Shown: positions 1-64,000 of the stretch, one piece after another
Layout: the number at the start of each line of letters is the position of its first letter
Numbering within the stretch: position 1 is the first letter of the stretch
NCBI RefSeq assembly: GCF_007845675.1
Contig: NZ_VOBR01000024.1
Location: 79,744 to 143,743 of the forward strand
Reading direction: 5' to 3'
DNA from: Lentzea tibetensis
GTDB lineage: Bacteria; Actinomycetota; Actinomycetes; Mycobacteriales; Pseudonocardiaceae
Length of the DNA: 64,000 nt
Notes under the pieces: generated by a model
What the model saw: only the letters and a program-made list of their open reading frames with translations
Told to the model about the DNA's origin: nothing
Database searches by the model: none
Position numbers and translations under genes: made by a program

Positions 1-288
1 ATGCGCATCGAGGCGGACCTCGAGCTCGGGAACCACCTCGTGGCGATACCCGAGCTCGAGTACCTGGCAGCCACGCACCCCTTCGACGAACGCGTTCACG
101 GTCTGCTCATGGTGGCGCTGTACCGCTGCCGCCGGCGTGCTGACACGTTGGCCGCTTATGAACGGCTCAGCGCAAATCTGCGTCGTGAGCTGGACACCGA
201 ACCCGCCACGGCGCTGCGTCGACTGCGGCAGGCCGTTCTCGTGCAGGACCCCGCGCTCGAAGCGCACAGCCCTCGCCGATGGCTGTGA
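1..288 (+). CDS. C-terminal part of a SARP-family transcriptional regulator (BTAD domain), 5' end outside window
   Basis: The 95 visible residues match the bacterial transcriptional activation domain (BTAD) found after the OmpR-like DNA-binding domain in SARP and AfsR regulators. Landmarks are a helical repeat around the motif ALYRCRRRADTLAAYE (about residues 39-54) and the typical end RELDTEPATALRRLRQAVL. The reading frame is open at base 1, so the gene most likely starts upstream and its DNA-binding domain lies outside the window. Only about 15 residues follow the BTAD, so this is probably a short DnrI-type SARP rather than a long AfsR with an ATPase domain. SARPs usually activate natural-product genes. 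A terminator-like hairpin lies 160 bases downstream. Confidence 0.75.
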   Translation: MRIEADLELGNHLVAIPELEYLAATHPFDERVHGLLMVALYRCRRRADTLAAYERLSANLRRELDTEPATALRRLRQAVLVQDPALEAHSPRRWL

Positions 289-450
289 CCGCCTGAATTG
301 CCGATGCGGACCGGAACTCCATTCAGCGCCGGGCAAATTCTTGTAATTGTCTGGAATATCGATGGCCGCAAATCCTGACGGAAATAGGGCCATTTGGGGC
401 ATGGTGGTATGCAGTGGCGCCGCAAAGTAGTAAGTTGTGTGTTGTTACCC

Positions 451-493
451 AGGACCTCGGTGGCTCAGAAAGACGCTGCCCGAGGTCCTTTTT
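451..493 (+). terminator. Rho-independent terminator or attenuator hairpin
   Basis: AGGACCTCGG at 451-460 pairs perfectly with CCGAGGTCCT at 480-489 across a 19-nt loop, and is followed by a run of five T. It lies after the SARP fragment and 35 bases before the ATG at 528. It may end the regulator transcript or act as an attenuator in the leader of the following gene. Confidence 0.65.
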
Positions 494-527
494 CGTGCAC
501 AATTATGTTTCAGGAATAGAAGTCGTC

Positions 528-1376
528 ATGCGAAAATTCCGCACGATCATCCATGCCCTGATCGGGGTCACCGTCGTCGCCGGGAGCATGGCCATCGCCA
601 TGCCGGCGGCGCAGGCCATCACCATCCCCGTGGCGTGCAGCGAGACCGCTCTCGTCGCCGCGGTCGACCTCGCCAACTCCACCTCCGCCGCCGACACCCT
701 CGTGCTGGCGGGCGGCTGCACGTACGGTCTCACCTCGCCCCACGGCGGTCTGACCAACGGGCTGCCGGTGATCACCACCCCCATCGAGATGATCGGTCCG
801 GCGACCATCACCCGCACCTCGCTGCTGCCGTTCCGCATCGCTGAGGTCAGCCCGACCGGCAGCCTCACCCTCACCACATCGGTCGCGATCACCAACGGCA
901 GCGCCGTCGGCAACGGTGGCGGCATCCTCAACCACGGCGCCGTGACGCTCACCAACAGCAGCTTGAGCGGCAACGTCGCGACCCTCAACGGCGGTGGCCT
1001 GGCCAACGCCGACACGCCTTCCGGCACCGCACCCGCGGCGACGTTCACCAGGAGCCCGGTGTCCGGCAACTCCGCACTGCTGCAGGGCGGCGGCATCTAC
1101 AACGGCTTGCGCGGCACGCTGACCACCACCGGCGTCTCCGGCAGCCCGATGTTCGTCACCGGCAACACCGGATCGCAGGGGGGCGGCATCGCGGCCGCCA
1201 ACTCGACCGCGACCACCATGACCCAGACCGCCGTGACAGCGAACAACGCCCTGCTGAGCGCGGGCGGCGTCTACCGCGTGAACGGAACCATGACCACCAC
1301 CAACTCGCCGATCAGCGCCAACACGCCGAACAACTGCGTGGGCAGCGTCCCCGCGGTGCCCGGCTGCACCGGGTAG
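528..1376 (+). CDS. Secreted protein with parallel beta-helix-type repeats
   Basis: The predicted protein has 282 residues and an N-terminal Sec signal peptide (basic MRKFR, hydrophobic stretch, AQA cleavage-type motif near residue 30). The mature part is rich in Thr, Ser, Asn and Gly. It contains repeated strands such as GNGGGILNHGAVTLTNSSLSG, LNGGGLAN, LQGGGIYN and SQGGGIAA, spaced roughly 20-35 residues apart. This is the pattern of right-handed parallel beta-helix proteins resembling polymorphic outer membrane protein repeats. No catalytic residues of a known polysaccharide lyase are evident. The ATG at 528 is chosen because it starts directly at the signal peptide; the frame remains open upstream but crosses the hairpin at 451-489. 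Function unknown; a surface adhesin or carbohydrate-associated protein is possible. Confidence 0.7.
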   Translation: MRKFRTIIHALIGVTVVAGSMAIAMPAAQAITIPVACSETALVAAVDLANSTSAADTLVLAGGCTYGLTSPHGGLTNGLPVITTPIEMIGPATITRTSLLPFRIAEVSPTGSLTLTTSVAITNGSAVGNGGGILNHGAVTLTNSSLSGNVATLNGGGLANADTPSGTAPAATFTRSPVSGNSALLQGGGIYNGLRGTLTTTGVSGSPMFVTGNTGSQGGGIAAANSTATTMTQTAVTANNALLSAGGVYRVNGTMTTTNSPISANTPNNCVGSVPAVPGCTG

Positions 1377-1947
1377 TCAGGTCCAGGAACGAACCCGGCC
1401 CGCGAGGCTGATGTGATCATCAATCTCGCGGGCCGTGGGGTTACTGCGTATGTCCGAGGGGGACTTGCTCGCTAACCATATGGCTCGATGTGACTCGCCG
1501 TCTGCCTACCTAGTGATGGCGGGCTGGTGCTACTGGCTGGGCGCCTCACGCGGATGCCCGCCCCTCGAGCTTTGAGGTGGTGCGTGATCCGTCGCGTACA
1601 TGACGTCCGACTAGCGGACCGGCACCTGGGGGCGGACTTCTCGACCCGGACGACGTCGCTGCCGCTCTGTCGGTGAGAGCCAGGTGCGGACAGTGGCCGT
1701 CGAGGATTGAATACCATTTTGTGTGGTCAGCCACGTGGCCTTCCGAGGATCCGTCACCGGGCCACACTTTCCATGTCGCCAGGCATGAATCGGCCTTGTT
1801 GCAACGAAGGTTCAGCGACCGATGTCTCTAGCATGGTCAAACCTCGTGCAGGACGCCGGCGGCTAGAGCAGCTACTGGCCCACAACTGACCTACGAGGGC
1901 GCGACCAGGCATTGAACGGTGGCGGCAAGCGGAGGTTGACACGACGG
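1377..1947. other. Intergenic region without a supported gene
   Basis: Apart from the terminator at 1397-1434 nothing convincing is seen. Short open frames on both strands lack ribosome sites and recognisable protein features. The region probably holds the promoter of the NB-ARC gene starting at 1948, but no clear -35/-10 pair could be assigned. Confidence 0.4.
1397..1434 (+). terminator. Terminator hairpin after the beta-helix protein
   Basis: GGCCCGCGAG at 1397-1406 pairs perfectly with CTCGCGGGCC at 1425-1434, 20 bases after the stop codon. There is no T run, which is common for high-GC actinobacterial terminators. Confidence 0.6.
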
Positions 1948-4086
1948 ATGAATACAGAGCCGGAGTTGCGAACTGAGCCCGACACCCGTCATGTGTCAGC
2001 TGTCGTGGTCAATGCAGTGGACGGTGACATTACGGGGACAGTGGTGCAGGCAGGCGTGATCGAAGGCGGGGTGCACATCGTGCACGGCACGGGTGCCGCG
2101 ATGGTGGTGCACATGCCGCCACGCCAGCTACCACCCTCCCCGGCGACCTTCACCGGACGCGTGCAGGAGCTGGAGCTGCTTCCTGCTGGACCAGGCGCGG
2201 ACGTGACGGTGATTTCCGCGATCGGTGGAATGGGCGGAGTCGGCAAGACTTGGCTCGCCCTGCACTGGGCTCATCGTGCCGCGGAGTACTATCCGGACGG
2301 TCAGCTCTTCGTGGATCTCAATGGATTCGATCCATTAGGACGATCGATGGCGCCTGAGGTCGCGGTACGCGGTTTCCTCGTTGCCCTTGGGGTTGATCCG
2401 GCGGCTATACCGATTGATCCGCATGCGCAGACTGCCTTGTACCGCACGTTGGTCGCGGACCGGCGGATGTTGATCGTGTTGGACAACGCGCGCGACGCCG
2501 CGCAGGTGATCCCGCTGCTGCCAGGCTCGTCCACGTGTACGGTCCTGATCACCAGCCGCGACCGCATGCATAGTCTCAGCACGACTCGCGGTGCGCGGAC
2601 ACTGAAGCTCGACGCGCTGTCTGATCAGGAGGCACGCGATCTGCTTGCCCGGCATCTTGGTGTGGGACGTCTCGAGCGCGAGCCGGACGCCGTCACCGAC
2701 CTGCTTGGCTACTGCGCAGGGCTGCCATTGGCACTGGGCATCGTCGCTGGTCGTGCCGCCGCTCATCCTGACTTCCCACTCGCCGCACTTGCCGATGAAC
2801 TAAGGCAAGCGCGACTGCAGTCGCTGGATATGGGCGATCTAGTAGCCGACGTCACTGCTGTCCTGTCGTGGTCGTGCGCAGGAATGAACGCCGAACAAAC
2901 CAGGGTGTTCGAACTTCTCGGCCAAACACCGAGCACCGACCTCAGCATCGTCGCGGCCGCAAACCTGACAGGGTCGCACGTCGCGAGGACCCGTACGGTA
3001 TTGCGGGCCTTGGAGCGCATGTCCTTGCTCGATGAGCATCTTCCCGGCCGATACCGCATGCATGACCTGGTTCGCCTATTTGCCGCGCAGCAAAGCTCGC
3101 GAGACTCCGTCGCGCAGCGTCGGCTGGCCGACTTCTACCTGCACACTGCACATGCGGGCAACCGCCTGCAGTTCCCACAGTTCCGTTCCGTCACGCCTCC
3201 TACGCCCGCACACGACGTGATCATGTGTCCGCTGCCAGACGAGGAAGCCGCGTCAGCGTGGTTCGACGTAGAACACCTGAACCTGCTCGCGGTTCAGGAA
3301 CTTGCAGTTGAACAACAGTGGCATGCGGTCGTGTGGCACATCGCCCAGTCGGCAAACAACACGTTCAGGAAGCGGGCACATCTGCATGATATGACCTTGG
3401 CGTGGGAACGAGCGTTGTCCGCCGCCAAGCAGCTGGGGGCCTACTTTGTCGGCATGGCACACCAGTGTCTCGGTATCGCATTCATCACTGACCAGAACCG
3501 CAAGATGGCCATGGACCATCTACACCGCGCCCTCGCGATCTTTGTGGACATTGAGGATCTGCGTGAACAGAGCTACGCACACCGAGACCTTGCGGCAGCG
3601 TATGGCGTGTACAGCGACGACCACAAGCAAGCCCTCGCGCACGCGATTCGCGCGCGTGATCTCTCACGGACGCTAGACGAACCCGTGCAGGAAGCCACGG
3701 CACTCAACTTGATAGGGCAATATCAGAGCTACCTGGGTGATCATGCTGAGGGTGCCGCTAACTGTCAACTCGCACTGAAACTCTTCCGCAGCCAGCACTA
3801 CCGCATGGGAGAAAGCGCCACACTTGACAGTCTGGGCCTCATTGCACACCATTCTGGCAGATACGCCGATGCGCTTGAGTACTATCGACAGGCAATGGCG
3901 ATCATCGAGGACGACGGCATCGTCTATGCGCAGCCAACGACATTGGATAACATCGCCCGGACCTACGTCACCCTCGGGCAGCGCGAGCACGCACGTGTCG
4001 CCTGGCGGCACTCACTTGCGCTCTACCGTGCGCAGGGTCGCGCCGATGAGGCCGAACAGGTGCTACGACAGCTTGACGATCTCTAG
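1948..4086 (+). CDS. STAND-type NB-ARC ATPase with C-terminal TPR repeats
   Basis: The predicted protein has 712 residues. An N-terminal Val/Gly-rich segment (about 18-47, with ITGTVVQAGVIEGGVHIVHG) precedes an NB-ARC/AfsR-type NTPase. The NTPase has Walker A GGMGGVGKT (about 93-101), Walker B LIVLDNARD (about 175-183), a VLITSRDR sensor motif (about 199-206) and GLPLALG. A winged-helix/ARC-like middle follows, with RYRMHDLVRLFA, and then TPR-like helical repeats from about 470 to the end. Unlike AfsR there is no SARP DNA-binding domain. The ATG at 1948 is preceded by GGAGG at 1931-1935, 12 bases away. An upstream in-frame TTG at 1912 is an alternative start. Proteins of this layout are STAND sensors implicated in signalling or defence, but no dedicated effector gene is adjacent. 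Base composition looks less GC-rich than the housekeeping genes, which fits an accessory origin. Confidence 0.75.
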   Translation: MNTEPELRTEPDTRHVSAVVVNAVDGDITGTVVQAGVIEGGVHIVHGTGAAMVVHMPPRQLPPSPATFTGRVQELELLPAGPGADVTVISAIGGMGGVGKTWLALHWAHRAAEYYPDGQLFVDLNGFDPLGRSMAPEVAVRGFLVALGVDPAAIPIDPHAQTALYRTLVADRRMLIVLDNARDAAQVIPLLPGSSTCTVLITSRDRMHSLSTTRGARTLKLDALSDQEARDLLARHLGVGRLEREPDAVTDLLGYCAGLPLALGIVAGRAAAHPDFPLAALADELRQARLQSLDMGDLVADVTAVLSWSCAGMNAEQTRVFELLGQTPSTDLSIVAAANLTGSHVARTRTVLRALERMSLLDEHLPGRYRMHDLVRLFAAQQSSRDSVAQRRLADFYLHTAHAGNRLQFPQFRSVTPPTPAHDVIMCPLPDEEAASAWFDVEHLNLLAVQELAVEQQWHAVVWHIAQSANNTFRKRAHLHDMTLAWERALSAAKQLGAYFVGMAHQCLGIAFITDQNRKMAMDHLHRALAIFVDIEDLREQSYAHRDLAAAYGVYSDDHKQALAHAIRARDLSRTLDEPVQEATALNLIGQYQSYLGDHAEGAANCQLALKLFRSQHYRMGESATLDSLGLIAHHSGRYADALEYYRQAMAIIEDDGIVYAQPTTLDNIARTYVTLGQREHARVAWRHSLALYRAQGRADEAEQVLRQLDDL

Positions 4087-4705
4087 TGTTGCACGTCCTG
4101 CGCTGACTGGGGCGGGCAACGTGTGCTCGCGACACCTGCTGGATCTCGAGAAGTAGATGTCGGCTCCCTCCCGGCTCAGCCACGGCACCTCTTGAACCGC
4201 TTGGGGATCTTCGTAGCTCGCCCTCAGCTTGCTCCGCAACTTGCGCAGGTCGCCGCAGTAACCGTTGAGCAGCGGTGTTCCATTTTCGTCGTTGTTGAGA
4301 TGTGCCAGATCGAAACGGGGTCGCAGTGCAGTGCCAAGGGTGAAGGAGGTGGTGATGGATGAGGTCATGAGCTTTTGAAATCCTGGATTGCCTCGGCGAG
4401 ATCGGCCGCCTGATCTCGAGGCTCTGGTTACTGCATAGCAGAAGCGAAGGGACGACCCATTTGGGTCATCTCCTTCGCTTCTTGAAGGTATTTCCTGGTT
4501 AGTTTAGATGAATAGATGTGCTCGAAGCATCGCGTCGAGGGCGCACGAGGTTGCCGACGGCGAATCGAACGACGGTGGCCACGACATCTGGCAGTGTGAC
4601 AACTATCGCCCAAGTAAGAATTAGGTAGTGTGCGGTCCATTTAGCTGGAGGGAATGCTGTCGCCCGAAAGTGCATGTTCGTGGGTTCCTTCCGTGGTGTT
4701 GTTGG
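4087..4705. other. Low-GC intergenic region
   Basis: No gene can be supported here. A minus-strand open frame (4368 down to 4063) overlaps the end of the NB-ARC gene, lacks a ribosome site and resembles no known family; it could be a decayed gene. The only clear element is the long hairpin at 4440-4482. The stretch is visibly more AT-rich than the rest of the window, suggesting acquired DNA. Confidence 0.4.
4440..4482. terminator. Long hairpin, probable bidirectional terminator
   Basis: AGAAGCGAAGG at 4440-4450 pairs perfectly with CCTTCGCTTCT at 4472-4482. The stem continues inward (GACGACCCA against TGGGTCATC with one mismatch), leaving almost no loop. It lies between the NB-ARC gene on the plus strand and the end of the minus-strand HTH gene at 4706, so it could terminate both. 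Confidence 0.5.
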
Positions 4706-5182
4706 CTATTTGCCTGAAGTTCGTCTGGTTTTTCTTTGCCACCTTCTGTGGAAGTCGTCTATGTCGGATCGCAGCCAAATCCGCCCGGCCCGCAGCTCTG
4801 CTACTGGTTGCGGAAAGTCCGGCCTCTCGGCCAGTTGGCTCACCTGCTGCCGTGTGTTGATGTGCAAGATCCCTTGAATCTCGGACACACCAACTACCTC
4901 CGGTATTCCGGAGGCGGACAGTTCGGCGATGCGGTCTTCCTCCGTTTTGGCGACGATTTCAACGACGATTGCCTGGAAACCGGCTTTCGATGCTGCTACG
5001 TTGACGCGCTCGAGGCAATCGCTCACTGCCTGTCGGGCGCTGGCTGCAGTGGTGTATGCGGTCACCCTTGTCCGATTGTGTTCTGGGTCTACAAACGTGG
5101 ACCCGATCTGCTGGGCGATAAAATCTGCCTGATCATCGCTCGCTAGAACATTCAGGACTATGCTTACATACCAATCTCTCAT
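4706..5182 (-). CDS. Small protein with C-terminal AlpA/MerR-like helix-turn-helix; putative partner of the HicA-like protein
   Basis: The predicted protein has 158 residues. Residues 1-85 form an alternating strand/helix domain (YVSIVLNVLAS, then AIVVEIVAKTEED) that I do not recognise by name. Residues about 95-145 form a helix-turn-helix of the excisionase/AlpA kind, with VVGVSEIQGILHINTRQQV and then PDFPQPVAELRAGRIWLRSD, and a basic tail. Start support is very strong: AGGAGG lies 6-7 bases before ATG on the minus strand. The gene is downstream of the small HicA-like gene, separated by 105 bases containing a strong hairpin. By analogy with HicAB operons, it would be the DNA-binding antitoxin-like partner that binds the GTCGACAAG boxes upstream of the operon. 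That role is inferred. Confidence 0.65.
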   Translation of the reverse strand: MRDWYVSIVLNVLASDDQADFIAQQIGSTFVDPEHNRTRVTAYTTAASARQAVSDCLERVNVAASKAGFQAIVVEIVAKTEEDRIAELSASGIPEVVGVSEIQGILHINTRQQVSQLAERPDFPQPVAELRAGRIWLRSDIDDFHRRWQRKTRRTSGK

Positions 5183-5234
5183 TTCTCACCTCCTCGCCTG
5201 TTGCTCCTAGACTGTTGGACAGCTTAGGGGCTTG

Positions 5235-5266
5235 GGGAGTCGCACCTGCAGTGAGGTGCGACTCCC
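5235..5266 (-). terminator. 13-bp perfect hairpin between the HicA-like and HTH genes
   Basis: GGGAGTCGCACCT at 5235-5247 pairs perfectly with AGGTGCGACTCCC at 5254-5266 across a 6-nt loop. It sits just after the HicA-like stop codon and about 50 bases before the downstream start. It could be a partial terminator setting the ratio of the two products, or an RNA-processing or stability element. Confidence 0.6.
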
Positions 5267-5287
5267 GACGCCTCTAAGGCGCCCCCT

Positions 5288-5482
5288 TCAGAAGGGCCAG
5301 ATCATGCCCATTCTTGTCAGTGCATCTCGGAGTTCCATGTAGTGGAGCGGCTTTTTAGGAGTCGGTACGCTCAGCCTCTTTCCTTTGTGTTTGAACGTCC
5401 AGACGTCGGTATCTTTCGAGTTAAAGACGGTGAAGCCCTGACGCCTCGCCTCATTTGCGACGAGGTTCATCAAGTCCCTCAT
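5288..5482 (-). CDS. HicA-like small protein (double-stranded RNA-binding-fold toxin family)
   Basis: The predicted protein has 64 residues and the size and layout of HicA mRNA interferases: a helix (MNLVANEARRQGF), three strands (TVFNS, VWTFKHKG, KRLSVPTP) and a final helix (YMELRDALTRMG). The central VPTPKKPLHYMELRDAL segment matches the position of the HicA motif VPxHxxxxLxxGTLRxIL. However, the usual GSH catalytic-histidine motif is replaced by SKDTD. It may therefore be a diverged RNA-binding protein rather than an active ribonuclease. Its ATG at 5482 lies just below a palindrome-rich promoter and it is the first gene of a two-gene unit with the HTH protein at 4706-5182. Confidence 0.55.
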   Translation of the reverse strand: MRDLMNLVANEARRQGFTVFNSKDTDVWTFKHKGKRLSVPTPKKPLHYMELRDALTRMGMIWPF

Positions 5483-5504
5483 TAGGTTGCCTATTCGTAT
5501 TGAT

Positions 5505-5563
5505 GGTCGACAAGTCAAGACTTGTCGACCGTATGCTATACGGCTTGTCGGTCGACAAGTAAA
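5505..5563 (-). promoter_or_regulatory. Promoter with three GTCGACAAG operator boxes for the HicA-like/HTH operon
   Basis: On the minus strand TTTACT (5563-5558) and TATAGC (5540-5535) are separated by exactly 17 bases, a sigma-70-like promoter. Three copies of the box GGTCGACAAGT lie across it. Two are arranged as a perfect palindrome with 12-bp arms at 5505-5516 and 5519-5530, where transcription should start. A third lies at 5550-5560, overlapping the -35 element. Such box placement is typical of autorepression by an operon's own DNA-binding protein. Confidence 0.7.
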
Positions 5564-5795
5564 GTGGGTCAGTTGCAGGCGCCGTCGTGTGTTGGCGTCT
5601 GGAGGATGCGGTGGGGTGGCCAACTGCGACTCAGGCCGAGCTGAGCGGGGCGGCGTAGCCCGTCGCACGGGGCGTCGCCGAGATCTACGTCATGGTTGGT
5701 TCGTCAGGCGACGCGAAGAAGGCGATCAGGCTGAGAAGCGCAGGCGAGCTGCAAAGACTGTACGAGAGTTGAACGCAGAGATCGGCCCAACGCAG

Positions 5796-5828
5796 CAGGG
5801 CGGACGCTCGATGGGAGCATCCGCCCTG
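5796..5828 (-). terminator. Terminator hairpin downstream of tRNA-Leu
   Basis: CAGGGCGGA at 5796-5804 pairs with TCCGCCCTG at 5820-5828, with an inner GCTC/GAGC stem. On the minus strand it follows the tRNA-Leu 3' end by about 20 bases. Confidence 0.65.
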
Positions 5829-5847
5829 TCGGTAGGGATAAAGAACG

Positions 5848-5930
5848 TGTCCGAGGGGGGACTTGAACCCCCACCCCCTTTCGGGGACTAGCACCTCAAG
5901 CTAGCGCGTCTGCCATTCCGCCACCCGGAC
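5848..5930 (-). tRNA. tRNA-Leu (anticodon GAG)
   Basis: On the minus strand a complete class II tRNA is seen. The acceptor stem is GTCCGGG/CTCGGAC with one G-U pair. The anticodon stem is CTAGC/GCTAG around the loop TTGAGGT (anticodon GAG), followed by a long variable arm and a T-arm with TTCAAGT. The discriminator is A and the CCA end is not encoded. A terminator hairpin follows at 5796-5828. Confidence 0.95.
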
Positions 5931-5957
5931 CAGGTTGCGTGCACAGCGTACCCGAGG

Positions 5958-6830
5958 TCAGTCGAGCACCAGCGCGGTGGTCACCAGCACGGACCAAGCC
6001 AGCATCGCGAGCCCCGTGAACTGCAGTACCGGGATCAGCTCCCGCCCGGTGCGGCCACCCGCCACCCGCCGCACCGCGGGCAGCAGGACGGGCGCCGCGA
6101 GGAAGCCGAGCAGCGAGTAGGGCACCCGCACGGCCATCCCGAGAGCGATCAGGAACGGCACGAACACGAGCGCCAGGTAGAACCGGCGGGTGTCCTTGTC
6201 GCCCAGGATCACGGCGAGCGTGCGCTTGCCGGCCGAGACGTCGGTGGGGATGTCGCGCAGCGAGTTGCCGACCATGACGGCGGTGGAGAAGGAGCCGACC
6301 GCGATGGCGCTGCCGATGCCGATGCCGGTGATCTCGCCGGACATGACGTACAGCGTGCCGAGCACGGCGGCCGGTCCGAAGAAGACGAACACGGCCAGTT
6401 CGCCGAAGCCCGCGTAGCCGTAGGGCCTGCGGCCGCCGGTGTAGAACCAGGCGGCAGCGATGCACACGGCACCGAAAAGAATCATCCACCAGCGGCCGGA
6501 CAGGGCCACCAACACCAGACCGGCAACGGCTGCCACGCCAAGAGAGATGAACGCGGCCAAACGAACCGACGACGCAGACGCCGCGCCGGAGCCGACCAGG
6601 CGGAACGGACCCACACGATTGGCGTCCGTGCCGCGGATGCCGTCCGAGTAGTCGTTGGCGTAGTTCACGCCGATCTGCAGCGCCACGGACACGAGCAGCG
6701 CCAGCAGTGCCCAGGGCAGCGAGAAAGCCTCGATGTGGTGGGCGGCTCCCGCGCCGACGAGTACGGGCGCGATGGAGTTCGGCAGCGTGCGGGGGCGGGT
6801 CCCCTCGATCCACTGGACGACTGAGGCCAT
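5958..6830 (-). CDS. menA: 1,4-dihydroxy-2-naphthoate polyprenyltransferase (MenA)
   Basis: The predicted protein has 290 residues, the normal MenA length. It is an integral membrane UbiA-superfamily prenyltransferase that attaches the polyprenyl chain to 1,4-dihydroxy-2-naphthoate, giving demethylmenaquinone. Diagnostic features are the start WIEGTRPRTLPNSIAPVL, the prenyl-diphosphate/magnesium motif NYANDYSDGIRGTD (NDxxD at 59-63), the second Asp-rich region around RDIPTDVSAGKRTLAVILGD, and about eight hydrophobic segments. Its isoprenyl donor would come from the polyprenyl synthase at 43669-44670. It begins a run of minus-strand men genes interrupted by one secreted protein gene. The ATG at 6830 fits the conserved N-terminus, although GGAGG lies unusually close to it. 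Confidence 0.95.
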   Translation of the reverse strand: MASVVQWIEGTRPRTLPNSIAPVLVGAGAAHHIEAFSLPWALLALLVSVALQIGVNYANDYSDGIRGTDANRVGPFRLVGSGAASASSVRLAAFISLGVAAVAGLVLVALSGRWWMILFGAVCIAAAWFYTGGRRPYGYAGFGELAVFVFFGPAAVLGTLYVMSGEITGIGIGSAIAVGSFSTAVMVGNSLRDIPTDVSAGKRTLAVILGDKDTRRFYLALVFVPFLIALGMAVRVPYSLLGFLAAPVLLPAVRRVAGGRTGRELIPVLQFTGLAMLAWSVLVTTALVLD

Positions 6831-6881
6831 GCCTCCATCTTCCGGTATGGACGCCGGGGACCCGCCCTCCGGGGCGAAAAA

Positions 6882-7979
6882 TCAGCAGGCCGTGGCGCCG
6901 GTGACGCCCGACACGTAAGCCTTCGCCACGTACTTGCCCGCGGCGATGCGGAACCAGATGTTCGACGTGCCCTGCGAGCCGGTCACGCTCTGTCCGGTGG
7001 TTTGGCACAGAACGCGCACCTGGGCGTGGTTCGCGGCCAAACCGACCTGAGAGGTCGCGGACGAGGTTCCACTCCGGACGTTCAGCGGGTCGGCCGCGGT
7101 GTGGACCGTCGCGAGCGGACCGGAGCCGGTCCACAGGTAGGTCACGGTGACGTACGAGTTGGTGGTCAGCTTCAGGCCGTCCCAGAACGTGCCGTCGGCC
7201 AGGTCGATGCCCGCCGGGTTCGCGACCTTGCGGCCGTACTGGTCCTTGCCGCCGTTGTAACCCTCGGAGTACGCGGCCTGCGCCTCGGGCTTGCCCTGCG
7301 GCAGGTTCTTCCACATCTCACGCGTGGCGGACGGGTTCCAGTAGTCGTCCTTCGTGTTCCACGGGCCGACGTCCCACACCGGCGCCCACTCGCAGCGGCC
7401 GTTCGACGCGCACACCTGGACGGTGTAGTTGCCGCTGTTGTTGCCCGCCAGGCCGCGGCGCGACGGCAGTGCGACGAAGTGGTCGCGGGACTTGATCACG
7501 TGGCCGTTCGCGGTCGTGCCGCCGACCAGGCCCTCGCGGGTGGCGTACACGCGGTACGCGCGGCCCGGTGCCATCGCCTCCACATCGGACGCGACGGGAA
7601 CGGACGATGCCTTGAAACGAATCAGCCCCACCGAACTACCGGGTGAGTAGACGACCCGCACCTGCACCACGGACACGGCCTTGTCCAGCGCGGCCGGAGA
7701 CGACGCGTCCGCGGTGCGCCACTCCGTCCACTCGTCGTCGCCGATCTGGCCGCGCACGTCGATCTCCACACCGGAGCCGTCGACGGACGCGGACACCGCG
7801 TTCGCGGCGGACGAGAGCTGGTGCGGCGCCAGGTCCACCGTGCCCATGCGGGGCGAGCCGCCCCACGTCACGGCGGCGGAGGACAGGTCGGCCGACCAGT
7901 CGTCGGAGCCGGCCGAAGCCGCCGGAGCGAGCCCGACCACCGAGACGGCCGCGACGACCAGAGGTAAGAGGAAGCGCAT
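6882..7979 (-). CDS. Secreted protein of unknown function with C-terminal SH3-like region
   Basis: The predicted protein has 365 residues with a clear Sec signal peptide (MRFLLPLVVAAVSVVGLAPAASA). The middle contains a beta-rich region (GNYTVQVCASNGRCEWAPVWDVGPWN). The C-terminus (DPLNVRSGTSSATSQVGLAANHAQVRVLCQ ... WFRIAAGKYVAKAYV) resembles a bacterial SH3 domain, which often binds cell-wall peptides. No peptidase or hydrolase active site is evident. The ATG at 7979 is preferred over the one at 7991 because GGGGG lies about 6 bases before it and the signal peptide begins there. It lies between menA and menE, but nothing links it to menaquinone synthesis. Confidence 0.7.
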   Translation of the reverse strand: MRFLLPLVVAAVSVVGLAPAASAGSDDWSADLSSAAVTWGGSPRMGTVDLAPHQLSSAANAVSASVDGSGVEIDVRGQIGDDEWTEWRTADASSPAALDKAVSVVQVRVVYSPGSSVGLIRFKASSVPVASDVEAMAPGRAYRVYATREGLVGGTTANGHVIKSRDHFVALPSRRGLAGNNSGNYTVQVCASNGRCEWAPVWDVGPWNTKDDYWNPSATREMWKNLPQGKPEAQAAYSEGYNGGKDQYGRKVANPAGIDLADGTFWDGLKLTTNSYVTVTYLWTGSGPLATVHTAADPLNVRSGTSSATSQVGLAANHAQVRVLCQTTGQSVTGSQGTSNIWFRIAAGKYVAKAYVSGVTGATAC

Positions 7980-8053
7980 GAGAACCCCCATCGCTGCGCA
8001 CGCGGCAGGGTCCGCGCGCTCTGCGCGGCAGCCTCCTCAGGCCCGGTAAAGGT

Positions 8054-9076
8054 TCACCTAAAGCTGGCGGCGACGGCTGCCCGGTCGACCTTTCCCGGTC
8101 CGCGCAAGGGGAGTGACGACACGAATGCCAGCCGCTTCGGCACGGCTTCGCGGCCGACCAGCGAGCGCACGGCCTCGCGCAGCACGTCCTCGGACGCCGA
8201 GCCGACGACCGCGGCGACGACGGCCTGGCCCCACTCCTCGTCGGGCACGCCGACGACGCACGCCTCGCGCACGCCGTCCACCCCGATCAGCGCCTGCTCG
8301 ACCAGCGTCGGAGCGACGTTCGCGCCACCGGTGACGATCACGTCGTCCGCCCGCCCCAGAACCGAAAGGCGGCCGTCCGCGAATCGACCCAGATCACCGG
8401 TGCGGAACCACGTGCCGAACTGGGGCCCGCCCAGATAGCCCAGGGCCAGCATCGGCCCGGCGAGCGAGATCACGCCGTCGGTGCTCACCTCGACGCCGTC
8501 CAGCGGCACGCCGTCGTACACGCACCCACCCGCGGTCTCGGTCATCCCGTACGTCGTCACGACCCGCACACCCAACGACCGCGCGTGCTCCAGCAGCGGC
8601 GCGGGCGTCGCCGCACCACCGATCAGCACCGCGTCGAACGAGCGCAGAGCGGCCAGCCCAGGCCCCTCGCCCGCCACGATCCGGGCGAGCTGGGTGGGCA
8701 CCAGTGCGGTGTAGTGCCGTCCGGGAGCGGCCAGCACCGGCCGCGCGTCGACCGCGAAGCCCATCGGCCGGAAGCCAGCCGCCAGGTCCATCGCGACGGG
8801 TGTCGTCCCGGCGACGATCGAGCGGACCAGCACCTGGATGCCCGCGATGTGCGTCGTCGGCAGGGCGAGCAGCCACGTGCCGGGCCCGCCGAGCCGCGCG
8901 TGCGTGGCCTCAGCCGACGCCAGGAGCGCCGAAGCCGACAGCAGCACGGTCTTCGGCGCACCGGTCGAGCCGGACGTCGTGACGCCCAGCGCGGCCCGCG
9001 TCTCCCAGCCGCGCAGCGGCGCCTCCACCAGCGGCAGGCCACCGGCGAGCGCGTCGCGGAGCTGGTCGAGGTTCAT
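8054..9076 (-). CDS. menE: o-Succinylbenzoate--CoA ligase (MenE)
   Basis: The predicted protein has 340 residues. It is an ANL-superfamily acyl-CoA ligase that activates o-succinylbenzoate with ATP and CoA for ring closure by MenB. Visible motifs are the P-loop TTSGSTGAPKT (33-43), the adenylate motif TTYGMTETAGG, and TWFRTGDLGRF before the C-terminal domain. It is short for the ANL family because the N-terminal region is minimal, as is usual for actinobacterial MenE. The stop codon of menB overlaps its start by one base (TGATG), so the two are translationally coupled. MenC, the preceding enzyme, is not in the window. Confidence 0.92.
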   Translation of the reverse strand: MNLDQLRDALAGGLPLVEAPLRGWETRAALGVTTSGSTGAPKTVLLSASALLASAEATHARLGGPGTWLLALPTTHIAGIQVLVRSIVAGTTPVAMDLAAGFRPMGFAVDARPVLAAPGRHYTALVPTQLARIVAGEGPGLAALRSFDAVLIGGAATPAPLLEHARSLGVRVVTTYGMTETAGGCVYDGVPLDGVEVSTDGVISLAGPMLALGYLGGPQFGTWFRTGDLGRFADGRLSVLGRADDVIVTGGANVAPTLVEQALIGVDGVREACVVGVPDEEWGQAVVAAVVGSASEDVLREAVRSLVGREAVPKRLAFVSSLPLRGPGKVDRAAVAASFR

Positions 9077-9981
9077 CAGAAGTAGTGCGGGTAGTTGGAC
9101 CAGTCCGGGTCGCGTTTCTCCAGGAACGCGTCCCTGCCCTCGACCGCCTCGTCGGTCATGTACGCGAGGCGCGTCGCCTCACCGGCGAAGATCTGCTGGC
9201 CGACCAGGCCGTCGTCGATCAGGTTGAACGAGTACTTGAGCATGCGCTGCGCGGTCGGCGACTTGCCGTTGATCTCGCGCGCCCACTCCAGAGCCGTTGC
9301 CTCGAGCGACGCGTGCGGCACGACCGCGTTCACGGCGCCCATCTTGAACATGTCCTCGGCGGAGTAGGTCCGGCCGAGGAAGAAGATCTCGCGCGCGAAC
9401 TTCTGGCCGACCTGACGGGCCAGGTAGGCGGAGCCGTAGCCGCCGTCGAACGAACCGACGTCCGCGTCGGTCTGCTTGAAGCGGGCGTGCTCGGCCGACG
9501 CCAGCGTGAGGTCGCACACGACGTGCAGGCTGTGCCCGCCGCCTGCGGCCCAACCGTTGACCACCGCGATCACGGGCTTCGGCATGAACCGGATCAGCCG
9601 CTGGCACTCGAGGATGTGCAACCGCCCGGCCCGCGCGGGGTCGACGGTCTCCGCCGTCTCACCGGACGCGTACTGGTAGCCGCTGCGGCCGCGGATGCGC
9701 TGGTCACCGCCCGAGCAGAACGCCCAGCCGCCGTCCTTCGCGGACGGGCCGTTGCCGGTGAGCAGCACGCACCCCACGTCCGAGCTCATCCGCGCGTGGT
9801 CGAGCGCGCGGTACAGCTCGTCGACCGTGTGCGGGCGGAACGCGTTGCGCACCTCCGGCCGGTTGAACGCGATGCGCACGGTGCCCTGGTCGACGGCGCG
9901 GTGGTACGTGATGTCGGTGAAGTCGAACCCCTCCACCGGCTTCCACGCAGCGGGGTCGAACAGCTCGGAAACGTCAGCCAC
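9076..9981 (-). CDS. menB: 1,4-dihydroxy-2-naphthoyl-CoA synthase (MenB)
   Basis: The predicted protein has 301 residues and belongs to the crotonase superfamily. It cyclises o-succinylbenzoyl-CoA to 1,4-dihydroxy-2-naphthoyl-CoA. Visible are the oxyanion-hole regions (GWAFCSGGDQRIRG and NGWAAGGGHSLHVVCDLTLAS) and the MenB-specific segment FKQTDADVGSFDGGYGSAYLARQVG, with the active-site Asp. The C-terminal YSFNLIDDG and PDWSNYPHYF are also typical. It starts at GTG 9981, 61 bases from the divergent menD gene, and its stop overlaps menE. Confidence 0.96.
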   Translation of the reverse strand: MADVSELFDPAAWKPVEGFDFTDITYHRAVDQGTVRIAFNRPEVRNAFRPHTVDELYRALDHARMSSDVGCVLLTGNGPSAKDGGWAFCSGGDQRIRGRSGYQYASGETAETVDPARAGRLHILECQRLIRFMPKPVIAVVNGWAAGGGHSLHVVCDLTLASAEHARFKQTDADVGSFDGGYGSAYLARQVGQKFAREIFFLGRTYSAEDMFKMGAVNAVVPHASLEATALEWAREINGKSPTAQRMLKYSFNLIDDGLVGQQIFAGEATRLAYMTDEAVEGRDAFLEKRDPDWSNYPHYF

Positions 9982-10042
9982 GGCCGTGACAATAGGCGCT
10001 CCGAGCTGAGGACCGTTCTCGACACCTGGGACAATCGGTCAC

Positions 10043-11638
10043 GTGAATCCGTCCACCGCGCAGGCCAGGGTCCTGGTCGACGAGCTGATCCGCAACGGCG
10101 TCGAGCACGTCGTGCTGTGCCCCGGCTCGCGCAACGCCCCGCTGTCCTTCGCCTTCCACGAGGCGTCGCTGGCCGGACGGCTCACGCTGCACGTCCGCAT
10201 CGACGAGCGCGGTGCCGGTTTCCTCGCGCTCGGCCTGGCCAAGGGCTCGGGCAGGCCGGTGATCGTCAGCTGCACGTCGGGAACGGCCGTCGCGAACCTG
10301 CACCCGGCGGTGCTGGAGGCGCAGCACTCGCGGGTGCCGCTGATCGCGCTCACCGCGGACCGCCCGGTCGAGCTGTACCGCACGGGCGCCAGCCAGACCG
10401 TCGACCAGCACGACGTCCTCGGCGTCGGCACGCTGCACGTCCCGGTCGCCGAGCAGCGCGACGGCCAGCACCCGATGTGGCGCTCGCTCGTCTGCCGCGC
10501 GGTCGCCGAGTCCCGTCGCGGCCCGGTGCACGTCAACGTCCCGTTCCGCGAGCCGCTGGTGCCGGACGAGGACACCTGGCCGGACGACGGCCGCGAGGCG
10601 TGGACCCGCAGCGAGGACCCCTGGCAGGTCACCTACGGCTCCGCCGCCCACCTCAGCCCTCGCACGCTCGTGATCATCGGTGACGACCGGCCCGAGCGCA
10701 CAGAAGCCGCACAGCACCTCGGCTGGCCGGTGATCGCCGAGCCGACCGCGGGCTCCGACGCGCTCCGCCACGGCACGCTCATGGTCAACGCGGGCCTGCC
10801 GGAGCACCTCGTCCCTGAGGCGCTGGTGGTCGTCGGCCGCGCGACGCTCTCGCGCGGCGTCTCGCGGCTGCTCGCGCAGACCCCGACCGTGCACGTCGTC
10901 GGCGAGCACGAGTGGCCGGACCCGCAGTTCAACGCCACGCACGCCACCACCTGGCTGCCGAGGCCGGAGACCGTCGACCACGACTGGGCCGAGGAGTGGC
11001 TGACCGCGGACAAGGCCACCGCGGTCGCGGTCGACGACCTGCTCGCCGACGAGCCGTGGCCGACCGGCCTGCACGTCGCGCGCGAGCTCGTCGACGCCAT
11101 CCCCGCCGACGCGAACCTGTTCCTCGGCTCGTCCAACCCGATCCGCGACGTCGACCTGGTCGCCGTGCCGCGCGCGCACGTGCACGCCAACCGCGGCGTC
11201 GCGGGCATCGACGGCAGCGTCTCGACGGCGGCCGGGCTCGCGCTCGTCAACGGCCCGACGTACGCGCTGCTCGGCGACCTCACGTTCCTGCACGACCTGA
11301 ACGGTCTGCTGATCGGCCCGGACGAGGAGCGTCCGGATCTCACCATCGTCGTGCTCAACGACGACGGCGGCGGGATCTTCTCGTTGCTGGAACAAGGGGC
11401 CGAAGAACACGAAGCGAGCTTCGAGCGCGTGTTCGGCACACCGCACCACGCCGATATGGCCGCTTTGTGCGCCGGCTACCGGATTCCACATTCCCTTGTG
11501 GACACACCGGAGCAGTTCCGTGCTGCACTCGCGCTGCCCCATGGCATCCGAGTGGTGGAGGTCCGCGCGGACCGCGCCGTGCTCAGGGGCCTGCACCAGC
11601 GTCTCAAGGCGACGGTGTCAACCGTTCTCGCCCGCTAG
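10043..11638 (+). CDS. menD: 2-Succinyl-5-enolpyruvyl-6-hydroxy-3-cyclohexene-1-carboxylate synthase (MenD)
   Basis: The predicted protein has 531 residues. It is a thiamine-diphosphate enzyme condensing isochorismate with 2-oxoglutarate, the first committed step of menaquinone synthesis. The N-terminal Pyr domain shows VVLCPGSRNAPLSFAF (about 22-37) and the cofactor-proton residue region DERGAGFLALGLAKGSG. The C-terminal PP domain has GDLTFLHDLNGL followed by VVLNDDGGGIFSLLEQG, the GDx(n)N metal/diphosphate site. It starts at GTG 10043 and is divergent from menB, so the 61-base gap probably holds both promoters. Confidence 0.96.
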   Translation: MNPSTAQARVLVDELIRNGVEHVVLCPGSRNAPLSFAFHEASLAGRLTLHVRIDERGAGFLALGLAKGSGRPVIVSCTSGTAVANLHPAVLEAQHSRVPLIALTADRPVELYRTGASQTVDQHDVLGVGTLHVPVAEQRDGQHPMWRSLVCRAVAESRRGPVHVNVPFREPLVPDEDTWPDDGREAWTRSEDPWQVTYGSAAHLSPRTLVIIGDDRPERTEAAQHLGWPVIAEPTAGSDALRHGTLMVNAGLPEHLVPEALVVVGRATLSRGVSRLLAQTPTVHVVGEHEWPDPQFNATHATTWLPRPETVDHDWAEEWLTADKATAVAVDDLLADEPWPTGLHVARELVDAIPADANLFLGSSNPIRDVDLVAVPRAHVHANRGVAGIDGSVSTAAGLALVNGPTYALLGDLTFLHDLNGLLIGPDEERPDLTIVVLNDDGGGIFSLLEQGAEEHEASFERVFGTPHHADMAALCAGYRIPHSLVDTPEQFRAALALPHGIRVVEVRADRAVLRGLHQRLKATVSTVLAR

Positions 11639-11690
11639 GAACATACGTACGGGGGTATCAGACGTTCGATCGCGGGGCTAGTTTCCGGGC

Positions 11691-13193
11691 ATGTCGATCA
11701 GATCCAAGGCAACTGCCGCGGTCGCAACCGCGGCGGCGGTGACGCTGTTCGCCGGAACAGCTTTCGCTGCGGCGCCTGGCGCGCCCGGCGTGGGGGACCC
11801 GTACTTCCCGTCTTACGGGAACGGCGGGTACGACGTGTCGCACTACGACATCAGGCTCAACTACCAGCCGGCGGGCGACAAGCTCTCCGGCACGACGACG
11901 ATCCTCGCGAAGGCGACCGAGGACATCACGCAGTTCAACCTCGACTTCCGCCTCAAGGTGAAGTCGATCCGCGTGAACAACGCCGTCGCCTCCTACAGCC
12001 AGGCCGACGGCGAGCTGGTCGTCACGCCGCGCGGCGGCCTGCGCAAGGGGCAGGACCTCACCGTCGTCGTCACGTACGACGACGTGCCGTCCGCGGTGAA
12101 GGACCAGAACGGCTTCGCGGCGTGGGAGAAGACGGCGGACGGTGCCATCGGCATCGGTGAGCCGGAGATCGCCGCCTGGTGGTTCCCGAGCAACGACCAC
12201 CCGACCGACAAGGCCACGTTCGACGTGTCCGTCGCGGTGCCGGACGGCGTCGAGGTGCTGTCCAACGGCCGGTTCCTCGGCCAGACCAGGCAGATCAACG
12301 GCTGGAGCCGGTGGAACTGGCGCAGCACCAAGCCGCAGGCCACGTACCTGACGTTCGTCGCGATCGGCCAGTTCGAGATCCGTCAGTCGACGGCGCCGAA
12401 CGGCCAGCCGGTGGTGAACGCGTACTCCGAGCGCCTCGGCGAGAACGGTGACGCGGCCAAGGCCAGCATCGAGCGCACGCCCGAGGTCATCGAGTTCCTC
12501 GAGCAGAACGTCGGCCCGTACGCGTTCGAGGCGCAGGGCGGCGTCGTGACGCCGGACCTCGGCTACGCGCTGGAGAACCAGACGCGCCCGACGTACGACA
12601 CCGCGTTCTTCCGGCGCGGTGCGAACACCTACGTGGTCGCGCACGAGCTGGGGCACCAGTGGTTCGGCGACTCCGTGTCGGTGCACCACTGGAGGGACAT
12701 CTGGCTGAACGAGGGCTTTGCCTCGTACATGGAGTTCCTCTGGTCCGAGCACGTCGGTGAGGGCACGGCGCAGGAGAACGCCGACTTCACCTACGACTCC
12801 TACCCGGCGGACAGCCCGTTCTGGCAGGTCCTGCCCGGCGACCCCGGTGCGGACAAGGTGTTCGACGGTGCCGTGTACGACCGCGGCGCGCTGACCGTGC
12901 ACGCGCTGCGCGTCGCCGTCGGTGACGCGAAGTTCTTCGAGATCCTCAAGACGTGGACCGCCAAGAAGCGGTACAGCGACGCGACGATCGAGGAGTTCAT
13001 CGCGCACGCCGAGGAGATCTCCGGTCAGCCGCTGGACGAGCTGTTCAACACGTGGCTGTTCACCAAGGGCAAGCCCGCCGAGGCTCCCGGCCGCGCGTCG
13101 GTCGGTGTCGCGGCGAAGTCCGTGACGGCCGAGCCGAAGGCGCACCAGAAGATCAAGCTCACGCACGAGCTCCTGGACGCCAACAAGCACTAG
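11691..13193 (+). CDS. Secreted M1-family zinc metallopeptidase
   Basis: The predicted protein has 500 residues and a Sec signal peptide (about 1-26, ending AFA). The mature enzyme has the M1 N-terminal beta domain. The catalytic zinc site is HELGHQWFGD (HExxH at 318-322), with the third ligand Glu341 in LNEGFAS exactly 18 residues further on. It lacks the long C-terminal helical domain of aminopeptidase N, as do many secreted actinobacterial M1 enzymes. The usual GAMEN exopeptidase motif is replaced by GYALENQ. It probably trims extracellular peptides. It ends at a strong terminator shared with convergent menF. Confidence 0.88.
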   Translation: MSIRSKATAAVATAAAVTLFAGTAFAAAPGAPGVGDPYFPSYGNGGYDVSHYDIRLNYQPAGDKLSGTTTILAKATEDITQFNLDFRLKVKSIRVNNAVASYSQADGELVVTPRGGLRKGQDLTVVVTYDDVPSAVKDQNGFAAWEKTADGAIGIGEPEIAAWWFPSNDHPTDKATFDVSVAVPDGVEVLSNGRFLGQTRQINGWSRWNWRSTKPQATYLTFVAIGQFEIRQSTAPNGQPVVNAYSERLGENGDAAKASIERTPEVIEFLEQNVGPYAFEAQGGVVTPDLGYALENQTRPTYDTAFFRRGANTYVVAHELGHQWFGDSVSVHHWRDIWLNEGFASYMEFLWSEHVGEGTAQENADFTYDSYPADSPFWQVLPGDPGADKVFDGAVYDRGALTVHALRVAVGDAKFFEILKTWTAKKRYSDATIEEFIAHAEEISGQPLDELFNTWLFTKGKPAEAPGRASVGVAAKSVTAEPKAHQKIKLTHELLDANKH

Positions 13194-13205
13194 GCACGCA
13201 CGAAC

Positions 13206-13235
13206 GCGGGGCCTCGCCTTCGGGCGGGGCCCCGC
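13206..13235. terminator. Bidirectional terminator with UUCG-type loop
   Basis: A 13-bp stem (GCGGGGCCTCGCC at 13206-13218 with GGCGGGGCCCCGC at 13223-13235, one G-U pair) closes on TTCG. It lies between the convergent M1 peptidase and menF genes and can serve both. Confidence 0.85.
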
Positions 13236-13242
13236 TTCGCGT

Positions 13243-14475
13243 TCACAGGCCTTCGAGCGCCTCGCGCATGGGCAGCATCTTGGCGTGGGCCTCCTGGACC
13301 TCGGTGTCCGGATCTGAGTCCGCCACGACGCCGCAACCTGCGAAAAGGCGCGCGGTGGAGCCCTCGATCTGGGCGCAGCGCAGCGCGATGCCCAGCTCGC
13401 CGTCACCGTTGCCGTCGATCCACCCGACCGGCCCCGCGTAGCGGCCCCGGTCCATGCCCTCCAGCTGGCTGATGAGCATCGTCGCGTCGAGCGTCGGCGT
13501 GCCGCCCACGGCCGCCGTGGGGTGCACGGCGGCACCGAGCCGCAGCAGCGACGCGGACGACCCGAGCGTGCCGATCACGTCGCTGGACAGGTGCGACACG
13601 TTCGGCAGCCGCAGCACGGACGGGCCATCGACGGACATCGTCGTGCAGTACGGCCGCAGCGTGTCCGCCAGCGACGTCACCGCGTAGTTGTGCTCCTCGA
13701 GGTCCTTGTCGGACGACATCAGCGAGTCCGCGAGCTCCTGGTCGGACATGCCGTCGTGCGGCCACGTCGTGCCGGCCAGCACCCGCGAGTCGACGACCGA
13801 GCCGGTGCGCCGCAGCAGCAGCTCCGGCGTGGCACCCACCAGGCCGTCCACCGCGTACGTCCAGCATTCCGGGTAGCGCCGCGCCAGCCCGCGCAGCACG
13901 AACCGCTGGTCGAGCCGCTTGTCCGTCACCGCGACCAGGTCGTGCGCGAGCACCACCTTGTCCAGCTCGCCCTGCCGCATCCGCGCGACGGCCTCGCGCA
14001 CGGCCTCGCGGTACGCGGTCACCGGCAGCTGCCCGTTCGCGTACCGGACGGTCGCCGGACGCCGCATCGGTGCCACCGCGGGCTCGGCCTCGGACGAGCC
14101 GATGGTGGTGACCCAGGTGTCACCGTTGCGCCTGCCGATGACGACCTCGGGCACGATCAGCACCGAGTCGCCGGGTTCGTCGGCGAACGCCATGGAGACG
14201 AACGCCACCGGACCGCTGCCGGGCACACCCAGCTCGTCCTCGACGTCCAGGTGCTCCACGAACTCCCGCCACCAGCGGTCGGCCTGCTCGAAACGATCAG
14301 GTCCTCGCACTTCCAGCCGCGCGGCCTCACCCCATCCGACCAGGCCGGATCCGTCCCGCACCCAGGCCAGCGCGTGGTCCGGGTCGGGCAGCCTGGCGAG
14401 CAGGTCCTCGGCGTCGTCGCGCCTCGTGAGGACGCGCAAGCGTTGTCGAGCTCGCGACGTGGGTGCTGATGTCAC
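13243..14475 (-). CDS. menF: Isochorismate synthase (MenF/EntC family)
   Basis: The predicted protein has 410 residues of the chorismate-utilising family. It converts chorismate to isochorismate, the substrate of MenD. The catalytic domain occupies the C-terminal 260 residues, with LDKVVLAHDL (general-base Lys), AVHPTAAVGGTPT and RGRYAGPVGWIDGNGDGELGIALRCA, and magnesium-binding Glu residues near the end. There is no siderophore gene nearby, so the men context favours menaquinone over salicylate or siderophore synthesis. The start is GTG 14475. It is divergent from the small membrane protein gene at 14539. Confidence 0.9.
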   Translation of the reverse strand: MTSAPTSRARQRLRVLTRRDDAEDLLARLPDPDHALAWVRDGSGLVGWGEAARLEVRGPDRFEQADRWWREFVEHLDVEDELGVPGSGPVAFVSMAFADEPGDSVLIVPEVVIGRRNGDTWVTTIGSSEAEPAVAPMRRPATVRYANGQLPVTAYREAVREAVARMRQGELDKVVLAHDLVAVTDKRLDQRFVLRGLARRYPECWTYAVDGLVGATPELLLRRTGSVVDSRVLAGTTWPHDGMSDQELADSLMSSDKDLEEHNYAVTSLADTLRPYCTTMSVDGPSVLRLPNVSHLSSDVIGTLGSSASLLRLGAAVHPTAAVGGTPTLDATMLISQLEGMDRGRYAGPVGWIDGNGDGELGIALRCAQIEGSTARLFAGCGVVADSDPDTEVQEAHAKMLPMREALEGL

Positions 14476-14538
14476 GCCCCGAGGGTATGAAGCCGAAGCT
14501 GAAGATCGCGCCCTGACCCAGCTCTAGACTTCTCAGTT

Positions 14539-14985
14539 GTGGTGGACGACGCAGTGCTGAAGCCGCCGGCCGGCGTACGCGTCCGCCGGGTGGTGAGCCG
14601 GGTTCTTCTGGTGGTCGGAGGCGTGGTCACGCTGGTCTGCGTGCTGCTACCGATCGCCTGCTGGCGTGGTGACGTGGCGATCGAGAGCCGGATGGGCTCG
14701 GCCGCGGCCGAGGTCGTGTCGGTCTCCTTCAACCGGACGGTAGTGCGGTATGTCACACCGGACGGCCGCGTGATCATCCCGGCGCTCGGCGTGCTCTACC
14801 CGGAGGGGCTCGAACCCGGACAGCGCGTGAAGGTCGAGTACGACGTGACCAACCCGGAGCTGACGCGGGTCGCCGGACGCACGGCGTCGTTGTCGTTCTT
14901 GCCGGTCAGCACGTTCCTGCTGGCTGTCTGGGTCGTCATAGGACTGGTTGTTACACTACTTCGCAGATTCCGCCGCCAGGTGTAA
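14539..14985 (+). CDS. Small two-TM membrane protein (DUF3592-like)
   Basis: The predicted protein has 148 residues with two transmembrane segments (about 20-40 and 122-140). Between them is an extracellular beta-rich loop (VVSVSFNRTVVRYVTPDGRVIIPALGVLYPEGLEPGQRVKVEYDVTNP). This layout matches the DUF3592 family, whose function is unknown. The start is one of two adjacent GTG codons (14539 or 14542). It ends only 9 bases before paaA, so it may be co-transcribed, and an inverted repeat at its 3' end could be the paa operator. Confidence 0.6.
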   Translation: MVDDAVLKPPAGVRVRRVVSRVLLVVGGVVTLVCVLLPIACWRGDVAIESRMGSAAAEVVSVSFNRTVVRYVTPDGRVIIPALGVLYPEGLEPGQRVKVEYDVTNPELTRVAGRTASLSFLPVSTFLLAVWVVIGLVVTLLRRFRRQV

Positions 14986-14987
14986 CA
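14949..14987 (+). promoter_or_regulatory. Inverted half-sites just upstream of paaA
   Basis: TGTTACAC (14949-14956) and its exact reverse complement GTGTAACA (14980-14987) flank 23 bases and end 7 bases before the paaA ATG. The placement fits an operator for a paa regulator, but no such regulator gene is adjacent. Confidence 0.35.
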
Positions 14988-14994
14988 TCGAGGC

Positions 14995-15948
14995 ATGGCG
15001 GATGAGCTGGATCTCGCGTTCGAGCGCACGGTGCGGTCCGAGGCGCGCATCGAGCCTCGCGACTGGATGCCCGACGGGTATCGCAACACGCTGATCAGGC
15101 AGATCGCCCAGCACGCGCACTCCGAGATCATCGGGATGCAGCCGGAGGGCAACTGGATCAGCCGCGCGCCGTCGCTGCGCCGCAAGGCGATCCTGCTGGC
15201 GAAGGTGCAGGACGAGGCCGGTCACGGCCTGTACCTGTACTCGGCCACCGAGACGCTGGGTGCGGACCGCACGGACCTGACGGTGAAGCTCATCGAGGGC
15301 AGGCAGAAGTACTCGTCGATCTTCAACTACCCGACGCTGACGTTCGCGGACATGGGCGTGATCGGCTGGCTCGTCGACGGCGCCGCGATCTGCAACCAGG
15401 TGCCGCTCTGCCGCACCTCCTACGGCCCGTACGCGCGTGCCATGATCCGCATCTGCAAGGAGGAGTCCTTCCACCAGCGGCAGGGCTACGAGCTGCTCAT
15501 GACGATGATGAGCGGCACGCAGGCGCAGCGGGACATGGTGCAGGACGCGGTGAACCGCTGGTGGTGGCCGTCGCTGATGATGTTCGGCCCACCGGACGCC
15601 GAGTCGTCCAACACCGAGCAGTCGATGGCGTGGCGGATCAAGCGCAACACCAACGACGAGCTGCGGCAGAAGTTCGTCGACATGTCCGTGCCGCAGGCCG
15701 CGCACCTCGGGGTGACGTTCCCCGACCCCGAGCTGAGGTGGAACGAAGAGCGCGGGCACCACGACTTCGGCCAGCCGGACTGGGACGAGTTCTGGCAGGT
15801 CGTCAAGGGCAACGGCGTGTGCAACGCGCAGCGCATCGCGCACCGGCGCAAGGCGCACGAGGACGGCGCGTGGGTTCGTGAGGCTGCCGAGGCCCACGCT
15901 GCTCGTCAGGTCTCAAAGGAAGCCAAGATGATTGGACAGAGCGCGTGA
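14995..15948 (+). CDS. paaA: Phenylacetyl-CoA 1,2-epoxidase catalytic subunit PaaA
   Basis: The predicted protein has 317 residues. It is the di-iron monooxygenase subunit that epoxidises the ring of phenylacetyl-CoA. Iron-ligand regions are visible as [20 protein letters not shown] (ExxH) and [15 protein letters not shown] (EExxH). The C-terminal [33 protein letters not shown] is characteristic of PaaA. It opens the paaABCDE operon, with the GTG start of paaB overlapping its stop. No phenylacetate-CoA ligase (paaK) is in the window. Confidence 0.96.
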
Positions 15949-16229
15949 GCTCTTCGTGGCCCCTCTGGGAAGTGTTCGTCCGCGGCAAGCGCGGGCTGAA
16001 CCACGTGCACGTGGGTTCGCTGCACGCACCGGACGCCGAGATGGCGCTGCGCAACGCGCGTGACGTCTACACGCGGCGCAACGAGGGCGTGTCGATCTGG
16101 GTTGTGAAGGCCGACGACATCACCGCTTCGTCGCCGGACGAGAAGGACCCGTTCTTCGCGCCGTCGGGCGACAAGGTCTACCGGCACCCGACGTTCTACG
16201 CGATTCCCGAGGACGTGCCGCACCTATGA
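15945..16229 (+). CDS. paaB: Phenylacetyl-CoA epoxidase subunit PaaB
   Basis: The predicted protein has 94 residues, the usual PaaB length. The family signature is [41 protein letters not shown], followed by [10 protein letters not shown]. PaaB is a small structural subunit that bridges PaaAC heterodimers in the complex. The start is GTG 15945, overlapping the paaA stop by four bases. Confidence 0.95.
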
Positions 16230-16263
16230 GTCGCCCCGACGTACTTCTCCCCGCGGAGGGGCC

Positions 16264-17148
16264 ATGAGTTTCGACAACGCTTACGAGTCGCTGCTCGGGC
16301 ACGAGGACGCGCATTGGGCCTTCGGCACCGGCTTCGCCGAGGCGCTGGTCGGCGTCAACCGCGAGTTCCCATCCACTGTGGACCGTGCGGACATCGCGGC
16401 GTACTGCCTGATGCTCGGTGACGACGCGCTGATCATGGCGCAGCGCCTCGCCGAGTGGTGCTCGCGCGCCCCTGAGCTCGAGGAGGACATCGCGCTGTCG
16501 AACATCGCGCTGGACCTGCTCGGCCAGGCGCGGCTGCTGCTGACCCGCGCGGGCGAGGTGCTGGAGCGCGACGAGGACTCGCTGGCGTTCCTGCGCGACG
16601 AGCGCGAGTTCCGCAACGTGCACCTGGTCGAGATCGACTGCGGTCCCGGTCCTGGCGGCGACTTCGGCACGACCATCGCGCGCCTGCTGGTGTTCTCGTC
16701 GTGGCGGCTGGCGTTGTTCTCCCGGTTGCGCGGCTCCGCCGACCCCGTCTTGGCGGCGATCGCGGAGAAGGGCCTCAAGGAGCTGGCCTACCACCGCGAC
16801 CACGCGGCCCAGTGGGCTGTTCGCCTCGGTGACGGCACCGACGAGTCGCACCGGCGCATGCAGGCCGGTCTGGAGCGCGTCTGGCCGTTCGTCGACGAGC
16901 TGTTCCTCGCGCACCCCGTCGAGGCGAAGCTGTCCGGTGTCGCGGTGCCGTCCGCCGAACTGCGGTCCGAAGTGGAAGGTGTGCTGGAGGCCGTGTTCTC
17001 GGCTTCCGGCTTGACGCGTCCCGCTGACGTCCCGACCGCGCGGGTGGCCGGGATGGCCGGTCGCGACGGCGTGCACACCGAGGCCATGGGCTTCCTGCTC
17101 GCCGAGATGCAGCACCTGCACCGCTCCCTGCCGGGTGCGACGTGGTGA
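16264..17148 (+). CDS. paaC: Phenylacetyl-CoA epoxidase structural subunit PaaC
   Basis: The predicted protein has 294 residues. It is the inactive ferritin-like partner of PaaA that forms the PaaAC heterodimer. Typical segments are YCLMLGDDALIMAQRLAEWCSRAPELEEDIALSNIALDLLGQAR and ELAYHRDHAAQWAVRLGDGTDESHRRMQ. A good ribosome site (GGAGGGG) precedes ATG 16264. It overlaps paaD by seven bases. Confidence 0.95.
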   Translation: MSFDNAYESLLGHEDAHWAFGTGFAEALVGVNREFPSTVDRADIAAYCLMLGDDALIMAQRLAEWCSRAPELEEDIALSNIALDLLGQARLLLTRAGEVLERDEDSLAFLRDEREFRNVHLVEIDCGPGPGGDFGTTIARLLVFSSWRLALFSRLRGSADPVLAAIAEKGLKELAYHRDHAAQWAVRLGDGTDESHRRMQAGLERVWPFVDELFLAHPVEAKLSGVAVPSAELRSEVEGVLEAVFSASGLTRPADVPTARVAGMAGRDGVHTEAMGFLLAEMQHLHRSLPGATW

Positions 17149-17639
17149 CGACCGCGCTGGAGATCGCCTCCCGCGTCAGGGACCCGGAGCTGCCGGTGCT
17201 GACGCTGGCGGATCTCGGCGTGCTGCGGTCGGTCTCCGAGTCGTCGGACGGCAGCGTCGTCGTGACCATCACGCCCACGTACACGGGCTGTCCCGCGCTC
17301 GACGAGATGGGCGCCGACCTGCGGCGTTCGCTGGTCGCCGCCGGCTACTCGTCGGTCGAGGTGCGCACGGCGCTGTCGCCGGCGTGGACGACGGACTGGA
17401 TCACCGACGAGGGCCGTCGCAAGCTGCAGGAGGCGGGCATCGCGCCGCCGTCGAAGCTGGGCCCGCAGGCCGTCGGCCCGGTGCCGCTGAACCTGACGCC
17501 GCCGTCGCGCCGCGTGCTGTGCCCGCGCTGCTCGTCGCCGCGCACCGAGGAGGTGTCCCGCTTCGGTTCGACCGCCTGCAAGGCGCTGCGCCGCTGCGCG
17601 GACTGCCTCGAGCCCTTCGAGCACGTCAAGGAGATCTGA
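17142..17639 (+). CDS. paaD: PaaD, MIP18/DUF59-family maturation factor of the PaaABCE complex
   Basis: The predicted protein has 165 residues. The N-terminal DUF59 domain (VRDPELPVLTLADLGVLRSV, TPTYTGCPALDEMGADL) is the iron-sulfur assembly module. The C-terminus has a zinc-ribbon-like CPRCSS and CKALRRCADC. PaaD is thought to help assemble the metal centres of the epoxidase. It lies inside the operon, overlapping paaC and directly followed by paaE. Confidence 0.93.
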   Translation: MVTTALEIASRVRDPELPVLTLADLGVLRSVSESSDGSVVVTITPTYTGCPALDEMGADLRRSLVAAGYSSVEVRTALSPAWTTDWITDEGRRKLQEAGIAPPSKLGPQAVGPVPLNLTPPSRRVLCPRCSSPRTEEVSRFGSTACKALRRCADCLEPFEHVKEI

Positions 17640-18680
17640 GTGTCGCGCCGGGCGGAGTTCCACAAGCTGACGGTGTCGAAGGTCGACCGGCTGTGCGACG
17701 ACGCGGTCGCGGTCACCTTCGACGTCCCCACCGGTGTGTCCGAGGACTTCGCGTTCTCCGCGGGTCAGTACCTGACCCTGCGCAACGGCGACGAGCGCCG
17801 CTCGTACTCGATCTGCGCGCCCTCCGGCACCGCGCCGCGCATCGGCGTCCGCCGGGTCACCGACGGCCTGTTCTCGACGTGGCTGGTCGACCGCCTCGCG
17901 CCCGGTGACGTGGTCGAGGTGCTGCCGCCGCTGGGCAAGTTCACCCCGTCCGCCGAGGGCACCCACCACGGCTTCGTGGTCGCAGGCTCGGGCATCACGC
18001 CCGCGCTGTCCATCGCGTCCACCGTGCTCGCCACGGGCGCGCGCGTGACCCTGCTCTACGGCAACCGCCGCACCGACACCGTGATGTTCGCCGACGAGCT
18101 GGCCGACCTGAAGGACCGCTACCCGTCGACGTTCCAGCTGATCCACGTCCTGTCCCGCGAGCCGCGCGACGTCGAGCTGTTCTCCGGCAGGCTGGACGGC
18201 GCCAAGCTCGAGGCGCTCTTCTCGACGGTCGTGCCGGTCGACGACATCGACCAGTGGTGGCTGTGCGGTCCGTACGGCCTGGTCACCGAGGCCACGGCGG
18301 TGCTGTCCGCGCGCGGCGTGGCTCCTGAGTCCGTGCACCACGAGCTGTTCTACGTCGACGAGCCGCCGCCCCCGCCGCGCCGGGTCGAGGAGCGCCTGGA
18401 GTCCGCGGCGTCCGTGACGGTCGTGCTGGACGGCAAGTCGACCACCCTCGACCTGCCGCCGGACGAGCCGATCCTGGACGCGGCCCAGCGCGTGCGCGCC
18501 GACCTCCCGTTCGCCTGCAAGGGCGGCGTCTGCGGCACCTGCCGGGCATTGGTGACCGATGGTTCGGTGGAGATGCGCCGCAACTACGCGTTGGACCCCA
18601 GCGAGGTCGAAGCCGGATTCGTGCTCACCTGCCAGGCCGTTCCCACTTCTTCGGAAGTGACCGTCGACTTCGACGCGTGA
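17640..18680 (+). CDS. paaE: Phenylacetyl-CoA epoxidase reductase subunit PaaE
   Basis: The predicted protein has 346 residues and three domains. A FAD-binding barrel (RRSYSICAPSG) is followed by an NAD(P)-binding domain (VVAGSGITPALSIASTVL ... WWLCGPYGLV) and a C-terminal plant-type [2Fe-2S] ferredoxin domain with CKGGVCGTCRALV and a later Cys in LTCQAVP. It passes electrons from NADPH to PaaA. The start is GTG 17640, directly after the paaD stop. It is the last paa gene in the window; paaF, paaG, paaZ, paaJ and paaH are absent. Confidence 0.95.
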   Translation: MSRRAEFHKLTVSKVDRLCDDAVAVTFDVPTGVSEDFAFSAGQYLTLRNGDERRSYSICAPSGTAPRIGVRRVTDGLFSTWLVDRLAPGDVVEVLPPLGKFTPSAEGTHHGFVVAGSGITPALSIASTVLATGARVTLLYGNRRTDTVMFADELADLKDRYPSTFQLIHVLSREPRDVELFSGRLDGAKLEALFSTVVPVDDIDQWWLCGPYGLVTEATAVLSARGVAPESVHHELFYVDEPPPPPRRVEERLESAASVTVVLDGKSTTLDLPPDEPILDAAQRVRADLPFACKGGVCGTCRALVTDGSVEMRRNYALDPSEVEAGFVLTCQAVPTSSEVTVDFDA

Positions 18681-18687
18681 ATAAAGA

Positions 18688-18726
18688 TTGACGTACCTCG
18701 CGGTGTGGGTAATTATGTGTGCACAC
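18688..18726 (+). promoter_or_regulatory. Sigma-70-type promoter of the 34-codon gene
   Basis: TTGACG at 18688-18693 and TAATTA at 18710-18715 are separated by 16 bases, one of the best promoter matches in the window. A perfect 10-bp palindrome GTGTGCACAC at 18717-18726 covers the expected transcription start and may be an operator. Confidence 0.65.
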
Positions 18727-18745
18727 ACCGAGCAGAGGAGCGGTC

Positions 18746-18850
18746 ATGACGAACAAGCAGATTGCGGGGATGCGGCAACTCGCCGCCATTGCCGCGCGCT
18801 TGCTCGCCTGGCGCCTGCAGCTGCTGCTGCACCGCGGCTCCCCGCTATGA
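18746..18850 (+). CDS. 34-residue amphipathic small protein of unknown function
   Basis: ATG 18746 has a strong ribosome site (GAGGAG about 5 bases upstream), its own promoter at 18688-18715 and a textbook terminator at 18871-18912. It is therefore a complete monocistronic transcription unit for a 34-residue peptide. The sequence begins MTNKQIAGMRQLAAIAARLL and continues with AWRLQLLLHRGSPL. It is a single basic amphipathic helix rich in Ala, Leu and Arg, not long enough for a clear transmembrane span. It could be a membrane-associated peptide, a leader peptide or a toxin-like peptide. It lies immediately upstream of the two tRNA-like genes. No known family is recognised. Confidence 0.6.
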   Translation: MTNKQIAGMRQLAAIAARLLAWRLQLLLHRGSPL

Positions 18851-18870
18851 CGTAGGACGTCAAGCCTGGG

Positions 18871-18912
18871 AGCCGCCCATCGGGAAACCGATCAGGGCGG
18901 CTTTCTTTGTTT
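18871..18912 (+). terminator. Rho-independent terminator of the 34-codon gene
   Basis: AGCCGCCC (18871-18878) pairs with GGGCGGCT (18895-18902). An inner ATCGG/CCGAT stem closes on GAAA with a two-base bulge. The stem is followed by TTTCTTTGTTT. The two mini-tRNA-like genes start 22 bases later. Confidence 0.9.
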
Positions 18913-18933
18913 GGTGTCCCCATTTAATTCCTT

Positions 18934-19002
18934 ACCGGTGAGCTTCGGAAGCGGAACTGCCTCCAAAACAGTTTCCCGAGGGTTCGACTCCTTCCGCCGG
19001 TG
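18934..19002 (+). tRNA. Non-canonical tRNA-Trp-like gene (anticodon CCA) with mini D-arm
   Basis: The acceptor strands ACCGGTG (18934-18940) and CGCCGGT (18995-19001) pair fully (one G-U), with discriminator G at 19002. The D-arm is replaced by 14 nt containing a tiny hairpin GCTT-CGG-AAGC. The anticodon stem has five Watson-Crick pairs plus a C-A closing mismatch (AACTGC/ACAGTT) and loop CTCCAAA, giving anticodon CCA. That loop is identical to the one in E. coli tRNA-Trp. A 4-nt variable region and a T-arm GAGGG-TTCGACT-CCTTC follow. CCA is not encoded. Bacterial TrpRS identity features (G73, A1-U72, G5-C68, CCA) are present. It is not a normal tRNA because the D-loop GG needed for the elbow is missing. 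Confidence 0.7.
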
Positions 19003-19014
19003 CGCAGTGCAATT

Positions 19015-19083
19015 GGGGGACGCGCCGGCGCGCAGACGATCCTTGCAAGATCGTCGGGGAGGGTTCGACACCCTCGTCTTCCA
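19015..19083 (+). tRNA. Non-canonical tRNA-Ala-like gene (anticodon TGC) with mini D-arm
   Basis: The acceptor strands GGGGGAC (19015-19021) and GTCTTCC (19076-19082) pair with two G-U pairs, one of them the G3-U70 pair that identifies tRNA-Ala. The discriminator is A (19083). Fourteen nucleotides with a 3-bp mini-hairpin (GCG-CCGG-CGC) replace the D-arm. The anticodon stem has six pairs (ACGATC/GATCGT) and loop CTTGCAA, anticodon TGC. A 4-nt variable region and a perfect T-arm GAGGG-TTCGACA-CCCTC follow. Every segment length (7-14-6-7-6-4-5-7-5-7) equals that of the neighbouring Trp-like gene, so the two share one architecture. A terminator hairpin follows 17 bases later. Confidence 0.7.
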
Positions 19084-19100
19084 CTTTGTGACCGAGGCGA

Positions 19101-19125
19101 GCGGGCTCGTGCCGCACGAGCCCGC
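19101..19125. terminator. Strong hairpin terminator after the mini-tRNA pair
   Basis: GCGGGCTCGTG (19101-19111) pairs perfectly with CACGAGCCCGC (19115-19125) across a 3-nt loop. It follows the tRNA-like genes and faces the end of the convergent phosphodiesterase gene, so it can serve both. Confidence 0.8.
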
Positions 19126-19147
19126 CCCCGTCATAACCCCTGTCCGG

Positions 19148-20617
19148 TCAGCGCTTCGTGAACTGAGGCGCGTCGACCGCCCAGTACCAGTCGTTGCCCG
19201 CCTCGGAGAGCCGCCACGAGACGACCGCGCTGCGCGCACCCGCGGGCACCGCGACGTCGAGCGAGATCTGCTTGGCGAGCCCGTCCGCGGTCAACGTCTG
19301 CACGACCTTCTCCGGCCCGCCGTCGAACGACACCGACACGGTGGCGCGCTGCGAGCCGTCCTGCCGGTAGTGCGACACGTACTCGAGGCGCGCGGTGGTC
19401 GCGCCCGAGACGTCGAAGCCGGGAGAGACCAGCGTCGAGTCGAACCGGCCCGATGACGACGGCGAGCCCTTGTCGTCCCACTCGTCCGGGTCCGCCACCG
19501 CGAACACGCCGCGCGCCCGCACGTTCGCCTCGCGCTCTTGCGCCGGCGCCGTCCGCGTCCAGAAGTCGTCGGTGGTGAACGACCAGCCCTGCCACTCGGC
19601 CACCCCGGCGGGCATCGCCGTGGCGTTGCGCACCGACCAGCCCGCCGGGCCCTGGTGCGTCCAGCCGAGCACCGACGACGGCACGCCGGTCTCGTCCTGC
19701 CGCGGCTTGAGCGTCACGCCGTCGAACGCGTCGCGCGGCGCGGAGCCGATCGGGTAGCCGTCGAGCGCGGCCGGCACGCCGAGGTGGCCCAGTGCCGTCG
19801 CGGCGACGTCCACGAGCTTCGGTGCGACGGGTGGACGCGCGGCGCCGGTCGACACCACGAACGTCATCCGCTCCTCCGGCGTGTCACCGCCGTGCCCGCC
19901 CGCGGCGGTGTGGCCGTGGTCGGTGGTCACCACGATCAGCCAGTTCTCGTCGGCGTAGGACGGCCGCGACTCGACCGCGCGCAGCACCCGGCCGATGTGC
20001 GCGTCGCTCGTGCGCATCGCCTGGTCGTACTGCGGCGAGTTCGCGCCGTGCGAGTGACCCGCGATGTCGATCTCGCCGAAGTAGACGAACGACGCGTCGG
20101 CCGAGCCGGTGCGCAGCTGCTGCTCGGCGTCGGCGGCGATCTTCGCGTCGGACGGGCCGTAGCCCGCGGTGTCGCCGTCGAGCACGTACTTGCGGTCCTG
20201 GCCGGTCCGCAGGATCCGGTCGCCGATCGGCTTCCAGTCCACCGCCGCGTACGTGGCGAGCGAGGGCCGCGCCTTCTCGGCGCGTTCCAGCCAGCTCGGG
20301 TAGGACGCCAGCGCGTTGCCGCTGAACGAGTTGTCCTTGACCTTGTGCTTGTCCGGCCAGACGCCGGTGAGGATCGTCGACCAGCCGGGGCCGCTCGACG
20401 TGGTCGCCATGCCCGAGCCGTAGAGCGCGCTCGGGGCGGCGTAACCGCGTAGCGCGAGCGCGTGCAGGTTCGGCGTGTTCGCGGCCATCAGCTTGTCGTA
20501 GCGCGCGCCGTCGAGTCCGATCACCAGGACCTTCGGCGGCGGGGCGGGAGCGGCCGCGACAGGCGGCGTGACCAGCAGGGGCACCATCAGCACCAGCAGG
20601 GTGAGTGCTCTTGTCAT
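19148..20617 (-). CDS. Secreted alkaline-phosphatase-superfamily phosphodiesterase/nucleotide pyrophosphatase
   Basis: The predicted protein has 489 residues with a Sec signal peptide (MTRALTLLVLMVPLLV ... AAA). The catalytic domain shows the AlkP-superfamily metal-binding start VLVIGLDGARYDKLMAANTPNLHAL and the nucleophile segment SSGPGWSTILTGVWPDKHKV. Later metal ligands are in IDIAGHSHG and VTTDHGHTAAGGHGG. The C-terminal 150 residues form a separate beta-rich domain ending in TARLEYVSHYR ... VVSWRLSEAGNDWYWAVDAPQF, probably carbohydrate- or ligand-binding. The ATG at 20617 is chosen because it starts at the signal peptide; an in-frame TTG lies at 20641. It probably acts extracellularly on phosphodiesters; the substrate cannot be read from the sequence. 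Confidence 0.85.
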   Translation of the reverse strand: MTRALTLLVLMVPLLVTPPVAAAPAPPPKVLVIGLDGARYDKLMAANTPNLHALALRGYAAPSALYGSGMATTSSGPGWSTILTGVWPDKHKVKDNSFSGNALASYPSWLERAEKARPSLATYAAVDWKPIGDRILRTGQDRKYVLDGDTAGYGPSDAKIAADAEQQLRTGSADASFVYFGEIDIAGHSHGANSPQYDQAMRTSDAHIGRVLRAVESRPSYADENWLIVVTTDHGHTAAGGHGGDTPEERMTFVVSTGAARPPVAPKLVDVAATALGHLGVPAALDGYPIGSAPRDAFDGVTLKPRQDETGVPSSVLGWTHQGPAGWSVRNATAMPAGVAEWQGWSFTTDDFWTRTAPAQEREANVRARGVFAVADPDEWDDKGSPSSSGRFDSTLVSPGFDVSGATTARLEYVSHYRQDGSQRATVSVSFDGGPEKVVQTLTADGLAKQISLDVAVPAGARSAVVSWRLSEAGNDWYWAVDAPQFTKR

Positions 20618-20767
20618 GACAAGCAGATTTCTTGGTAGCAAAGGTTTTCGTCAATGAACCAGGAGGGTGTTCATCGACCGTTCAAACTTGTCAGTACATG
20701 TTGTTCGCCGCCGCGACGTTGTGGGCTCGCCGGTGGATCGGGCCGAGATCTGGCACGATCGCCAGCC

Positions 20768-21364
20768 ATGGGGGTTGTCGGACGTTCGGTGCTCGGCGGG
20801 TTGTTCTACGGGTCTGCGTGCGCCGCACTGGTCGCGGTCGTGGCGGTGGTGCTCGGCGAGAACAACTCCCCGGTGTGGCTGCTGGCGCTGAGCATCCCGG
20901 TGTTCGGGGTGATCTTCGGCGGCGTTCCCGGTCTGGTCGTCGGCACCGTCGTGGGCCTGGTCCGCCGGGCCGCGCAGCCGAGACCGCTCCCGTACGCCGC
21001 ACCCCAGCCCGTCGACATGTGGTCCGTGCTGGTCGACCGCTGCGCCGAGTCCACGCGCCGGGTCGCGGCAGCCGTCACGACGGTCCCCGAGTCGCTCGCG
21101 CGTGACTGGATGGAGCGCATCGCCCAGGACCTGAAGAAGGAGCTGGACGACGTCCGCGGCATCGCGCAGCTGGGCCGCGCGCTGGGAGCCGTGGACGCGC
21201 AGCACCCCGTCTACCAGCGACTCGAGGCCGCGGTGCGCGACTTCACCGCGTTCGAGAACCAGGTCGCGACGGTCGCGCTCAAGATGTTCGACCACCCCGA
21301 GCTGGACCAGGTGCGCACCGACCTGGAGTTCCTGGAGCAGCAGCTGCCGCAGCTAAGCGGCTGA
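20768..21364 (+). CDS. Small membrane protein of unknown function
   Basis: The predicted protein has 198 residues. Two hydrophobic helices at the N-terminus (about 5-28 and 35-60) are followed by a soluble helical region of about 130 residues with coiled-coil character (ARDWMERIAQDLKKELDDVRGIAQLG; ending LDQVRTDLEFLEQQLPQLSG). No family is recognised. ATG 20768 directly precedes the hydrophobic region. The gene converges with and overlaps the 3' end of the phosphatase gene at 21353 by 12 bases. Confidence 0.6.
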   Translation: MGVVGRSVLGGLFYGSACAALVAVVAVVLGENNSPVWLLALSIPVFGVIFGGVPGLVVGTVVGLVRRAAQPRPLPYAAPQPVDMWSVLVDRCAESTRRVAAAVTTVPESLARDWMERIAQDLKKELDDVRGIAQLGRALGAVDAQHPVYQRLEAAVRDFTAFENQVATVALKMFDHPELDQVRTDLEFLEQQLPQLSG

Positions 21365-22183
21365 CAGCGCGGACTGCCACCAGCCCAGCACCTCGTCCGC
21401 CGCGTCCGGCGCCGCGACCAGCAGACCGTCGAGCGGCAGCTGGGCACCCGCGCCCCGCCGGTCCAGCACGACCGCGCCGGACTCGACCGCCAGCGACACC
21501 GCGCCCGCCACGTCCCACTCGTGGTACCCGTGCAGCACGGCAGCGGCGACGTGGCCCAGCGCGACCTGCGCGACGGCCAGCGCCTTCGAGCCGAGCACGC
21601 GCACACCGGTTCCCGCGACGGCGGCCGTGGTGATGAACGTCCCCATGCCCGGCCACGGCCCGGAGCGGGTCATCTCGGTGCACACGACGAGGCTGTCGCC
21701 CTGCCGTTCGGTCAGCTTCACGGGCGTGCCGTTGGCGCGCATGCCCCGGCCGCGCGCGGCGGCGTAGATCTGGGCGCGGTACGGGTCCGCGACGACGCCG
21801 ACGACCGGGCCCCAGCGGTCGATCAGCGCCAGGCTGTAGGCGCACCACGGCATGCCCGCCGTGTAGTTGGCCGTGCCGTCGACGGGGTCGACGACCCAGC
21901 GGAACTCGGAGTCGCCGGGCACGTCGAGGTCGGTGTTCTCGCAGTACACGGGGATGTCGGGGAACTCGGCGGTCAGCACCCGCCGGGTGTGTCTCTCGAG
22001 GGTGTGGTCGGTGTCGGTCACCCAGTCGAAGGGCGACTCGTCCTCGGTGGGGCGGACACCGCGACCGGCCGTTGCCATGATGACGTCGGAGGCGTCGTTG
22101 GCGAGTCGGCCGGCCACCTCGAGCGCGATCGACACCAAGCCTGGATCGACTGGGTGCGCTGGCCGGGACGACAAGACGGTCAT
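21353..22183 (-). CDS. Inositol monophosphatase-family phosphatase
   Basis: The predicted protein has 276 residues. The family metal-binding motifs are DWVTDTDHTLE, VVDPVDGTANYTAGMPWCAYS (DPxDGT) and HEWDVAGAVSLAVESG (WDxAG). These enzymes hydrolyse inositol-1-phosphate or related sugar phosphates, and some members are histidinol phosphatases. Actinobacteria need inositol for mycothiol and phosphatidylinositol. The divergent neighbour is an mgtA-like mannosyltransferase that would use such lipids, which mildly favours an inositol role. The ATG at 22183 is accepted. Confidence 0.85.
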   Translation of the reverse strand: MTVLSSRPAHPVDPGLVSIALEVAGRLANDASDVIMATAGRGVRPTEDESPFDWVTDTDHTLERHTRRVLTAEFPDIPVYCENTDLDVPGDSEFRWVVDPVDGTANYTAGMPWCAYSLALIDRWGPVVGVVADPYRAQIYAAARGRGMRANGTPVKLTERQGDSLVVCTEMTRSGPWPGMGTFITTAAVAGTGVRVLGSKALAVAQVALGHVAAAVLHGYHEWDVAGAVSLAVESGAVVLDRRGAGAQLPLDGLLVAAPDAADEVLGWWQSALSAA

Positions 22184-22328
22184 GCCGACCTAGTTTCACC
22201 GCACCGGGTGACCGTGACACGACTACGAGATGACGCTCTGGCGATCTCCTGGTCACGACGGGTGGTGTTCAAAACGCGTTCTTCACGCGGTCACGTGGTG
22301 GTGTCCTTCGGCGTGCACCGTCTGCGGT

Positions 22329-23420
22329 GTGCGCGTCGCGATCGTGACCGAGAGCTTCCTGCCCCAGGTGAACGGGGTGACCAACTCGGTGCTCCGCGTT
22401 CTGGAGCACCTGAAGAGACTCGGCTACCAGGCGCTGGTGATCGCGCCAGGAGCCGGTGAGGACACCCACGAGGGCACGCCGGTGGTCAGAGTTCCGGCGG
22501 TCGACCTCCCGAGAGTGACGAGCCTGCCGGTCGGCGTGCCGACGCGGAAGGTGCTGAAGGCGCTGGCCGACTTCCGGCCGGACGTCGTGCACCTCGCCTC
22601 GCCGTTCGTGCTGGGTGCGCGCGGGTTGTCCGCGGCGCGCAAGCTCGGGCTGCCGACCGTCGCGGTGTACCAGACCGACGTCGCCGGGTTCGCGGGCAAC
22701 TACGGCCTCGGGCTCACCGCGCGCGCCGCGTGGCGCTGGACGAGACGTCTCCACACGCTGGCCGACCGGACCCTCGCCCCGTCGACCTGGGCCGTCGAGG
22801 CGCTGCGCAAGCACGGTGTGCCGCGCGTGCACCGGTGGGCGCGCGGTGTGGACACCGAGCTGTTCCACCCGTCCCGGCGCGATGCGGGCGACTCCGGTGA
22901 GCTCGTCGTCGGCTACGTCGGCAGGCTCGCGCCGGAGAAGCAGGTCTCGCGGCTCACCGAGCTCGCGGACGTGCCGGGTGTGAAGCTGCGGATCGTCGGT
23001 GACGGACCGGACCTGCCGATGCTGCGCCAGCAGCTGCCGAACGCCGAGTTCCTCGGGTTCCGCAAGGGCGAGGAGCTCGCCGAGGCCTACGCGTCGCTCG
23101 ACGTGTTCGTCCACACCGGACCGCACGAGACGTTCTGCCAGGCCGTCCAGGAAGCGCTCGCCTCGGGCGTGCCGGTGCTCGCGCCGGACGCGGGCGGTCC
23201 GCGCGACCTCGTCCGGCACGGCCGCACCGGGTTCCTGTTCGGCGACCGGATCACGTTGCGCGAAGGCGTGGAACGGCTGCGGGACCCGTTGCTGCGCAAG
23301 CAGTTCGGCCTCGCCGCCCGGCGGTCCGTCGCGGGCCGGACGTGGCCGAGGATCTGCGACGAGCTGATGGGGCACTACGCCGAGCTCGTCGACGTTCCCG
23401 CGGAGCATCGGGCTGCATGA
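22329..23420 (+). CDS. mgtA: GT4 glycosyltransferase, MgtA-like GDP-mannose-dependent mannosyltransferase
   Basis: The predicted protein has 363 residues. The N-terminal Rossmann domain starts [20 protein letters not shown], typical of the MgtA/PimB-like GT4 group. The C-terminal donor-binding domain contains [16 protein letters not shown] and the EX7E region [26 protein letters not shown]. In Mycobacterium the orthologue lies next to menG, as here. MgtA mannosylates glucuronosyl diacylglycerol or related lipids. The GTG at 22329 is the best start because the conserved N-terminus begins there. The next glycosyltransferase overlaps its stop (ATGA). Confidence 0.8.
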
Positions 23421-24514
23421 GAATCGTCCAGCTCGCCAACTTCTACGGCCCGCGTTCGGGTGGTCTGCGCACCGCGCTGCACCACCTCGGAGCCGGGTAC
23501 GTCGCCGCGGGGCACGACGTGGTGCTCGTCGTGCCCGGTGCCGCGCGTGCCGACGAGGTGCTGCCCAGCGGCGTCCGCCGGATCACGCTGCCCGCCGTCA
23601 AGATCCCCGGCACCGGCGGCTACCGGGTCGTGGACCCGTGGCGCGTCAAGACGTTGCTGGAGCGGCACCGGCCGGACCGGCTCGAGGTGTCCGACCGGCT
23701 GACGCTGCGCGGAATGGGCCACTGGGCGCGGGAACGCGGCATCCCCGGCGTGGTGATCTCGCACGAACGGCTCGACCGGCTGCTGTCGTTCGTCATGCCA
23801 CCGGCGCCCGCCCGGCACGGCGCGGACTGGGCCAACGCCCGCATGGCCGCCTCGTACGACACGGTCGTGTGCACGACGTCGTTCGCGCGCGAGGAGTTCG
23901 ACCGGATCGGCGTGCGCAACGTCGCGCAGGTGCCGCTCGGGGTGGACCTGCGCACGTTCACGCCGTTGAACCACGATCGCGAACTGCGCTCGACGTTGTT
24001 GCAGGGCAAGGAATCACTTTTGGTCCACTGTGGACGTCTGTCGCCGGAGAAGCACGTCGAGCGCTCGGTGGACACGCTGGCGTCGCTGCACTCGTCCGGT
24101 GTGTCCGCGCGGCTGGTGATCGCGGGTGACGGGCCGCGGCGGGCTGCTCTGGAGAAGCGGGCCGTGGGTCTGCCGGTGACGTTCCTCGGCTTCCTCAAGT
24201 CGCGGACCGAGGTGGCGTCGCTGCTCGCGTCGGCCGACGTGTCGCTCGCGCCGGGCCCGCACGAGACGTTCGGACTCGCCGCACTGGAGGCGCTCGCGAG
24301 CGGCACACCGGTCGTGGTGTCCGAGTCGTCCGCTTTGAAGGAGATCGTCCGCCCGGCCTGCGGGGCCGCGGTCGCCGACCACGCGCCCGCGTTCGCGACG
24401 GCCGTGTCGGACCTGCTGGGCAGGAGCAGCAGGGAGGCCGCGCGGGCGCGCGCGGAGGAGTACCCGTGGGAGGCGGCGGTGGACGGGATGCTGGCCGTTT
24501 TGCGCGTCACCTAG
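23417..24514 (+). CDS. GT4 glycosyltransferase
   Basis: The predicted protein has 365 residues. GT4 fold: N-terminal [28 protein letters not shown] and a C-terminal domain with [19 protein letters not shown] and [29 protein letters not shown] (EX7E). It is translationally coupled to the preceding mgtA-like gene, so the two probably act on the same glycolipid in sequence. The donor and acceptor cannot be read from the sequence. It is followed nine bases later by menG. Confidence 0.8.
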
Positions 24515-24523
24515 CATTCGGGC

Positions 24524-25225
24524 ATGTCCCGAGCAGGTCTTGACAAGAACCCGCGCGAGGTCGCCTCGATGTTCGACGGCGTGGCCAAGGGCTACGACCG
24601 CACGAACTCGGTCATGACCCTCGGGTTCGACCGGCGCTGGCGGGAGTGGAGCAGGCGCGTGCTCGACGCCAGGCCCGGCGAGAAGGTGCTCGACCTCGCC
24701 GCGGGCACCGCGGTGTCGACGGTCGAGTACGCCGAGTCCGGCGCCTGGTGCGTCGCTGCCGACTTCTCGCTCGGCATGCTGCGCGGCGGCGCTCACCGCG
24801 CTGTGCCCAAAGTCGCAGCGGACGCCCTCCGCCTGCCGTTCCGCGACGGCGTCTTCGACGCGGCCACCGTGTCCTTCGGCCTGCGCAACTTCAACGACAC
24901 CGTGGCCGCGCTGCGGGAGATGGCGCGGGTCGTCCGCCCCGGCGGCAGGCTCGTGATCTGCGAGGTGTCGACCCCGGTCTTCAGGCCGTTCCGCTTCGTC
25001 TACATGCGCTACCTGCTGCGGCTGCTGCCGTTCATCGGCAGGTTCGTGTCGTCGAACCCGGAGGCCTACGAGTACCTGGCCGAGTCCATGCGCGCGTGGC
25101 CGGACCAGCGCACCCTCGGCGAGCTCATCTCGGAGGCAGGCTGGGAAGACGTGGCCTGGTTCAACCTGACCGGTGGCATGGTCGCCCTGCACCGAGCGAC
25201 CAAACCCTCAGCGAGCGCCATCTAG
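24524..25225 (+). CDS. menG: Demethylmenaquinone methyltransferase (MenG/UbiE)
   Basis: The predicted protein has 233 residues. It is a class I SAM methyltransferase of the UbiE family that methylates demethylmenaquinone to menaquinone. Motifs are [40 protein letters not shown] (motif I), [52 protein letters not shown] and the C-terminal [18 protein letters not shown]. The order mgtA-menG-menJ matches Mycobacterium. Confidence 0.93.
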
Positions 25226-25270
25226 ACTCGTCCCCGAATACTTTGTGAACTGATGCACAAGGAGTCGGGG

Positions 25271-26536
25271 ATGAGCAGGCGCGCAGCCAACGAGGACGCC
25301 GAGGTCATTGTCGTCGGCGCCGGACCCGCGGGTTCGACGGCGGCCACCTACCTGGCGCGCGCGGGCCTGGACGTGTTGCTGCTGGAGAAGAGCACGTTCC
25401 CGCGCGAGAAGGTGTGCGGCGACGGCCTGACCCCGCGCGGCGTGAAGCAGCTCATCGACCTGGGCGTCGACACCCGCGAAGAGGCGGGCTGGCTGCACAA
25501 CAAGGGCCTGCGCGTGGTCGGCGGCGGCGTCACCCTCGAGCTGGACTGGCCGGACCTGGCGACGTTCCCGAACTACGGCGTCGTCCGCCCCCGCCAGGAC
25601 TTCGACTCCCTGCTCGCCGACACCGCGGTCGCCGCGGGCGCCCGCCTGCAGGAGAACACCACGGTGACGAAGGCCGTGGTCGAGAACGGCCGCGTCGTGG
25701 GCGTCGAGGCGAAGGTCGGCCCCGACAAGGAGCTGCGCACCTACCGCGCCCCGATCATCGTGGGCTGCGACGGCGTCTCCGCACGCCTGGCCCTGTCCGT
25801 CGGCCTGCAGAAGGACGACGCCAAGCCCATGGGCGTAGCGGTCCGCCGCTACTACGCGTCGCCGCGCACCAAGGACGACTACCTCGAGTCGCACCTCGAG
25901 CTGTGGGGCAACGACGGCAACCTGCTGCCCGGCTACGGCTGGATCTTCGGCATGGGCGACGGCAGCGTGAACGTCGGCCTCGGCATCCTCAGCACCTCCA
26001 AGGCCTACGGCACCACGGACTACCGGGCACTCCTCAGGAGCTGGCTCGACAACACGCCCGAGGAGTGGGGCTTCCGCGAGGAGAACGCGACCAGCCGCAT
26101 CGGCGGCGCCGCGCTCCCCATGGGCCTCAACCGCAAGCCGCACTACCGCAACGGGCTGGTGCTGGTCGGCGACGCGGGCGGCATGGTCAACCCGTTCAAC
26201 GGCGAGGGCATCGGCTACGCCATGGAGTCCGCCAAGATCGCGGCGGAGAGCATCGTGCAGGCCATGGCGCGCACCGGTTACAACCGCGAGCAGGCGCTGC
26301 ACGGGTACCCGGTGCGGATCGAGCAGGCGCTGGGCAGCTACTACCGGCTCGGCAACGTCTTCTCGAAGCTCATCGGCAACCCCACGATCATGCGCACCGC
26401 CACCAAGTACGGCATGCCGCGCAAGACCCTGATGAAGCTGGTGCTCAAGCTCCTCGCGGGTCTCTACGACCCGAAGGACGGCGACTCGATGGACCGCATC
26501 ATCACGGCGGCGACGAAGCTGGCACCGAGCGCCTGA
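25271..26536 (+). CDS. menJ: Menaquinone reductase MenJ (geranylgeranyl-reductase family flavoprotein)
   Basis: The predicted protein has 421 residues. The FAD-binding Rossmann motif VIVVGAGPAGSTAATYLARAGLDVLLLEK is followed by the family signature KVCGDGLTPRGVKQL, and later GDAGGMVNPFNGEGIGYAMESAKIAAESI. Members reduce one or more double bonds of the isoprenoid tail; MenJ of mycobacteria makes MK-9(H2). ATG 25271 is preferred over 25253 because AAGGAG lies six bases before it. A terminator follows at 26549-26585. Confidence 0.88.
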   Translation: MSRRAANEDAEVIVVGAGPAGSTAATYLARAGLDVLLLEKSTFPREKVCGDGLTPRGVKQLIDLGVDTREEAGWLHNKGLRVVGGGVTLELDWPDLATFPNYGVVRPRQDFDSLLADTAVAAGARLQENTTVTKAVVENGRVVGVEAKVGPDKELRTYRAPIIVGCDGVSARLALSVGLQKDDAKPMGVAVRRYYASPRTKDDYLESHLELWGNDGNLLPGYGWIFGMGDGSVNVGLGILSTSKAYGTTDYRALLRSWLDNTPEEWGFREENATSRIGGAALPMGLNRKPHYRNGLVLVGDAGGMVNPFNGEGIGYAMESAKIAAESIVQAMARTGYNREQALHGYPVRIEQALGSYYRLGNVFSKLIGNPTIMRTATKYGMPRKTLMKLVLKLLAGLYDPKDGDSMDRIITAATKLAPSA

Positions 26537-26548
26537 TTCCTACCCCGG

Positions 26549-26585
26549 CGGTTGCTGCCGCAGCGAGAAGCCGCGGCAGCAACCG
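26549..26585. terminator. Bidirectional terminator after menJ
   Basis: CGGTTGCTGCCGC (26549-26561) pairs perfectly with GCGGCAGCAACCG (26573-26585) across 11 nt. It separates menJ from the convergent secreted amidase gene. Confidence 0.8.
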
Positions 26586-26602
26586 TTCAGCGGCGAACCG
26601 GA

Positions 26603-27793
26603 TCAGGTCCGGTGGGCGTACCACGTGTGTGCGGGGTTGCTGTTCTCCGCGAGGAGATCAGTCAGTTTCTTGTCGCGGTTGTTGGCCGTGTGGTAGGTCA
26701 GGTACAGCTCCTGCGCGTACGGCCCACCGCTGTCGTCACGCCAGGTCACGACCATGGAGTGGTCGATGATGTTGGCGCCGTCGTCGTGGAACCAGTCCAC
26801 CTGGAGCACGTCCGCGAGGTCCATGAGCCACACGTTCTCCAGACCCGAGGTCCGCTTCGAGTAGATCTGGGCGAAGACGCCCCAGTTGTGCGCGCCCGCC
26901 CACGAGTAGCTGGTCAGGAACGTCTCACCAGGCCCGCCGCCGTAGAACCACTTGTCGGGGTCGTCGCGCTCGAAGATGCCGCTGCCGTTGAAGTCCCAGC
27001 CTCCGGACCGCATGACCTGCGAGATGAAGTTGGTGCAGTCGTTGTCCGGGTAGTCGCGGTACTCGGGGTTGCGGCCGTACGCCCAGACCCTGGCGTAGTT
27101 GACCATCCGGTAGTAGTCGTACGGCGGACCAGCCGCTCCCACCTCACCGCTGAGCACCTTCCGGCTGACGGCGGCAGTAGTCGGGTGCGACCGGTCCGTG
27201 TCGGACCACAGCGGCAGCTGGTCGGTCTTCGGCTCGGACGCGACCGGGGGCCTGCCCGACGCCACTTGGGTCGACGGGGCTGGTCCCGCCTGCAGGTGCG
27301 GCGTGGCCCTGGACATCGTCCAGCCGCCCTGACCGCGCACGAAGATGAACGTGTGTTCCAACCAGAACTGCTCGTGGTCAGGAGCCCCCGGTCCGTGCTG
27401 GACGAAGAACAGCTTCGTGCTCTCGGTCGCGTCCAGCTGGACGTTGGTGCTGTCGCCGGACCACTTCACGTCCTGCAGATCGACCGCCGCCGCCTTCTTG
27501 CCCCCGTTGGCCTGCCTGGACTTCTCGCGGCGTTCGTCCAGTCCGCGTGCCTCGGCGGCGAAGCGCTCGGACAGCGCGGAGCTGGTCCGCACGGACGTCA
27601 TCGACTGCTGTGCCCTGACCGTGCCGACGACGAGGCGTTCCGCCCGCTCCTGCAGGTACTGCTGCGCGAGGCCGGCGACCTCCTTCTTCTGCTCGTCGGT
27701 CAGCACCGGCTCCGCCATCGAGTGCGGGGCCATTCCCATTAGCAAAGACCCGGCTGTGGCCGCGCCTAAGAGGGCGCTGAGCGCCTTATTCAT
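26603..27793 (-). CDS. Secreted protein with C-terminal amidase_6-type (NlpC/P60-like) domain
   Basis: The predicted protein has 396 residues with a signal peptide (MNKALSALLGAATAGSLLMGMAPHSMA). The first 230 residues include a helical segment (LTDEQKKEVAGLAQQYLQERAERLVVG) and a beta-rich domain. The C-terminus matches the putative amidase_6 domain: YDYYRMVNYARVWAYGRNPEYRDYPDNDCTNFISQVMRSGGW with the candidate nucleophile Cys, later IIDHSMVVTWRDD with the His, and YLTYHTANNRDKKLTDLL. Such proteins probably hydrolyse cell-wall peptide bonds. The start is ATG 27793. Confidence 0.75.
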   Translation of the reverse strand: MNKALSALLGAATAGSLLMGMAPHSMAEPVLTDEQKKEVAGLAQQYLQERAERLVVGTVRAQQSMTSVRTSSALSERFAAEARGLDERREKSRQANGGKKAAAVDLQDVKWSGDSTNVQLDATESTKLFFVQHGPGAPDHEQFWLEHTFIFVRGQGGWTMSRATPHLQAGPAPSTQVASGRPPVASEPKTDQLPLWSDTDRSHPTTAAVSRKVLSGEVGAAGPPYDYYRMVNYARVWAYGRNPEYRDYPDNDCTNFISQVMRSGGWDFNGSGIFERDDPDKWFYGGGPGETFLTSYSWAGAHNWGVFAQIYSKRTSGLENVWLMDLADVLQVDWFHDDGANIIDHSMVVTWRDDSGGPYAQELYLTYHTANNRDKKLTDLLAENSNPAHTWYAHRT

Positions 27794-28049
27794 TTGTCCC
27801 CCAGTTTCCCCAGTGCGTCATCACTTGCGGTGGCGACGGTCCTTCGAACGTAGCAGCAGGTCGGGGGGCTGTCGACCTTGTTGCGACACGTTGTTCACAG
27901 GTGAAAAACGGCCATTTGCGAGGCCCGGAAAGTCCAGTCGAGCGGGTTAATACGAGTCGAGAACGTTTCGTATATGTCCGAACGGTCAAAGTCCCAGGTC
28001 AGACCCTGTGACGTACGCCATTTGAGCGGGTTCTACACTGGCCGACGGC

Positions 28050-28101
28050 CTTGTGAATCACTTCACAACATGCTGAACAGGCTTGTGAAGTGTTTCACAA
28101 G
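28050..28101 (+). promoter_or_regulatory. Two CRP/FNR-type operator sites upstream of the nuo operon
   Basis: Two copies of TGTGA-N6-TCACA are present. The first, inside CTTGTGAATCACTTCACAAC, is at 28050-28069. The second, the perfect palindrome CTTGTGAAGTGTTTCACAAG, is at 28082-28101. Their centres are 32 bp apart, three helical turns, so two dimers would bind the same DNA face. The second ends 83 bases before the nuoA start. The sequence equals the consensus of actinobacterial CRP-family regulators. Confidence 0.75.
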
Positions 28102-28157
28102 CGTTTGTTAGGTCCGCCTAACAAACGAGAGCCGCACCAGGCCCCCTTAGGGTGCGG
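28102..28157 (+). repeat. Two consecutive hairpins in the nuo leader
   Basis: CGTTTGTTAGG (28102-28112) pairs perfectly with CCTAACAAACG (28117-28127) across 4 nt. CCGCACC (28132-28138) pairs with GGTGCGG (28151-28157). The first abuts the second CRP-type site. They may be an additional operator or a structured 5' untranslated region. Confidence 0.55.
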
Positions 28158-28184
28158 ACGACCGCGAGGAAAGGACGACGGAGA

Positions 28185-28550
28185 GTGCTGGACCCTTACC
28201 TCCCCCTCGTATTGATGTTCGCCCTCGCCGGGGCGTTCGCCCTGTTCTCGGTGACGGCGGCCCCGTACATCGGACCCCGCCGCTACAACCGCGCCAAGCT
28301 GGACGCGTACGAGTGCGGCATCGAGCCGAGCCCGCAGCCGATCGTGGGTGGCGGCCGCATGCCGGTCGCGTACTACCTGACGGCGATGCTCTTCATCCTG
28401 TTCGACATCGAAATGGTGTTCCTCTACCCGTTCGCCGTCGCGGCGGACAAGCTCGGCCTCTTCGGGCTGGTGGAGATCGCCCTGTTCATCGCCACGGTCG
28501 GCTTCGCGTACGCCTACGTGTGGCGTCGCGGCGGCCTGGACTGGAACTGA
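28185..28550 (+). CDS. nuoA: NADH-quinone oxidoreductase subunit A
   Basis: The predicted protein has 121 residues and three transmembrane segments. NuoA is a small membrane subunit at the junction of the peripheral and membrane arms of complex I. Typical are the first helix [18 protein letters not shown], the loop [52 protein letters not shown], and the last helix. GTG 28185 is chosen because the family starts just before the first helix; AGGAAAGGA lies about 9 bases upstream. It is the first of 14 nuo genes in one operon. Confidence 0.95.
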
Positions 28551-28557
28551 GGAAGTC

Positions 28558-29109
28558 ATGGGTCTCGAGGAGAAGCTCCCGAACGGCGTCCTGCTGGCCA
28601 GCGTCGAGAAGCTGGTCAACTGGACCCGCAAGTCCTCGCTCTGGCCTGCCACCTTCGGCCTGGCCTGCTGCGCCATCGAGATGATGACGACCGGCGGACC
28701 GCGGTACGACCTGGCGCGCTTCGGCATGGAGGTCTTCCGCGCATCGCCGCGGCAGGCCGACCTGATGATCGTCGCGGGCCGGGTGACCAACAAGATGGCA
28801 CCGGTGCTGCGGCAGATCTACGACCAGATGCCCGAGCCGCGCTGGGTGCTGGCCATGGGCGTCTGCGCGAGCACCGGCGGCATGTTCAACAACTACGCCG
28901 TCGTGCAGGGCGTCGACCACGTGGTGCCGGTCGACATGTACCTGCCCGGCTGCCCGCCGCGTCCGGAGATGCTCATGGACGCGATCCTCAAGATCCACGC
29001 CAAGATCATGGACGAGCCGCTGAACGCGGTCAGGGCCAAGGCGCTCGCCGAGTCCGGTTACAGCACGGATCTCATCCCGTCCTCCGAGCGCTTTGCGAGG
29101 AAGAAGTGA
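28558..29109 (+). CDS. nuoB: NADH-quinone oxidoreductase subunit B
   Basis: The predicted protein has 183 residues. It carries the N2 [4Fe-4S] cluster next to the quinone site. The four ligand positions are visible in [22 protein letters not shown] and [14 protein letters not shown]. It ends overlapping the GTG start of nuoC. A second, shorter NuoB-like protein is encoded at 59336. Confidence 0.96.
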
Positions 29110-29846
29110 CCAAGCCAGGAGACGAGGGCTCCAGCGCCGACCGCGCTGTCGAAGGCCTCGAAACCACTGACGCCCGAGCCAAGGCGCCCGTCGCCGCCGG
29201 CCACGCCCGCAAGGGCATGTTCGGCGTCGCAGGCTCCGGTGACACGTCGGGCTTCGGCGGGTTGCGCCTGCCCGCGCACGTCGCGGCGCCGAGCGAGCGG
29301 CCGTACGGCGGCTGGTTCGACGAGGTCGCGGACGAGCTGTTCTCCGCGATCACCGACAAGGGCCTGCCGGCCGACACCGTGCAGCAGGTGACCGTCGACC
29401 GCGGCGAGATCACCTTCTACGTGCGCCCGGACCAGCTGCTCGAGGTCTGCCGGATCACCCGCGACGAGCCCACGCTGCGCTTCGAGCTGTGCAGCTCGGT
29501 GTCCGGTGTGGACTACGGCGCGGACGTGCCGCAACGGCTGCACTCGGTCTACCACCTGACGTCGATGACCTTCCGCCGCCGCATCCGGCTCGAGGTCGCC
29601 GTCGACGTCGAAAGCCCGCACATCCCCAGCGTCGTCGAGGTCTACCCGACGGCCGACTGGCAGGAGCGGGAGGCGTGGGACATGTTCGGGATCATCTACG
29701 ACGGCCACCCGTCGCTGACCCGCATCCTCATGCCGGACGACTGGGACGGGCACCCCCAGCGCAAGGACTACCCGCTCGGCGGGATCCCGGTCGAGTACAA
29801 GGGCGCGGAGATCCCTCCGCCGGACCAGAGGCGGTCCTACTCATGA
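29106..29846 (+). CDS. nuoC: NADH-quinone oxidoreductase subunit C
   Basis: The predicted protein has 246 residues. The 30-kDa subunit domain is recognised by [65 protein letters not shown]. An unconserved N-terminal extension of about 70 residues precedes it, as in other actinobacterial NuoC. The start is GTG 29106, and the stop overlaps nuoD (ATGA). Confidence 0.95.
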
Positions 29847-31162
29847 GCGAGCAGATGGACACCGCGCCGTCGCGCGAGACCACCGAGGGCACGGTCTACA
29901 CCGTCTCCGGAGGCGACTGGGACGAGGTGCTCGACGAGGCGGCGGGTGACGAGCGCATCATCATGAACCTCGGCCCGCAGCACCCGTCGACGCACGGCGT
30001 GCTGCGCCTCGTCCTCGAGCTCGAGGGCGAGACGGTCACCCACGCCCGCAGCGTCATCGGCTACCTGCACACGGGCATCGAGAAGAACGTCGAGTACCGC
30101 AACTGGGTGCAGGGCGTCACCTTCGTGACCCGCATGGACTACCTGGCGCCGCTGCACAACGAGGCCGCGTACTGCATGGCCGTCGAGAAGCTCCTCGGCG
30201 TCACCGTGCCGGAACGCGCGCAGGTGATCCGGGTGCTCCTCATGGAGCTCAACCGGATCAGCTCGCACCTCGTCGCGCTCGCCACCGGCGGCATGGAGCT
30301 CGGCGCGCTCACCGGCATGACCTCAGGCTTCCGCGAGCGCGAGGAAGTGCTGCACCTGCTGGAGTTCCTCACCGGTCTCCGCATGAACCACGCGTTCATC
30401 CGGCCCGGCGGTGTGGCGCAGGACCTGCCGGACGGCTCGGTCGAGAAGATCCGCGACTTCATCAAGCTGATGAACAAGCGGCTGCCGGACTACGACAAGC
30501 TGCTCACGGGCCAGCCGATCTGGAAGAACCGCCTCGCGGGCATCGGCTACCTGCCCGTCGACGCGTGCCTCGCGCTCGGCATCACCGGCCCGATCCTGCG
30601 GTCCGCGGGCCTGCCGTGGGACCTGCGCAAGATCGAGCCGTACTGCGGTTACGAGACCTACGACTTCGACGTCCCCACGACGAACACGGCGGACGGCTTC
30701 GGCCGCTACCTGCTGCGCGTCGAGGAGATGCACCAGTCGCTGCGCATCATCAAGCAGGCGGCCGACCGGCTTGCCAAGCCGGGGCCGGTCATGGTCTCCG
30801 ACGCCAAGATCGCGTGGCCCGCGCAGCTCACGATCGGCTCGGACGGCATGGGCAACTCGCTCGAGCACGTCCGCAAGATCATGGGCCAGTCCATGGAGTC
30901 CCTGATCCACCACTTCAAGCTGGTGACCGAGGGCTTCAGCGTTCCCGCGGGCCAGGTGTACGTGCCGATCGAGTCGCCGCGCGGCGAACTCGGCTACCAC
31001 ATCGTGTCCGACGGCGGCACGCGTCCGATGCGCGTGCACGTGCGGGAACCAAGCTTCGTGAACCTCCAGTCGATGCCCGCGATGTGCGAAGGCGGCATGG
31101 TCGCCGACGTCATCGCCGCCGTCGCCTCGATCGACCCGGTGATGGGTGGTTGCGACCGATGA
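29843..31162 (+). CDS. nuoD: NADH-quinone oxidoreductase subunit D
   Basis: The predicted protein has 439 residues. It is the 49-kDa subunit, evolutionarily related to NiFe-hydrogenase large subunits, forming the quinone cavity with NuoB. Landmarks are [36 protein letters not shown] and the C-terminal MGGCDR. ATG 29843 overlaps the nuoC stop, although the frame extends further upstream through nuoC. Confidence 0.96.
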
Positions 31163-31875
31163 CCCAGACGTTCGACCAAACCTTCGACAAGGACATCGCG
31201 GAGAAGGCTCAGGCGATCATCGCCCGCTACCCGCAGTCCAGGTCCGCGCTGCTGCCGATGCTGCACCTCGTGCAGTCGGTGCAGGGCTACGTCAGCCAGG
31301 ACGGCATCCGGTTCTGCGCGGCGCAGCTCGACCTGAGCGAGGCCGAGGTCAGCGCGGTTGCGACGTTCTACACCATGTACAAGCGCCGCCCGTGCGGCGA
31401 GCACCTGGTGAGCGTCTGCACGAACACGCTGTGCGCGGCACTGGGCGGCGACGCGATCTACGCGACCCTCAAGGACCACCTCAAGGTGGGCCACGAGGAG
31501 ACCGCGGGCGAGCCGGGCGAGCCGGGCTCGATCACGCTGGAGCACGCCGAGTGCCTCGCCGCGTGCGACCTCGGCCCGGTTCTCCAGGTGAACTACGAGT
31601 TCTACGACAACCAGACGCCGGAGAAGGCGCTGGAACTCGTGAAGGCGTTGCAGGAGGGGGAGAAGCCCGCCCCCACCCGCGGTGCGCCGCTCACCGACTT
31701 CAAGCAGGCGGAGCTCCAGCTCGCCGGGTTCTTCGAGGGCCGCGACGCGGACCTCGACGGACCCTCCGCCGCCGAGGAAACCCTGCGCGGGGCCACGATC
31801 GCCGCCGAGCGCGGCTGGACCGCACCGTCCACGCCGGACAACGCGGAGTTCCCGCCGCTCCCGGAAAAGAAGTAG
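31159..31875 (+). CDS. nuoE: NADH-quinone oxidoreductase subunit E
   Basis: The predicted protein has 238 residues. It is the 24-kDa subunit with a thioredoxin-like [2Fe-2S] (N1a) domain. Ligand Cys are seen in [14 protein letters not shown] and [17 protein letters not shown]-terminal tail of about 60 residues rich in Pro and acidic residues exceeds the E. coli protein and is common in actinobacteria. The start overlaps the nuoD stop by four bases. Confidence 0.95.
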
Positions 31876-31887
31876 GGGACACCGAAC

Positions 31888-33168
31888 ATGGTTAGCCCAC
31901 TGACTCCCGTTCTCACCAAGCGCTGGACCGAGCCCAGGTCCTGGACCATCGAGACGTACGAGCGCACCGACGGCTACACCGCGCTGCGCAAGGCGTTGAC
32001 GGCCCACCCGGACCAGCTCATCCAGCAGTGCAAGGACTCAGGGCTGCGCGGCCGCGGCGGCGCCGGCTTCCCCACCGGCATGAAGTGGGGCTTCATCCCG
32101 CAGGGCGACGGCAAGCCGCACTACCTCGTCATCAACGCCGACGAGGGCGAGCCGGGCACCTGCAAGGACATCCCGCTGATGATGGCGGACCCGCACTCGC
32201 TCATCGAGGGCGTCATCATCACGTCGTACGCGATCCGCGCGAACTTCGCCGCGATCTACGTGCGCGGTGAGGTCCTGCACTGCATCCGCAGGCTCAACGC
32301 GGCGGTCAAGGAGGCCTACGCCAAGGGCTACCTCGGCAAGGACATCCTCGGCAGCGGCTTCGACCTCGACGTGGTGATCCACGCCGGCGCGGGCGCGTAC
32401 ATCTGCGGCGAGGAGACGGCACTGCTCGACTCGCTGGAGGGCAAGCGCGGCCAGCCGAGGCTGAAGCCGCCCTTCCCCGCGACGGCAGGGCTCTACGCCG
32501 CGCCGACGGTCGTGAACAACGTCGAGACCATCGCCAGCGTCCCGTTCATCGTCAACGGCGGCGCGGACTGGTTCCGCGAGATGGGCCGCGAGCGCTCGCC
32601 CGGCCCGAAGATCTTCTCGCTGTCCGGCCACGTCACGAACCCCGGCCAGTACGAGGCGCCGATGGGCACGACCCTGCGTGAGCTGCTGGACATGGCCGGT
32701 GGCATGAAGGACGGCATCCCGATCAAGTTCTGGACGCCGGGTGGCTCGTCCACGCCGCTGTTCACCGCCGAGCACCTCGACGTCCCGCTGGACTTCGAGG
32801 GCTGCGCCGAGGCCGGCTCGATGCTCGGCACGACCGCGCTGCAGATCTTCAACGAGACCGTGTCCGTGCCGTGGGCCGTCATGAAGTGGACGGAGTTCTA
32901 CAAGCACGAGTCGTGCGGCAAGTGCACGCCGTGCCGCGAGGGCACGTACTGGCTCGTGCAGATCCTGCAGCGCATGGTGCGCGGCGAGGGCACCGCGGGC
33001 GACATCGACACCTTGCTCGACGTCTGCGACAACATCCTCGGCCGCTCGTTCTGCGCGCTCGGTGACGGCGCGGTCAGCCCGATCACCAGCGGCATCAAGT
33101 ACTTCAAGGACGAGTTCCTCGCGCTGTGCGACCAGAACTCCAAGGCTTTGGCAGGAGCAAGCGCATGA
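31888..33168 (+). CDS. nuoF: NADH-quinone oxidoreductase subunit F
   Basis: The predicted protein has 426 residues. It is the NADH-oxidising subunit. The NADH/FMN-binding Gly-rich segment is GLRGRGGAGFPTGMKW, followed by NADEGEPGTCKD and GAGAYICGEETALLDSLEG. The N3 [4Fe-4S] cluster motif is ESCGKCTPCREG with a further Cys near FCALGDGA. ATG 31888 follows nuoE by 12 bases. Confidence 0.97.
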   Translation: MVSPLTPVLTKRWTEPRSWTIETYERTDGYTALRKALTAHPDQLIQQCKDSGLRGRGGAGFPTGMKWGFIPQGDGKPHYLVINADEGEPGTCKDIPLMMADPHSLIEGVIITSYAIRANFAAIYVRGEVLHCIRRLNAAVKEAYAKGYLGKDILGSGFDLDVVIHAGAGAYICGEETALLDSLEGKRGQPRLKPPFPATAGLYAAPTVVNNVETIASVPFIVNGGADWFREMGRERSPGPKIFSLSGHVTNPGQYEAPMGTTLRELLDMAGGMKDGIPIKFWTPGGSSTPLFTAEHLDVPLDFEGCAEAGSMLGTTALQIFNETVSVPWAVMKWTEFYKHESCGKCTPCREGTYWLVQILQRMVRGEGTAGDIDTLLDVCDNILGRSFCALGDGAVSPITSGIKYFKDEFLALCDQNSKALAGASA

Positions 33169-35621
33169 CCATCGCCCCTGACAAGACCACCGACAAGTCG
33201 ACCGAGATCGTCGTCCCCGAAGGGCACGTGAAGCTCGTCATCGACGGCCTCGAGGTCGTCGCGCCCAAGGGCGAGCTGCTGATCCGCACGGCGGAACGAC
33301 TCGGCATCGTCATCCCGCGGTTCTGCGACCACCCCCTCCTCGACCCGGCGGGCGCGTGCCGCCAGTGCCTCGTCGAGGTGGAGATGGGCGGCAGGCCCAT
33401 GCCGAAGCCGCAGGCGTCCTGCACGATGACCGTCGCCGACGGCATGGTCGTCAAGACGCAGCTGACCTCGCCGGTCGCGGACAAGGCGCAGGCGGGTGTG
33501 ATGGAGCTGCTGCTCATCAACCACCCGCTGGACTGCCCGATCTGCGACAAGGGCGGCGAGTGCCCGCTGCAGAACCAGGCGCTCGCGCACGGCCGCTCGG
33601 ACTCGCGGTTCCACGAGCACAAGCGGACGTTCCCGAAGCCGATCAGCATCTCCACGCAGGTGCTGCTCGACCGCGAGCGCTGCGTGCTCTGCCAGCGCTG
33701 CACCCGGTTCTCCGCGCAGATCGCCGGTGACCCGTTCATCGAGCTGCTCGAGCGCGGCTCGCAGCAGCAGATCGGTGTGGCGAAGGACAAGCCGTTCCAG
33801 TCCTACTTCTCCGGCAACACCATCCAGATCTGCCCGGTGGGCGCTCTGACGAGTGCCGCGTACCGGTTCCGCGCCCGCCCGTTCGACCTGGTGTCGACGC
33901 CGAGCGTCTGCGAGCAGTGCTCGTCGGGCTGTGCCGAGCGCACGGACTGGCGGCGCGGCAAGGTGCAGCGCAAGCTCGCGGGCGACGACCCCGAGGTCAA
34001 CGAGGAGTGGATCTGCGACAAGGGCCGCTTCGCGTTCCGCTACGCCACCGCCGACGACCGCTTCACGCGGCCGATGGTGCGCGACGCGGAGAGCGGCGAG
34101 CTGCGCGAGTCGTCGTGGACCGAGGCACTGCAGATCGCGGCGGCCGGTCTCGCGGAGACGCGGGACGCGAACGGCGTCGGCGTGCTCACCGGCGGCAGGC
34201 TGACCGTCGAGGACGCCTACGCGTACTCGAAGTTCGCCCGGATCGCACTGCGCACCAACGACATCGACTTCCGCGCCCGCCCGCACTCCGCGGAGGAGCT
34301 GGACTTCCTGACCAGCTCGGTCGTCGGCACCAACCCGGACAACGGCGTGACGTTCAAGGGCATCGAGGCCGCACCGGCCGCGCTGCTCGTCGCGTTCGAG
34401 CCCGAGGAGGAGGCGCCGATCGTCTTCCTGCGGCTGCGCAAGGCGGCCCGCAACAAGAAGACGAAGGTCTTCCACCTCGGCCAGTTCACCACCCCCGCGG
34501 TGGAGAAGACGTTCGGCACGCTCCTCGCGTGCGTGCCCGGTGGCGAGGCCGCCGCGCTGCACGGCCTGCCGGAGCACGCCTCCGACGTCGTCGACGAGCT
34601 GTCGAAGCCCGGCGCGGTGATCCTCGTCGGCGAGCGCGCCGCCGAGATCCCCGGCGCCTTCACGGCCGTCGTGAAGCTCGCCGAGCGCACCGGCGCCAAG
34701 GTCGCCTGGATCCCGCGTCGCGCGGGTGAACGGGGTGCGCTCGCGGTCGGCGCGACGCCGAACCTGCTGCCCGGTGGCCGGCTCGTCACCGACGCGGCCG
34801 CCCGCACCGAGGTCGAGCGGACCTGGGGTGTCGAGGAGGGCGTGATCTCGGCCAAGCCGGGGCGCGACACCACCGGCATCCTCACCGCGCTCGTCGCCGG
34901 CGAGCTGGACGGCCTCGTGGTCGGCGGCGTCGACCCGTTCGACCTGCCGGACCCGGAGCTGGCCGAGAAGGCGCTGAGCAAGGCGTCCTTCATCGTCAGC
35001 CTGGAGCTGCGGCCGAGCGCGGTCACCGCGCACGCGAACGTCGTGCTCCCGATCGCCCCCGCGGTCGAGAAGTCCGGCAGCTACCTCAACTGGGAAGGCC
35101 GCCACCGCGTCTTCGGCACCACGCTCGAAGGCACCGGCGCGCTGCCGGACTGCCGCGTGCTCGACACCCTCGCGGTGGAGATGGACGCGGACCTGTTCAC
35201 GCAGACCCCGGCCGCGTCCGCGGCAGACCTCGCCCGCCTCGGCGACAACGTCAGCGCGGCCGCCGCGCCGAACGTGCCCGCCCCGCTGCTGTCCCCGCCC
35301 AAGGCGGGACAGGCGGTGCTGGCGACCTGGCGCCGGCTGATCGACAACGGGTCGCTGCAGGACGGCGAGCCGCACCTGGCTGGCACCGCCCGCCCGGTCG
35401 TGGCGAAGGTGTCTGAGGCGACCGCCGGGCACCTCGGCATCGAGCTGGGCGGCGAGATCACGGTCTCCACGGCACGCGGGTCCGTGACGCTGCCGGTCGA
35501 GGCGGACGACCTGCCGGACGGCGTCGTCTGGGTGCCGGCCAACTCCGGTGACGTCACGGTGCGACGCAACCTCGCGGCCGGTCACGGCTCCGTGGTCTCC
35601 GTCAGTGGAGGGAAGGCATGA
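33165..35621 (+). CDS. nuoG: NADH-quinone oxidoreductase subunit G
   Basis: The predicted protein has 818 residues. The N-terminal [2Fe-2S] domain ([21 protein letters not shown]) is followed by the His-Cys cluster region ([22 protein letters not shown]), a 4Fe-4S domain ([28 protein letters not shown]) and a molybdopterin-oxidoreductase-like domain. That domain includes [22 protein letters not shown], the Cys set for the extra N7-type cluster. ATG 33165 has AGGAG 8 bases upstream and overlaps the nuoF stop. Confidence 0.96.
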
Positions 35622-36919
35622 CCACCCAGGAACTCCTCGCTGACGACCCGATCTGGCTCATCCTGATCAAGGTCGTCGGGATCTTCGCCTTCCTCGTCGT
35701 CATGACCCTGTTCATGATCAACTGGGAGCGCAAGGTCGTCGCGCGCATGCAGCACCGGCCCGGCCCGAACCGGGTCGGCCCGAACGGCTGGCTCCAGTCG
35801 CTCGCGGACGGTCTGAAGCTCGCGTTCAAGGAGGACATCCGCCCGGTCCTCGCGGACAAGTGGGTGTTCTTCCTCGCCCCGGTGATCTCCTGCATCCCCG
35901 CGTTCCTCGCGTTCTCGGTGATCCCGCTCGGCGGCGAGGTCACCATGTTCGGCGAGAAGACCGCGCTGCAGCTGGTCGACCTCCCGGTCGGCGTGCTGGT
36001 CGTGCTCGCCTGCTCCTCGCTCGGCGTCTACGGCATCGTGCTGTCGGGCTGGGCGTCCGGCTCGCCGTACCCGCTGCTCGGCGCGCTGCGCTCGGCGGCG
36101 CAGGTGATCTCGTACGAGATCGCGATGGGTCTGTCGATCGTCGCGGTCGTCATGTACTCGCACTCGCTGTCCACCGCCGAGATCGTGAAGGCGCAGGAGT
36201 CCGGCTGGTTCGGCTGGCTGCTGTTCCCGAGCTTCCTGATCTACGTGATCTCGATGGTCGGCGAGACGAACCGCGCGCCGTTCGACCTCCCCGAGGCCGA
36301 GTCCGAGTTGGTCGGTGGTTTCCACACCGAGTACAGCTCGCTCAAGTTCGCGCTGTTCTTCCTCGCCGAGTACGTGAACATGGTGACGGTCTCCGCGCTC
36401 GCCACGACGCTGTTCCTCGGCGGCTGGCGCGCACCGTGGCCGCTGTCCGCGATCGGCGACGGCATGCTGAACACCGGCTGGTGGCCGCTCCTCTGGTTCG
36501 TCGGGAAGACGCTGTTCTTCCTGTTCATCTTCATCTGGCTGCGCGGCACGCTGCCCCGCCTGCGCTACGACCAGTTCATGCGCCTCGGCTGGAAGGTGCT
36601 CGTCCCGGCCAGCCTCATCTGGATCGTGCTCGTCGCCACCGTTCGCGCGTGGAAGACCGAGGGCGGTTTCACGACCCAGCAGCTGCTGATCGTGTTCGGC
36701 GTGGTGGTCGGCATCCTGCTGCTCGTCTCGGTGCTGCTGCCGGACAAGAAGCCGGTCGACCAGAACGCGGTCCCGCTCGCGGGCTGGGGCTACCCGGTGC
36801 CGCCGCTGGATCTCAAGGTCCCGAAGGCCGGCCCGAAGAAGTCGGTCAAGGCGGCCAAGCTGCCCAAGGAAAAGGCTGCGGTAACCAGTGGGAAGGAGGC
36901 CGGCGATGGGAATGCTTGA
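35618..36919 (+). CDS. nuoH: NADH-quinone oxidoreductase subunit H
   Basis: The predicted protein has 433 residues and about eight transmembrane helices. It forms the quinone-access channel in the membrane. Typical are [39 protein letters not shown] and [40 protein letters not shown] Lys/Pro-rich C-terminal tail of about 60 residues is present. It overlaps both neighbours. Confidence 0.96.
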
Positions 36920-37427
36920 TCCCGTCAAGGGCTTCGGAGTCACCTTCGCGACGATGTTCAAGAAGGTGGTGACCGAGGAGTACCCCGAGGTCAAGAAGGT
37001 CACCGCGCCGCGGTTCCACGGACGGCACCAGCTGAACCGGCACCCGGACGGCCTGGAGAAGTGCGTCGGCTGCGAGCTGTGCGCGTGGGCCTGCCCCGCG
37101 GACGCGATCTTCGTCGAGGGTGGCGACAACACCGAGGAAGAGCGCTACTCGCCCGGTGAGCGCTACGGCGCCGACTACCAGATCAACTACCTGCGGTGCA
37201 TCGGCTGCGGCCTGTGCATCGAGGCGTGCCCGACCCGCTCGCTCACCATGACGAACGAGTTCGAGCTCGCCGACGACAACCGCCAGGACCTCATCTTCAC
37301 CAAGGAGGACCTGCTCGCTCCGCTGCTGCCCGGCATGGAGCAGCCGCCGCACCCCATGCGGCTCGGCGACAACGAGCAGGACTACTACGTCAACGGTCCT
37401 GAGCTGGCCAAGGAGGCGCAGAAGTGA
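36906..37427 (+). CDS. nuoI: NADH-quinone oxidoreductase subunit I
   Basis: The predicted protein has 173 residues. It is a ferredoxin-like subunit with two [4Fe-4S] motifs, [16 protein letters not shown] and [16 protein letters not shown], carrying clusters N6a and N6b. ATG 36906 is selected because AAGGAGG lies six bases before it. It overlaps the end of nuoH by 14 bases. Confidence 0.96.
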
Positions 37428-38281
37428 GCGCCGTCCTCAGCACGCTCCTGGCGCTGCAGCCCGACCCGGCCACCGCCGAGCGCGTCCCGGACGTGGTGAC
37501 GACCGGTGAGGCCATCGCGTTCTGGGTGCTCGGCCCGCTGGCTCTCGCCGGTGCGCTCGGCATGCTGTTCGCGAAGAACGCCGTGCACTCCGCGCTGTGG
37601 CTGGTGCTCACGATGCTCAGCCTCGGTGTGCTGTACATGGTCCAGCAGGCGCCGTTCCTCGGCTTCGTGCAGATCATCGTCTACACCGGCGCGATCATGA
37701 TGCTGTTCCTGTTCGTACTGATGATGGTCGGCAGGGACAGCTCGGACTCGGTCGTCGAGGTCCTCAGAGGACAGCGGCTCGCCGCGGCGGTGCTCGGCGT
37801 CGGTTTCGCCGGCCTCGTCGTCGGCTCGCTGGCCCGCGCGCTCACCGAGGTGCAGCCGGTCGGCCTGGTCGAGCAGAACACGGTCAACGGCGGCAACGTG
37901 GCCAACATCGGCGCGTCGCTGTTCACCGACTGGCTGTTCCCGTTCGAGCTCACGTCGGCGCTGCTGATCACGGCCGCGATCGGCGCGATGATCCTCGCGT
38001 TCTCCGACCGCCACGGGAAGGCGGGCAAGAAGACGCAGAAGCAGCTCGTCGAGGAGCGGTTCAAGACCACCCGCGTCGGCTCGCTGCCCGGTCCCGGTGT
38101 CTTCGCCACCGCGAACTCGGTGGCGACGCCCGCACTGCTGCCCGACGGTTCCGTCGCACCGGAGTCGTTGTCCGAGCTCATCGAGGCCACGGCCAAGGAG
38201 ACGCTGGACGACGACGTCGCCGAGGTCGCGGGCACCGGGCACGAGGCTGACGCGCACGCGCTCAAGGGAGGCGAGTCGTGA
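37424..38281 (+). CDS. nuoJ: NADH-quinone oxidoreductase subunit J
   Basis: The predicted protein has 285 residues with five transmembrane segments. The conserved segment is [53 protein letters not shown]-terminal extension of about 90 residues, rich in acidic and small residues, is longer than in proteobacteria. The start GTG 37424 overlaps the nuoI stop. Confidence 0.94.
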
Positions 38282-38577
38282 CCCCCACCTACTACCTCCT
38301 GTTGTCCGCGCTGCTGTTCAGCATCGGCGCGGTCGGAGTGCTGGTGCGCCGCAACGCCATCGTGGTGTTCATGTGCGTCGAGCTGATGCTCAACGCGGTG
38401 AACCTGAGCCTGGTGACGTTCGCGCGGATCAACGGCTCCCTCAACGGGCAGGTGATGGCCTTCTTCGTGATGGTCGTCGCCGCCGCCGAGGTCGTCGTCG
38501 GCCTCGCGATCATCATGTCGATCTTCCGGACGCGTCGCTCGGCCTCGGTCGACGACTCGAACCTGCTGAAGTACTGA
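38278..38577 (+). CDS. nuoK: NADH-quinone oxidoreductase subunit K
   Basis: The predicted protein has 99 residues and three transmembrane helices, the standard NuoK size. Conserved acidic residues in the membrane are visible in [18 protein letters not shown] and [19 protein letters not shown]. The start is GTG 38278, overlapping nuoJ. Confidence 0.95.
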
Positions 38578-38587
38578 GAGGTCACCG

Positions 38588-40519
38588 GTGACGGAACCTG
38601 TTGTCGCCAGCGGGATCGGCAGTCTCGCCTGGTTGCTGCTGGCGCTGCCCGCGTTCGGCGCGGCTGTGCTGCTGATCGGTGGCAAGCGCACGGACAAGTG
38701 GGGACACCTGCTCGGCTGCGCCACGATCATCGGCGCGTTCGTCTACGGCGCGGCGCTGTTCTTCTCCACCCTCGGTCAGACGGGGGAGCGGACCAGCGAG
38801 CTGAAGCTGTTCACGTGGATCGACGTGAACGCGCTGACCGTGGACTTCGCGCTGCGGCTCGACCCGCTGTCGCTGACGTTCGTGCTGCTGATCACCGGTG
38901 TGGGCTCGCTGATCCACATTTACTCGATCGGCTACATGGCGCACGAGGAAGGCCGCCGGAAGTTCTTCGGCTACCTGAACCTCTTCGTCGCGGCCATGCT
39001 GCTCCTGGTGCTGGGCAACGGTTTCGTGACCCTGTACTTCGGCTGGGAGGGCGTCGGTCTCGCCTCGTACCTGCTGATCGGCTGGTACCAGCACAAGCCG
39101 GAAGCCGCGTCCGCGGCCAAGAAGGCGTTCCTCATGAACCGCGTCGGCGACCTCGGTCTGGCGATCGCGATCTTCATGATGTTCAACCAGCTCGGGACCA
39201 CGCAGTACACCGAGGTCTTCAGCCGGGTCGGCGAGTTCTCCTCGGGTGAGATCCTCGCGATCACGTTGCTGCTGCTCCTCGGTGCCTGCGGCAAGTCCGG
39301 TCAGTTCCCGCTCCAGGCGTGGTTGCCGGACGCCATGGCCGGTCCGACCCCGGTGTCCGCGCTCATCCACGCGGCAACGATGGTCACCGCGGGCGTGTAC
39401 CTGATCGCCCGGTCCAACCCGATCTACAACCTCAGCGAGTCCGGCCGGCTGGTCGTCATGATCATCGGTGCGGTCACGCTGCTGATCGGCTGCATCATCG
39501 GTTGCGCCTACGACGACTTCAAGAAGGTCCTCGCGTACTCGACGGTCAGCCAGATCGGCTACATGATCCTGGCGGTCGGGCTCGGCCCGGTCGGCTACGC
39601 GCTGGGCATCATGCACCTGCTGACGCACGGCTTCTTCAAGGCCGGGCTGTTCCTCGGTGCCGGCTCGGTCATGCACGGCATGAACGACGAGGGCGACATC
39701 CGCCGCATGGGCGGTCTCGCCAAGCACCTCCCGATCACGTTCGTCACCTGGACGCTCGGGTACCTGGCGCTGATCGGCTTCCCGTTCCTGTCCGGCTACT
39801 TCTCGAAGGACGCGATCATCGCCGCGGCCTTCTCGGCGCACGGCTGGCAGGGCTACGTGTTCGGCGGCGTGGCGCTGCTCGGCGCCGGGCTCACCGCGTT
39901 CTACATGACGCGCCTGCTGATCCTCGTCTTCCTCGGCAAGCCGCGGTGGAAGGACCTGAAGTCCGAGGACGGTCGCGAGTACCACCCGCACGAGTCGCCG
40001 GTGTCGATGACGGCGCCGATGATCGTGCTGGCGATCGGCTCCGTCGGCGCCGGTTGGTGGTTCGCCACCGACAACCGGCTCGCGGAGTGGCTCGCACCTA
40101 CGCTCGGCGAGCTGCGGGAGGAGCACGGCCTGCTGTCGCACGGCACGGTCGGGATCCTGACCGTCGCCATCTCGTTCGTCGGCGCCGGGCTCGCGTTCGT
40201 CCTCTTCGGACGCGGCACCCAGCCGGTCGAACGCCCGCTCCGGGTCTCCTTCCCGGTCCGCGCCGCCCGTGCCGACCTGTACGGCAACGCACTGAACGAG
40301 ACGCTCTTCGCGCGGCCGGGCACCTGGCTCACCCGCGCGCTGGTGTTCATCGACATGAAGGGCGTCGACGGTCTGGTGAACGGGACCGCGGCGCTGCTCG
40401 GCGGTAGCTCCGGCCGGTTGCGCAGGCTGCAGACCGGGTTCGTCCGCTCCTACGCACTGTCCATGCTCCTGGGCACGTTCTTCGTGCTCGGAGCGCTCCT
40501 GGTGGTGAGGTACTCGTGA
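38588..40519 (+). CDS. nuoL: NADH-quinone oxidoreductase subunit L
   Basis: The predicted protein has 643 residues. It is an antiporter-like proton-pumping subunit with about 16 transmembrane helices. Landmarks are YFGWEGVGLASYLLIGWY, KSGQFPLQAWLPDAMAGPTPVSALIHAATMVTAGVYL and KKVLAYSTVSQIGYMILAVG. GTG 38588 is the start, ten bases after nuoK. Confidence 0.96.
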   Translation: MTEPVVASGIGSLAWLLLALPAFGAAVLLIGGKRTDKWGHLLGCATIIGAFVYGAALFFSTLGQTGERTSELKLFTWIDVNALTVDFALRLDPLSLTFVLLITGVGSLIHIYSIGYMAHEEGRRKFFGYLNLFVAAMLLLVLGNGFVTLYFGWEGVGLASYLLIGWYQHKPEAASAAKKAFLMNRVGDLGLAIAIFMMFNQLGTTQYTEVFSRVGEFSSGEILAITLLLLLGACGKSGQFPLQAWLPDAMAGPTPVSALIHAATMVTAGVYLIARSNPIYNLSESGRLVVMIIGAVTLLIGCIIGCAYDDFKKVLAYSTVSQIGYMILAVGLGPVGYALGIMHLLTHGFFKAGLFLGAGSVMHGMNDEGDIRRMGGLAKHLPITFVTWTLGYLALIGFPFLSGYFSKDAIIAAAFSAHGWQGYVFGGVALLGAGLTAFYMTRLLILVFLGKPRWKDLKSEDGREYHPHESPVSMTAPMIVLAIGSVGAGWWFATDNRLAEWLAPTLGELREEHGLLSHGTVGILTVAISFVGAGLAFVLFGRGTQPVERPLRVSFPVRAARADLYGNALNETLFARPGTWLTRALVFIDMKGVDGLVNGTAALLGGSSGRLRRLQTGFVRSYALSMLLGTFFVLGALLVVRYS

Positions 40520-42078
40520 GCTGGGTCTTGATCGCACTGCTCGTGCTGCCGCTCGTCGGCGCACTCGTGGTGTCGTTGCCCTTCCTGCGTCGTGACGACG
40601 CGAAGGCGAAGCTCGTCGCACTGGCGTTCTCGGTCGCCGAGCTGCTGCTCGCGGTCGTGCTGTGGATCACCTACGAGCCGGGCGGTCCCCGCCTCCAGCT
40701 GACGAGCTCGGTCGACTGGATCGCGGGCTTCGGCGTGCACCTGTCGTTCGGCGTCGACGGCATCGCGCTCGTGATGATCGCGGTCATCGCGGTGCTGATC
40801 CCGCTGGTGATCGGCGCCGGCTGGGCGGAGAAGCTGCCGTCCGGCCGCAGTGCCGGTGGCTACCTCGGGCTGATCCTGTTGCAGGAGGCCATCACCGTCG
40901 CGGTGTTCGCGGCGACCGACGTCTTCCTGTTCTACGTCCTCTTCGAGGTCATGCTCATCCCGATGTACTTCCTGATCGGCGGCTACGGCGGCGCGCGCAG
41001 GCAGTACGCGGCGGTGAAGTTCTTCCTGTACTCGTTCCTCGGCGGCCTGATCATGCTGGCGTCGGCGATCGGGTGCTACGTGCTCGCGCAGGACAAGATC
41101 GGCAAGGGCACGTTCGACTGGGCGACCCTTGTGACCGTGGTCCGCGAGGCGGACACCTCCACGCAGATCTGGCTGTTCCTCGGCTTCTTCCTCGCGTTCG
41201 CGATCAAGGCGCCGCTCGTGCCGTTCCACACCTGGCTGCCCGACGCGGCCGCCGAGGCGCCCATCGGCGTCACGGTCATCGTCGTCGGCATCCTGGACAA
41301 GGTCGGCACGTTCGGCATGCTGCGCTACAACCTGCCGATGTTCCCGGAGGCCTCGAAGGCGCTCGCGCCGGTGGTGCTGGTCCTCGCGGTCGCCGGTGTC
41401 CTCTACGGATCGCTGCTCGCGACCGGGCAGCGGGACATGAAGCGGTTCCTGGCGTACGTGTCGATCGCGCACTTCGGCTTCATCGCGCTCGGCATCTTCT
41501 CGTTCACGTCGCAGGCCGGCGTGGGCTCCGTGTCGTACATGCTCAACCACAGCATCTCGACCGGCATGCTGATCCTGGTGATCGGCATGGTGATCGCGCG
41601 CGGCGGCTCGACGTCCATCGCGGACTACGGCGGCATGTCGAAGGTGGCGCCGCTGCTCGCCGGAATGCTGCTGCTGTCCGGCCTCACGACGTTGTCGCTG
41701 CCGGGCACCAACTCGTTCGTGAGCGAGTTCCTCGTGCTCATCGGCTCGTACCCGACGCAGCCGGTCTACACGATCCTGGCCACGCTGGGCATGGTGCTCG
41801 CCGCGCTGTACGTGCTGTGGCTCTACCAGCGGGTCATGACCGGCCCGCTGCGCGGTACGGCTCTGCTGTCCACCGGTGGACCCGGCGCGACGGTCGACCC
41901 GGAGAAGGCCCCCATCACGGATCTGAACAAGCGTGAGATCGCCGTGCTGGCGCCGCTCGTGGCGCTGGTGCTGCTGCTGGGTTTCTACCCGCAGCCGGTT
42001 CTGGACGTCGTCACCCCGTCCGTGGGGGCGACGTTGAGCGAGGTCGGCGTGACCGACCCGGTGCAGGAAGGCAAGTGA
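40516..42078 (+). CDS. nuoM: NADH-quinone oxidoreductase subunit M
   Basis: The predicted protein has 520 residues. It is a second antiporter-like subunit with about 14 transmembrane helices. Landmarks are FYVLFEVMLIPMYFLIGGYG, KAPLVPFHTWLPDAAAEAPIGVTVIVVGILDKVGTFG and DMKRFLAYVSIAHFGFIALG. The start GTG 40516 overlaps the nuoL stop. Confidence 0.96.
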   Translation: MSWVLIALLVLPLVGALVVSLPFLRRDDAKAKLVALAFSVAELLLAVVLWITYEPGGPRLQLTSSVDWIAGFGVHLSFGVDGIALVMIAVIAVLIPLVIGAGWAEKLPSGRSAGGYLGLILLQEAITVAVFAATDVFLFYVLFEVMLIPMYFLIGGYGGARRQYAAVKFFLYSFLGGLIMLASAIGCYVLAQDKIGKGTFDWATLVTVVREADTSTQIWLFLGFFLAFAIKAPLVPFHTWLPDAAAEAPIGVTVIVVGILDKVGTFGMLRYNLPMFPEASKALAPVVLVLAVAGVLYGSLLATGQRDMKRFLAYVSIAHFGFIALGIFSFTSQAGVGSVSYMLNHSISTGMLILVIGMVIARGGSTSIADYGGMSKVAPLLAGMLLLSGLTTLSLPGTNSFVSEFLVLIGSYPTQPVYTILATLGMVLAALYVLWLYQRVMTGPLRGTALLSTGGPGATVDPEKAPITDLNKREIAVLAPLVALVLLLGFYPQPVLDVVTPSVGATLSEVGVTDPVQEGK

Positions 42079-42079
42079 C

Positions 42080-43648
42080 GTGACTTCGTTCCTCGCCCAG
42101 GTGGAGAAGATCACTCCGCCGGAGATCGCGTACGGGCTGATCGCGCCCGTGCTGATCGTCCTCGGAGCGGCGTGCGTCAGCGTGCTGCTCGAGGCCTTCC
42201 TGCCCAAGCACCAGAGGTGGACCGCGCAGCTGCTGCTGTCGCTGCTCACGATCGTCGGTGCGGGCGGCTCGCTGATCGCGACCGCCGTCGGTGACGGTTT
42301 CCCGCCGCAGGGCCAGATCACGCTGGCGGGCACGATCGCGGTCGACAAGCCCGCGATCTTCCTGTGGGCCACGCTGCTCGTGCTGACGTTCGGCGCGATC
42401 CTGCTGATCGCGGACCGCTCGGTCGAGCCGGGCGGCGCGTTCGTCGCGCAGGCCGCGATCCGGCCGGGCACCGTGCAGGACCGCGCGCAGGTCGCGAAGA
42501 CCGGCATGCAGACCGAGGTGTTCCCGCTCACGCTGTTCGCGCTCAGCGGCATGATGGTCTTCGTCGCGGCGAACGACCTGCTGACGATGTTCATCGCGCT
42601 GGAAGTGCTGTCGCTGCCGCTCTACCTGATGTGCGGCCTCGCCCGCCGTCGCCGCCTGCTGTCGCAGGAGGCCGCGGTGAAGTACTTCCTGCTCGGCGCG
42701 TTCGCGTCGGCGTTCTTCCTGTACGGCCTCGCGCTGCTCTACGGCTACGCGGGCTCGGTCCGCCTGTCGGACATCGCGAACGCCACCGCGGGCACGAACC
42801 GCTCGGACACGCTGCTGTTCGCGGGCTTCGGCCTGCTGGTGGTGGGCCTGCTGTTCAAGGCGTCGGTCGGTCCGTTCCACGCGTGGACCCCGGACGTCTA
42901 CCAGGGCGCGCCGACCCCGATCACCGCGTTCATGGCCGCCTGCACCAAGGTCGCCGCGTTCGGCGGCATCCTGCGGGTGCTGACCGGCGCGTTCGCGGAC
43001 ACCCAGTGGGAGTGGCGCGGCGTCCTGTGGGCCGTCGCCGTCGTGTCGATGGTCATCGGCGCTGTGCTCGGTCTCACGCAGACCGACGTGAAGCGCATGG
43101 TCGCGTACTCGTCGGTGGCACACGCGGGCTTCCTGCTGATCGGGTCGATCGCGCTGTCGCCGTCCGGTCTCAGCGGCACGATGTTCTACCTGGTGGCCTA
43201 CGGCTTCACCACGATCGCGGTGTTCGGCGTGATCAGCCTGGTCCGCAACGCCGACGGCGAGGCGACGCACCTGTCCCAGTGGGCGGGGCTCGCGAAGCGG
43301 TCGCCCGTCGTGGCCGGGGTGTTCACGTTCCTGTTGCTCGCACTGGCCGGTATCCCGCTGACCAGCGGGTTCATCGGCAAGTTCGTGGTGTTCACGGCCG
43401 CGATCGACGCGGGTCTCACGCCGCTGGTGGTGATCGCTCTCGTGGCCTCGGCCGTGGCGGCGTTCTTCTACCTGCGGGTGATCGTGCTGATGTACTTCAG
43501 CGAGCCCGCGCCGGACGGCCCGACGGTCACCGTGCCCGGAGCGTTCACGACGATCGCGATCACGCTGGGTGCCGCGGTCACGCTGGCGCTCGGTCTGTGG
43601 CCCGACTTCGTACTCGATTGGGCGGGTGCTGGCGCGTTCATCTTCTAG
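42080..43648 (+). CDS. nuoN: NADH-quinone oxidoreductase subunit N
   Basis: The predicted protein has 522 residues. It is the third antiporter-like subunit. Landmarks are FIALEVLSLPLYLMCGLARRR, KASVGPFHAWTPDVYQGAPTPITAFMAACTKVAAFGGILR and DVKRMVAYSSVAHAGFLLIG. GTG 42080 follows nuoM by one base. It is the last nuo gene; the polyprenyl synthase gene follows 20 bases later without a visible terminator. Confidence 0.96.
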   Translation: MTSFLAQVEKITPPEIAYGLIAPVLIVLGAACVSVLLEAFLPKHQRWTAQLLLSLLTIVGAGGSLIATAVGDGFPPQGQITLAGTIAVDKPAIFLWATLLVLTFGAILLIADRSVEPGGAFVAQAAIRPGTVQDRAQVAKTGMQTEVFPLTLFALSGMMVFVAANDLLTMFIALEVLSLPLYLMCGLARRRRLLSQEAAVKYFLLGAFASAFFLYGLALLYGYAGSVRLSDIANATAGTNRSDTLLFAGFGLLVVGLLFKASVGPFHAWTPDVYQGAPTPITAFMAACTKVAAFGGILRVLTGAFADTQWEWRGVLWAVAVVSMVIGAVLGLTQTDVKRMVAYSSVAHAGFLLIGSIALSPSGLSGTMFYLVAYGFTTIAVFGVISLVRNADGEATHLSQWAGLAKRSPVVAGVFTFLLLALAGIPLTSGFIGKFVVFTAAIDAGLTPLVVIALVASAVAAFFYLRVIVLMYFSEPAPDGPTVTVPGAFTTIAITLGAAVTLALGLWPDFVLDWAGAGAFIF

Positions 43649-43668
43649 GTGTACGTAGGCTTCAGGGT

Positions 43669-44670
43669 GTGACCAGTAGCGAGCGCGAGGGGACGGGGTT
43701 CTCTTTGGTGGACCCCGTGCTCACTCAGGTTGTCCAAGAGGGCCTGGCCGAGGTGGAGCAGATCCTGCACGAGGTCGTGCGGAGCGACTTCCGTCCGGTG
43801 ATGGAGACCTCGTTGCACTTGGTGGAGGCGGGCGGGAAGCGAATCCGCCCGCTGTTCACCCTGCTCGCATCGCAGTTCGGCTCCACGTACGACCGCGACC
43901 ACGTCGTCACGGCCGCCGCTGTGGTGGAGCTCACCCACCTCGCGACGCTGTACCACGACGACGTCATGGACGAGGCCACCATGCGGCGCGGTGCCGAGTC
44001 GGCCAACGCCAAGTGGGACAACAGCATCGCGATCCTCACCGGCGACTACCTGTTCGCGCACGCCTCGCGGCTGACGGCGGACCTCGGCACGGACGCGGCG
44101 CGGATCATCGCCGAGACGTTCAGCGTCCTGGTGACCGGCCAGATGCGCGAGACCATGGGCCCGCAGAACGGCGAGGACCCGATCGCGCACTACCTCAGGG
44201 TCATCGAGGAGAAGACCGGTGTGCTCATCGCCACCGCGGCCCGCTTCGGCGGCATGTTCTCCGACGCGACCGAGGAAGAGGTCGACGCGCTGCGCCGCTA
44301 CGCCGACGTGATCGGCGCGGCGTTCCAGATCTCCGACGACGTCATCGACATCGCGTCGCCGTCGCTCGAGTCGGGCAAGACGCCCGGCACGGACCTGCGC
44401 GAGGGCGTGAAGACGCTGCCGATGCTGTACGCGCTGGCCGACCCGTCCGAGACCAGGCTGGCCGAGCTGCTGGCCGGTCCGATCCACGACGACGACCTGG
44501 TCGACGAGGCACTGGACCTGCTGCGCAAGTCGTCCGGCATGGACCGCGCCCGCGACACGCTCGACGAGTACGCGGACCGCGCTCGCACCGAGCTGGGCAA
44601 GCTCCCGGCCTGCCCAGCGCGCGACGCGCTCGAAGAGCTCGCCACGTACTGCGTGGAACGCTCCCGCTGA
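43669..44670 (+). CDS. Long-chain polyprenyl diphosphate synthase (menaquinone side chain)
   Basis: The predicted protein has 333 residues of the trans-isoprenyl diphosphate synthase family. It has the two Asp-rich motifs LYHDDVMDEATMRRG (first DDxxD) and FQISDDVIDI (second), plus EAGGKRIRPLFTLLASQ and EKTGVLIATAARFGG. It supplies the allylic chain used by MenA. In Mycobacterium the orthologue next to menJ is grcC1. Chain length cannot be decided by eye. GTG 43669 is the only suitable start, 20 bases after nuoN, so it is probably transcribed with the nuo operon. Confidence 0.9.
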   Translation: MTSSEREGTGFSLVDPVLTQVVQEGLAEVEQILHEVVRSDFRPVMETSLHLVEAGGKRIRPLFTLLASQFGSTYDRDHVVTAAAVVELTHLATLYHDDVMDEATMRRGAESANAKWDNSIAILTGDYLFAHASRLTADLGTDAARIIAETFSVLVTGQMRETMGPQNGEDPIAHYLRVIEEKTGVLIATAARFGGMFSDATEEEVDALRRYADVIGAAFQISDDVIDIASPSLESGKTPGTDLREGVKTLPMLYALADPSETRLAELLAGPIHDDDLVDEALDLLRKSSGMDRARDTLDEYADRARTELGKLPACPARDALEELATYCVERSR

Positions 44671-44678
44671 CCAGCTGA

Positions 44679-45596
44679 CTACTCGACCGGCGCCAGCAGC
44701 TGCCGGCGCCGGTTTCGCCTGATGGCGTCGACCGTGAAGATCGCCAGGGCCACCCAGACCAGGCCGAACCCGATCCACCGGCTCGCGGGCATCGGCTCGT
44801 GCACCACGAACACGCCCCACGCGAACTGCAGGATCGGCGCGAGGTACTGGAGCATGCCCATGGTGGCGAGCGGCACCCGCCGGGCACCGGCGCCGAACAG
44901 CCACAGCGGGACCACCGTGATCACCCCGGTCCCGGCGAGCAGCAGCGCGTGCCCGGTGCCGTGCGTGGTGAACGTGGTGCCCTGGATCAGCAGGTAGCCG
45001 ATGGCGATGGGCCCGATGACCATGCTCTCCGCGGCGAGGCTGGACGTGGCGTCCAGCGGCACCATCTTCTTGATCAGCGCGTAGAACCCGAACGCGCCCG
45101 CCAGCACCAGCGAGATCCACGGCAGCCGCCCGTAGTCGACGGTCAGCACGACGACCGCGACCGCCGCGACCGCGATCGCCACCAGCTGCGCCTTGCCGAG
45201 CCGTTCCCGCAGGACCACGACACCCAGCAGGACGCTGATCAGCGGGGTGATGAAGTACCCGAGCGCCGACTCCACGACGTGCTGGCTGTTGACGGCGTAG
45301 ATGTAGACGCCCCAGTTGATCGAGATGAGGACCGACGCTGCGCCGATCGCCAGCCAGCTCCCCCGCGAAAGGCCGATGATGGCCCGCCACCGCCCGAGCA
45401 AAGAGATCACGATCAGCATCAAGCCCAGCGACCAGGCGACTCGGTGTGCCAGGATCTCGGTCGGCGTGGCGGGCACGAGGAGTGGCCAGTAGGCGGGGAA
45501 AGCTCCCCAAATGATGTAAGCACTCGTGCCGTACGCGATGCCTCTACGTGTGTGAAGATCTGCCGAAGTCGCGGTGGAGTTGGTCAAAGGAGGCAC
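44679..45596 (-). CDS. rarD: RarD-type EamA-family transporter
   Basis: The predicted protein has 305 residues with ten hydrophobic helices in two EamA repeats. The RarD-type signature is the N-terminal GIAYGTSAYIIWGAFPAYWPLL with LAHRVAWSLGLML, then INWGVYIYAVNSQHVVESALGYFITPLISVLLGVVVLRERL. The family is named for a chloramphenicol-sensitivity phenotype; the true substrate is uncertain. It converges with the polyprenyl synthase gene. Confidence 0.88.
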   Translation of the reverse strand: MPPLTNSTATSADLHTRRGIAYGTSAYIIWGAFPAYWPLLVPATPTEILAHRVAWSLGLMLIVISLLGRWRAIIGLSRGSWLAIGAASVLISINWGVYIYAVNSQHVVESALGYFITPLISVLLGVVVLRERLGKAQLVAIAVAAVAVVVLTVDYGRLPWISLVLAGAFGFYALIKKMVPLDATSSLAAESMVIGPIAIGYLLIQGTTFTTHGTGHALLLAGTGVITVVPLWLFGAGARRVPLATMGMLQYLAPILQFAWGVFVVHEPMPASRWIGFGLVWVALAIFTVDAIRRNRRRQLLAPVE

Positions 45597-45740
45597 ATTC
45601 CGCCACTCTACGCTGCCGTTTTACGTGGACGTTTGCGCTGAACGGCGTAGTGACGGAGCATCGACGACGGCACTGTACTTTTGGCTACGCTCACACTTCT
45701 GGGTGAGCGAGTCGGGGTGGGAAATAGAAGGGGCTTACCC

Positions 45741-48086
45741 GTGTCCATCTTCGGGCAGGTCTGGCTGTGGAGTCTGCTTTCGTTCGTGGCGGGTGTGCTG
45801 CTCACCTGGTTGATCCTGGTGCGACCCGTCCGCAAGCAGGTGGCCGACCTCGAAGATCAACTTCTTGAGGCTCGTTCGGTTCCGCTGCCGCCTCCGGTCG
45901 CGCCGGCCAAGGTCGAGGACGAGTTCGTCGTCGACGAGTGGGAACCGGCTCCGTCGCTGGCCGACGAGGTACTCGTCTCGTCACCCCGCGTCGACGAGCT
46001 GAGCGACGACCGCCCCCGTTCCCTGCACGAACGCCTCGCCCCCGAAGAGCCCCGCGTAGCCCCTCCGTACGCCCCACCCGCTGAGGTCGTGCACGTCGAC
46101 CACGAGCCCATGGCGCCACCCGAGGTCGACGGCCCGCCGGACGACTTCATCTACCAGCCGCGCGAGGTGTGGGCCGAGCAGGAGACGTTCCTCGACGAGG
46201 CCGCCGAGCAGGAGGACGACGACTCCTACGACGTCTCCGCTTCGGCTTCGCCCGAGCAGGCAGCCGACAGCGAGTGGCCGTCGAACGACCTGACCGGCGA
46301 GTACGCCGGCCTGCAGGACCAGATCGCGGGCCGCCTGTCGGGCGACGAGGCCGTCGCCGAGACCACGTTCATGGAGCCCGTCGCGTCCGAGGAGGACGAC
46401 GAGCAGGCCCGCCTGGACGCCTTCCACGCCCAGGCCGACGCCGCGACGGCGTCCGAGCGCACCGCGATCCACGAGCCGGTCGAGTCGCCCGCAGAGCAGA
46501 CGCTGATCCAGCTCCCGGTCGAGCCCGCCGACCGCGGCGACGAGACCGCCGCCGAGCAGACCCTGATCCAGGCCCCGATCGATCCGGACGCCTACGAGCA
46601 GCAGCAGGCGGGCTGGCGTCCAGGCGCCGCCTACCGCCCGGCCGCCGACCACGAGGCGCCCGCAGACGTCGAGCCCGCGGGCCCGGCCGATTTCGAGCAG
46701 GCGGACTTCGAGCGGGCCGACTTCGAGGAGCCGGTCGCAGCGCCCGCGGACTTCGAGGAGCCGGACGCGGCGGAGGCCGACCAGGCCGCCGCACGCCTCC
46801 AGGCCGCGGAGGCCGACGAGGCCTACGCCGCCCACCTCGCGCAGGCGGGCCAGGTCGAGGCCGACGAGTACGAGCAGCTCGTCGAGTCGGCCCAGGCGGC
46901 CGCACCCGAGCAGCAGGGCTTCACGGCTCCGGACACGGCCGACCCGGAGGACGAGGCCGCCTACGCGGAGCACGAGCAGGTTTTCGCCGACCCGCACCAG
47001 GGGTCACTCGAAGACACCGAGCAGCCGGCGGCGCACACCGAGCAGGATTCGGTCGAGTCGGAGCACGAGGAGGCCTACGCCGACTCGTTCACCGCACCTG
47101 ACCAGGAGCAGGACGCTCCCGCCCAGGCCGGGCAGACGGCGTTCGCGGCCCCGCAGGCCGACTGGCTCGACCACCTCGAGCCGGACACGCAGCCCGAGCA
47201 GCAGGCCGAGCCGGAGCCGGTGGCCTTCGCCGAGCCGCAGGTCAGCCAGCTCGATCAGGTCAGGGAGCCCCAGGGCTTCAACGCCTTCGCCAAGCCGAGC
47301 GCGGACGGTCACGTCAGCTACGAACCGTTCGCCACCCCCGGTCAGCCCGCGGCGTCCTCGGTGTTCGACCCGTTCGCCGCGGTCACTCCGGTGGACCCGG
47401 CCGCGGAGGCGTTCGCCCCGACCAACGGCGTCAAGCCGGACGTCCCCGAACCGCCGAAGGTCGAGGCTCCGGTCGTGGAACGCCCGAGGTCGCTCTTCGA
47501 GCCGATCCTCGAGGCGGACGACGCCCCGCCGCTGACGGAGACGAAGCGGCCCGAGCCGCCCGCGTCGCAGGACCAGCCGTTCGTCCCGAAGTTCGTGCCC
47601 GGTCCGCCGCTGAGCGAGCAGCAGGTCGAGGTCGCCCCGCCCGCACCGGAGACGGACCTGCCGCACCGCGAGACCCCGGCGGGCCTGCCCCGTCGCGAGG
47701 CGCGCCGGTCGACGCCGCCGCGCCCGTTCCAGACGCAGGCACCGGCCGCCCCGCAGCCCGCGCCGACGGCCCCGCCGTCGCAGGTGCGCCCGCCGCGGCC
47801 GCGTCCGGTCGGCTTCAGCCCGTCCACCGGCGGCCGCAGCATCGGCCCCGAGACGACGCGCTACAAGCAGCCGGAGGGCTTCAACCCGCGCTCGCCGTTC
47901 GGGCCGGGCTCCGTGCTGCCCAAGTCCGACGGTCTCGCCCCGGCGGAGGACTTCGGCGTCAAGGCGACGCTCACCGGTCGCCGCTACTACACGCCCGAGT
48001 CGGCGAACTTCGTCGAGACGCGCGCGGACGTCTGGTTCCGCACCGTCGCCGACGCGCAGAAGGCCGGCTTCCGCCCGGCACCCTGA
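45741..48086 (+). CDS. Long acidic membrane-anchored protein with C-terminal sunset-like domain
   Basis: The predicted protein has 781 residues. A single N-terminal membrane helix (about 5-28, LWSLLSFVAGVLLTWLILV) is followed by about 600 residues of low-complexity Ala/Glu/Asp/Pro/Gln sequence. Short internal repeats include AEQTLIQ (twice) and ADFEQADFERADFEEP with further ADFEEP copies. A Pro/Arg-rich segment follows. The last 60 residues (GSVLPKSDGLAPAEDFGVKATLTGRRYYTPES ... ETRADVWFRTVADAQKAGF) match the short conserved C-terminal module known in actinobacterial envelope proteins as the sunset domain. GTG 45741 is chosen because AGAAGGGG lies six bases upstream. The role is unknown; an extended protein tethered to the membrane is likely. 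Confidence 0.7.
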   Translation: MSIFGQVWLWSLLSFVAGVLLTWLILVRPVRKQVADLEDQLLEARSVPLPPPVAPAKVEDEFVVDEWEPAPSLADEVLVSSPRVDELSDDRPRSLHERLAPEEPRVAPPYAPPAEVVHVDHEPMAPPEVDGPPDDFIYQPREVWAEQETFLDEAAEQEDDDSYDVSASASPEQAADSEWPSNDLTGEYAGLQDQIAGRLSGDEAVAETTFMEPVASEEDDEQARLDAFHAQADAATASERTAIHEPVESPAEQTLIQLPVEPADRGDETAAEQTLIQAPIDPDAYEQQQAGWRPGAAYRPAADHEAPADVEPAGPADFEQADFERADFEEPVAAPADFEEPDAAEADQAAARLQAAEADEAYAAHLAQAGQVEADEYEQLVESAQAAAPEQQGFTAPDTADPEDEAAYAEHEQVFADPHQGSLEDTEQPAAHTEQDSVESEHEEAYADSFTAPDQEQDAPAQAGQTAFAAPQADWLDHLEPDTQPEQQAEPEPVAFAEPQVSQLDQVREPQGFNAFAKPSADGHVSYEPFATPGQPAASSVFDPFAAVTPVDPAAEAFAPTNGVKPDVPEPPKVEAPVVERPRSLFEPILEADDAPPLTETKRPEPPASQDQPFVPKFVPGPPLSEQQVEVAPPAPETDLPHRETPAGLPRREARRSTPPRPFQTQAPAAPQPAPTAPPSQVRPPRPRPVGFSPSTGGRSIGPETTRYKQPEGFNPRSPFGPGSVLPKSDGLAPAEDFGVKATLTGRRYYTPESANFVETRADVWFRTVADAQKAGFRPAP

Positions 48087-48095
48087 CAAGAGCGA

Positions 48096-48135
48096 GCAGA
48101 AGGGCCCCTCCTGAAACCAGGAGGGGCCCTTCTGC
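48096..48135. terminator. 18-bp perfect hairpin terminator
   Basis: GCAGAAGGGCCCCTCCTG (48096-48113) pairs perfectly with its complement at 48118-48135 across AAAC. It lies between the convergent sunset-like gene and korB. Confidence 0.9.
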
Positions 48136-48145
48136 GTCAGGCGAA

Positions 48146-49191
48146 TCAGCCCGCGACGGTCCAGGTGTCCTTGCCGCGCAGCAAAGCTCCCAGGTCGGCG
48201 GGCTTGGCCGCGGTGGCCTCCATGACCTGAGCACGTGCCGAGTCGTCGTACGTGGCCCGGTCGACCCGTCGGAACACACCGGTGATGGTGTGCGACAGGT
48301 CCTGAGCCGACAGCCGCGACAGCGCGAACGCGAGGTTCAGGTCCGTGGCGTCGTGCACGACGATCTCCGAGGAGTCGACGTCCGCGGCCTTGGCGACCGC
48401 GAGCCCGAACCCCTCGCGCACGACGCAGTACTCGCCCTCGCGCCCGAAGGTGATCGGCTGGCCGTCGACGACGTTGATGATCCGTCGCGCGGCCTCGTCG
48501 GCGTCCTTCAGCACGTCGAACGCGCCGTCGTTGAAGATCGGGCAGTTCTGGTAGATCTCCACGAGCGCCGAACCGCGGTGCTCGGCGGCCTGCCGCAGCA
48601 CGTCGGTGAGGCCCTTGCGATCCGAGTCCACCGCGCGTCCGATGAACGACGCCTCCGCGCCCAGTGCCAGCGACACCGGGTTGAACGGGTGGTCGAGCGA
48701 ACCGGATGGCGTCGACTTGGTGACCTTGCCCTCTTCGGACGTCGGGGAGTACTGGCCCTTGGTGAGGCCGTAGATCCGGTTGTTGAACAGCAGGATCTTG
48801 AGGTTCACGTTGCGCCGCAACGTGTGGATCAGGTGGTTGCCACCGATGGACAGCGCGTCGCCGTCACCGGTCACCACCCACACCGACAGGTCCGGCCGCG
48901 CGACGGCGAGGCCGGTCGCGATGGCCGGGGCGCGGCCGTGGATGGAGTGCATCCCGTAGGTGTTCATGTAGTACGGGAACCGGGACGAACACCCGATGCC
49001 CGACACGAACACGATGTTCTCGCGCTTCAGCCCCAGCGACGGCAGGAACGACTGCACGGCGTTGAGCACCACGTAGTCGCCGCAGCCGGGGCACCAGCGC
49101 ACTTCCTGGTCGGACTTGTAGTCCTTGGCGGTCTGCTTCTCGTCGGTGGTCGGGACACCACTCAGACCCGGCAGTCCGAGATCGATGGCCG

Positions 49192-49195
<4 letters not shown>
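48146..49195 (-). CDS. korB: 2-Oxoacid (2-oxoglutarate):ferredoxin oxidoreductase beta subunit
   Basis: The predicted protein has 349 residues. It binds thiamine diphosphate through VTGDGDALSIGGNHLIHTLRRN ... LLFNNRIYGLTKGQYSPTS. Iron-sulfur ligands are seen in VRWCPGCGDYVVLNAVQ and in GIGCSSRFPYYMNTYGMHSIHGRAPAIATG. With KorA it decarboxylates a 2-oxoacid to acyl-CoA and reduces ferredoxin. The 2-oxoglutarate preference is inferred from the actinobacterial KorAB family. The ATG at 49195 overlaps the korA stop. Confidence 0.92.
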
Positions 49196-51030
<1,835 letters not shown>

Positions 51031-51229
51031 TCCTACGCCGATCCCTCTCTTCACGGGTGGCCCTTACACACTCGCGAGGGTAGTCGTCCCGGTTGCGTGC
51101 GAGTCCGCACTCGTATCAGTAGGCGGGACGATCCGTCCCAAAACAGCACCTCCGTCTTAACTTGACGGTAAGCACAGCATCGGGCGTCGATACGTGAGTG
51201 CGGCACACGTCACACGGATCGTCGTACTC

Positions 51230-51246
51230 CAAGTAACTGTTACTTG
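51230..51246. promoter_or_regulatory. 17-bp perfect palindrome upstream of korAB
   Basis: CAAGTAACTGTTACTTG is a perfect palindrome with 8-bp arms around one base, in an otherwise gene-free gap (51031-51255). The size and GTTACT core resemble operators of TetR-family regulators. It lies upstream of korA and just after the enoyl-CoA hydratase gene, so it could control korAB. No regulator is encoded next to it. Confidence 0.5.
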
Positions 51247-51255
51247 AGGTTACAC

Positions 51256-51996
51256 CTATCGGTTGCTGATCTTCGCCTTCATCGCTGCAAGCCTGGCAGC
51301 GAACTCCGGAGAATCGATCGAAGCAACCTGGGGGACCAGTTCCGCCTCGACGGCGGTCGCGTGGTCGTCAAGAACATCGGTAGCGCGCATCGTCCGCTTG
51401 ATGGTCCGCACGAGTGGCCTCGGCGCTTCGGCGGAAGCCCTGGCCAGCTCCCGTGCTACCGCCAGTGGGTCTTCGGCGGTCTGGTAGGCCAGACCCGTGC
51501 GCACGGCCTCGTCGGCGCCGAGAATCCGGCCGAGCAAGGTCATCGCCGACGCGGTCTGCGGACCGACGAGCCGCTGCAGCATCCACGTCATGCCGCCGCC
51601 GGGGTGGATGCCGAGCTGGAGGAAACGAGCGTCGAAACGAGCCTTCGGCCCCGCGACGCGGACGTCGCACGCGAGCGCGAGGTTGAGCCCGGCGCCGACC
51701 GCGGCGCCGTTGACGGCCGCGATCGTGGGCAGTGTGCAGTTCGCCACTGCGAGGAAGCCCGCGTAGATCCGCCGCAGCCCGTCGGCCTTCGCCGCACCCA
51801 GCTGCGTCAGGTCCGCGCCCGCGCAGAAGGCGGGCGGCGCGCCCGTCACCACGACGGCGTGCACGTCCTCGTCCTGCTCGCAGCGCTCCACGGCGTCGAC
51901 GAGCCGGGCCGAGATGTCCAGCGTCAGTGCGTTGCGCCGGTCGGGGTCGTCGATCGTGATGACGGCGATCTTGTCCTGGACGTCGAGCAGCACCAT
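51256..51996 (-). CDS. Enoyl-CoA hydratase/isomerase family protein
   Basis: The predicted protein has 246 residues with the crotonase fold: [17 protein letters not shown], the oxyanion hole [15 protein letters not shown], and [50 protein letters not shown]. The active-site Glu of hydratases at the position after LACDVRVA...RF is replaced by LGIHPGGG-type residues, so whether it hydrates or isomerises is unclear. The ATG at 51996 begins at the conserved N-terminus. Substrate unknown. Confidence 0.85.
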
Positions 51997-52013
51997 GCGC
52001 GGCACTTTACGTT

Positions 52014-52463
52014 TTACGGAGCTGGCGGCCGATCCAGGAGGCGGGACAGGACCACCGTCGACACGGTCCGGTCGATGATCTCGATGGCCCGCAGCCGCTC
52101 GAGCGCGGTCTCCAGGTGGTGGATGTCCGCGGCCCGCAGGTGCACGATCGCGTCCGCGGCTCCCGACACCGTGTACGCGGCCCGCACCTCGGCCATCGGT
52201 TCCAGCCGGTGGTGGATGTCGTGGGGCGCGACGTTGCCCCGGCAGTGCACCTCGACGAACGCCTCGGTACCCCACCCGAGAGCCTCGGGGTCGACGACCG
52301 CGGTGAAGCCCCTCAACACCCCGGTGTCCAGCAGTTTGTCCACCCTCCGCTTGACCGCGGGGGCGCTCAGCCCGACCTCCTTGCCGATCTCCGCGTAGCT
52401 GGATCGGGCGTTGGACATCAGGCACGAAATGATTCGATGGTCGATGCTGTCCACACGCAACAT
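52014..52463 (-). CDS. Lrp/AsnC-family transcriptional regulator
   Basis: The predicted protein has 149 residues. An N-terminal HTH ([53 protein letters not shown]) is followed by an RAM/ligand domain ([58 protein letters not shown]). It is divergent from the dimethylargininase-like gene (66 bases apart), so it probably controls that gene in response to an amino acid such as arginine or ornithine. A similar AsnC/dimethylargininase pairing occurs in mycobacteria. Confidence 0.9.
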
Positions 52464-52529
52464 TCTGCACCAAAACACGCAGCGATGCGGCGTTGAGCGA
52501 TGGTCGTTGTGCCATCTACATTTCGATCC

Positions 52530-53420
52530 ATGACCTCGGTATCCATCTTCGGGCCCGCGGACGAGCCGATCACGCTCGACATCGCGCAGCCCTTCGCGCC
52601 CGCGCGCGTGTCGACCACGCGCCGGTACCTCATGTGCCCGCCGCGGTACTTCACCGTCGAGTACGCGATCAACCCGTGGATGGACCCCAGCCAGCCGACC
52701 AGCACCGAGCTCGCCATGGAGCAGTGGACGGCGCTGAAGGACACCTACGAGCGCCTCGGCCACGACGTCTCCGTCATCGAGCCCCAGCAGGGCCTCCCGG
52801 ACATGGTGTTCGCCGCCAACTCGGGCACCGTCATCGACGGCCGCGTGCTCGGCTCCCGCTTCCGCGCAGAACAGCGCGCGGCCGAGGCCGACCACTTCCG
52901 CCGCTGGTTCCTCGAGTCCGGCTACAAGGCCGTGGTGATGCCGACCGCCGTCAACGAGGCGGAGGGCGACTTCACCTGGACCGGCCAGCTCCTGCTGGCG
53001 GGCACCGGCTTCCGCACCGACCCCGGCGCCCACTCCGAGGCCCAGGAGGTCCTCGGCGTGCCGGTCGTCTCACTCCAACTGGTCGACCCGCGCTTCTACC
53101 ACCTCGACGTCGCGCTGTTCATGCTCGACGACCAGTCCGAGCGCCCGCTCGTGGCCTACTACCCCGAGGCCTTCTCGCCGGGCTCGCAGCGCGTCCTGCG
53201 CCGCCTGTTCCCCGACGCCGTCATCGCCAACGACGACGACGCCGTCTGCCTCGGCCTCAACGCGGTGTCCGATGGCAGGCACGTCGTCATGCCGGTCGAG
53301 GCGACCAACCTGGCCGAGCAGGTCGCGCGGCGCGGCTTCGAGCCCGTGCTCGTCGACATCTCGGAGCTCCGCAAGTCGGGCGGCGGCCCCAAGTGCTGCA
53401 CGATGGAACTCCGGGGCTGA
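52530..53420 (+). CDS. Dimethylargininase / amidinotransferase-family hydrolase
   Basis: The predicted protein has 296 residues of the pentein (guanidino-group-modifying) superfamily. The catalytic set is visible: Asp/Asn region GLPDMVFAANSG, AVNEAEGDFTWTG, His in RFYHLDVALFML, and the nucleophilic Cys near the C-terminus in GGGPKCCTMEL. It hydrolyses dimethylarginine or a related guanidino compound to citrulline. The ATG at 52530 starts at the conserved N-terminus. It ends at a strong terminator. Confidence 0.85.
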   Translation: MTSVSIFGPADEPITLDIAQPFAPARVSTTRRYLMCPPRYFTVEYAINPWMDPSQPTSTELAMEQWTALKDTYERLGHDVSVIEPQQGLPDMVFAANSGTVIDGRVLGSRFRAEQRAAEADHFRRWFLESGYKAVVMPTAVNEAEGDFTWTGQLLLAGTGFRTDPGAHSEAQEVLGVPVVSLQLVDPRFYHLDVALFMLDDQSERPLVAYYPEAFSPGSQRVLRRLFPDAVIANDDDAVCLGLNAVSDGRHVVMPVEATNLAEQVARRGFEPVLVDISELRKSGGGPKCCTMELRG

Positions 53421-53434
53421 TCACCGGAACGAGC

Positions 53435-53467
53435 AACGCCCCCAGCAAGATCATTGCTGGGGGCGTT
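53435..53467 (+). terminator. 14-bp hairpin terminator
   Basis: AACGCCCCCAGCAA (53435-53448) pairs perfectly with TTGCTGGGGGCGTT (53454-53467), 14 bases after the dimethylargininase-like stop codon. Confidence 0.88.
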
Positions 53468-53477
53468 CTCCTATGAG

Positions 53478-53774
53478 CACCAGGCTGGCGAGCACCGGTG
53501 TCGGCGCGGGCTGGCGGTGCTGCGCAGGCTCGTCGGCGCTCTCAAGCCAGGAGGCGTGCTGGTGCTCGGCGAGTTCCTGGGCCCGAGCGACGACCTGGTG
53601 CTCCGGGCGCCCGACGAGCGCTCGGCCTCGCTGGTCCGCAGGTTCAACGCGGCGTTGCGCACCTTGGTGACCAAGGGCGGCAGCGACTGGTCATGGGCGG
53701 CCAAGGTGCCCGAGTCCATGCGGGACGCCGGGCTCGAGCGGATCGAGGTCAGCGAGTACCGGGAGGACGCCTAG
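53478..53774 (+). pseudogene. C-terminal remnant of a SAM-dependent methyltransferase
   Basis: About 95 residues in one frame read GLAVLRRLVGALKPGGVLVLGEFLGPSDD followed by FNAALRTLVTKGGSDWSWAAKVPESMRDAGLERIEVSEYREDA. This is the second half of a class I methyltransferase (the LKPGG post-motif region to the end). The SAM-binding motif I half is missing, and the upstream bases are the terminator of the neighbouring gene. It is therefore a truncated remnant, probably not functional. Confidence 0.5.
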
Positions 53775-54127
53775 CCCGCCGGGAACTGCGCGGCGAGCGC
53801 CTGCCTGATCTCGACGTGGCGGGTCAGGAAGGCGCGCTCGTCGAACCGCTTGCGCCGCAGCCAGCCGGTGACCTCGGCGTTGCACTTGCTGGCGTTGCAC
53901 GAACCGCAGGCGGGCGCGATGTTGTCGAGCGTGTACCGCCCGCCGCGCGAGATCGCCAGGATGCAGTCGCGCTGCAACGGCACGCCCGTCGCGCCGCAGT
54001 ACGCGCAGCCTCCCCACGCCTCGACGAGCGCGGCCCACTGCGCGTCGCTGAGATCGTGCTCGACGCGATCCATGCGGCGCTTGCGCTTGCGGGCGAGCCT
54101 GGCCTTGCGGCTCTGGTTGACGGCCAT
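53771..54127 (-). CDS. HNH endonuclease-domain protein
   Basis: The predicted protein has 118 residues. After a very basic N-terminus (SRKARLARKRKRRMDRVEHD) the HNH/zinc-finger core is CAYCGATGVPLQRDCILAISRGGRYTLDNIAPACGSCNASKCN, with CxxC pairs and the NIAPACxxCNxxK signature. It is a stand-alone small HNH protein of the type common in actinobacteria; its role (repair, phage-related or housekeeping) is not clear. The ATG at 54127 is supported by the basic start. Confidence 0.75.
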   Translation of the reverse strand: MAVNQSRKARLARKRKRRMDRVEHDLSDAQWAALVEAWGGCAYCGATGVPLQRDCILAISRGGRYTLDNIAPACGSCNASKCNAEVTGWLRRKRFDERAFLTRHVEIRQALAAQFPAG

Positions 54128-54197
54128 CGCCCCAGCGTAGGCAACACCCGTCTGACCGAGGCCGCGGCGCGCCCCCCCCAGTAATAAGGTGCGTCGC

Positions 54198-55565
54198 ATG
54201 GGGGAACGCTCACACGCGGTCCTGAGGGGACTCGCCGCCAACACAGGTCTGCGCTTCCACGTGGTCCGCCCGCTGCTCGACAGCCCGGACCGCGAAACCG
54301 CGTGGAACCTGGCCCGACGAGAGGACATCACGGCCGAAGCGGCCGAGACGCTGTCCGCGCACCCGGACGTGATGGTCAGGACGAAGCTGGCGGGCAACCA
54401 GGCCGCGGCCAAGTACGCGTGGGCCTCGCTCCTCGCCGACAGCCCCGAAGAAGAGGTGCGCCGCCACCTCGCGATCGGCAACCGCTACGACTACTGGCCC
54501 TCACGAGACCACCCCCTGCCCGAGCCGGCGATGTGGCTCCTGGCGCACGACGAGGACGAACAGGTGCGTGCCTCGGCGGCCCGCCGCCTGGAGGTGTCGG
54601 AACGCGTGGCGACGCTGCTGGCGCAGGACCCGGAACCGCACGTGCGGGAAATGCTCGCCTGGGGGCAGCACACCGAGCCCGTCCAGCGCCTGCTCCTGGC
54701 TGATCCCGAGGCCAGGGTGCGCCAGGCGGCGTTGATGCTGACGCCGCCTCCGGCCGACCTGATGGAAGCGCTGCTGGCCGACCAGGAGACCCGGCCGCAC
54801 GCCGCCCGCTGGGCCACCTCGGCCGAGGAGCTCGTCGAGGACGAGGACGCCGAGGTGCGCAAGGCCGTGGCCGGCAACCCGGACCTGCCGCTGCCGCTGC
54901 TCGAGAAGCTCGCGGAAGACGAAGTGGAGTCGGTGCGCAGAGAGATCATGCTCCACCCCGCGCTGCCGGATGAGGTGCGCGCACGCGTGGTGGCGTCGGT
55001 GCGGCCGAACTGGTACGACAACGCCAGGTGGCTCTACGAGGCCACGCTCGAGGAACGCCTGAAGCACGTCGACTCGGACTTCGTGTTCTTCCGGCGGGCC
55101 ATCGCGTGCTCGTCCGACCTGCCGCAGGACGTGATCGACCGGCTGGCCGCGGACGAGGACTTCGGCGTCCGCCTGCTGCTCGCGCAGAACAACGACACCG
55201 TCCCCGGCGCCGTCGTGGCCGCGCTGATCCCCGAGGTCGGCAGGACGAAGTGGGAGCTGGCGAAGCACCCCGCGCTCACGGCCGAACAGCTCGAGGCGTT
55301 CGCCGCGTCCGAAGACCCCGTGCTCAGGGCGGTCGCCGCGCTCAGCCCCAACCTGGCGCCGGCCACCGCTGTCAGGCTCACCGCGAACGAGGACCGGCAG
55401 ACCCGCCTCGCGGCGGCCGCCAACCCGGCGCTGCCGGCAGACCACGTCATCGCGCTGCTGGAGGCGGAGGAGTACGGACTCGTCACCGCCGCCGCGAGCA
55501 ATCCGGGCATCCGGGAGAAGACCGCGGAAGAACTGGTCGCGACGCACTCGAACCACATCGCCTAG
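54198..55565 (+). CDS. Leucine-rich repeat variant (LRV/HEAT-like) protein
   Basis: The predicted protein has 455 residues and is built almost entirely of roughly 22-26-residue helical repeats such as HPDVMVRTKLAGN, DEDEQVRASAARRLEV, DPEARVRQAALML, DEDAEVRKAVAGNPDLPLPLLEKLAED and NEDRQTRLAAAANPALPADHVIALL. These match LRV-type repeats, which form a curved protein-binding scaffold. There is no signal peptide or catalytic domain. ATG 54198 is preferred over GTG 54189 because AAGG lies 8 bases before it. A run of eight C lies at 54172-54179 upstream. Function unknown. Confidence 0.75.
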   Translation: MGERSHAVLRGLAANTGLRFHVVRPLLDSPDRETAWNLARREDITAEAAETLSAHPDVMVRTKLAGNQAAAKYAWASLLADSPEEEVRRHLAIGNRYDYWPSRDHPLPEPAMWLLAHDEDEQVRASAARRLEVSERVATLLAQDPEPHVREMLAWGQHTEPVQRLLLADPEARVRQAALMLTPPPADLMEALLADQETRPHAARWATSAEELVEDEDAEVRKAVAGNPDLPLPLLEKLAEDEVESVRREIMLHPALPDEVRARVVASVRPNWYDNARWLYEATLEERLKHVDSDFVFFRRAIACSSDLPQDVIDRLAADEDFGVRLLLAQNNDTVPGAVVAALIPEVGRTKWELAKHPALTAEQLEAFAASEDPVLRAVAALSPNLAPATAVRLTANEDRQTRLAAAANPALPADHVIALLEAEEYGLVTAAASNPGIREKTAEELVATHSNHIA

Positions 55566-55725
55566 CTGGCCGTATGCCCTCATGCAGCCGCACAAGCTGA
55601 TTGCTCAACGTCACCACGCGACCACGTTCGTCACACGGTCGAGTGGTTGATCCACGACCCCATAACGTCCGAGAACGCCGAACCGACGTACGAGACAGCT
55701 TCGTCCGGTTCATCAGGAGGCGACG

Positions 55726-55770
55726 ATGAACTTACGACCAGACACTAGTTGCGCCTCATGCGCTAAATAA
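55726..55770 (+). CDS. Possible 14-codon leader peptide
   Basis: ATG 55726 follows a perfect AGGAGG by five bases and encodes MNLRPDTSCASCAK before TAA. It lies about 230 bases before the lytic transglycosylase gene, upstream of the structured leader. The ribosome site is among the best in the window, so translation is plausible. The two Cys could make it a regulatory leader, but this is inferred from the ribosome site alone. Confidence 0.35.
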   Translation: MNLRPDTSCASCAK

Positions 55771-55900
55771 CTGCACGCTCCGGTTCCCGTTGCAGCGAGT
55801 AGTCGCGCGTCGCATAAAACGTGACAAGGGTCACCCCCAGAGCGCCCAGCCTTGCCTGCGCTCGTGACACGAGGTTACGTTCCTGCCCGCCAGATAACGG

Positions 55901-55993
55901 TTCGGTCACCGCAAGGACACGGAGTTGCTTCCCGCAGCAACTCAGCCTGGATCCCCCGCCAGGTGTCCTGACCGGGCTCCCCGATGCAGGAGG
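55901..55993 (+). promoter_or_regulatory. Structured leader RNA of the lytic transglycosylase gene (possible c-di-AMP-type riboswitch)
   Basis: Nested helices can be drawn: TTCGGTC (55901-55907) with GACCGGG (55970-55976), AGGACAC (55914-55920) with GTGTCCT (55963-55969), and hairpin AGTTGCT/AGCAACT (55923-55929, 55936-55942). The AGGAGG ribosome site follows at 55988-55993. Actinobacterial cell-wall hydrolase genes are often controlled by ydaO-type c-di-AMP riboswitches, but I could not match the consensus with confidence. Confidence 0.4.
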
Positions 55994-56000
55994 CTCCCCC

Positions 56001-56795
56001 TTGTCCCGCCACAGCAAGGCTGCCGGGCGCACCGTGTACACGGTGCTGTCCGATTCCGCCGCCAAACACGGCGCGCACCGCATGAAGGACGACGACCGCG
56101 TTCCGCTCGCCCACCGCGTGTCCGCGATCCTCGTCGCCGCAGGTGTCGCCGCCGGTACCGCAGCAATCGCGCACGTCGCCAGCGCGAAGACGGCTCCGCT
56201 CGCCGCGGGCGCCGACCTCGGCGGCATCGCCGAGCTCCCCGAGCAGGTCGAGACGAAGACGATCCACGCGGTCAACCCCGCGTCCGAGGTCGGCCGTCTC
56301 CTGCAGCACCAGCAGCTCTACGCGATGCAGAACTTCGAGGCCGCGTCGAAGGTCGCCTCGGACGGCTTCAACGCCCGCAAGGTGGCCGCCGAGCAGGAGG
56401 CCGCCCGCCAGGCCGAGATGCGCAAGCCCGCGAAGCAGCGCGAGATCGAAGGCTGGATCAAGGAGGCCATCAAGATCCTCCAGGCCAACGGCACGAACAT
56501 CGACGAGAGCAGCGTCGACGAGATCTACACGATCATCATCAAGGAGTCGAACGGCAACCCGAACGCCGTCAACAACTGGGACTCCAACGCCGCCCGCGGC
56601 ACCCCCTCCAAGGGCCTGATGCAGTGCATCCAGCCGACGTTCAACGCGTACATGCTGCCGGGCCACGGCAACATCGTCGACCCGGTGGACAACATCATCG
56701 CCGGTGTCCGCTACACCTACGCGCGCTACGGCGGCTTCCACAACCACCCCGGCCTGGTCTCGCTCAGCGTCGGCAGCGGCTACAAGGGCTACTAG
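56001..56795 (+). CDS. Membrane-anchored or secreted lytic transglycosylase (SLT domain)
   Basis: The predicted protein has 264 residues when started at TTG 56001, which has AGGAGG seven bases upstream. A hydrophobic segment (about 38-60, VSAILVAAGVAAGTAAIAHV) acts as signal or anchor. A helical linker (residues 90-150) follows, then the SLT domain: YTIIIKESNGNPNAVNNWDSNAARGTPSKGLMQCIQPTFNAYMLPGHGNIVDPVDNIIAGVRYTYARYGG. The catalytic Glu is in IIKES. It cleaves peptidoglycan glycan strands. The long structured leader suggests RNA-level control. Confidence 0.85.
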   Translation: MSRHSKAAGRTVYTVLSDSAAKHGAHRMKDDDRVPLAHRVSAILVAAGVAAGTAAIAHVASAKTAPLAAGADLGGIAELPEQVETKTIHAVNPASEVGRLLQHQQLYAMQNFEAASKVASDGFNARKVAAEQEAARQAEMRKPAKQREIEGWIKEAIKILQANGTNIDESSVDEIYTIIIKESNGNPNAVNNWDSNAARGTPSKGLMQCIQPTFNAYMLPGHGNIVDPVDNIIAGVRYTYARYGGFHNHPGLVSLSVGSGYKGY

Positions 56796-56956
56796 AGCCC
56801 GGCTCCCCGCTCGAACACGGTCCGCGCCTCCAGGGACTCGCGGTTGGCCTCGGCCTCCTGCAGCGCCCCCGGCAGTGCGGGGTTGGTGTCCTTCTCGGTC
56901 ACCCACTCCTCGGGCTTCGTCCGGTCGGGCAGCGCACTCCACTTGTTCTCACTCAT
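56792..56956 (-). CDS. 54-residue conserved-looking small protein
   Basis: ATG 56956 opens a 54-residue frame beginning MSENKWSALPDRTKPEEWVTE and containing a KPEEW segment and an acidic helix (ALQEAEANRESLEARTVFERG). The composition (Glu-rich, no low-GC artefact) looks like a real small soluble protein. It overlaps the stop of the transglycosylase gene by four bases on the opposite strand and follows the minus-strand membrane protein at 56974. Function unknown. Confidence 0.55.
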   Translation of the reverse strand: MSENKWSALPDRTKPEEWVTEKDTNPALPGALQEAEANRESLEARTVFERGAGL

Positions 56957-56973
56957 GAGATCGAGTGTGCCCG

Positions 56974-57552
56974 CTACAGCCCGGTGATGGCCGCGATGAT
57001 GCTGAACGCGGTCACGGCCAGCGGCGCGAGCATCGCCGCGACCAGGAGCCCGAGCAGCCGCTCGCGCCACGTCCGGCCCAGCGCCAGCGTGACCACCACG
57101 GCCGCGACGCAGAACGCGATGCCGGTGTCGACGTAGTGCAGCACCGTGAGGTGCCACAGCCCGTCCATGCCGAAGACGCCGCCGAGCATGCCCGCGCCCA
57201 GGATCGGCCGCCTGCCCGCGCCACGCCGCCACCACGTCCCGGCGAGGCCGAAGATCGGCCCCGCGACGAACGCGAGCCCCAGCCACACGCCCGGCGCGTG
57301 CCAGTCGCCCATGCCGTCCCGGACGAGCTCCGCGTAGGCGTAGTACCCCACGACGGCGAACACCTGCGTCAGCAGGCCCAGCAGAGGCGCCAGCCGCGTG
57401 CTGAGCGCGCCCGCGACGAACGCGCCGACGACCCACACCGATCCCGAGTTGGCGATCGAGTTGTAGCCGCCGGGCAGCACGCCCTGCAGCACGTTCGTCA
57501 CGGCGCCGATGGCCAGGCCGCCGAGCACCGAGAAGATCACCGCACGAATCAC
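56974..57552 (-). CDS. Integral membrane protein of unknown function
   Basis: The predicted protein has 192 residues with five or six transmembrane helices (VIFSVLGGLAIGAVTNVLQG, VWVVGAFVAGALST, GLLTQVFAVVGYYAYAELV, GVWLGLAFVAGPIFGLAGTWW and two more at the C-terminus). It resembles DUF6518-type actinobacterial membrane proteins. The start is GTG 57552. It lies 10 bases after the frameshifted small gene on the same strand. Confidence 0.6.
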   Translation of the reverse strand: MIRAVIFSVLGGLAIGAVTNVLQGVLPGGYNSIANSGSVWVVGAFVAGALSTRLAPLLGLLTQVFAVVGYYAYAELVRDGMGDWHAPGVWLGLAFVAGPIFGLAGTWWRRGAGRRPILGAGMLGGVFGMDGLWHLTVLHYVDTGIAFCVAAVVVTLALGRTWRERLLGLLVAAMLAPLAVTAFSIIAAITGL

Positions 57553-57562
57553 CTGCGCATGG

Positions 57563-57830
57563 TCACACGTCCACGCGGTATCGGTAGGAGATCGGCGTCA
57601 GGTCGGCCTCGTCGGCGCGCCACGGGTGCACGACCCGCATGACACGCGGCGGTACGTCGGACCGTGCGGCGAGCTCCGGGCGGAGCGCGTTGCGAGCCCA
57701 TGTGGTGCGGGCACGCAGTTCGGGTAGCGGACGGGTGCGCGGCCCGCTGCCGTCCCAGGTCGTCGTGCCCTGGATCAGGCTCCGCGCTCGCGCCCGCGTG
57801 CAGCAGATCGTCGATGGCCACGTCATCCAT
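57563..57830 (-). pseudogene. Frameshifted small gene of unknown function
   Basis: ATG 57830 begins MDDVAIDDLLHAGA, which then loses coding character. The neighbouring frame picks up immediately with RSLIQGTTTWDGSGPRTRPLPELRARTTWARNALRPEL and ends at 57563. Joining the two frames near 57780-57790 gives one plausible protein of about 89 residues. This suggests a one-base indel, either a true pseudogene or a sequencing error in a GC-repeat (CGCGCTCGCGCC). The family is not recognised. Confidence 0.35.
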
Positions 57831-57934
57831 GATCGTTCTGCGTCAACCGGGTTCACCCACAAGACTGGTGGGCCTAGCGAGCGAAGACCCGGTAGTGCTC
57901 CTATCGAGGCATCCCGACACGCAGGGAGTGGCCG

Positions 57935-58072
57935 ATGAACGAGCAGCAGGCACGCGACGACGAGCTGGCGAAGATCCGCTCGGAGGCGACGAACTGGCTG
58001 GCCAAGATGGCCCAAGCCCAGCAACGCCGAGCTGAGCGCGACACTGCGACACCCACACCGAGCAAGGCCTAG
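57935..58072 (+). CDS. 45-residue small helical protein
   Basis: ATG 57935 has a good ribosome site (AGGGAG six bases upstream). It encodes a 45-residue protein starting MNEQQARDDELAKIRSEATN and ending TPTPSKA, a highly charged single amphipathic helix. It converges with and overlaps the LysR gene stop at 58069 by four bases. It is too small to place in a family; coding is supported by the ribosome site and codon pattern. Confidence 0.45.
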   Translation: MNEQQARDDELAKIRSEATNWLAKMAQAQQRRAERDTATPTPSKA

Positions 58073-59106
58073 ACAGGCGCTTCGGACTCGAACGCGGCCC
58101 AGAGGAGGTTCAACGGGTGGTCAGCGGGGTGTTTCGCGCGCTCGTCTGAGCGGGTGAACACCCCGACCAGCCGTTCCAGCGCGGGCTTGGCGTCGTCGAC
58201 CAGGTCCACGACGCGCAGTCCGTCGCCCTCTCGCAGCTCCCCGTTCGACGCGACCACGCCGAGTCCGGACGTCACGATCATGCAGCCCTGCACGAGGTTC
58301 GACCGCAGCAACGACATGCCGTACTGGATCTCGTCGATCTCGGCGGCGATGTCCAGCGTGTTGCGGTAGTCCGGCCCGAACCAGCCGCGCAGGAACTCCG
58401 CGATCAGCCCCGCCGCCGGCACGACCAGTGGCAGCGCGGGCAGCTGACGCGTGCGCACGCGTGAGCCGAGCACGCCGTCCGGCAGGTTGGTCAGCAGCGC
58501 GAGACCGCCGCGGCGCCACTCGATCACGTCGAACTCGGCCGGGTCCCACGACTGGCCCGCGGGCGTGACGACGCTGCCGCACACGATGTCGACCTCGCGC
58601 GTCTCCAGCTTGGTCCAGATGTCCTTGGTGCGGATGTGCACGACCTTCAGGTCGACGTCGCGTGCGCGGAAGTCGTCCTCGACGTGCCGCCACGCGCGGG
58701 CGAGCGTGTCCAGCATGAACCGGGTCGTGCCGACGGTGAGCGTGTTGCCGAGCTTGCGGCGGCACTCGTGAATTCCGTCCATCCAGTGCCCGAGGGTGCT
58801 GCGCGCCAATTCCACCAGCGACTCCCCGGTGGGCGTGAACAGCACATCTTTTCCGCGGCCCTGCTTCACGACCAGCGGTTCTCCGCACAGCTCCTTGAAG
58901 TTCCTGTTCAGCGTGTCCAGCTGCTTCTGCACGCTCGACTGCTCACGTCCCAACGCCCGTGCCGCACGCAGCGCGGACTTGGTCTCGTACACCGCCAGCA
59001 GTGTCCTGAGCTGGTCCATCGTGGTGTCCAGCAACGCGTTCGGCGCGTTCAACACCCTGCTGAGCGGGGTCCCCGTGGGGAGGAGCAGCTGGGTCGAGCC
59101 GGACAT
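58069..59106 (-). CDS. LysR-family transcriptional regulator
   Basis: The predicted protein has 345 residues. The N-terminal winged HTH is TTMDQLRTLLAVYETKSALRAARALGREQSSVQKQLDTLNRNFKELCGEPLVVKQGRGKDVLFTPTGESLVELAR. A ligand-binding periplasmic-binding-protein-like region (VGTTRFMLDTLARAW ... VRTRQLPALPLVVPAAG) makes up the rest. ATG 59106 has GAGAGG five bases upstream. It is divergent from the NuoB/C/ferredoxin-like trio and probably controls it from the operator-like repeats at 59118-59149. Confidence 0.82.
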   Translation of the reverse strand: MSGSTQLLLPTGTPLSRVLNAPNALLDTTMDQLRTLLAVYETKSALRAARALGREQSSVQKQLDTLNRNFKELCGEPLVVKQGRGKDVLFTPTGESLVELARSTLGHWMDGIHECRRKLGNTLTVGTTRFMLDTLARAWRHVEDDFRARDVDLKVVHIRTKDIWTKLETREVDIVCGSVVTPAGQSWDPAEFDVIEWRRGGLALLTNLPDGVLGSRVRTRQLPALPLVVPAAGLIAEFLRGWFGPDYRNTLDIAAEIDEIQYGMSLLRSNLVQGCMIVTSGLGVVASNGELREGDGLRVVDLVDDAKPALERLVGVFTRSDERAKHPADHPLNLLWAAFESEAPV

Positions 59107-59117
59107 GCACACCTCTC

Positions 59118-59175
59118 AAGTGTTCTACCGATCAGTTCTACTGAACTTGACCACATTTCATTGCCAAATTATCTG
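59118..59175 (+). promoter_or_regulatory. Promoter and possible LysR operator upstream of the orphan NuoB/C/I-like genes
   Basis: TTGACC (59147-59152) and TATCTG (59170-59175) are separated by 17 bases, a good sigma-70 promoter reading right. Just upstream CAAGT (59118-59122) and ACTTG (59145-59149) form an outer inverted repeat around an inner AGTTC-TACT-GAACT repeat, a plausible LysR binding site. Confidence 0.45.
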
Positions 59176-59277
59176 GAGATCTTGTCGCTAAACGGCTGGA
59201 CACACGTCTGGGGGATGTATGAAACTACTCCCGGCTCTCCCGCGTGGGGGTCGATTCCGGGGGGAATCATGGGGGGT

Positions 59278-59312
59278 GGGGGCCCGCCCAGGCGCAAGCT
59301 GGGCGGGCCCCC
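59278..59312 (+). terminator. 14-bp hairpin in the leader of the NuoB-like gene
   Basis: GGGGGCCCGCCCAG (59278-59291) pairs perfectly with CTGGGCGGGCCCCC (59299-59312) across 7 nt, only 23 bases before the ATG at 59336. It could be an attenuator or a translation-blocking structure. Confidence 0.6.
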
Positions 59313-59335
59313 AAGTATTACCCTCGAACGTTGTG

Positions 59336-59743
59336 ATGCTTTCTGCTCGCCTGGATTGGGGTACCACCTACCAGGTCACCGTGCTCGAGCTCGGACTCGC
59401 CTGCTGCGGCGTAGAGGTGATGGCCGCTCTGGACCGCCTTCCCGATCTCGGAGTCACCGCTGTCGAAGGGGCGGGCGAAGCGCACGTGCTCATCGTCTCC
59501 GGCACCGTCACGGACGCCATGTTGCCCGCTGTCCTCGCCTCGTACGAGGAGATGCCCGAACCCCGCTACGTGATCTCCGTCGGGGCGTGCAGCAACACCG
59601 GCGGCCCGTACTGGGACTCGTACAGCGTCACCAAGGGCATCGACCAGGCGCTACCCGTTCACGTCGCCGTCCCCGGCTGCCCGCCGCGCCCTGAAGCGCT
59701 GCTCGAAGGCATGCGCGCGCTGCACGAGCTGGTGAGCTCGTGA
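59336..59743 (+). CDS. NuoB-like iron-sulfur subunit (orphan paralogue)
   Basis: The predicted protein has 135 residues, shorter than NuoB but with all four N2-cluster ligand positions: LGLACCGVEVM, VGACSNTGGPY and [14 protein letters not shown]. It is the electron-transferring small subunit of a complex I-like or group 4 hydrogenase-like module. ATG 59336 is preferred to the adjacent GTG 59333. It starts a three-gene set with a NuoC-like and a ferredoxin-like protein; no NuoD, NuoH or antiporter subunit is adjacent. Confidence 0.8.
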   Translation: MLSARLDWGTTYQVTVLELGLACCGVEVMAALDRLPDLGVTAVEGAGEAHVLIVSGTVTDAMLPAVLASYEEMPEPRYVISVGACSNTGGPYWDSYSVTKGIDQALPVHVAVPGCPPRPEALLEGMRALHELVSS

Positions 59744-60258
59744 TCCCCAAGACCGCATTCGGGCAGACGATCCTCCACGTCGAGAGCGACTGGCTCGCCG
59801 CGGCGACGCAGGTCCACGGCGAGGGCTTCGTGATGTTCGACTGGCTCGGCGCCGAGGACGCGGGACGTCCCGGCGCGGCCGGCACCACGCACGCCGTGTT
59901 CCTGCACGTCATCAACCCCGACACCCGTGAGCGCCGGATGCTGCGCACCGAGGTCGGCGACGAGCCGCTGCCCAGCGTCGCGCACCTGTGGGCGGGCGCC
60001 GCGTGGCACGAGCGGGAGCTGGCCGAGATGTTCGGCATCCGCCTCGACGTGCCCGCCGAACACCTGCTGCTCCCGGACAGCTTCGAAGGCCACCCGCTGC
60101 GCAAGGACTTCGTGCTCGCGTCGCGCGTCGTCCGCCCGTGGCCGGGACGGCTGGAGCCCGGTGAGGACAACACCTCGGCCCCCAGCCGCCGCCGCACCGC
60201 ACCGCCCGGAGTTCCGGACCCCTCGTGGGGACCGCGCCGCGAAGAGGAAGACGCCTGA
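59740..60258 (+). CDS. NuoC-like subunit (orphan paralogue)
   Basis: The predicted protein has 172 residues. The 30-kDa-subunit signature is [48 protein letters not shown]. The protein otherwise diverges strongly from the nuoC product at 29106. The start GTG 59740 overlaps the NuoB-like stop, and its stop overlaps the next start by one base, so the three genes are translationally coupled. Confidence 0.8.
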
Positions 60259-60707
60259 TGGAGCTCCCACCCCGTACCTGTGGCGTCATCGCGCTGCTCG
60301 ATGCCAACTGCACGGTCTGCATGATCTGCGCGCGCGAGTGCCCGGACTGGTGCATCCACATCACGTCGCACACCGAGGTCGAGCAGCAGCCCGGTTCGGC
60401 GCGGCCCCGCAGCCGCAACGTCCTGGACCGCTTCGCCATCGACTACGGCCAGTGCCTCTACTGCGGCATCTGCGTCGAGGTCTGCCCGTTCGACGCCCTG
60501 CACTGGGCCCCCGAGTTCGGCTACCCCGGCACCGGCTCGCTCGACGGTGACGGTGCCGTCGCGGAGCTCGTCCACGAACGCGACGTGCTCGCCACGTGGG
60601 TCGACCAGGTGCCGCCGCCCCCGCCGCTGGACGCGGGCGCGGAAGCCGCACCCGAGACGGCGACCGGAACCGGCCGGAGGCCCGGTTCGTTGAGGGGAAG
60701 GACGTAG
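60258..60707 (+). CDS. Two [4Fe-4S] ferredoxin-type subunit (NuoI-like)
   Basis: The predicted protein has 149 residues with two cluster motifs, [16 protein letters not shown] and [16 protein letters not shown], in NuoI-like spacing. A Pro-rich C-terminal tail follows. It would relay electrons to the NuoB-like protein. No transmembrane segment is present. It is the last gene of the orphan trio; htpX follows 21 bases later. Confidence 0.82.
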
Positions 60708-60728
60708 GAAAACCCGGAGGCGAACAAC

Positions 60729-61604
60729 GTGCACAAGCACTACAACGGGTTGAAGACGGCGTTGCTGCTCGGCCTCATGAGCGCGCTGATCATCGCGATC
60801 AGCTCGCTCTTCGGGCGAACCGCACTGGTCATCGGCCTGTTGGTGGCGCTTGGCGTGAACCTGTACGCCTACTTCAACTCGGATCGGATCGCGTTGCGCG
60901 CGATGCGCGCGTGGCCGGTCTCCGAGGTCGAGCAACCGATGCTGCACCGCATCGTGCGCGAGCTGTCGATGAAGGCCAGGCAGCCGATGCCGAGGCTCTA
61001 CCTCAGCCCGACGCACGCCCCGAACGCCTTCGCCACCGGCCGCAACCCGCGCAACGCCGCCGTGTGCTGCACCACCGGCATCCTCGAGCTGCTCGACGAG
61101 CGCGAGCTGCGCGCCGTCCTCGGCCACGAGCTCTCGCACGTCTACAACCGCGACATCCTCATCTCGTGCGTCGCGGGCGCGCTGGCGGGCGTCGTCACGA
61201 TGCTCGCCAACCTGGCCCTGTTCGCGGGCATCTTCGGCGGCGATGACGACGACGGCCCCGGCTTCGTCGGCCTGCTGCTGATCGCACTGCTCGGCCCGGT
61301 CGCGGCGACTGTGGTGCAGTTGGCCGTGAGCCGCTCGCGCGAGTTCCAGGCCGACGCGTCCGGCGCCGAGCTGACCGGCGACCCGCTGGCGCTGGCGTCC
61401 GCGCTGCGCAAGCTCGAGCACGGCACGCGAGCCGCGCCGCTCGCACCCGAACCGCAGGTGGTGTCGCAGTCCCACCTGATGATCGCCAACCCGTTCCGGC
61501 CGGGTGAGCAGTACGCGAAGTGGTTCTCCACGCACCCGCCCATGTCCGACCGGATTCAGCGACTCGAGGAAATGGCTAGATCTGGCCCTTGGCCACGGCC
61601 ATGA
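60729..61604 (+). CDS. htpX: HtpX-type M48 membrane zinc metalloprotease
   Basis: The predicted protein has 291 residues and several transmembrane helices ([33 protein letters not shown], two around 155-205). The zinc site is [13 protein letters not shown] (HExxH at 133-137), with the third ligand Glu in [15 protein letters not shown]. HtpX degrades misfolded membrane proteins. The start is GTG 60729. Its end overlaps convergent rmlA by 29 bases. Confidence 0.9.
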
Positions 61605-62448
61605 CGTATTCGCCATAACCGGACTTCGCCAGCTTCTCCCCGAGCGCATAGCACTCGTCCGCTGTGATGAATCCCATACGCAGCGCGATTTCCTCGAGAC
61701 ATGCGATTCGCACGCCCTGCCGGTGCTCGAGCACCTGCACGAACTGCCCGGCCTCGAGCAGCGAGTCGTGCGTCCCGGTGTCCAGCCACGCGAAGCCGCG
61801 GGTCAGCTCGACCAGCTCGGCACGTCCCTGCTTCAGGTACGTCAGGTTGACGTCCGTGATCTCCAGCTCACCGCGCTTCGACGGCTTCAGGTTCGCCGCG
61901 ATGTCCACGACCTCGTTGTCGTAGAAGTAGAGCCCGGTGATCGCCTTGTTCGACTTCGGCGTCTCCGGCTTCTCCTCGATCGACAGCAGCTTGCCGCTCG
62001 CGTCGACCTCGCCGACGCCGTACCGCTCCGGGTCCTTCACCGGGTACCCGAACAGCACGCAACCATCGAGCTCGGTCGCCTTCTGCTGCAACGTCTTCGA
62101 GAAGCCCTGGCCGTAGAAGATGTTGTCGCCCAGCACGAGCGCGACGTCGTCCTCGCCGATGAAGTCCTTGCCGATGACGAACGCCTCGGCCAGCCCGTTC
62201 GGCGCCGCCTGCTCCGCGTACTCGAACGTCACCCCGAACTGCTCACCGCTGCCCAGCAGCCGCTTGAACAGCGGCAGGTCCGTCGGCGTCGAGATGACCA
62301 GGATCTCCCTGATGCCCGCCAGCATGAGCACGGACAACGGGTAGTAGATCATCGGCTTGTCGAAGACCGGCAGCAGCTGCTTCGAGACGGCCTGCGTGAT
62401 CGGGTGCAGCCGCGTACCGCTGCCACCGGCGAGGACGACGCCCTTCAC
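61576..62448 (-). CDS. rmlA: Glucose-1-phosphate thymidylyltransferase
   Basis: The predicted protein has 290 residues. It makes dTDP-glucose, the first step of dTDP-rhamnose synthesis. Motifs are [75 protein letters not shown] and [27 protein letters not shown]. The start is GTG 62448, overlapping the yajQ-family stop by four bases. The other rml genes are not in the window. Confidence 0.95.
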
Positions 62449-62936
62449 CGGTAGTTGGTGAACTGGAGAGCGATGCCGAAGTCGGAGCCCTTCAGCAGGG
62501 AGATGACGTCCTGCAGGTGGTCCTTCTTCTTGCCCGACACCCGCAGCTGGTCACCCTGGATCTGCGCCTGCACGCCCTTCGGCGCCTCGTCGCGGATCTT
62601 CTTGGCGATCTCCTTGGCCTTCTCGCTGGTGATGCCCTGCACCAGGTTGCCGGTGACCTTGAAGACCTTGCCCGACACCGCGGGCTCACCGATCTCGAAC
62701 GCCTTCATCGAGATGCCGCGCTTGATCAGCTTCTCCTGGAAGACGTCGATGGCAGCCTTGCAGCGCTCCTCGGTCCCGGAGGTGAAGGTGATCGCCTCCT
62801 CACCTGCCCAGGCGACCGTGGTGTCCGTGCCGCGGAAGTCGAAGCGCGTGCCCAGCTCCTTGGACGCCTGGTTGAGCGCGTTGTCGACCTCCTGCCGGTC
62901 CACCTTGCTCACCACGTCGAACGACGGGTCCGCCAC
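62445..62936 (-). CDS. YajQ-family nucleotide-binding protein
   Basis: The predicted protein has 163 residues, the family length. It starts [43 protein letters not shown] and ends [30 protein letters not shown]. Members bind nucleotides and some bind cyclic di-GMP in proteobacteria; the role in actinobacteria is unclear. The start is GTG 62936 with AGGAG seven bases upstream. It is coupled to rmlA. Confidence 0.92.
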
Positions 62937-63055
62937 GTGCTCACTCCTCCACGATCGGGGTCAGAACCTGCGTGGATGCTACCGAGGGGATACCCGTTTG
63001 TTGGCCCCCAGAGGGGTTATGTATTCTTCTCCCCGCACCGCCGCTAGCGGTGTGG

Positions 63056-63139
63056 GGCGGGTTGCCCGAGCGGCCAATGGGAGCGGACTGTAAATCCGTC
63101 GCGAAAGCTACAGAGGTTCGAATCCTCTACCCGCCACCA
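63056..63139 (+). tRNA. tRNA-Tyr (anticodon GTA)
   Basis: The acceptor stem is GGCGGGT/ACCCGCC. The anticodon arm has GACTGTAAATCC, anticodon GTA, and a class II variable arm is present. The T-arm is AGAGGTTCGAATCCTCT. The 3' ACCA is encoded at 63136-63139. A terminator follows. Confidence 0.95.
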
Positions 63140-63145
63140 GACATG

Positions 63146-63184
63146 AAGACACCCTGTTCGCAGAATGTGCGAGCAGGGTGTCTT
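63146..63184 (+). terminator. Terminator after tRNA-Tyr
   Basis: AAGACACCCTG (63146-63156) pairs perfectly with CAGGGTGTCTT (63174-63184), with an inner TCGCA/TGCGA stem, followed by CGTTT. Confidence 0.85.
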
Positions 63185-63224
63185 CGTTTATGTCGTGGCG
63201 CTGAAAGATGCACGTCGCGGGCTG

Positions 63225-63863
63225 TCACGCCAGCTGGGTCGTGAGGCCTGCCGCGCCCTCGCCGTGCAGACGCGAGAGGGCTGTCAAGCGGCCGGTCAGC
63301 ACCATGAGCAGAGCCTCCATCGGTCCCCGGACCTCTGCGCCCGTGCCTGCCGACCAGTCGCAGTCGGTCGCGGACAGCCGGTACCCGGCGAACTTCTTCC
63401 GCGCGTGGAACGGCCAGCCGCGCGACCACACGCGGTCGGCGGCCGCCGCGGCCGCGTCCTGAGCCAGTGGCAGCGGCCGGTCCAGCGGGACCGCGATGTC
63501 CTGGCTGTGCACCAGGTTGTCGATCAGCACCTCTGCCGCGCCGACACCCGGCGGGTGCTTGTGCGTCCCGATCAGTGCGCGGATCTCGGCGACGAGCTGC
63601 GTGGTCGGCCGGGTGGCGTGCTCGACCGCCGTGAGGTGGATGAGCCGGTTCACGTCGCCTCGAGCCTTGAGCAGCACGACCAGGGACCGGCCGACGTCGG
63701 GAGTGCACTGCCAGGCGAGGTGGCCCGCGACGTCCCGCACCGTCCAGCCGGAGCAGAGGGACGGCCGGGCCCACTCGTCGTCGGAGAGCTGTTCGAGCAG
63801 TTCCGCGGTCCGCGCCCGCTGGGCGTTGATCGCCGGCCAGATCCGGTCGAGGTCCACGGCCAC
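63225..63863 (-). CDS. Maleylpyruvate isomerase-family, mycothiol-dependent enzyme (DinB fold)
   Basis: The predicted protein has 212 residues. The N-terminal helical bundle contains the MDMPI-type signature DDEWARPSLCSGWTVRDVAGHLA and a later VLIDNLVHSQDIAVPLDRP with metal-binding His residues. The C-terminal part carries a small beta region. Such enzymes use mycothiol or a divalent metal; the substrate is unknown. The ATG at 63863 starts the conserved N-terminus. Confidence 0.78.
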   Translation of the reverse strand: MAVDLDRIWPAINAQRARTAELLEQLSDDEWARPSLCSGWTVRDVAGHLAWQCTPDVGRSLVVLLKARGDVNRLIHLTAVEHATRPTTQLVAEIRALIGTHKHPPGVGAAEVLIDNLVHSQDIAVPLDRPLPLAQDAAAAAADRVWSRGWPFHARKKFAGYRLSATDCDWSAGTGAEVRGPMEALLMVLTGRLTALSRLHGEGAAGLTTQLA

Positions 63864-63915
63864 TCCACCTAGTTGTGATGTCCAGGGACGTTGTCCCGGT
63901 TTGGGCGGGTGACGG

Positions 63916-63994
63916 CCTGTCGTGAAGACAGGTGAAGGCCTCTGGTTGTGAAGTGGAGCTGTCGAGGAACCGCTTCACATGTCCGGAGGCCTTC
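63916..63994. repeat. Long inverted-repeat region at the window edge
   Basis: GAAGGCCTCTGG (63934-63945) pairs with CCGGAGGCCTTC (63983-63994) with one mismatch. Inside it GTGAAGTGG (63948-63956) pairs with CCGCTTCAC (63970-63978), also with one mismatch. A smaller CCTGTC/GACAGG stem precedes. An open frame begins at ATG 63979 and leaves the window. The pattern resembles the leader of an insertion-sequence transposase gene, but the evidence is cut off. Confidence 0.35.
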
Positions 63995-64000
63995 GTGTCC

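Follow-up and report, generated by a model that had tools for sequence, protein, structure and literature searches.

Divergent tRNA operons of Lentzea and related actinobacteria behind candidate ribosome-mediated attenuators

What is a second, oddly built tRNA-Trp, with an equally odd tRNA-Ala behind it, doing in a genome that also encodes canonical Trp(CCA) and Ala(TGC) tRNAs? The pair lies in a 64,000-nucleotide stretch of Lentzea tibetensis DNA (contig NZ_VOBR01000024.1, positions 79,744 to 143,743; hereafter the window), where an earlier note, made from the letters alone, had picked out two tandem tRNA-like genes at 18934..19083. These genes are real: they are conserved in Lentzea, and the stems of the tRNA-Trp covary. 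Because the canonical counterparts are present in the same genome, the window pair are extra copies.

Both genes lie on the plus strand, and neither encodes its CCA end. The first, at 18934..19002, specifies a mini-D tRNA-Trp(CCA) with anticodon loop CTCCAAA and G73, and it scores 91.1 bits with R2, our covariance model of mini-D tRNA-Trp. The second, at 19015..19083, specifies a mini-D tRNA-Ala(TGC) with loop CTTGCAA; its G3:U70 pair and A73 are what we take to be alanine identity elements. Each RNA has a 7-bp acceptor, a D-loop of 3 or 4 bases, a 5-bp T stem and a TTCGA-type T-loop. RNA folding returns a cloverleaf with a 4-bp D hairpin for both, which bears out the proposed mini D-arm. The fold-energy z scores are −2.7 for tRNA-Ala and −1.1 for tRNA-Trp, a value at which fold energy by itself is weak evidence for the latter. 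The anticodon loop has 7 nucleotides in the cloverleaf; in the folded tRNA-Trp it opens to 9 because the loop-adjacent pair 31:39 is a C·A mismatch, and this position is unpaired in 9 of 17 Trp copies. The anticodon stem of both RNAs is lengthened by a 26:44 pair, so the six-position stem described in the earlier note does contain an extra pair, but it is a normal stem plus 26:44. The same note held that the D-arm lacks the GG of the normal elbow. This is not so: the D-loops read CGG in tRNA-Trp and CGGC in tRNA-Ala, the GG falls in identical columns in 16 of the 17 aligned Trp copies, and with the GG retained a loss of the elbow does not follow.

Standard searches see these RNAs poorly. ARAGORN, run on the window, calls the second one tRNA-Ala(TGC) and misses the first. 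With the Rfam tRNA model RF00005, tRNA-Trp reaches 25.8 bits against a gathering cut-off of 29, and tRNA-Ala is absent from the matches of the window scan at that cut-off. By predicted structure both are tRNAs, yet they are outliers to RF00005. A further ARAGORN call, a tRNA-Trp at 31779-31849 on the minus strand, is backed by neither the Rfam tRNA model nor R2 and was taken as probably false. The anticodons CCA and TGC set the pair apart from tRNA-Pyl, which has CUA, and the acceptor/T-stem lengths of 7/5 in both RNAs set it apart from the 8/4 or 9/3 allo-tRNAs, a difference that had been recognized from the start. Behind the array, a hairpin read from the sequence at 19101..19125 on the plus strand, GCGGGCTCGTG-CCG-CACGAGCCCGC, likely ends the transcript, although it has no T run.

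The two genes recur widely in relatives. Among 24 other Lentzea genomes, the tRNA-Trp gene is found in 23 and the tRNA-Ala gene in 20, at 85–98% identity. There both genes lie elsewhere, in an array of the order Trp-Gly(TCC)-Leu(GAG)-Leu(CAG)-Ala-Ile-Val (array A), from which single species have lost genes. Judged by this comparison, the window pair are what is left of a larger tRNA array. The idea of a special matched pair falls with it, since in relatives both tRNAs are accompanied by tRNAs for Gly, Leu, Leu, Ile and Val whose D regions have the ordinary length; we also rejected it on the ordinary D regions of most array tRNAs found by ARAGORN. An alignment of 17 different Trp copies, drawn from five genera, has 95.7% of its pair cells paired, and 8 of the 22 pairs show changes at both positions. 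Neither that number nor the covariation score was reached in 500 shuffles, and the number of further pair types was reached in 13 of 500. In the parts for which the earlier note had proposed compensatory changes as support for function, two pairs of the D mini-stem changed on both sides, both in copy L148, and 26:44 occurs as AU, CG and GU; the 31:39 position often fails to pair. A search with R2 found the tRNA in 42 of 249 Pseudonocardiaceae genomes, in 11 genera, at 58 bits or more; the next best match had 47.5 bits. Homologues with equal segment lengths therefore exist in relatives, and with structures kept in many genomes and stems that covary, the view that these are unusual tRNAs that look functional, and not randomly decaying ordinary ones, holds.

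The arrays to which such tRNAs belong have a character of their own. At least 14 of 199 ARAGORN-found array tRNAs at other loci have a short D region, judged by anticodon position; this is a lower bound, because seven further mini-D Trp copies, missed by ARAGORN, come up with R2. A comparison was made for the 100 of the 199, all from other genera, whose anticodon occurs in both reference sets; 96 of them resemble Lentzea array tRNAs more closely than Lentzea canonical ones. Between Lentzea array tRNAs and canonical tRNAs of the same anticodon, median identities are 57–81%. By these sequence identities, the array tRNAs form a separate, divergent lineage beside the canonical set. Across loci the arrays cover most amino acids. 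Many hold Trp-CCA, Ser-CGA, Leu-CAG, Cys-GCA and Arg-ACG, kinds that presumably fit, in part, the targets of VapC-type toxins.

Several peculiarities of tRNA structure were seen along the way. The short variable arm of array Leu tRNAs was dropped as a special feature, since the canonical Lentzea Leu tRNAs CAA, TAA and TAG are equally short; these canonical tRNAs (L106, L109 and L111, in the window's genome) have short class I variable arms, which is unusual for bacterial tRNA-Leu. Arrays of other genera contain a mini-D tRNA-Met(CAT) (L146, L166, L189, L193), with the T-loop ATCGACA in three of the four. At L174:742-871, L175:522-648 and L176:527-644, inserts several tens of bases long split array tRNA genes close to the anticodon. 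The interruptions share a similar motif, about GCGGACATGGG...CTTCCT in L175 and L176, and the split genes look like cases of small introns in bacterial tRNA genes.

The most striking feature of the locus stands in front of the window pair. A promoter-like hexamer pair, TTGACG ... TAATTA/AATTAT, can be read at 18688..18716 (this and all features in this paragraph lie on the plus strand), which makes it probable that the array is transcribed from a promoter of its own, behind a paa-type operon. A Shine-Dalgarno-like AGAGGAG, also read from the sequence (18734..18740), precedes a predicted leader ORF of 34 codons, MTNKQIAGMRQLAAIAARLLAWRLQLLLHRGSPL, at 18746..18850. Its one Trp and six Ala codons match both tRNAs behind; for its 8 Leu and 4 Arg codons, no corresponding tRNA follows. 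Within the last leader codons (Gly-Ser-Pro) lies GGCTCCC (18836..18842), the 5′ arm of a candidate antiterminator. A small hairpin, TGACGT-AGG-ACGTCA (18848..18862), sits over the leader stop codon, and a terminator hairpin with a T-rich tract follows at 18868..18912 (hairpin −28.5 kcal/mol, z −6.0). The 5′ arm of this terminator, GGGAGCC (18868-18874), doubles as the 3′ arm of the antiterminator: in the folding of 18836-18890 it pairs with GGCTCCC (−27.9 kcal/mol, z −3.9). Without the terminator 3′ arm the window RNA folds as antiterminator, and with that arm present the terminator wins, so the two predicted folds are mutually exclusive. Our attenuator model, R1, gives 83.7 bits for 18836-18912. 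The pair had been described as lying between two terminators; the upstream one turns out to belong to an attenuator that has a leader ORF of its own. With a predicted leader ORF and ribosome-binding site just upstream of a terminator, and with control codons that match the tRNAs, counter-examples notwithstanding, the locus reads as a ribosome-mediated transcription attenuator. Nowhere in the window did a T-box match reach the Rfam cut-off.

The same arrangement recurs across the family. We searched 298 Pseudonocardiaceae genomes for the pattern GGCTCC-gap-GGAGCCRCCC-gap-GGGYGGYT and found it in 75, namely in all 25 from Lentzea and in 50 of the 273 from other genera. These genomes belong to 15 of 46 genera; a reversed control pattern matched about 15 of the 298. 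In 394 genomes of the class, the exact pattern is found in four, namely the window's own and three with chance-looking matches. A looser pattern gave 112 matches in Lentzea against 119 for its reversed control and hence was not used. We fetched 70 matches (69 of the 70 non-Lentzea matches and one from Lentzea), of which at least four look like chance. Directly behind 59 of the 70 are tRNA genes, and a simple search found a leader ORF in 66. In 47 attenuators, the stop-codon hairpin and terminator are paired in 96.2% of cells and 40 cells changed on both sides, a count and score reached by none of 500 shuffles; pairs with changes at both positions number five, a value reached by 49 of 500. Both the stop-codon hairpin and the terminator have covarying pairs in this set. 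Covariation in the antiterminator arms was not counted on pattern matches, because the pattern itself required GGCTCC and GGAGCC. At loci not chosen by their arms, the arms differ from the pattern and can nevertheless pair, as judged by eye: GGTTCTCC/GGAGAGCC in L264, GGTTCCTGG with CCAGGAACC in L293, GGTGCC with GGCACC in L277, and GGCTTCTGG with CCAGGAGCC in L296.

Protein genes also adjoin some of these loci. In three genomes (L170, L171, L172) the attenuator stands directly before an HNH-type gene, assigned by Pfam in L170 and by eye in L171 and L172, and ARAGORN finds no tRNA there. In the window's genome and in genome G024, a leader is followed by a tRNA with an ATT anticodon and then by an R2K ATP-grasp gene (E 6e-29 and 3e-27, respectively). 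At L118, L222:1537-2352 and L223:859-1669, this row of attenuator, tRNA-ATT and R2K gene lies downstream of an ORF that by eye resembles a DNA alkyltransferase. In G316, the gene behind an array encodes a RING protein assigned to the MXAN_6230/SCO0854 family (E 1e-94, but below the model's cut-off), and similar-looking ORFs follow L175 and L176 (by eye).

Across these loci, leader codons match the tRNAs behind them. Our permutation test left out four fetched loci without a leader ORF (L149, L210, L211, L212) and seven with a leader but without an ARAGORN tRNA (L153, L170, L171, L172, L175, L176, L177). At the 59 loci tested, the fraction of cognate leader codons is 0.337, against 0.199 when arrays are shuffled among leaders (z 11.7); at 45 nonredundant loci it is 0.344 against 0.208 (z 10.3). 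Neither value was reached in 20000 shuffles, although the shuffles overstate independence because related loci share descent. When the seven Trp tRNAs that R2 recovered and ARAGORN did not are included, z becomes 11.8 and 10.2. Of the amino acids of an array, 95% have a codon in the leader, against 74% after shuffling (45 loci). Single leaders illustrate the match: MTNTRRCCSRSQGSPP precedes Arg and Cys tRNAs, MTRRCYAMFLGMEEKRGSTPPS a Glu tRNA, and MKSKLECQSAKLELSLELDRLLV a series of Glu, Leu, Leu, Gln, Ser, Lys and Cys tRNAs. These values were obtained with a simple leader finder and with ARAGORN, which misses some mini-D tRNAs.

The match also holds out of sample. R2 found 14 mini-D Trp loci outside the attenuator pattern, and at 13 of them R1 places an attenuator upstream, at 48.5–83.1 bits; L270 is the one without an attenuator by R1. 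Three loci were excluded from the test: L270 and L271 because they lack an attenuator, and L272 because it belonged to the first set. Since ARAGORN misses some mini-D copies, a Trp tRNA was entered for each out-of-sample array; with Trp left out of the count, the leaders score 0.308 against 0.175 (z 5.9, n=13). Here MKATGFAVAAIVADDRDDLFFWHLTCAVSP precedes Trp, Asp and Phe tRNAs, and MTDITRTRRTVAAVLSSSSLPLLWQSLLLSRDSPP precedes Trp, Leu and Leu tRNAs. Over both sets, 28 of the 30 leaders that precede a Trp tRNA contain a Trp codon, compared with 9 of the remaining 42; the two exceptions, L168 and L264, have a Trp tRNA behind and no Trp codon in the leader. Which of several synonymous codons a leader uses agrees only modestly with the anticodons of its array (298 of 434 against 268.7 expected, z 3.3). 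Comparison between loci thus supports the view that leaders are enriched in codons for the tRNAs of their own operon.

Within Lentzea, leaders and arrays appear to change together. The array A leader of the relatives, MLAKAQLAGWRILALIAGGLLAVAWGSTP or near, carries Leu, Ala, Gly, Ile and Trp codons and in many species Val, and the tRNAs behind it carry the same amino acids. Similarity to the window's terminator led to a second array, B, at other places in Lentzea. Its leader is rich in Arg, Ser, Pro, Phe and either Asp or Lys, and behind it lie tRNAs for Arg(ACG), Asp, Pro, Phe, Ser, Ser, Asn or Lys. Among the loci of 16 array B leaders, two loci with tRNA-Lys have 2 and 3 Lys codons and the 14 others have none; four loci with tRNA-Asp have 1, 4, 4 and 5 Asp codons, and 10 of the 12 others have none. 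The B_L077 leader has four Asp codons and no tRNA-Asp call behind it; a remnant read by eye makes it seem that this locus lost its tRNA-Asp gene. Asparagine does not follow the rule: seven Lentzea B arrays contain tRNA-Asn(GTT) with no Asn codon in their leaders, and leaders before tRNAs called Asn(ATT) likewise have none (L118 translated by eye). The strict leader motif gave no leader for A_L003, A_L017, A_L020 and B_L072. Compared by eye with the leaders of both arrays, the window leader starts and ends as in array B and has the middle of array A, as if the sensing part had changed along with the tRNAs.

Beyond the Pseudonocardiaceae the signal is fainter. R1 finds weak matches (24.7–33.9 bits, E up to 0.01) in 24 of 246 genomes of the class besides the window's own, where it scores 83.7 and 79.5 bits. 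In the family of genome G374, 37 of 120 genomes have weak matches, and all matches outside the Pseudonocardiaceae stay at or below 36.5 bits. Of 42 loci read there, 37 have no tRNA array just downstream of the match. The remaining five (L254, L277, L281, L293, L296), all from G374's family, have one directly behind. These arrays are large, with up to 13 tRNA genes, and their attenuators are divergent. One leader, MSAYRTTLLPQPGLPARPATGVGGLAPPEASV, precedes Ala, Pro, Gly, Gln, Gly and Leu tRNAs; another, MNAYEAAALPWRELSVRWLPAGGGLAPPEAAV, precedes Arg, Ala, Pro, Gly, Leu, Gly and Leu tRNAs. For the five leaders, of which that of L293 may be cut by a contig end, the cognate fraction is 0.590 against 0.414 for random sets of the same size, reached by 1 of 20000; shuffling arrays among the five loci gives rank 3 of 120, which is weak. 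Given five such arrays with matching leaders, we dropped confinement to the Pseudonocardiaceae.

These observations suggest how the locus might work. In attenuation, a missing charged tRNA stalls the leader ribosome, and the operon gets read. Here, the leader ORF would be translated behind the polymerase. As long as the leader codons, chiefly those for Trp and Ala, are well served by tRNAs, the ribosome would reach the stop codon and cover GGCTCCC; GGGAGCCGCCC would then form the terminator, and the tRNA genes would remain untranscribed. Should those tRNAs run short, the ribosome would stall upstream, GGCTCCC could pair with GGGAGCC, no terminator would form, and the tRNAs would be made. Each operon would in effect sense a shortage of what it supplies. 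Since the product is a tRNA, such a loop is useful when the tRNA itself is missing. Bacteria do meet tRNA-cleaving toxins and defense systems, and the divergent shapes of the array tRNAs may escape a toxin, defense nuclease or competitor that cuts canonical tRNAs. The case for tRNA loss over amino-acid shortage as the trigger is one of argument: tRNA synthesis cures the loss of a tRNA and not the lack of an amino acid, and the array lineage is divergent beside the canonical set, which makes cleavage or inactivation of canonical tRNAs the likeliest trigger. We hold it likely that the window locus is a backup tRNA operon under ribosome-mediated transcription attenuation, most plausibly released by such an attack. 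The leader, the exclusive folds, the codon match, the conservation and the redundancy in the window's genome all come directly from comparison of sequences. From them we infer expression, stalling, charging, the trigger and the resistance of the array tRNAs.

The same parts could be assembled differently. Attenuated tRNA operons might add translation capacity under amino-acid limitation, fast growth or synthetase-inhibitor stress and have nothing to do with replacing damaged tRNAs. An attenuator would sense a lack of charged tRNA whatever its cause, and the anticodons are ordinary, with G3:U70 and A73 in the window tRNA-Ala. However, extra tRNA is of no use to a cell short of the amino acid or of the synthetase, canonical copies are already in the window's genome, and the array tRNAs are strongly divergent, not copies of canonical genes; we consider this rather unlikely. 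A use outside the ribosome, in aminoacyl transfer by peptide aminoacyl-tRNA ligases or in cell-wall or antibiotic synthesis, would suit a Trp and Ala pair, since both are donors for known ligases of this type, and enzyme genes such as the R2K ATP-grasp gene adjoin some arrays. But arrays span most amino acids, their content matches the codons of a predicted translated leader, and no peptide aminoacyl-tRNA ligase was noticed, by eye, among the ORF translations around the window locus, so we regard such a use as very improbable.

Two other readings would take the tRNAs and the leader apart. If the mini-D tRNAs were decaying or recently acquired phage-like genes without regulation, the leader and terminator would belong to the upstream operon. 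The sub-threshold Rfam score of tRNA-Trp and the variation of array content through gene loss would be expected of such genes, and the tRNA-Ala of Mycobacterium phage Myrna does give a weak match, over 53 bases and 15% of the query. That phage tRNA is annotated at 74 nucleotides, however, which is an ordinary length, and there is no match among 72,556 plasmid records. On one weak phage match and no plasmid match, a phage or plasmid origin was rejected. The structure, moreover, covaries in five genera and is present in 11, and leader and attenuator accompany tRNA arrays at many loci, which leaves decay or acquisition extremely unlikely. Alternatively, the leader peptide could itself be the product, small and hydrophobic or basic like a type I toxin, and its match to the tRNAs a compositional accident. 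The array A leader is indeed hydrophobic and conserved in Lentzea; yet leaders differ between operons in step with tRNA content, and the last leader codons are able to pair with the terminator arm. We give this reading hardly any credence.

A backup operon under attenuation would combine features of several known systems. Amino-acid operons with trp, his, leu and ilv leaders are subject to ribosome-mediated attenuation, and share with the present locus a translated leader with control codons, an antiterminator and terminator with one arm in common, and control by charged tRNA. Here, in contrast, the controlled genes are tRNAs, and one leader covers several amino acids that track the operon's tRNAs. 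T-box riboswitches also let tRNA status control transcription, whereas sensing here would proceed through a translated ORF. Like our pair, tRNA-Pyl has a six-pair anticodon stem and a small D-arm; unlike tRNA-Pyl and allo-tRNAs, the pair has ordinary Trp and Ala anticodons, a 7-bp acceptor and a 5-bp T stem. Arrays or clusters of tRNA genes have been described in mycobacteria, phages and mobile elements (PMC5966550, PMC6515697, PMC6409571), and they too place dense tRNA genes beside a canonical set; ours are chromosomal, are conserved across a genus and have in front of them an attenuator whose leader matches the array. The accessible portions of those papers mention no attenuator. Phage tRNAs are reported to evade tRNA-targeting defenses through anticodon-loop changes, and spare tRNAs have been proposed as an answer to such defenses (PMC10264068). 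Those phage tRNAs are likewise divergent spares proposed to replace cleaved ones, but the tRNAs studied here are bacterial and apparently inducible, and their changes, with putative resistance, lie in the D-arm and anticodon stem. In Salmonella, an RtcR-controlled RNA repair operon is reported to be induced by tRNA fragments (PMC7790460). It too answers tRNA damage with tRNA-related products, through a fragment-binding activator and repair, where we propose leader stalling and replacement. In the open-access literature, a scope outside which most subscription papers and preprints fall, we found no description of leader-attenuated tRNA operons.

To our knowledge, bacterial tRNA genes are generally thought to be constitutive or controlled by growth rate. 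The operons described here appear instead to sense, codon by codon, a lack of what they encode, and would apply the attenuation logic that has been known for longest to a kind of target new to it, tRNA operons. By analogy with the spare tRNAs of phages, we infer that they may be the bacteria's own spare set. A broader picture is possible, and we offer it tentatively, as somewhat more apt to fail than to hold in full. The Pseudonocardiaceae and at least one more actinobacterial family would keep an anciently separate tRNA set in silent operons, each with a leader peptide that lists the tRNAs behind it. Stalling after an attack by a toxin, nuclease or competitor would free the missing kinds in forms that escape the attack through a mini D-arm and an altered anticodon stem, and related switches would drive HNH nuclease, R2K ATP-grasp and RING companions of the same stress response. 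If true, these operons would be a bacterial-side answer to tRNA-targeting immunity and toxins and a natural multicodon stress sensor readable from sequence, and they would provide bacterial tRNAs with a minimal D-arm open to direct tests of charging and ribosome use.
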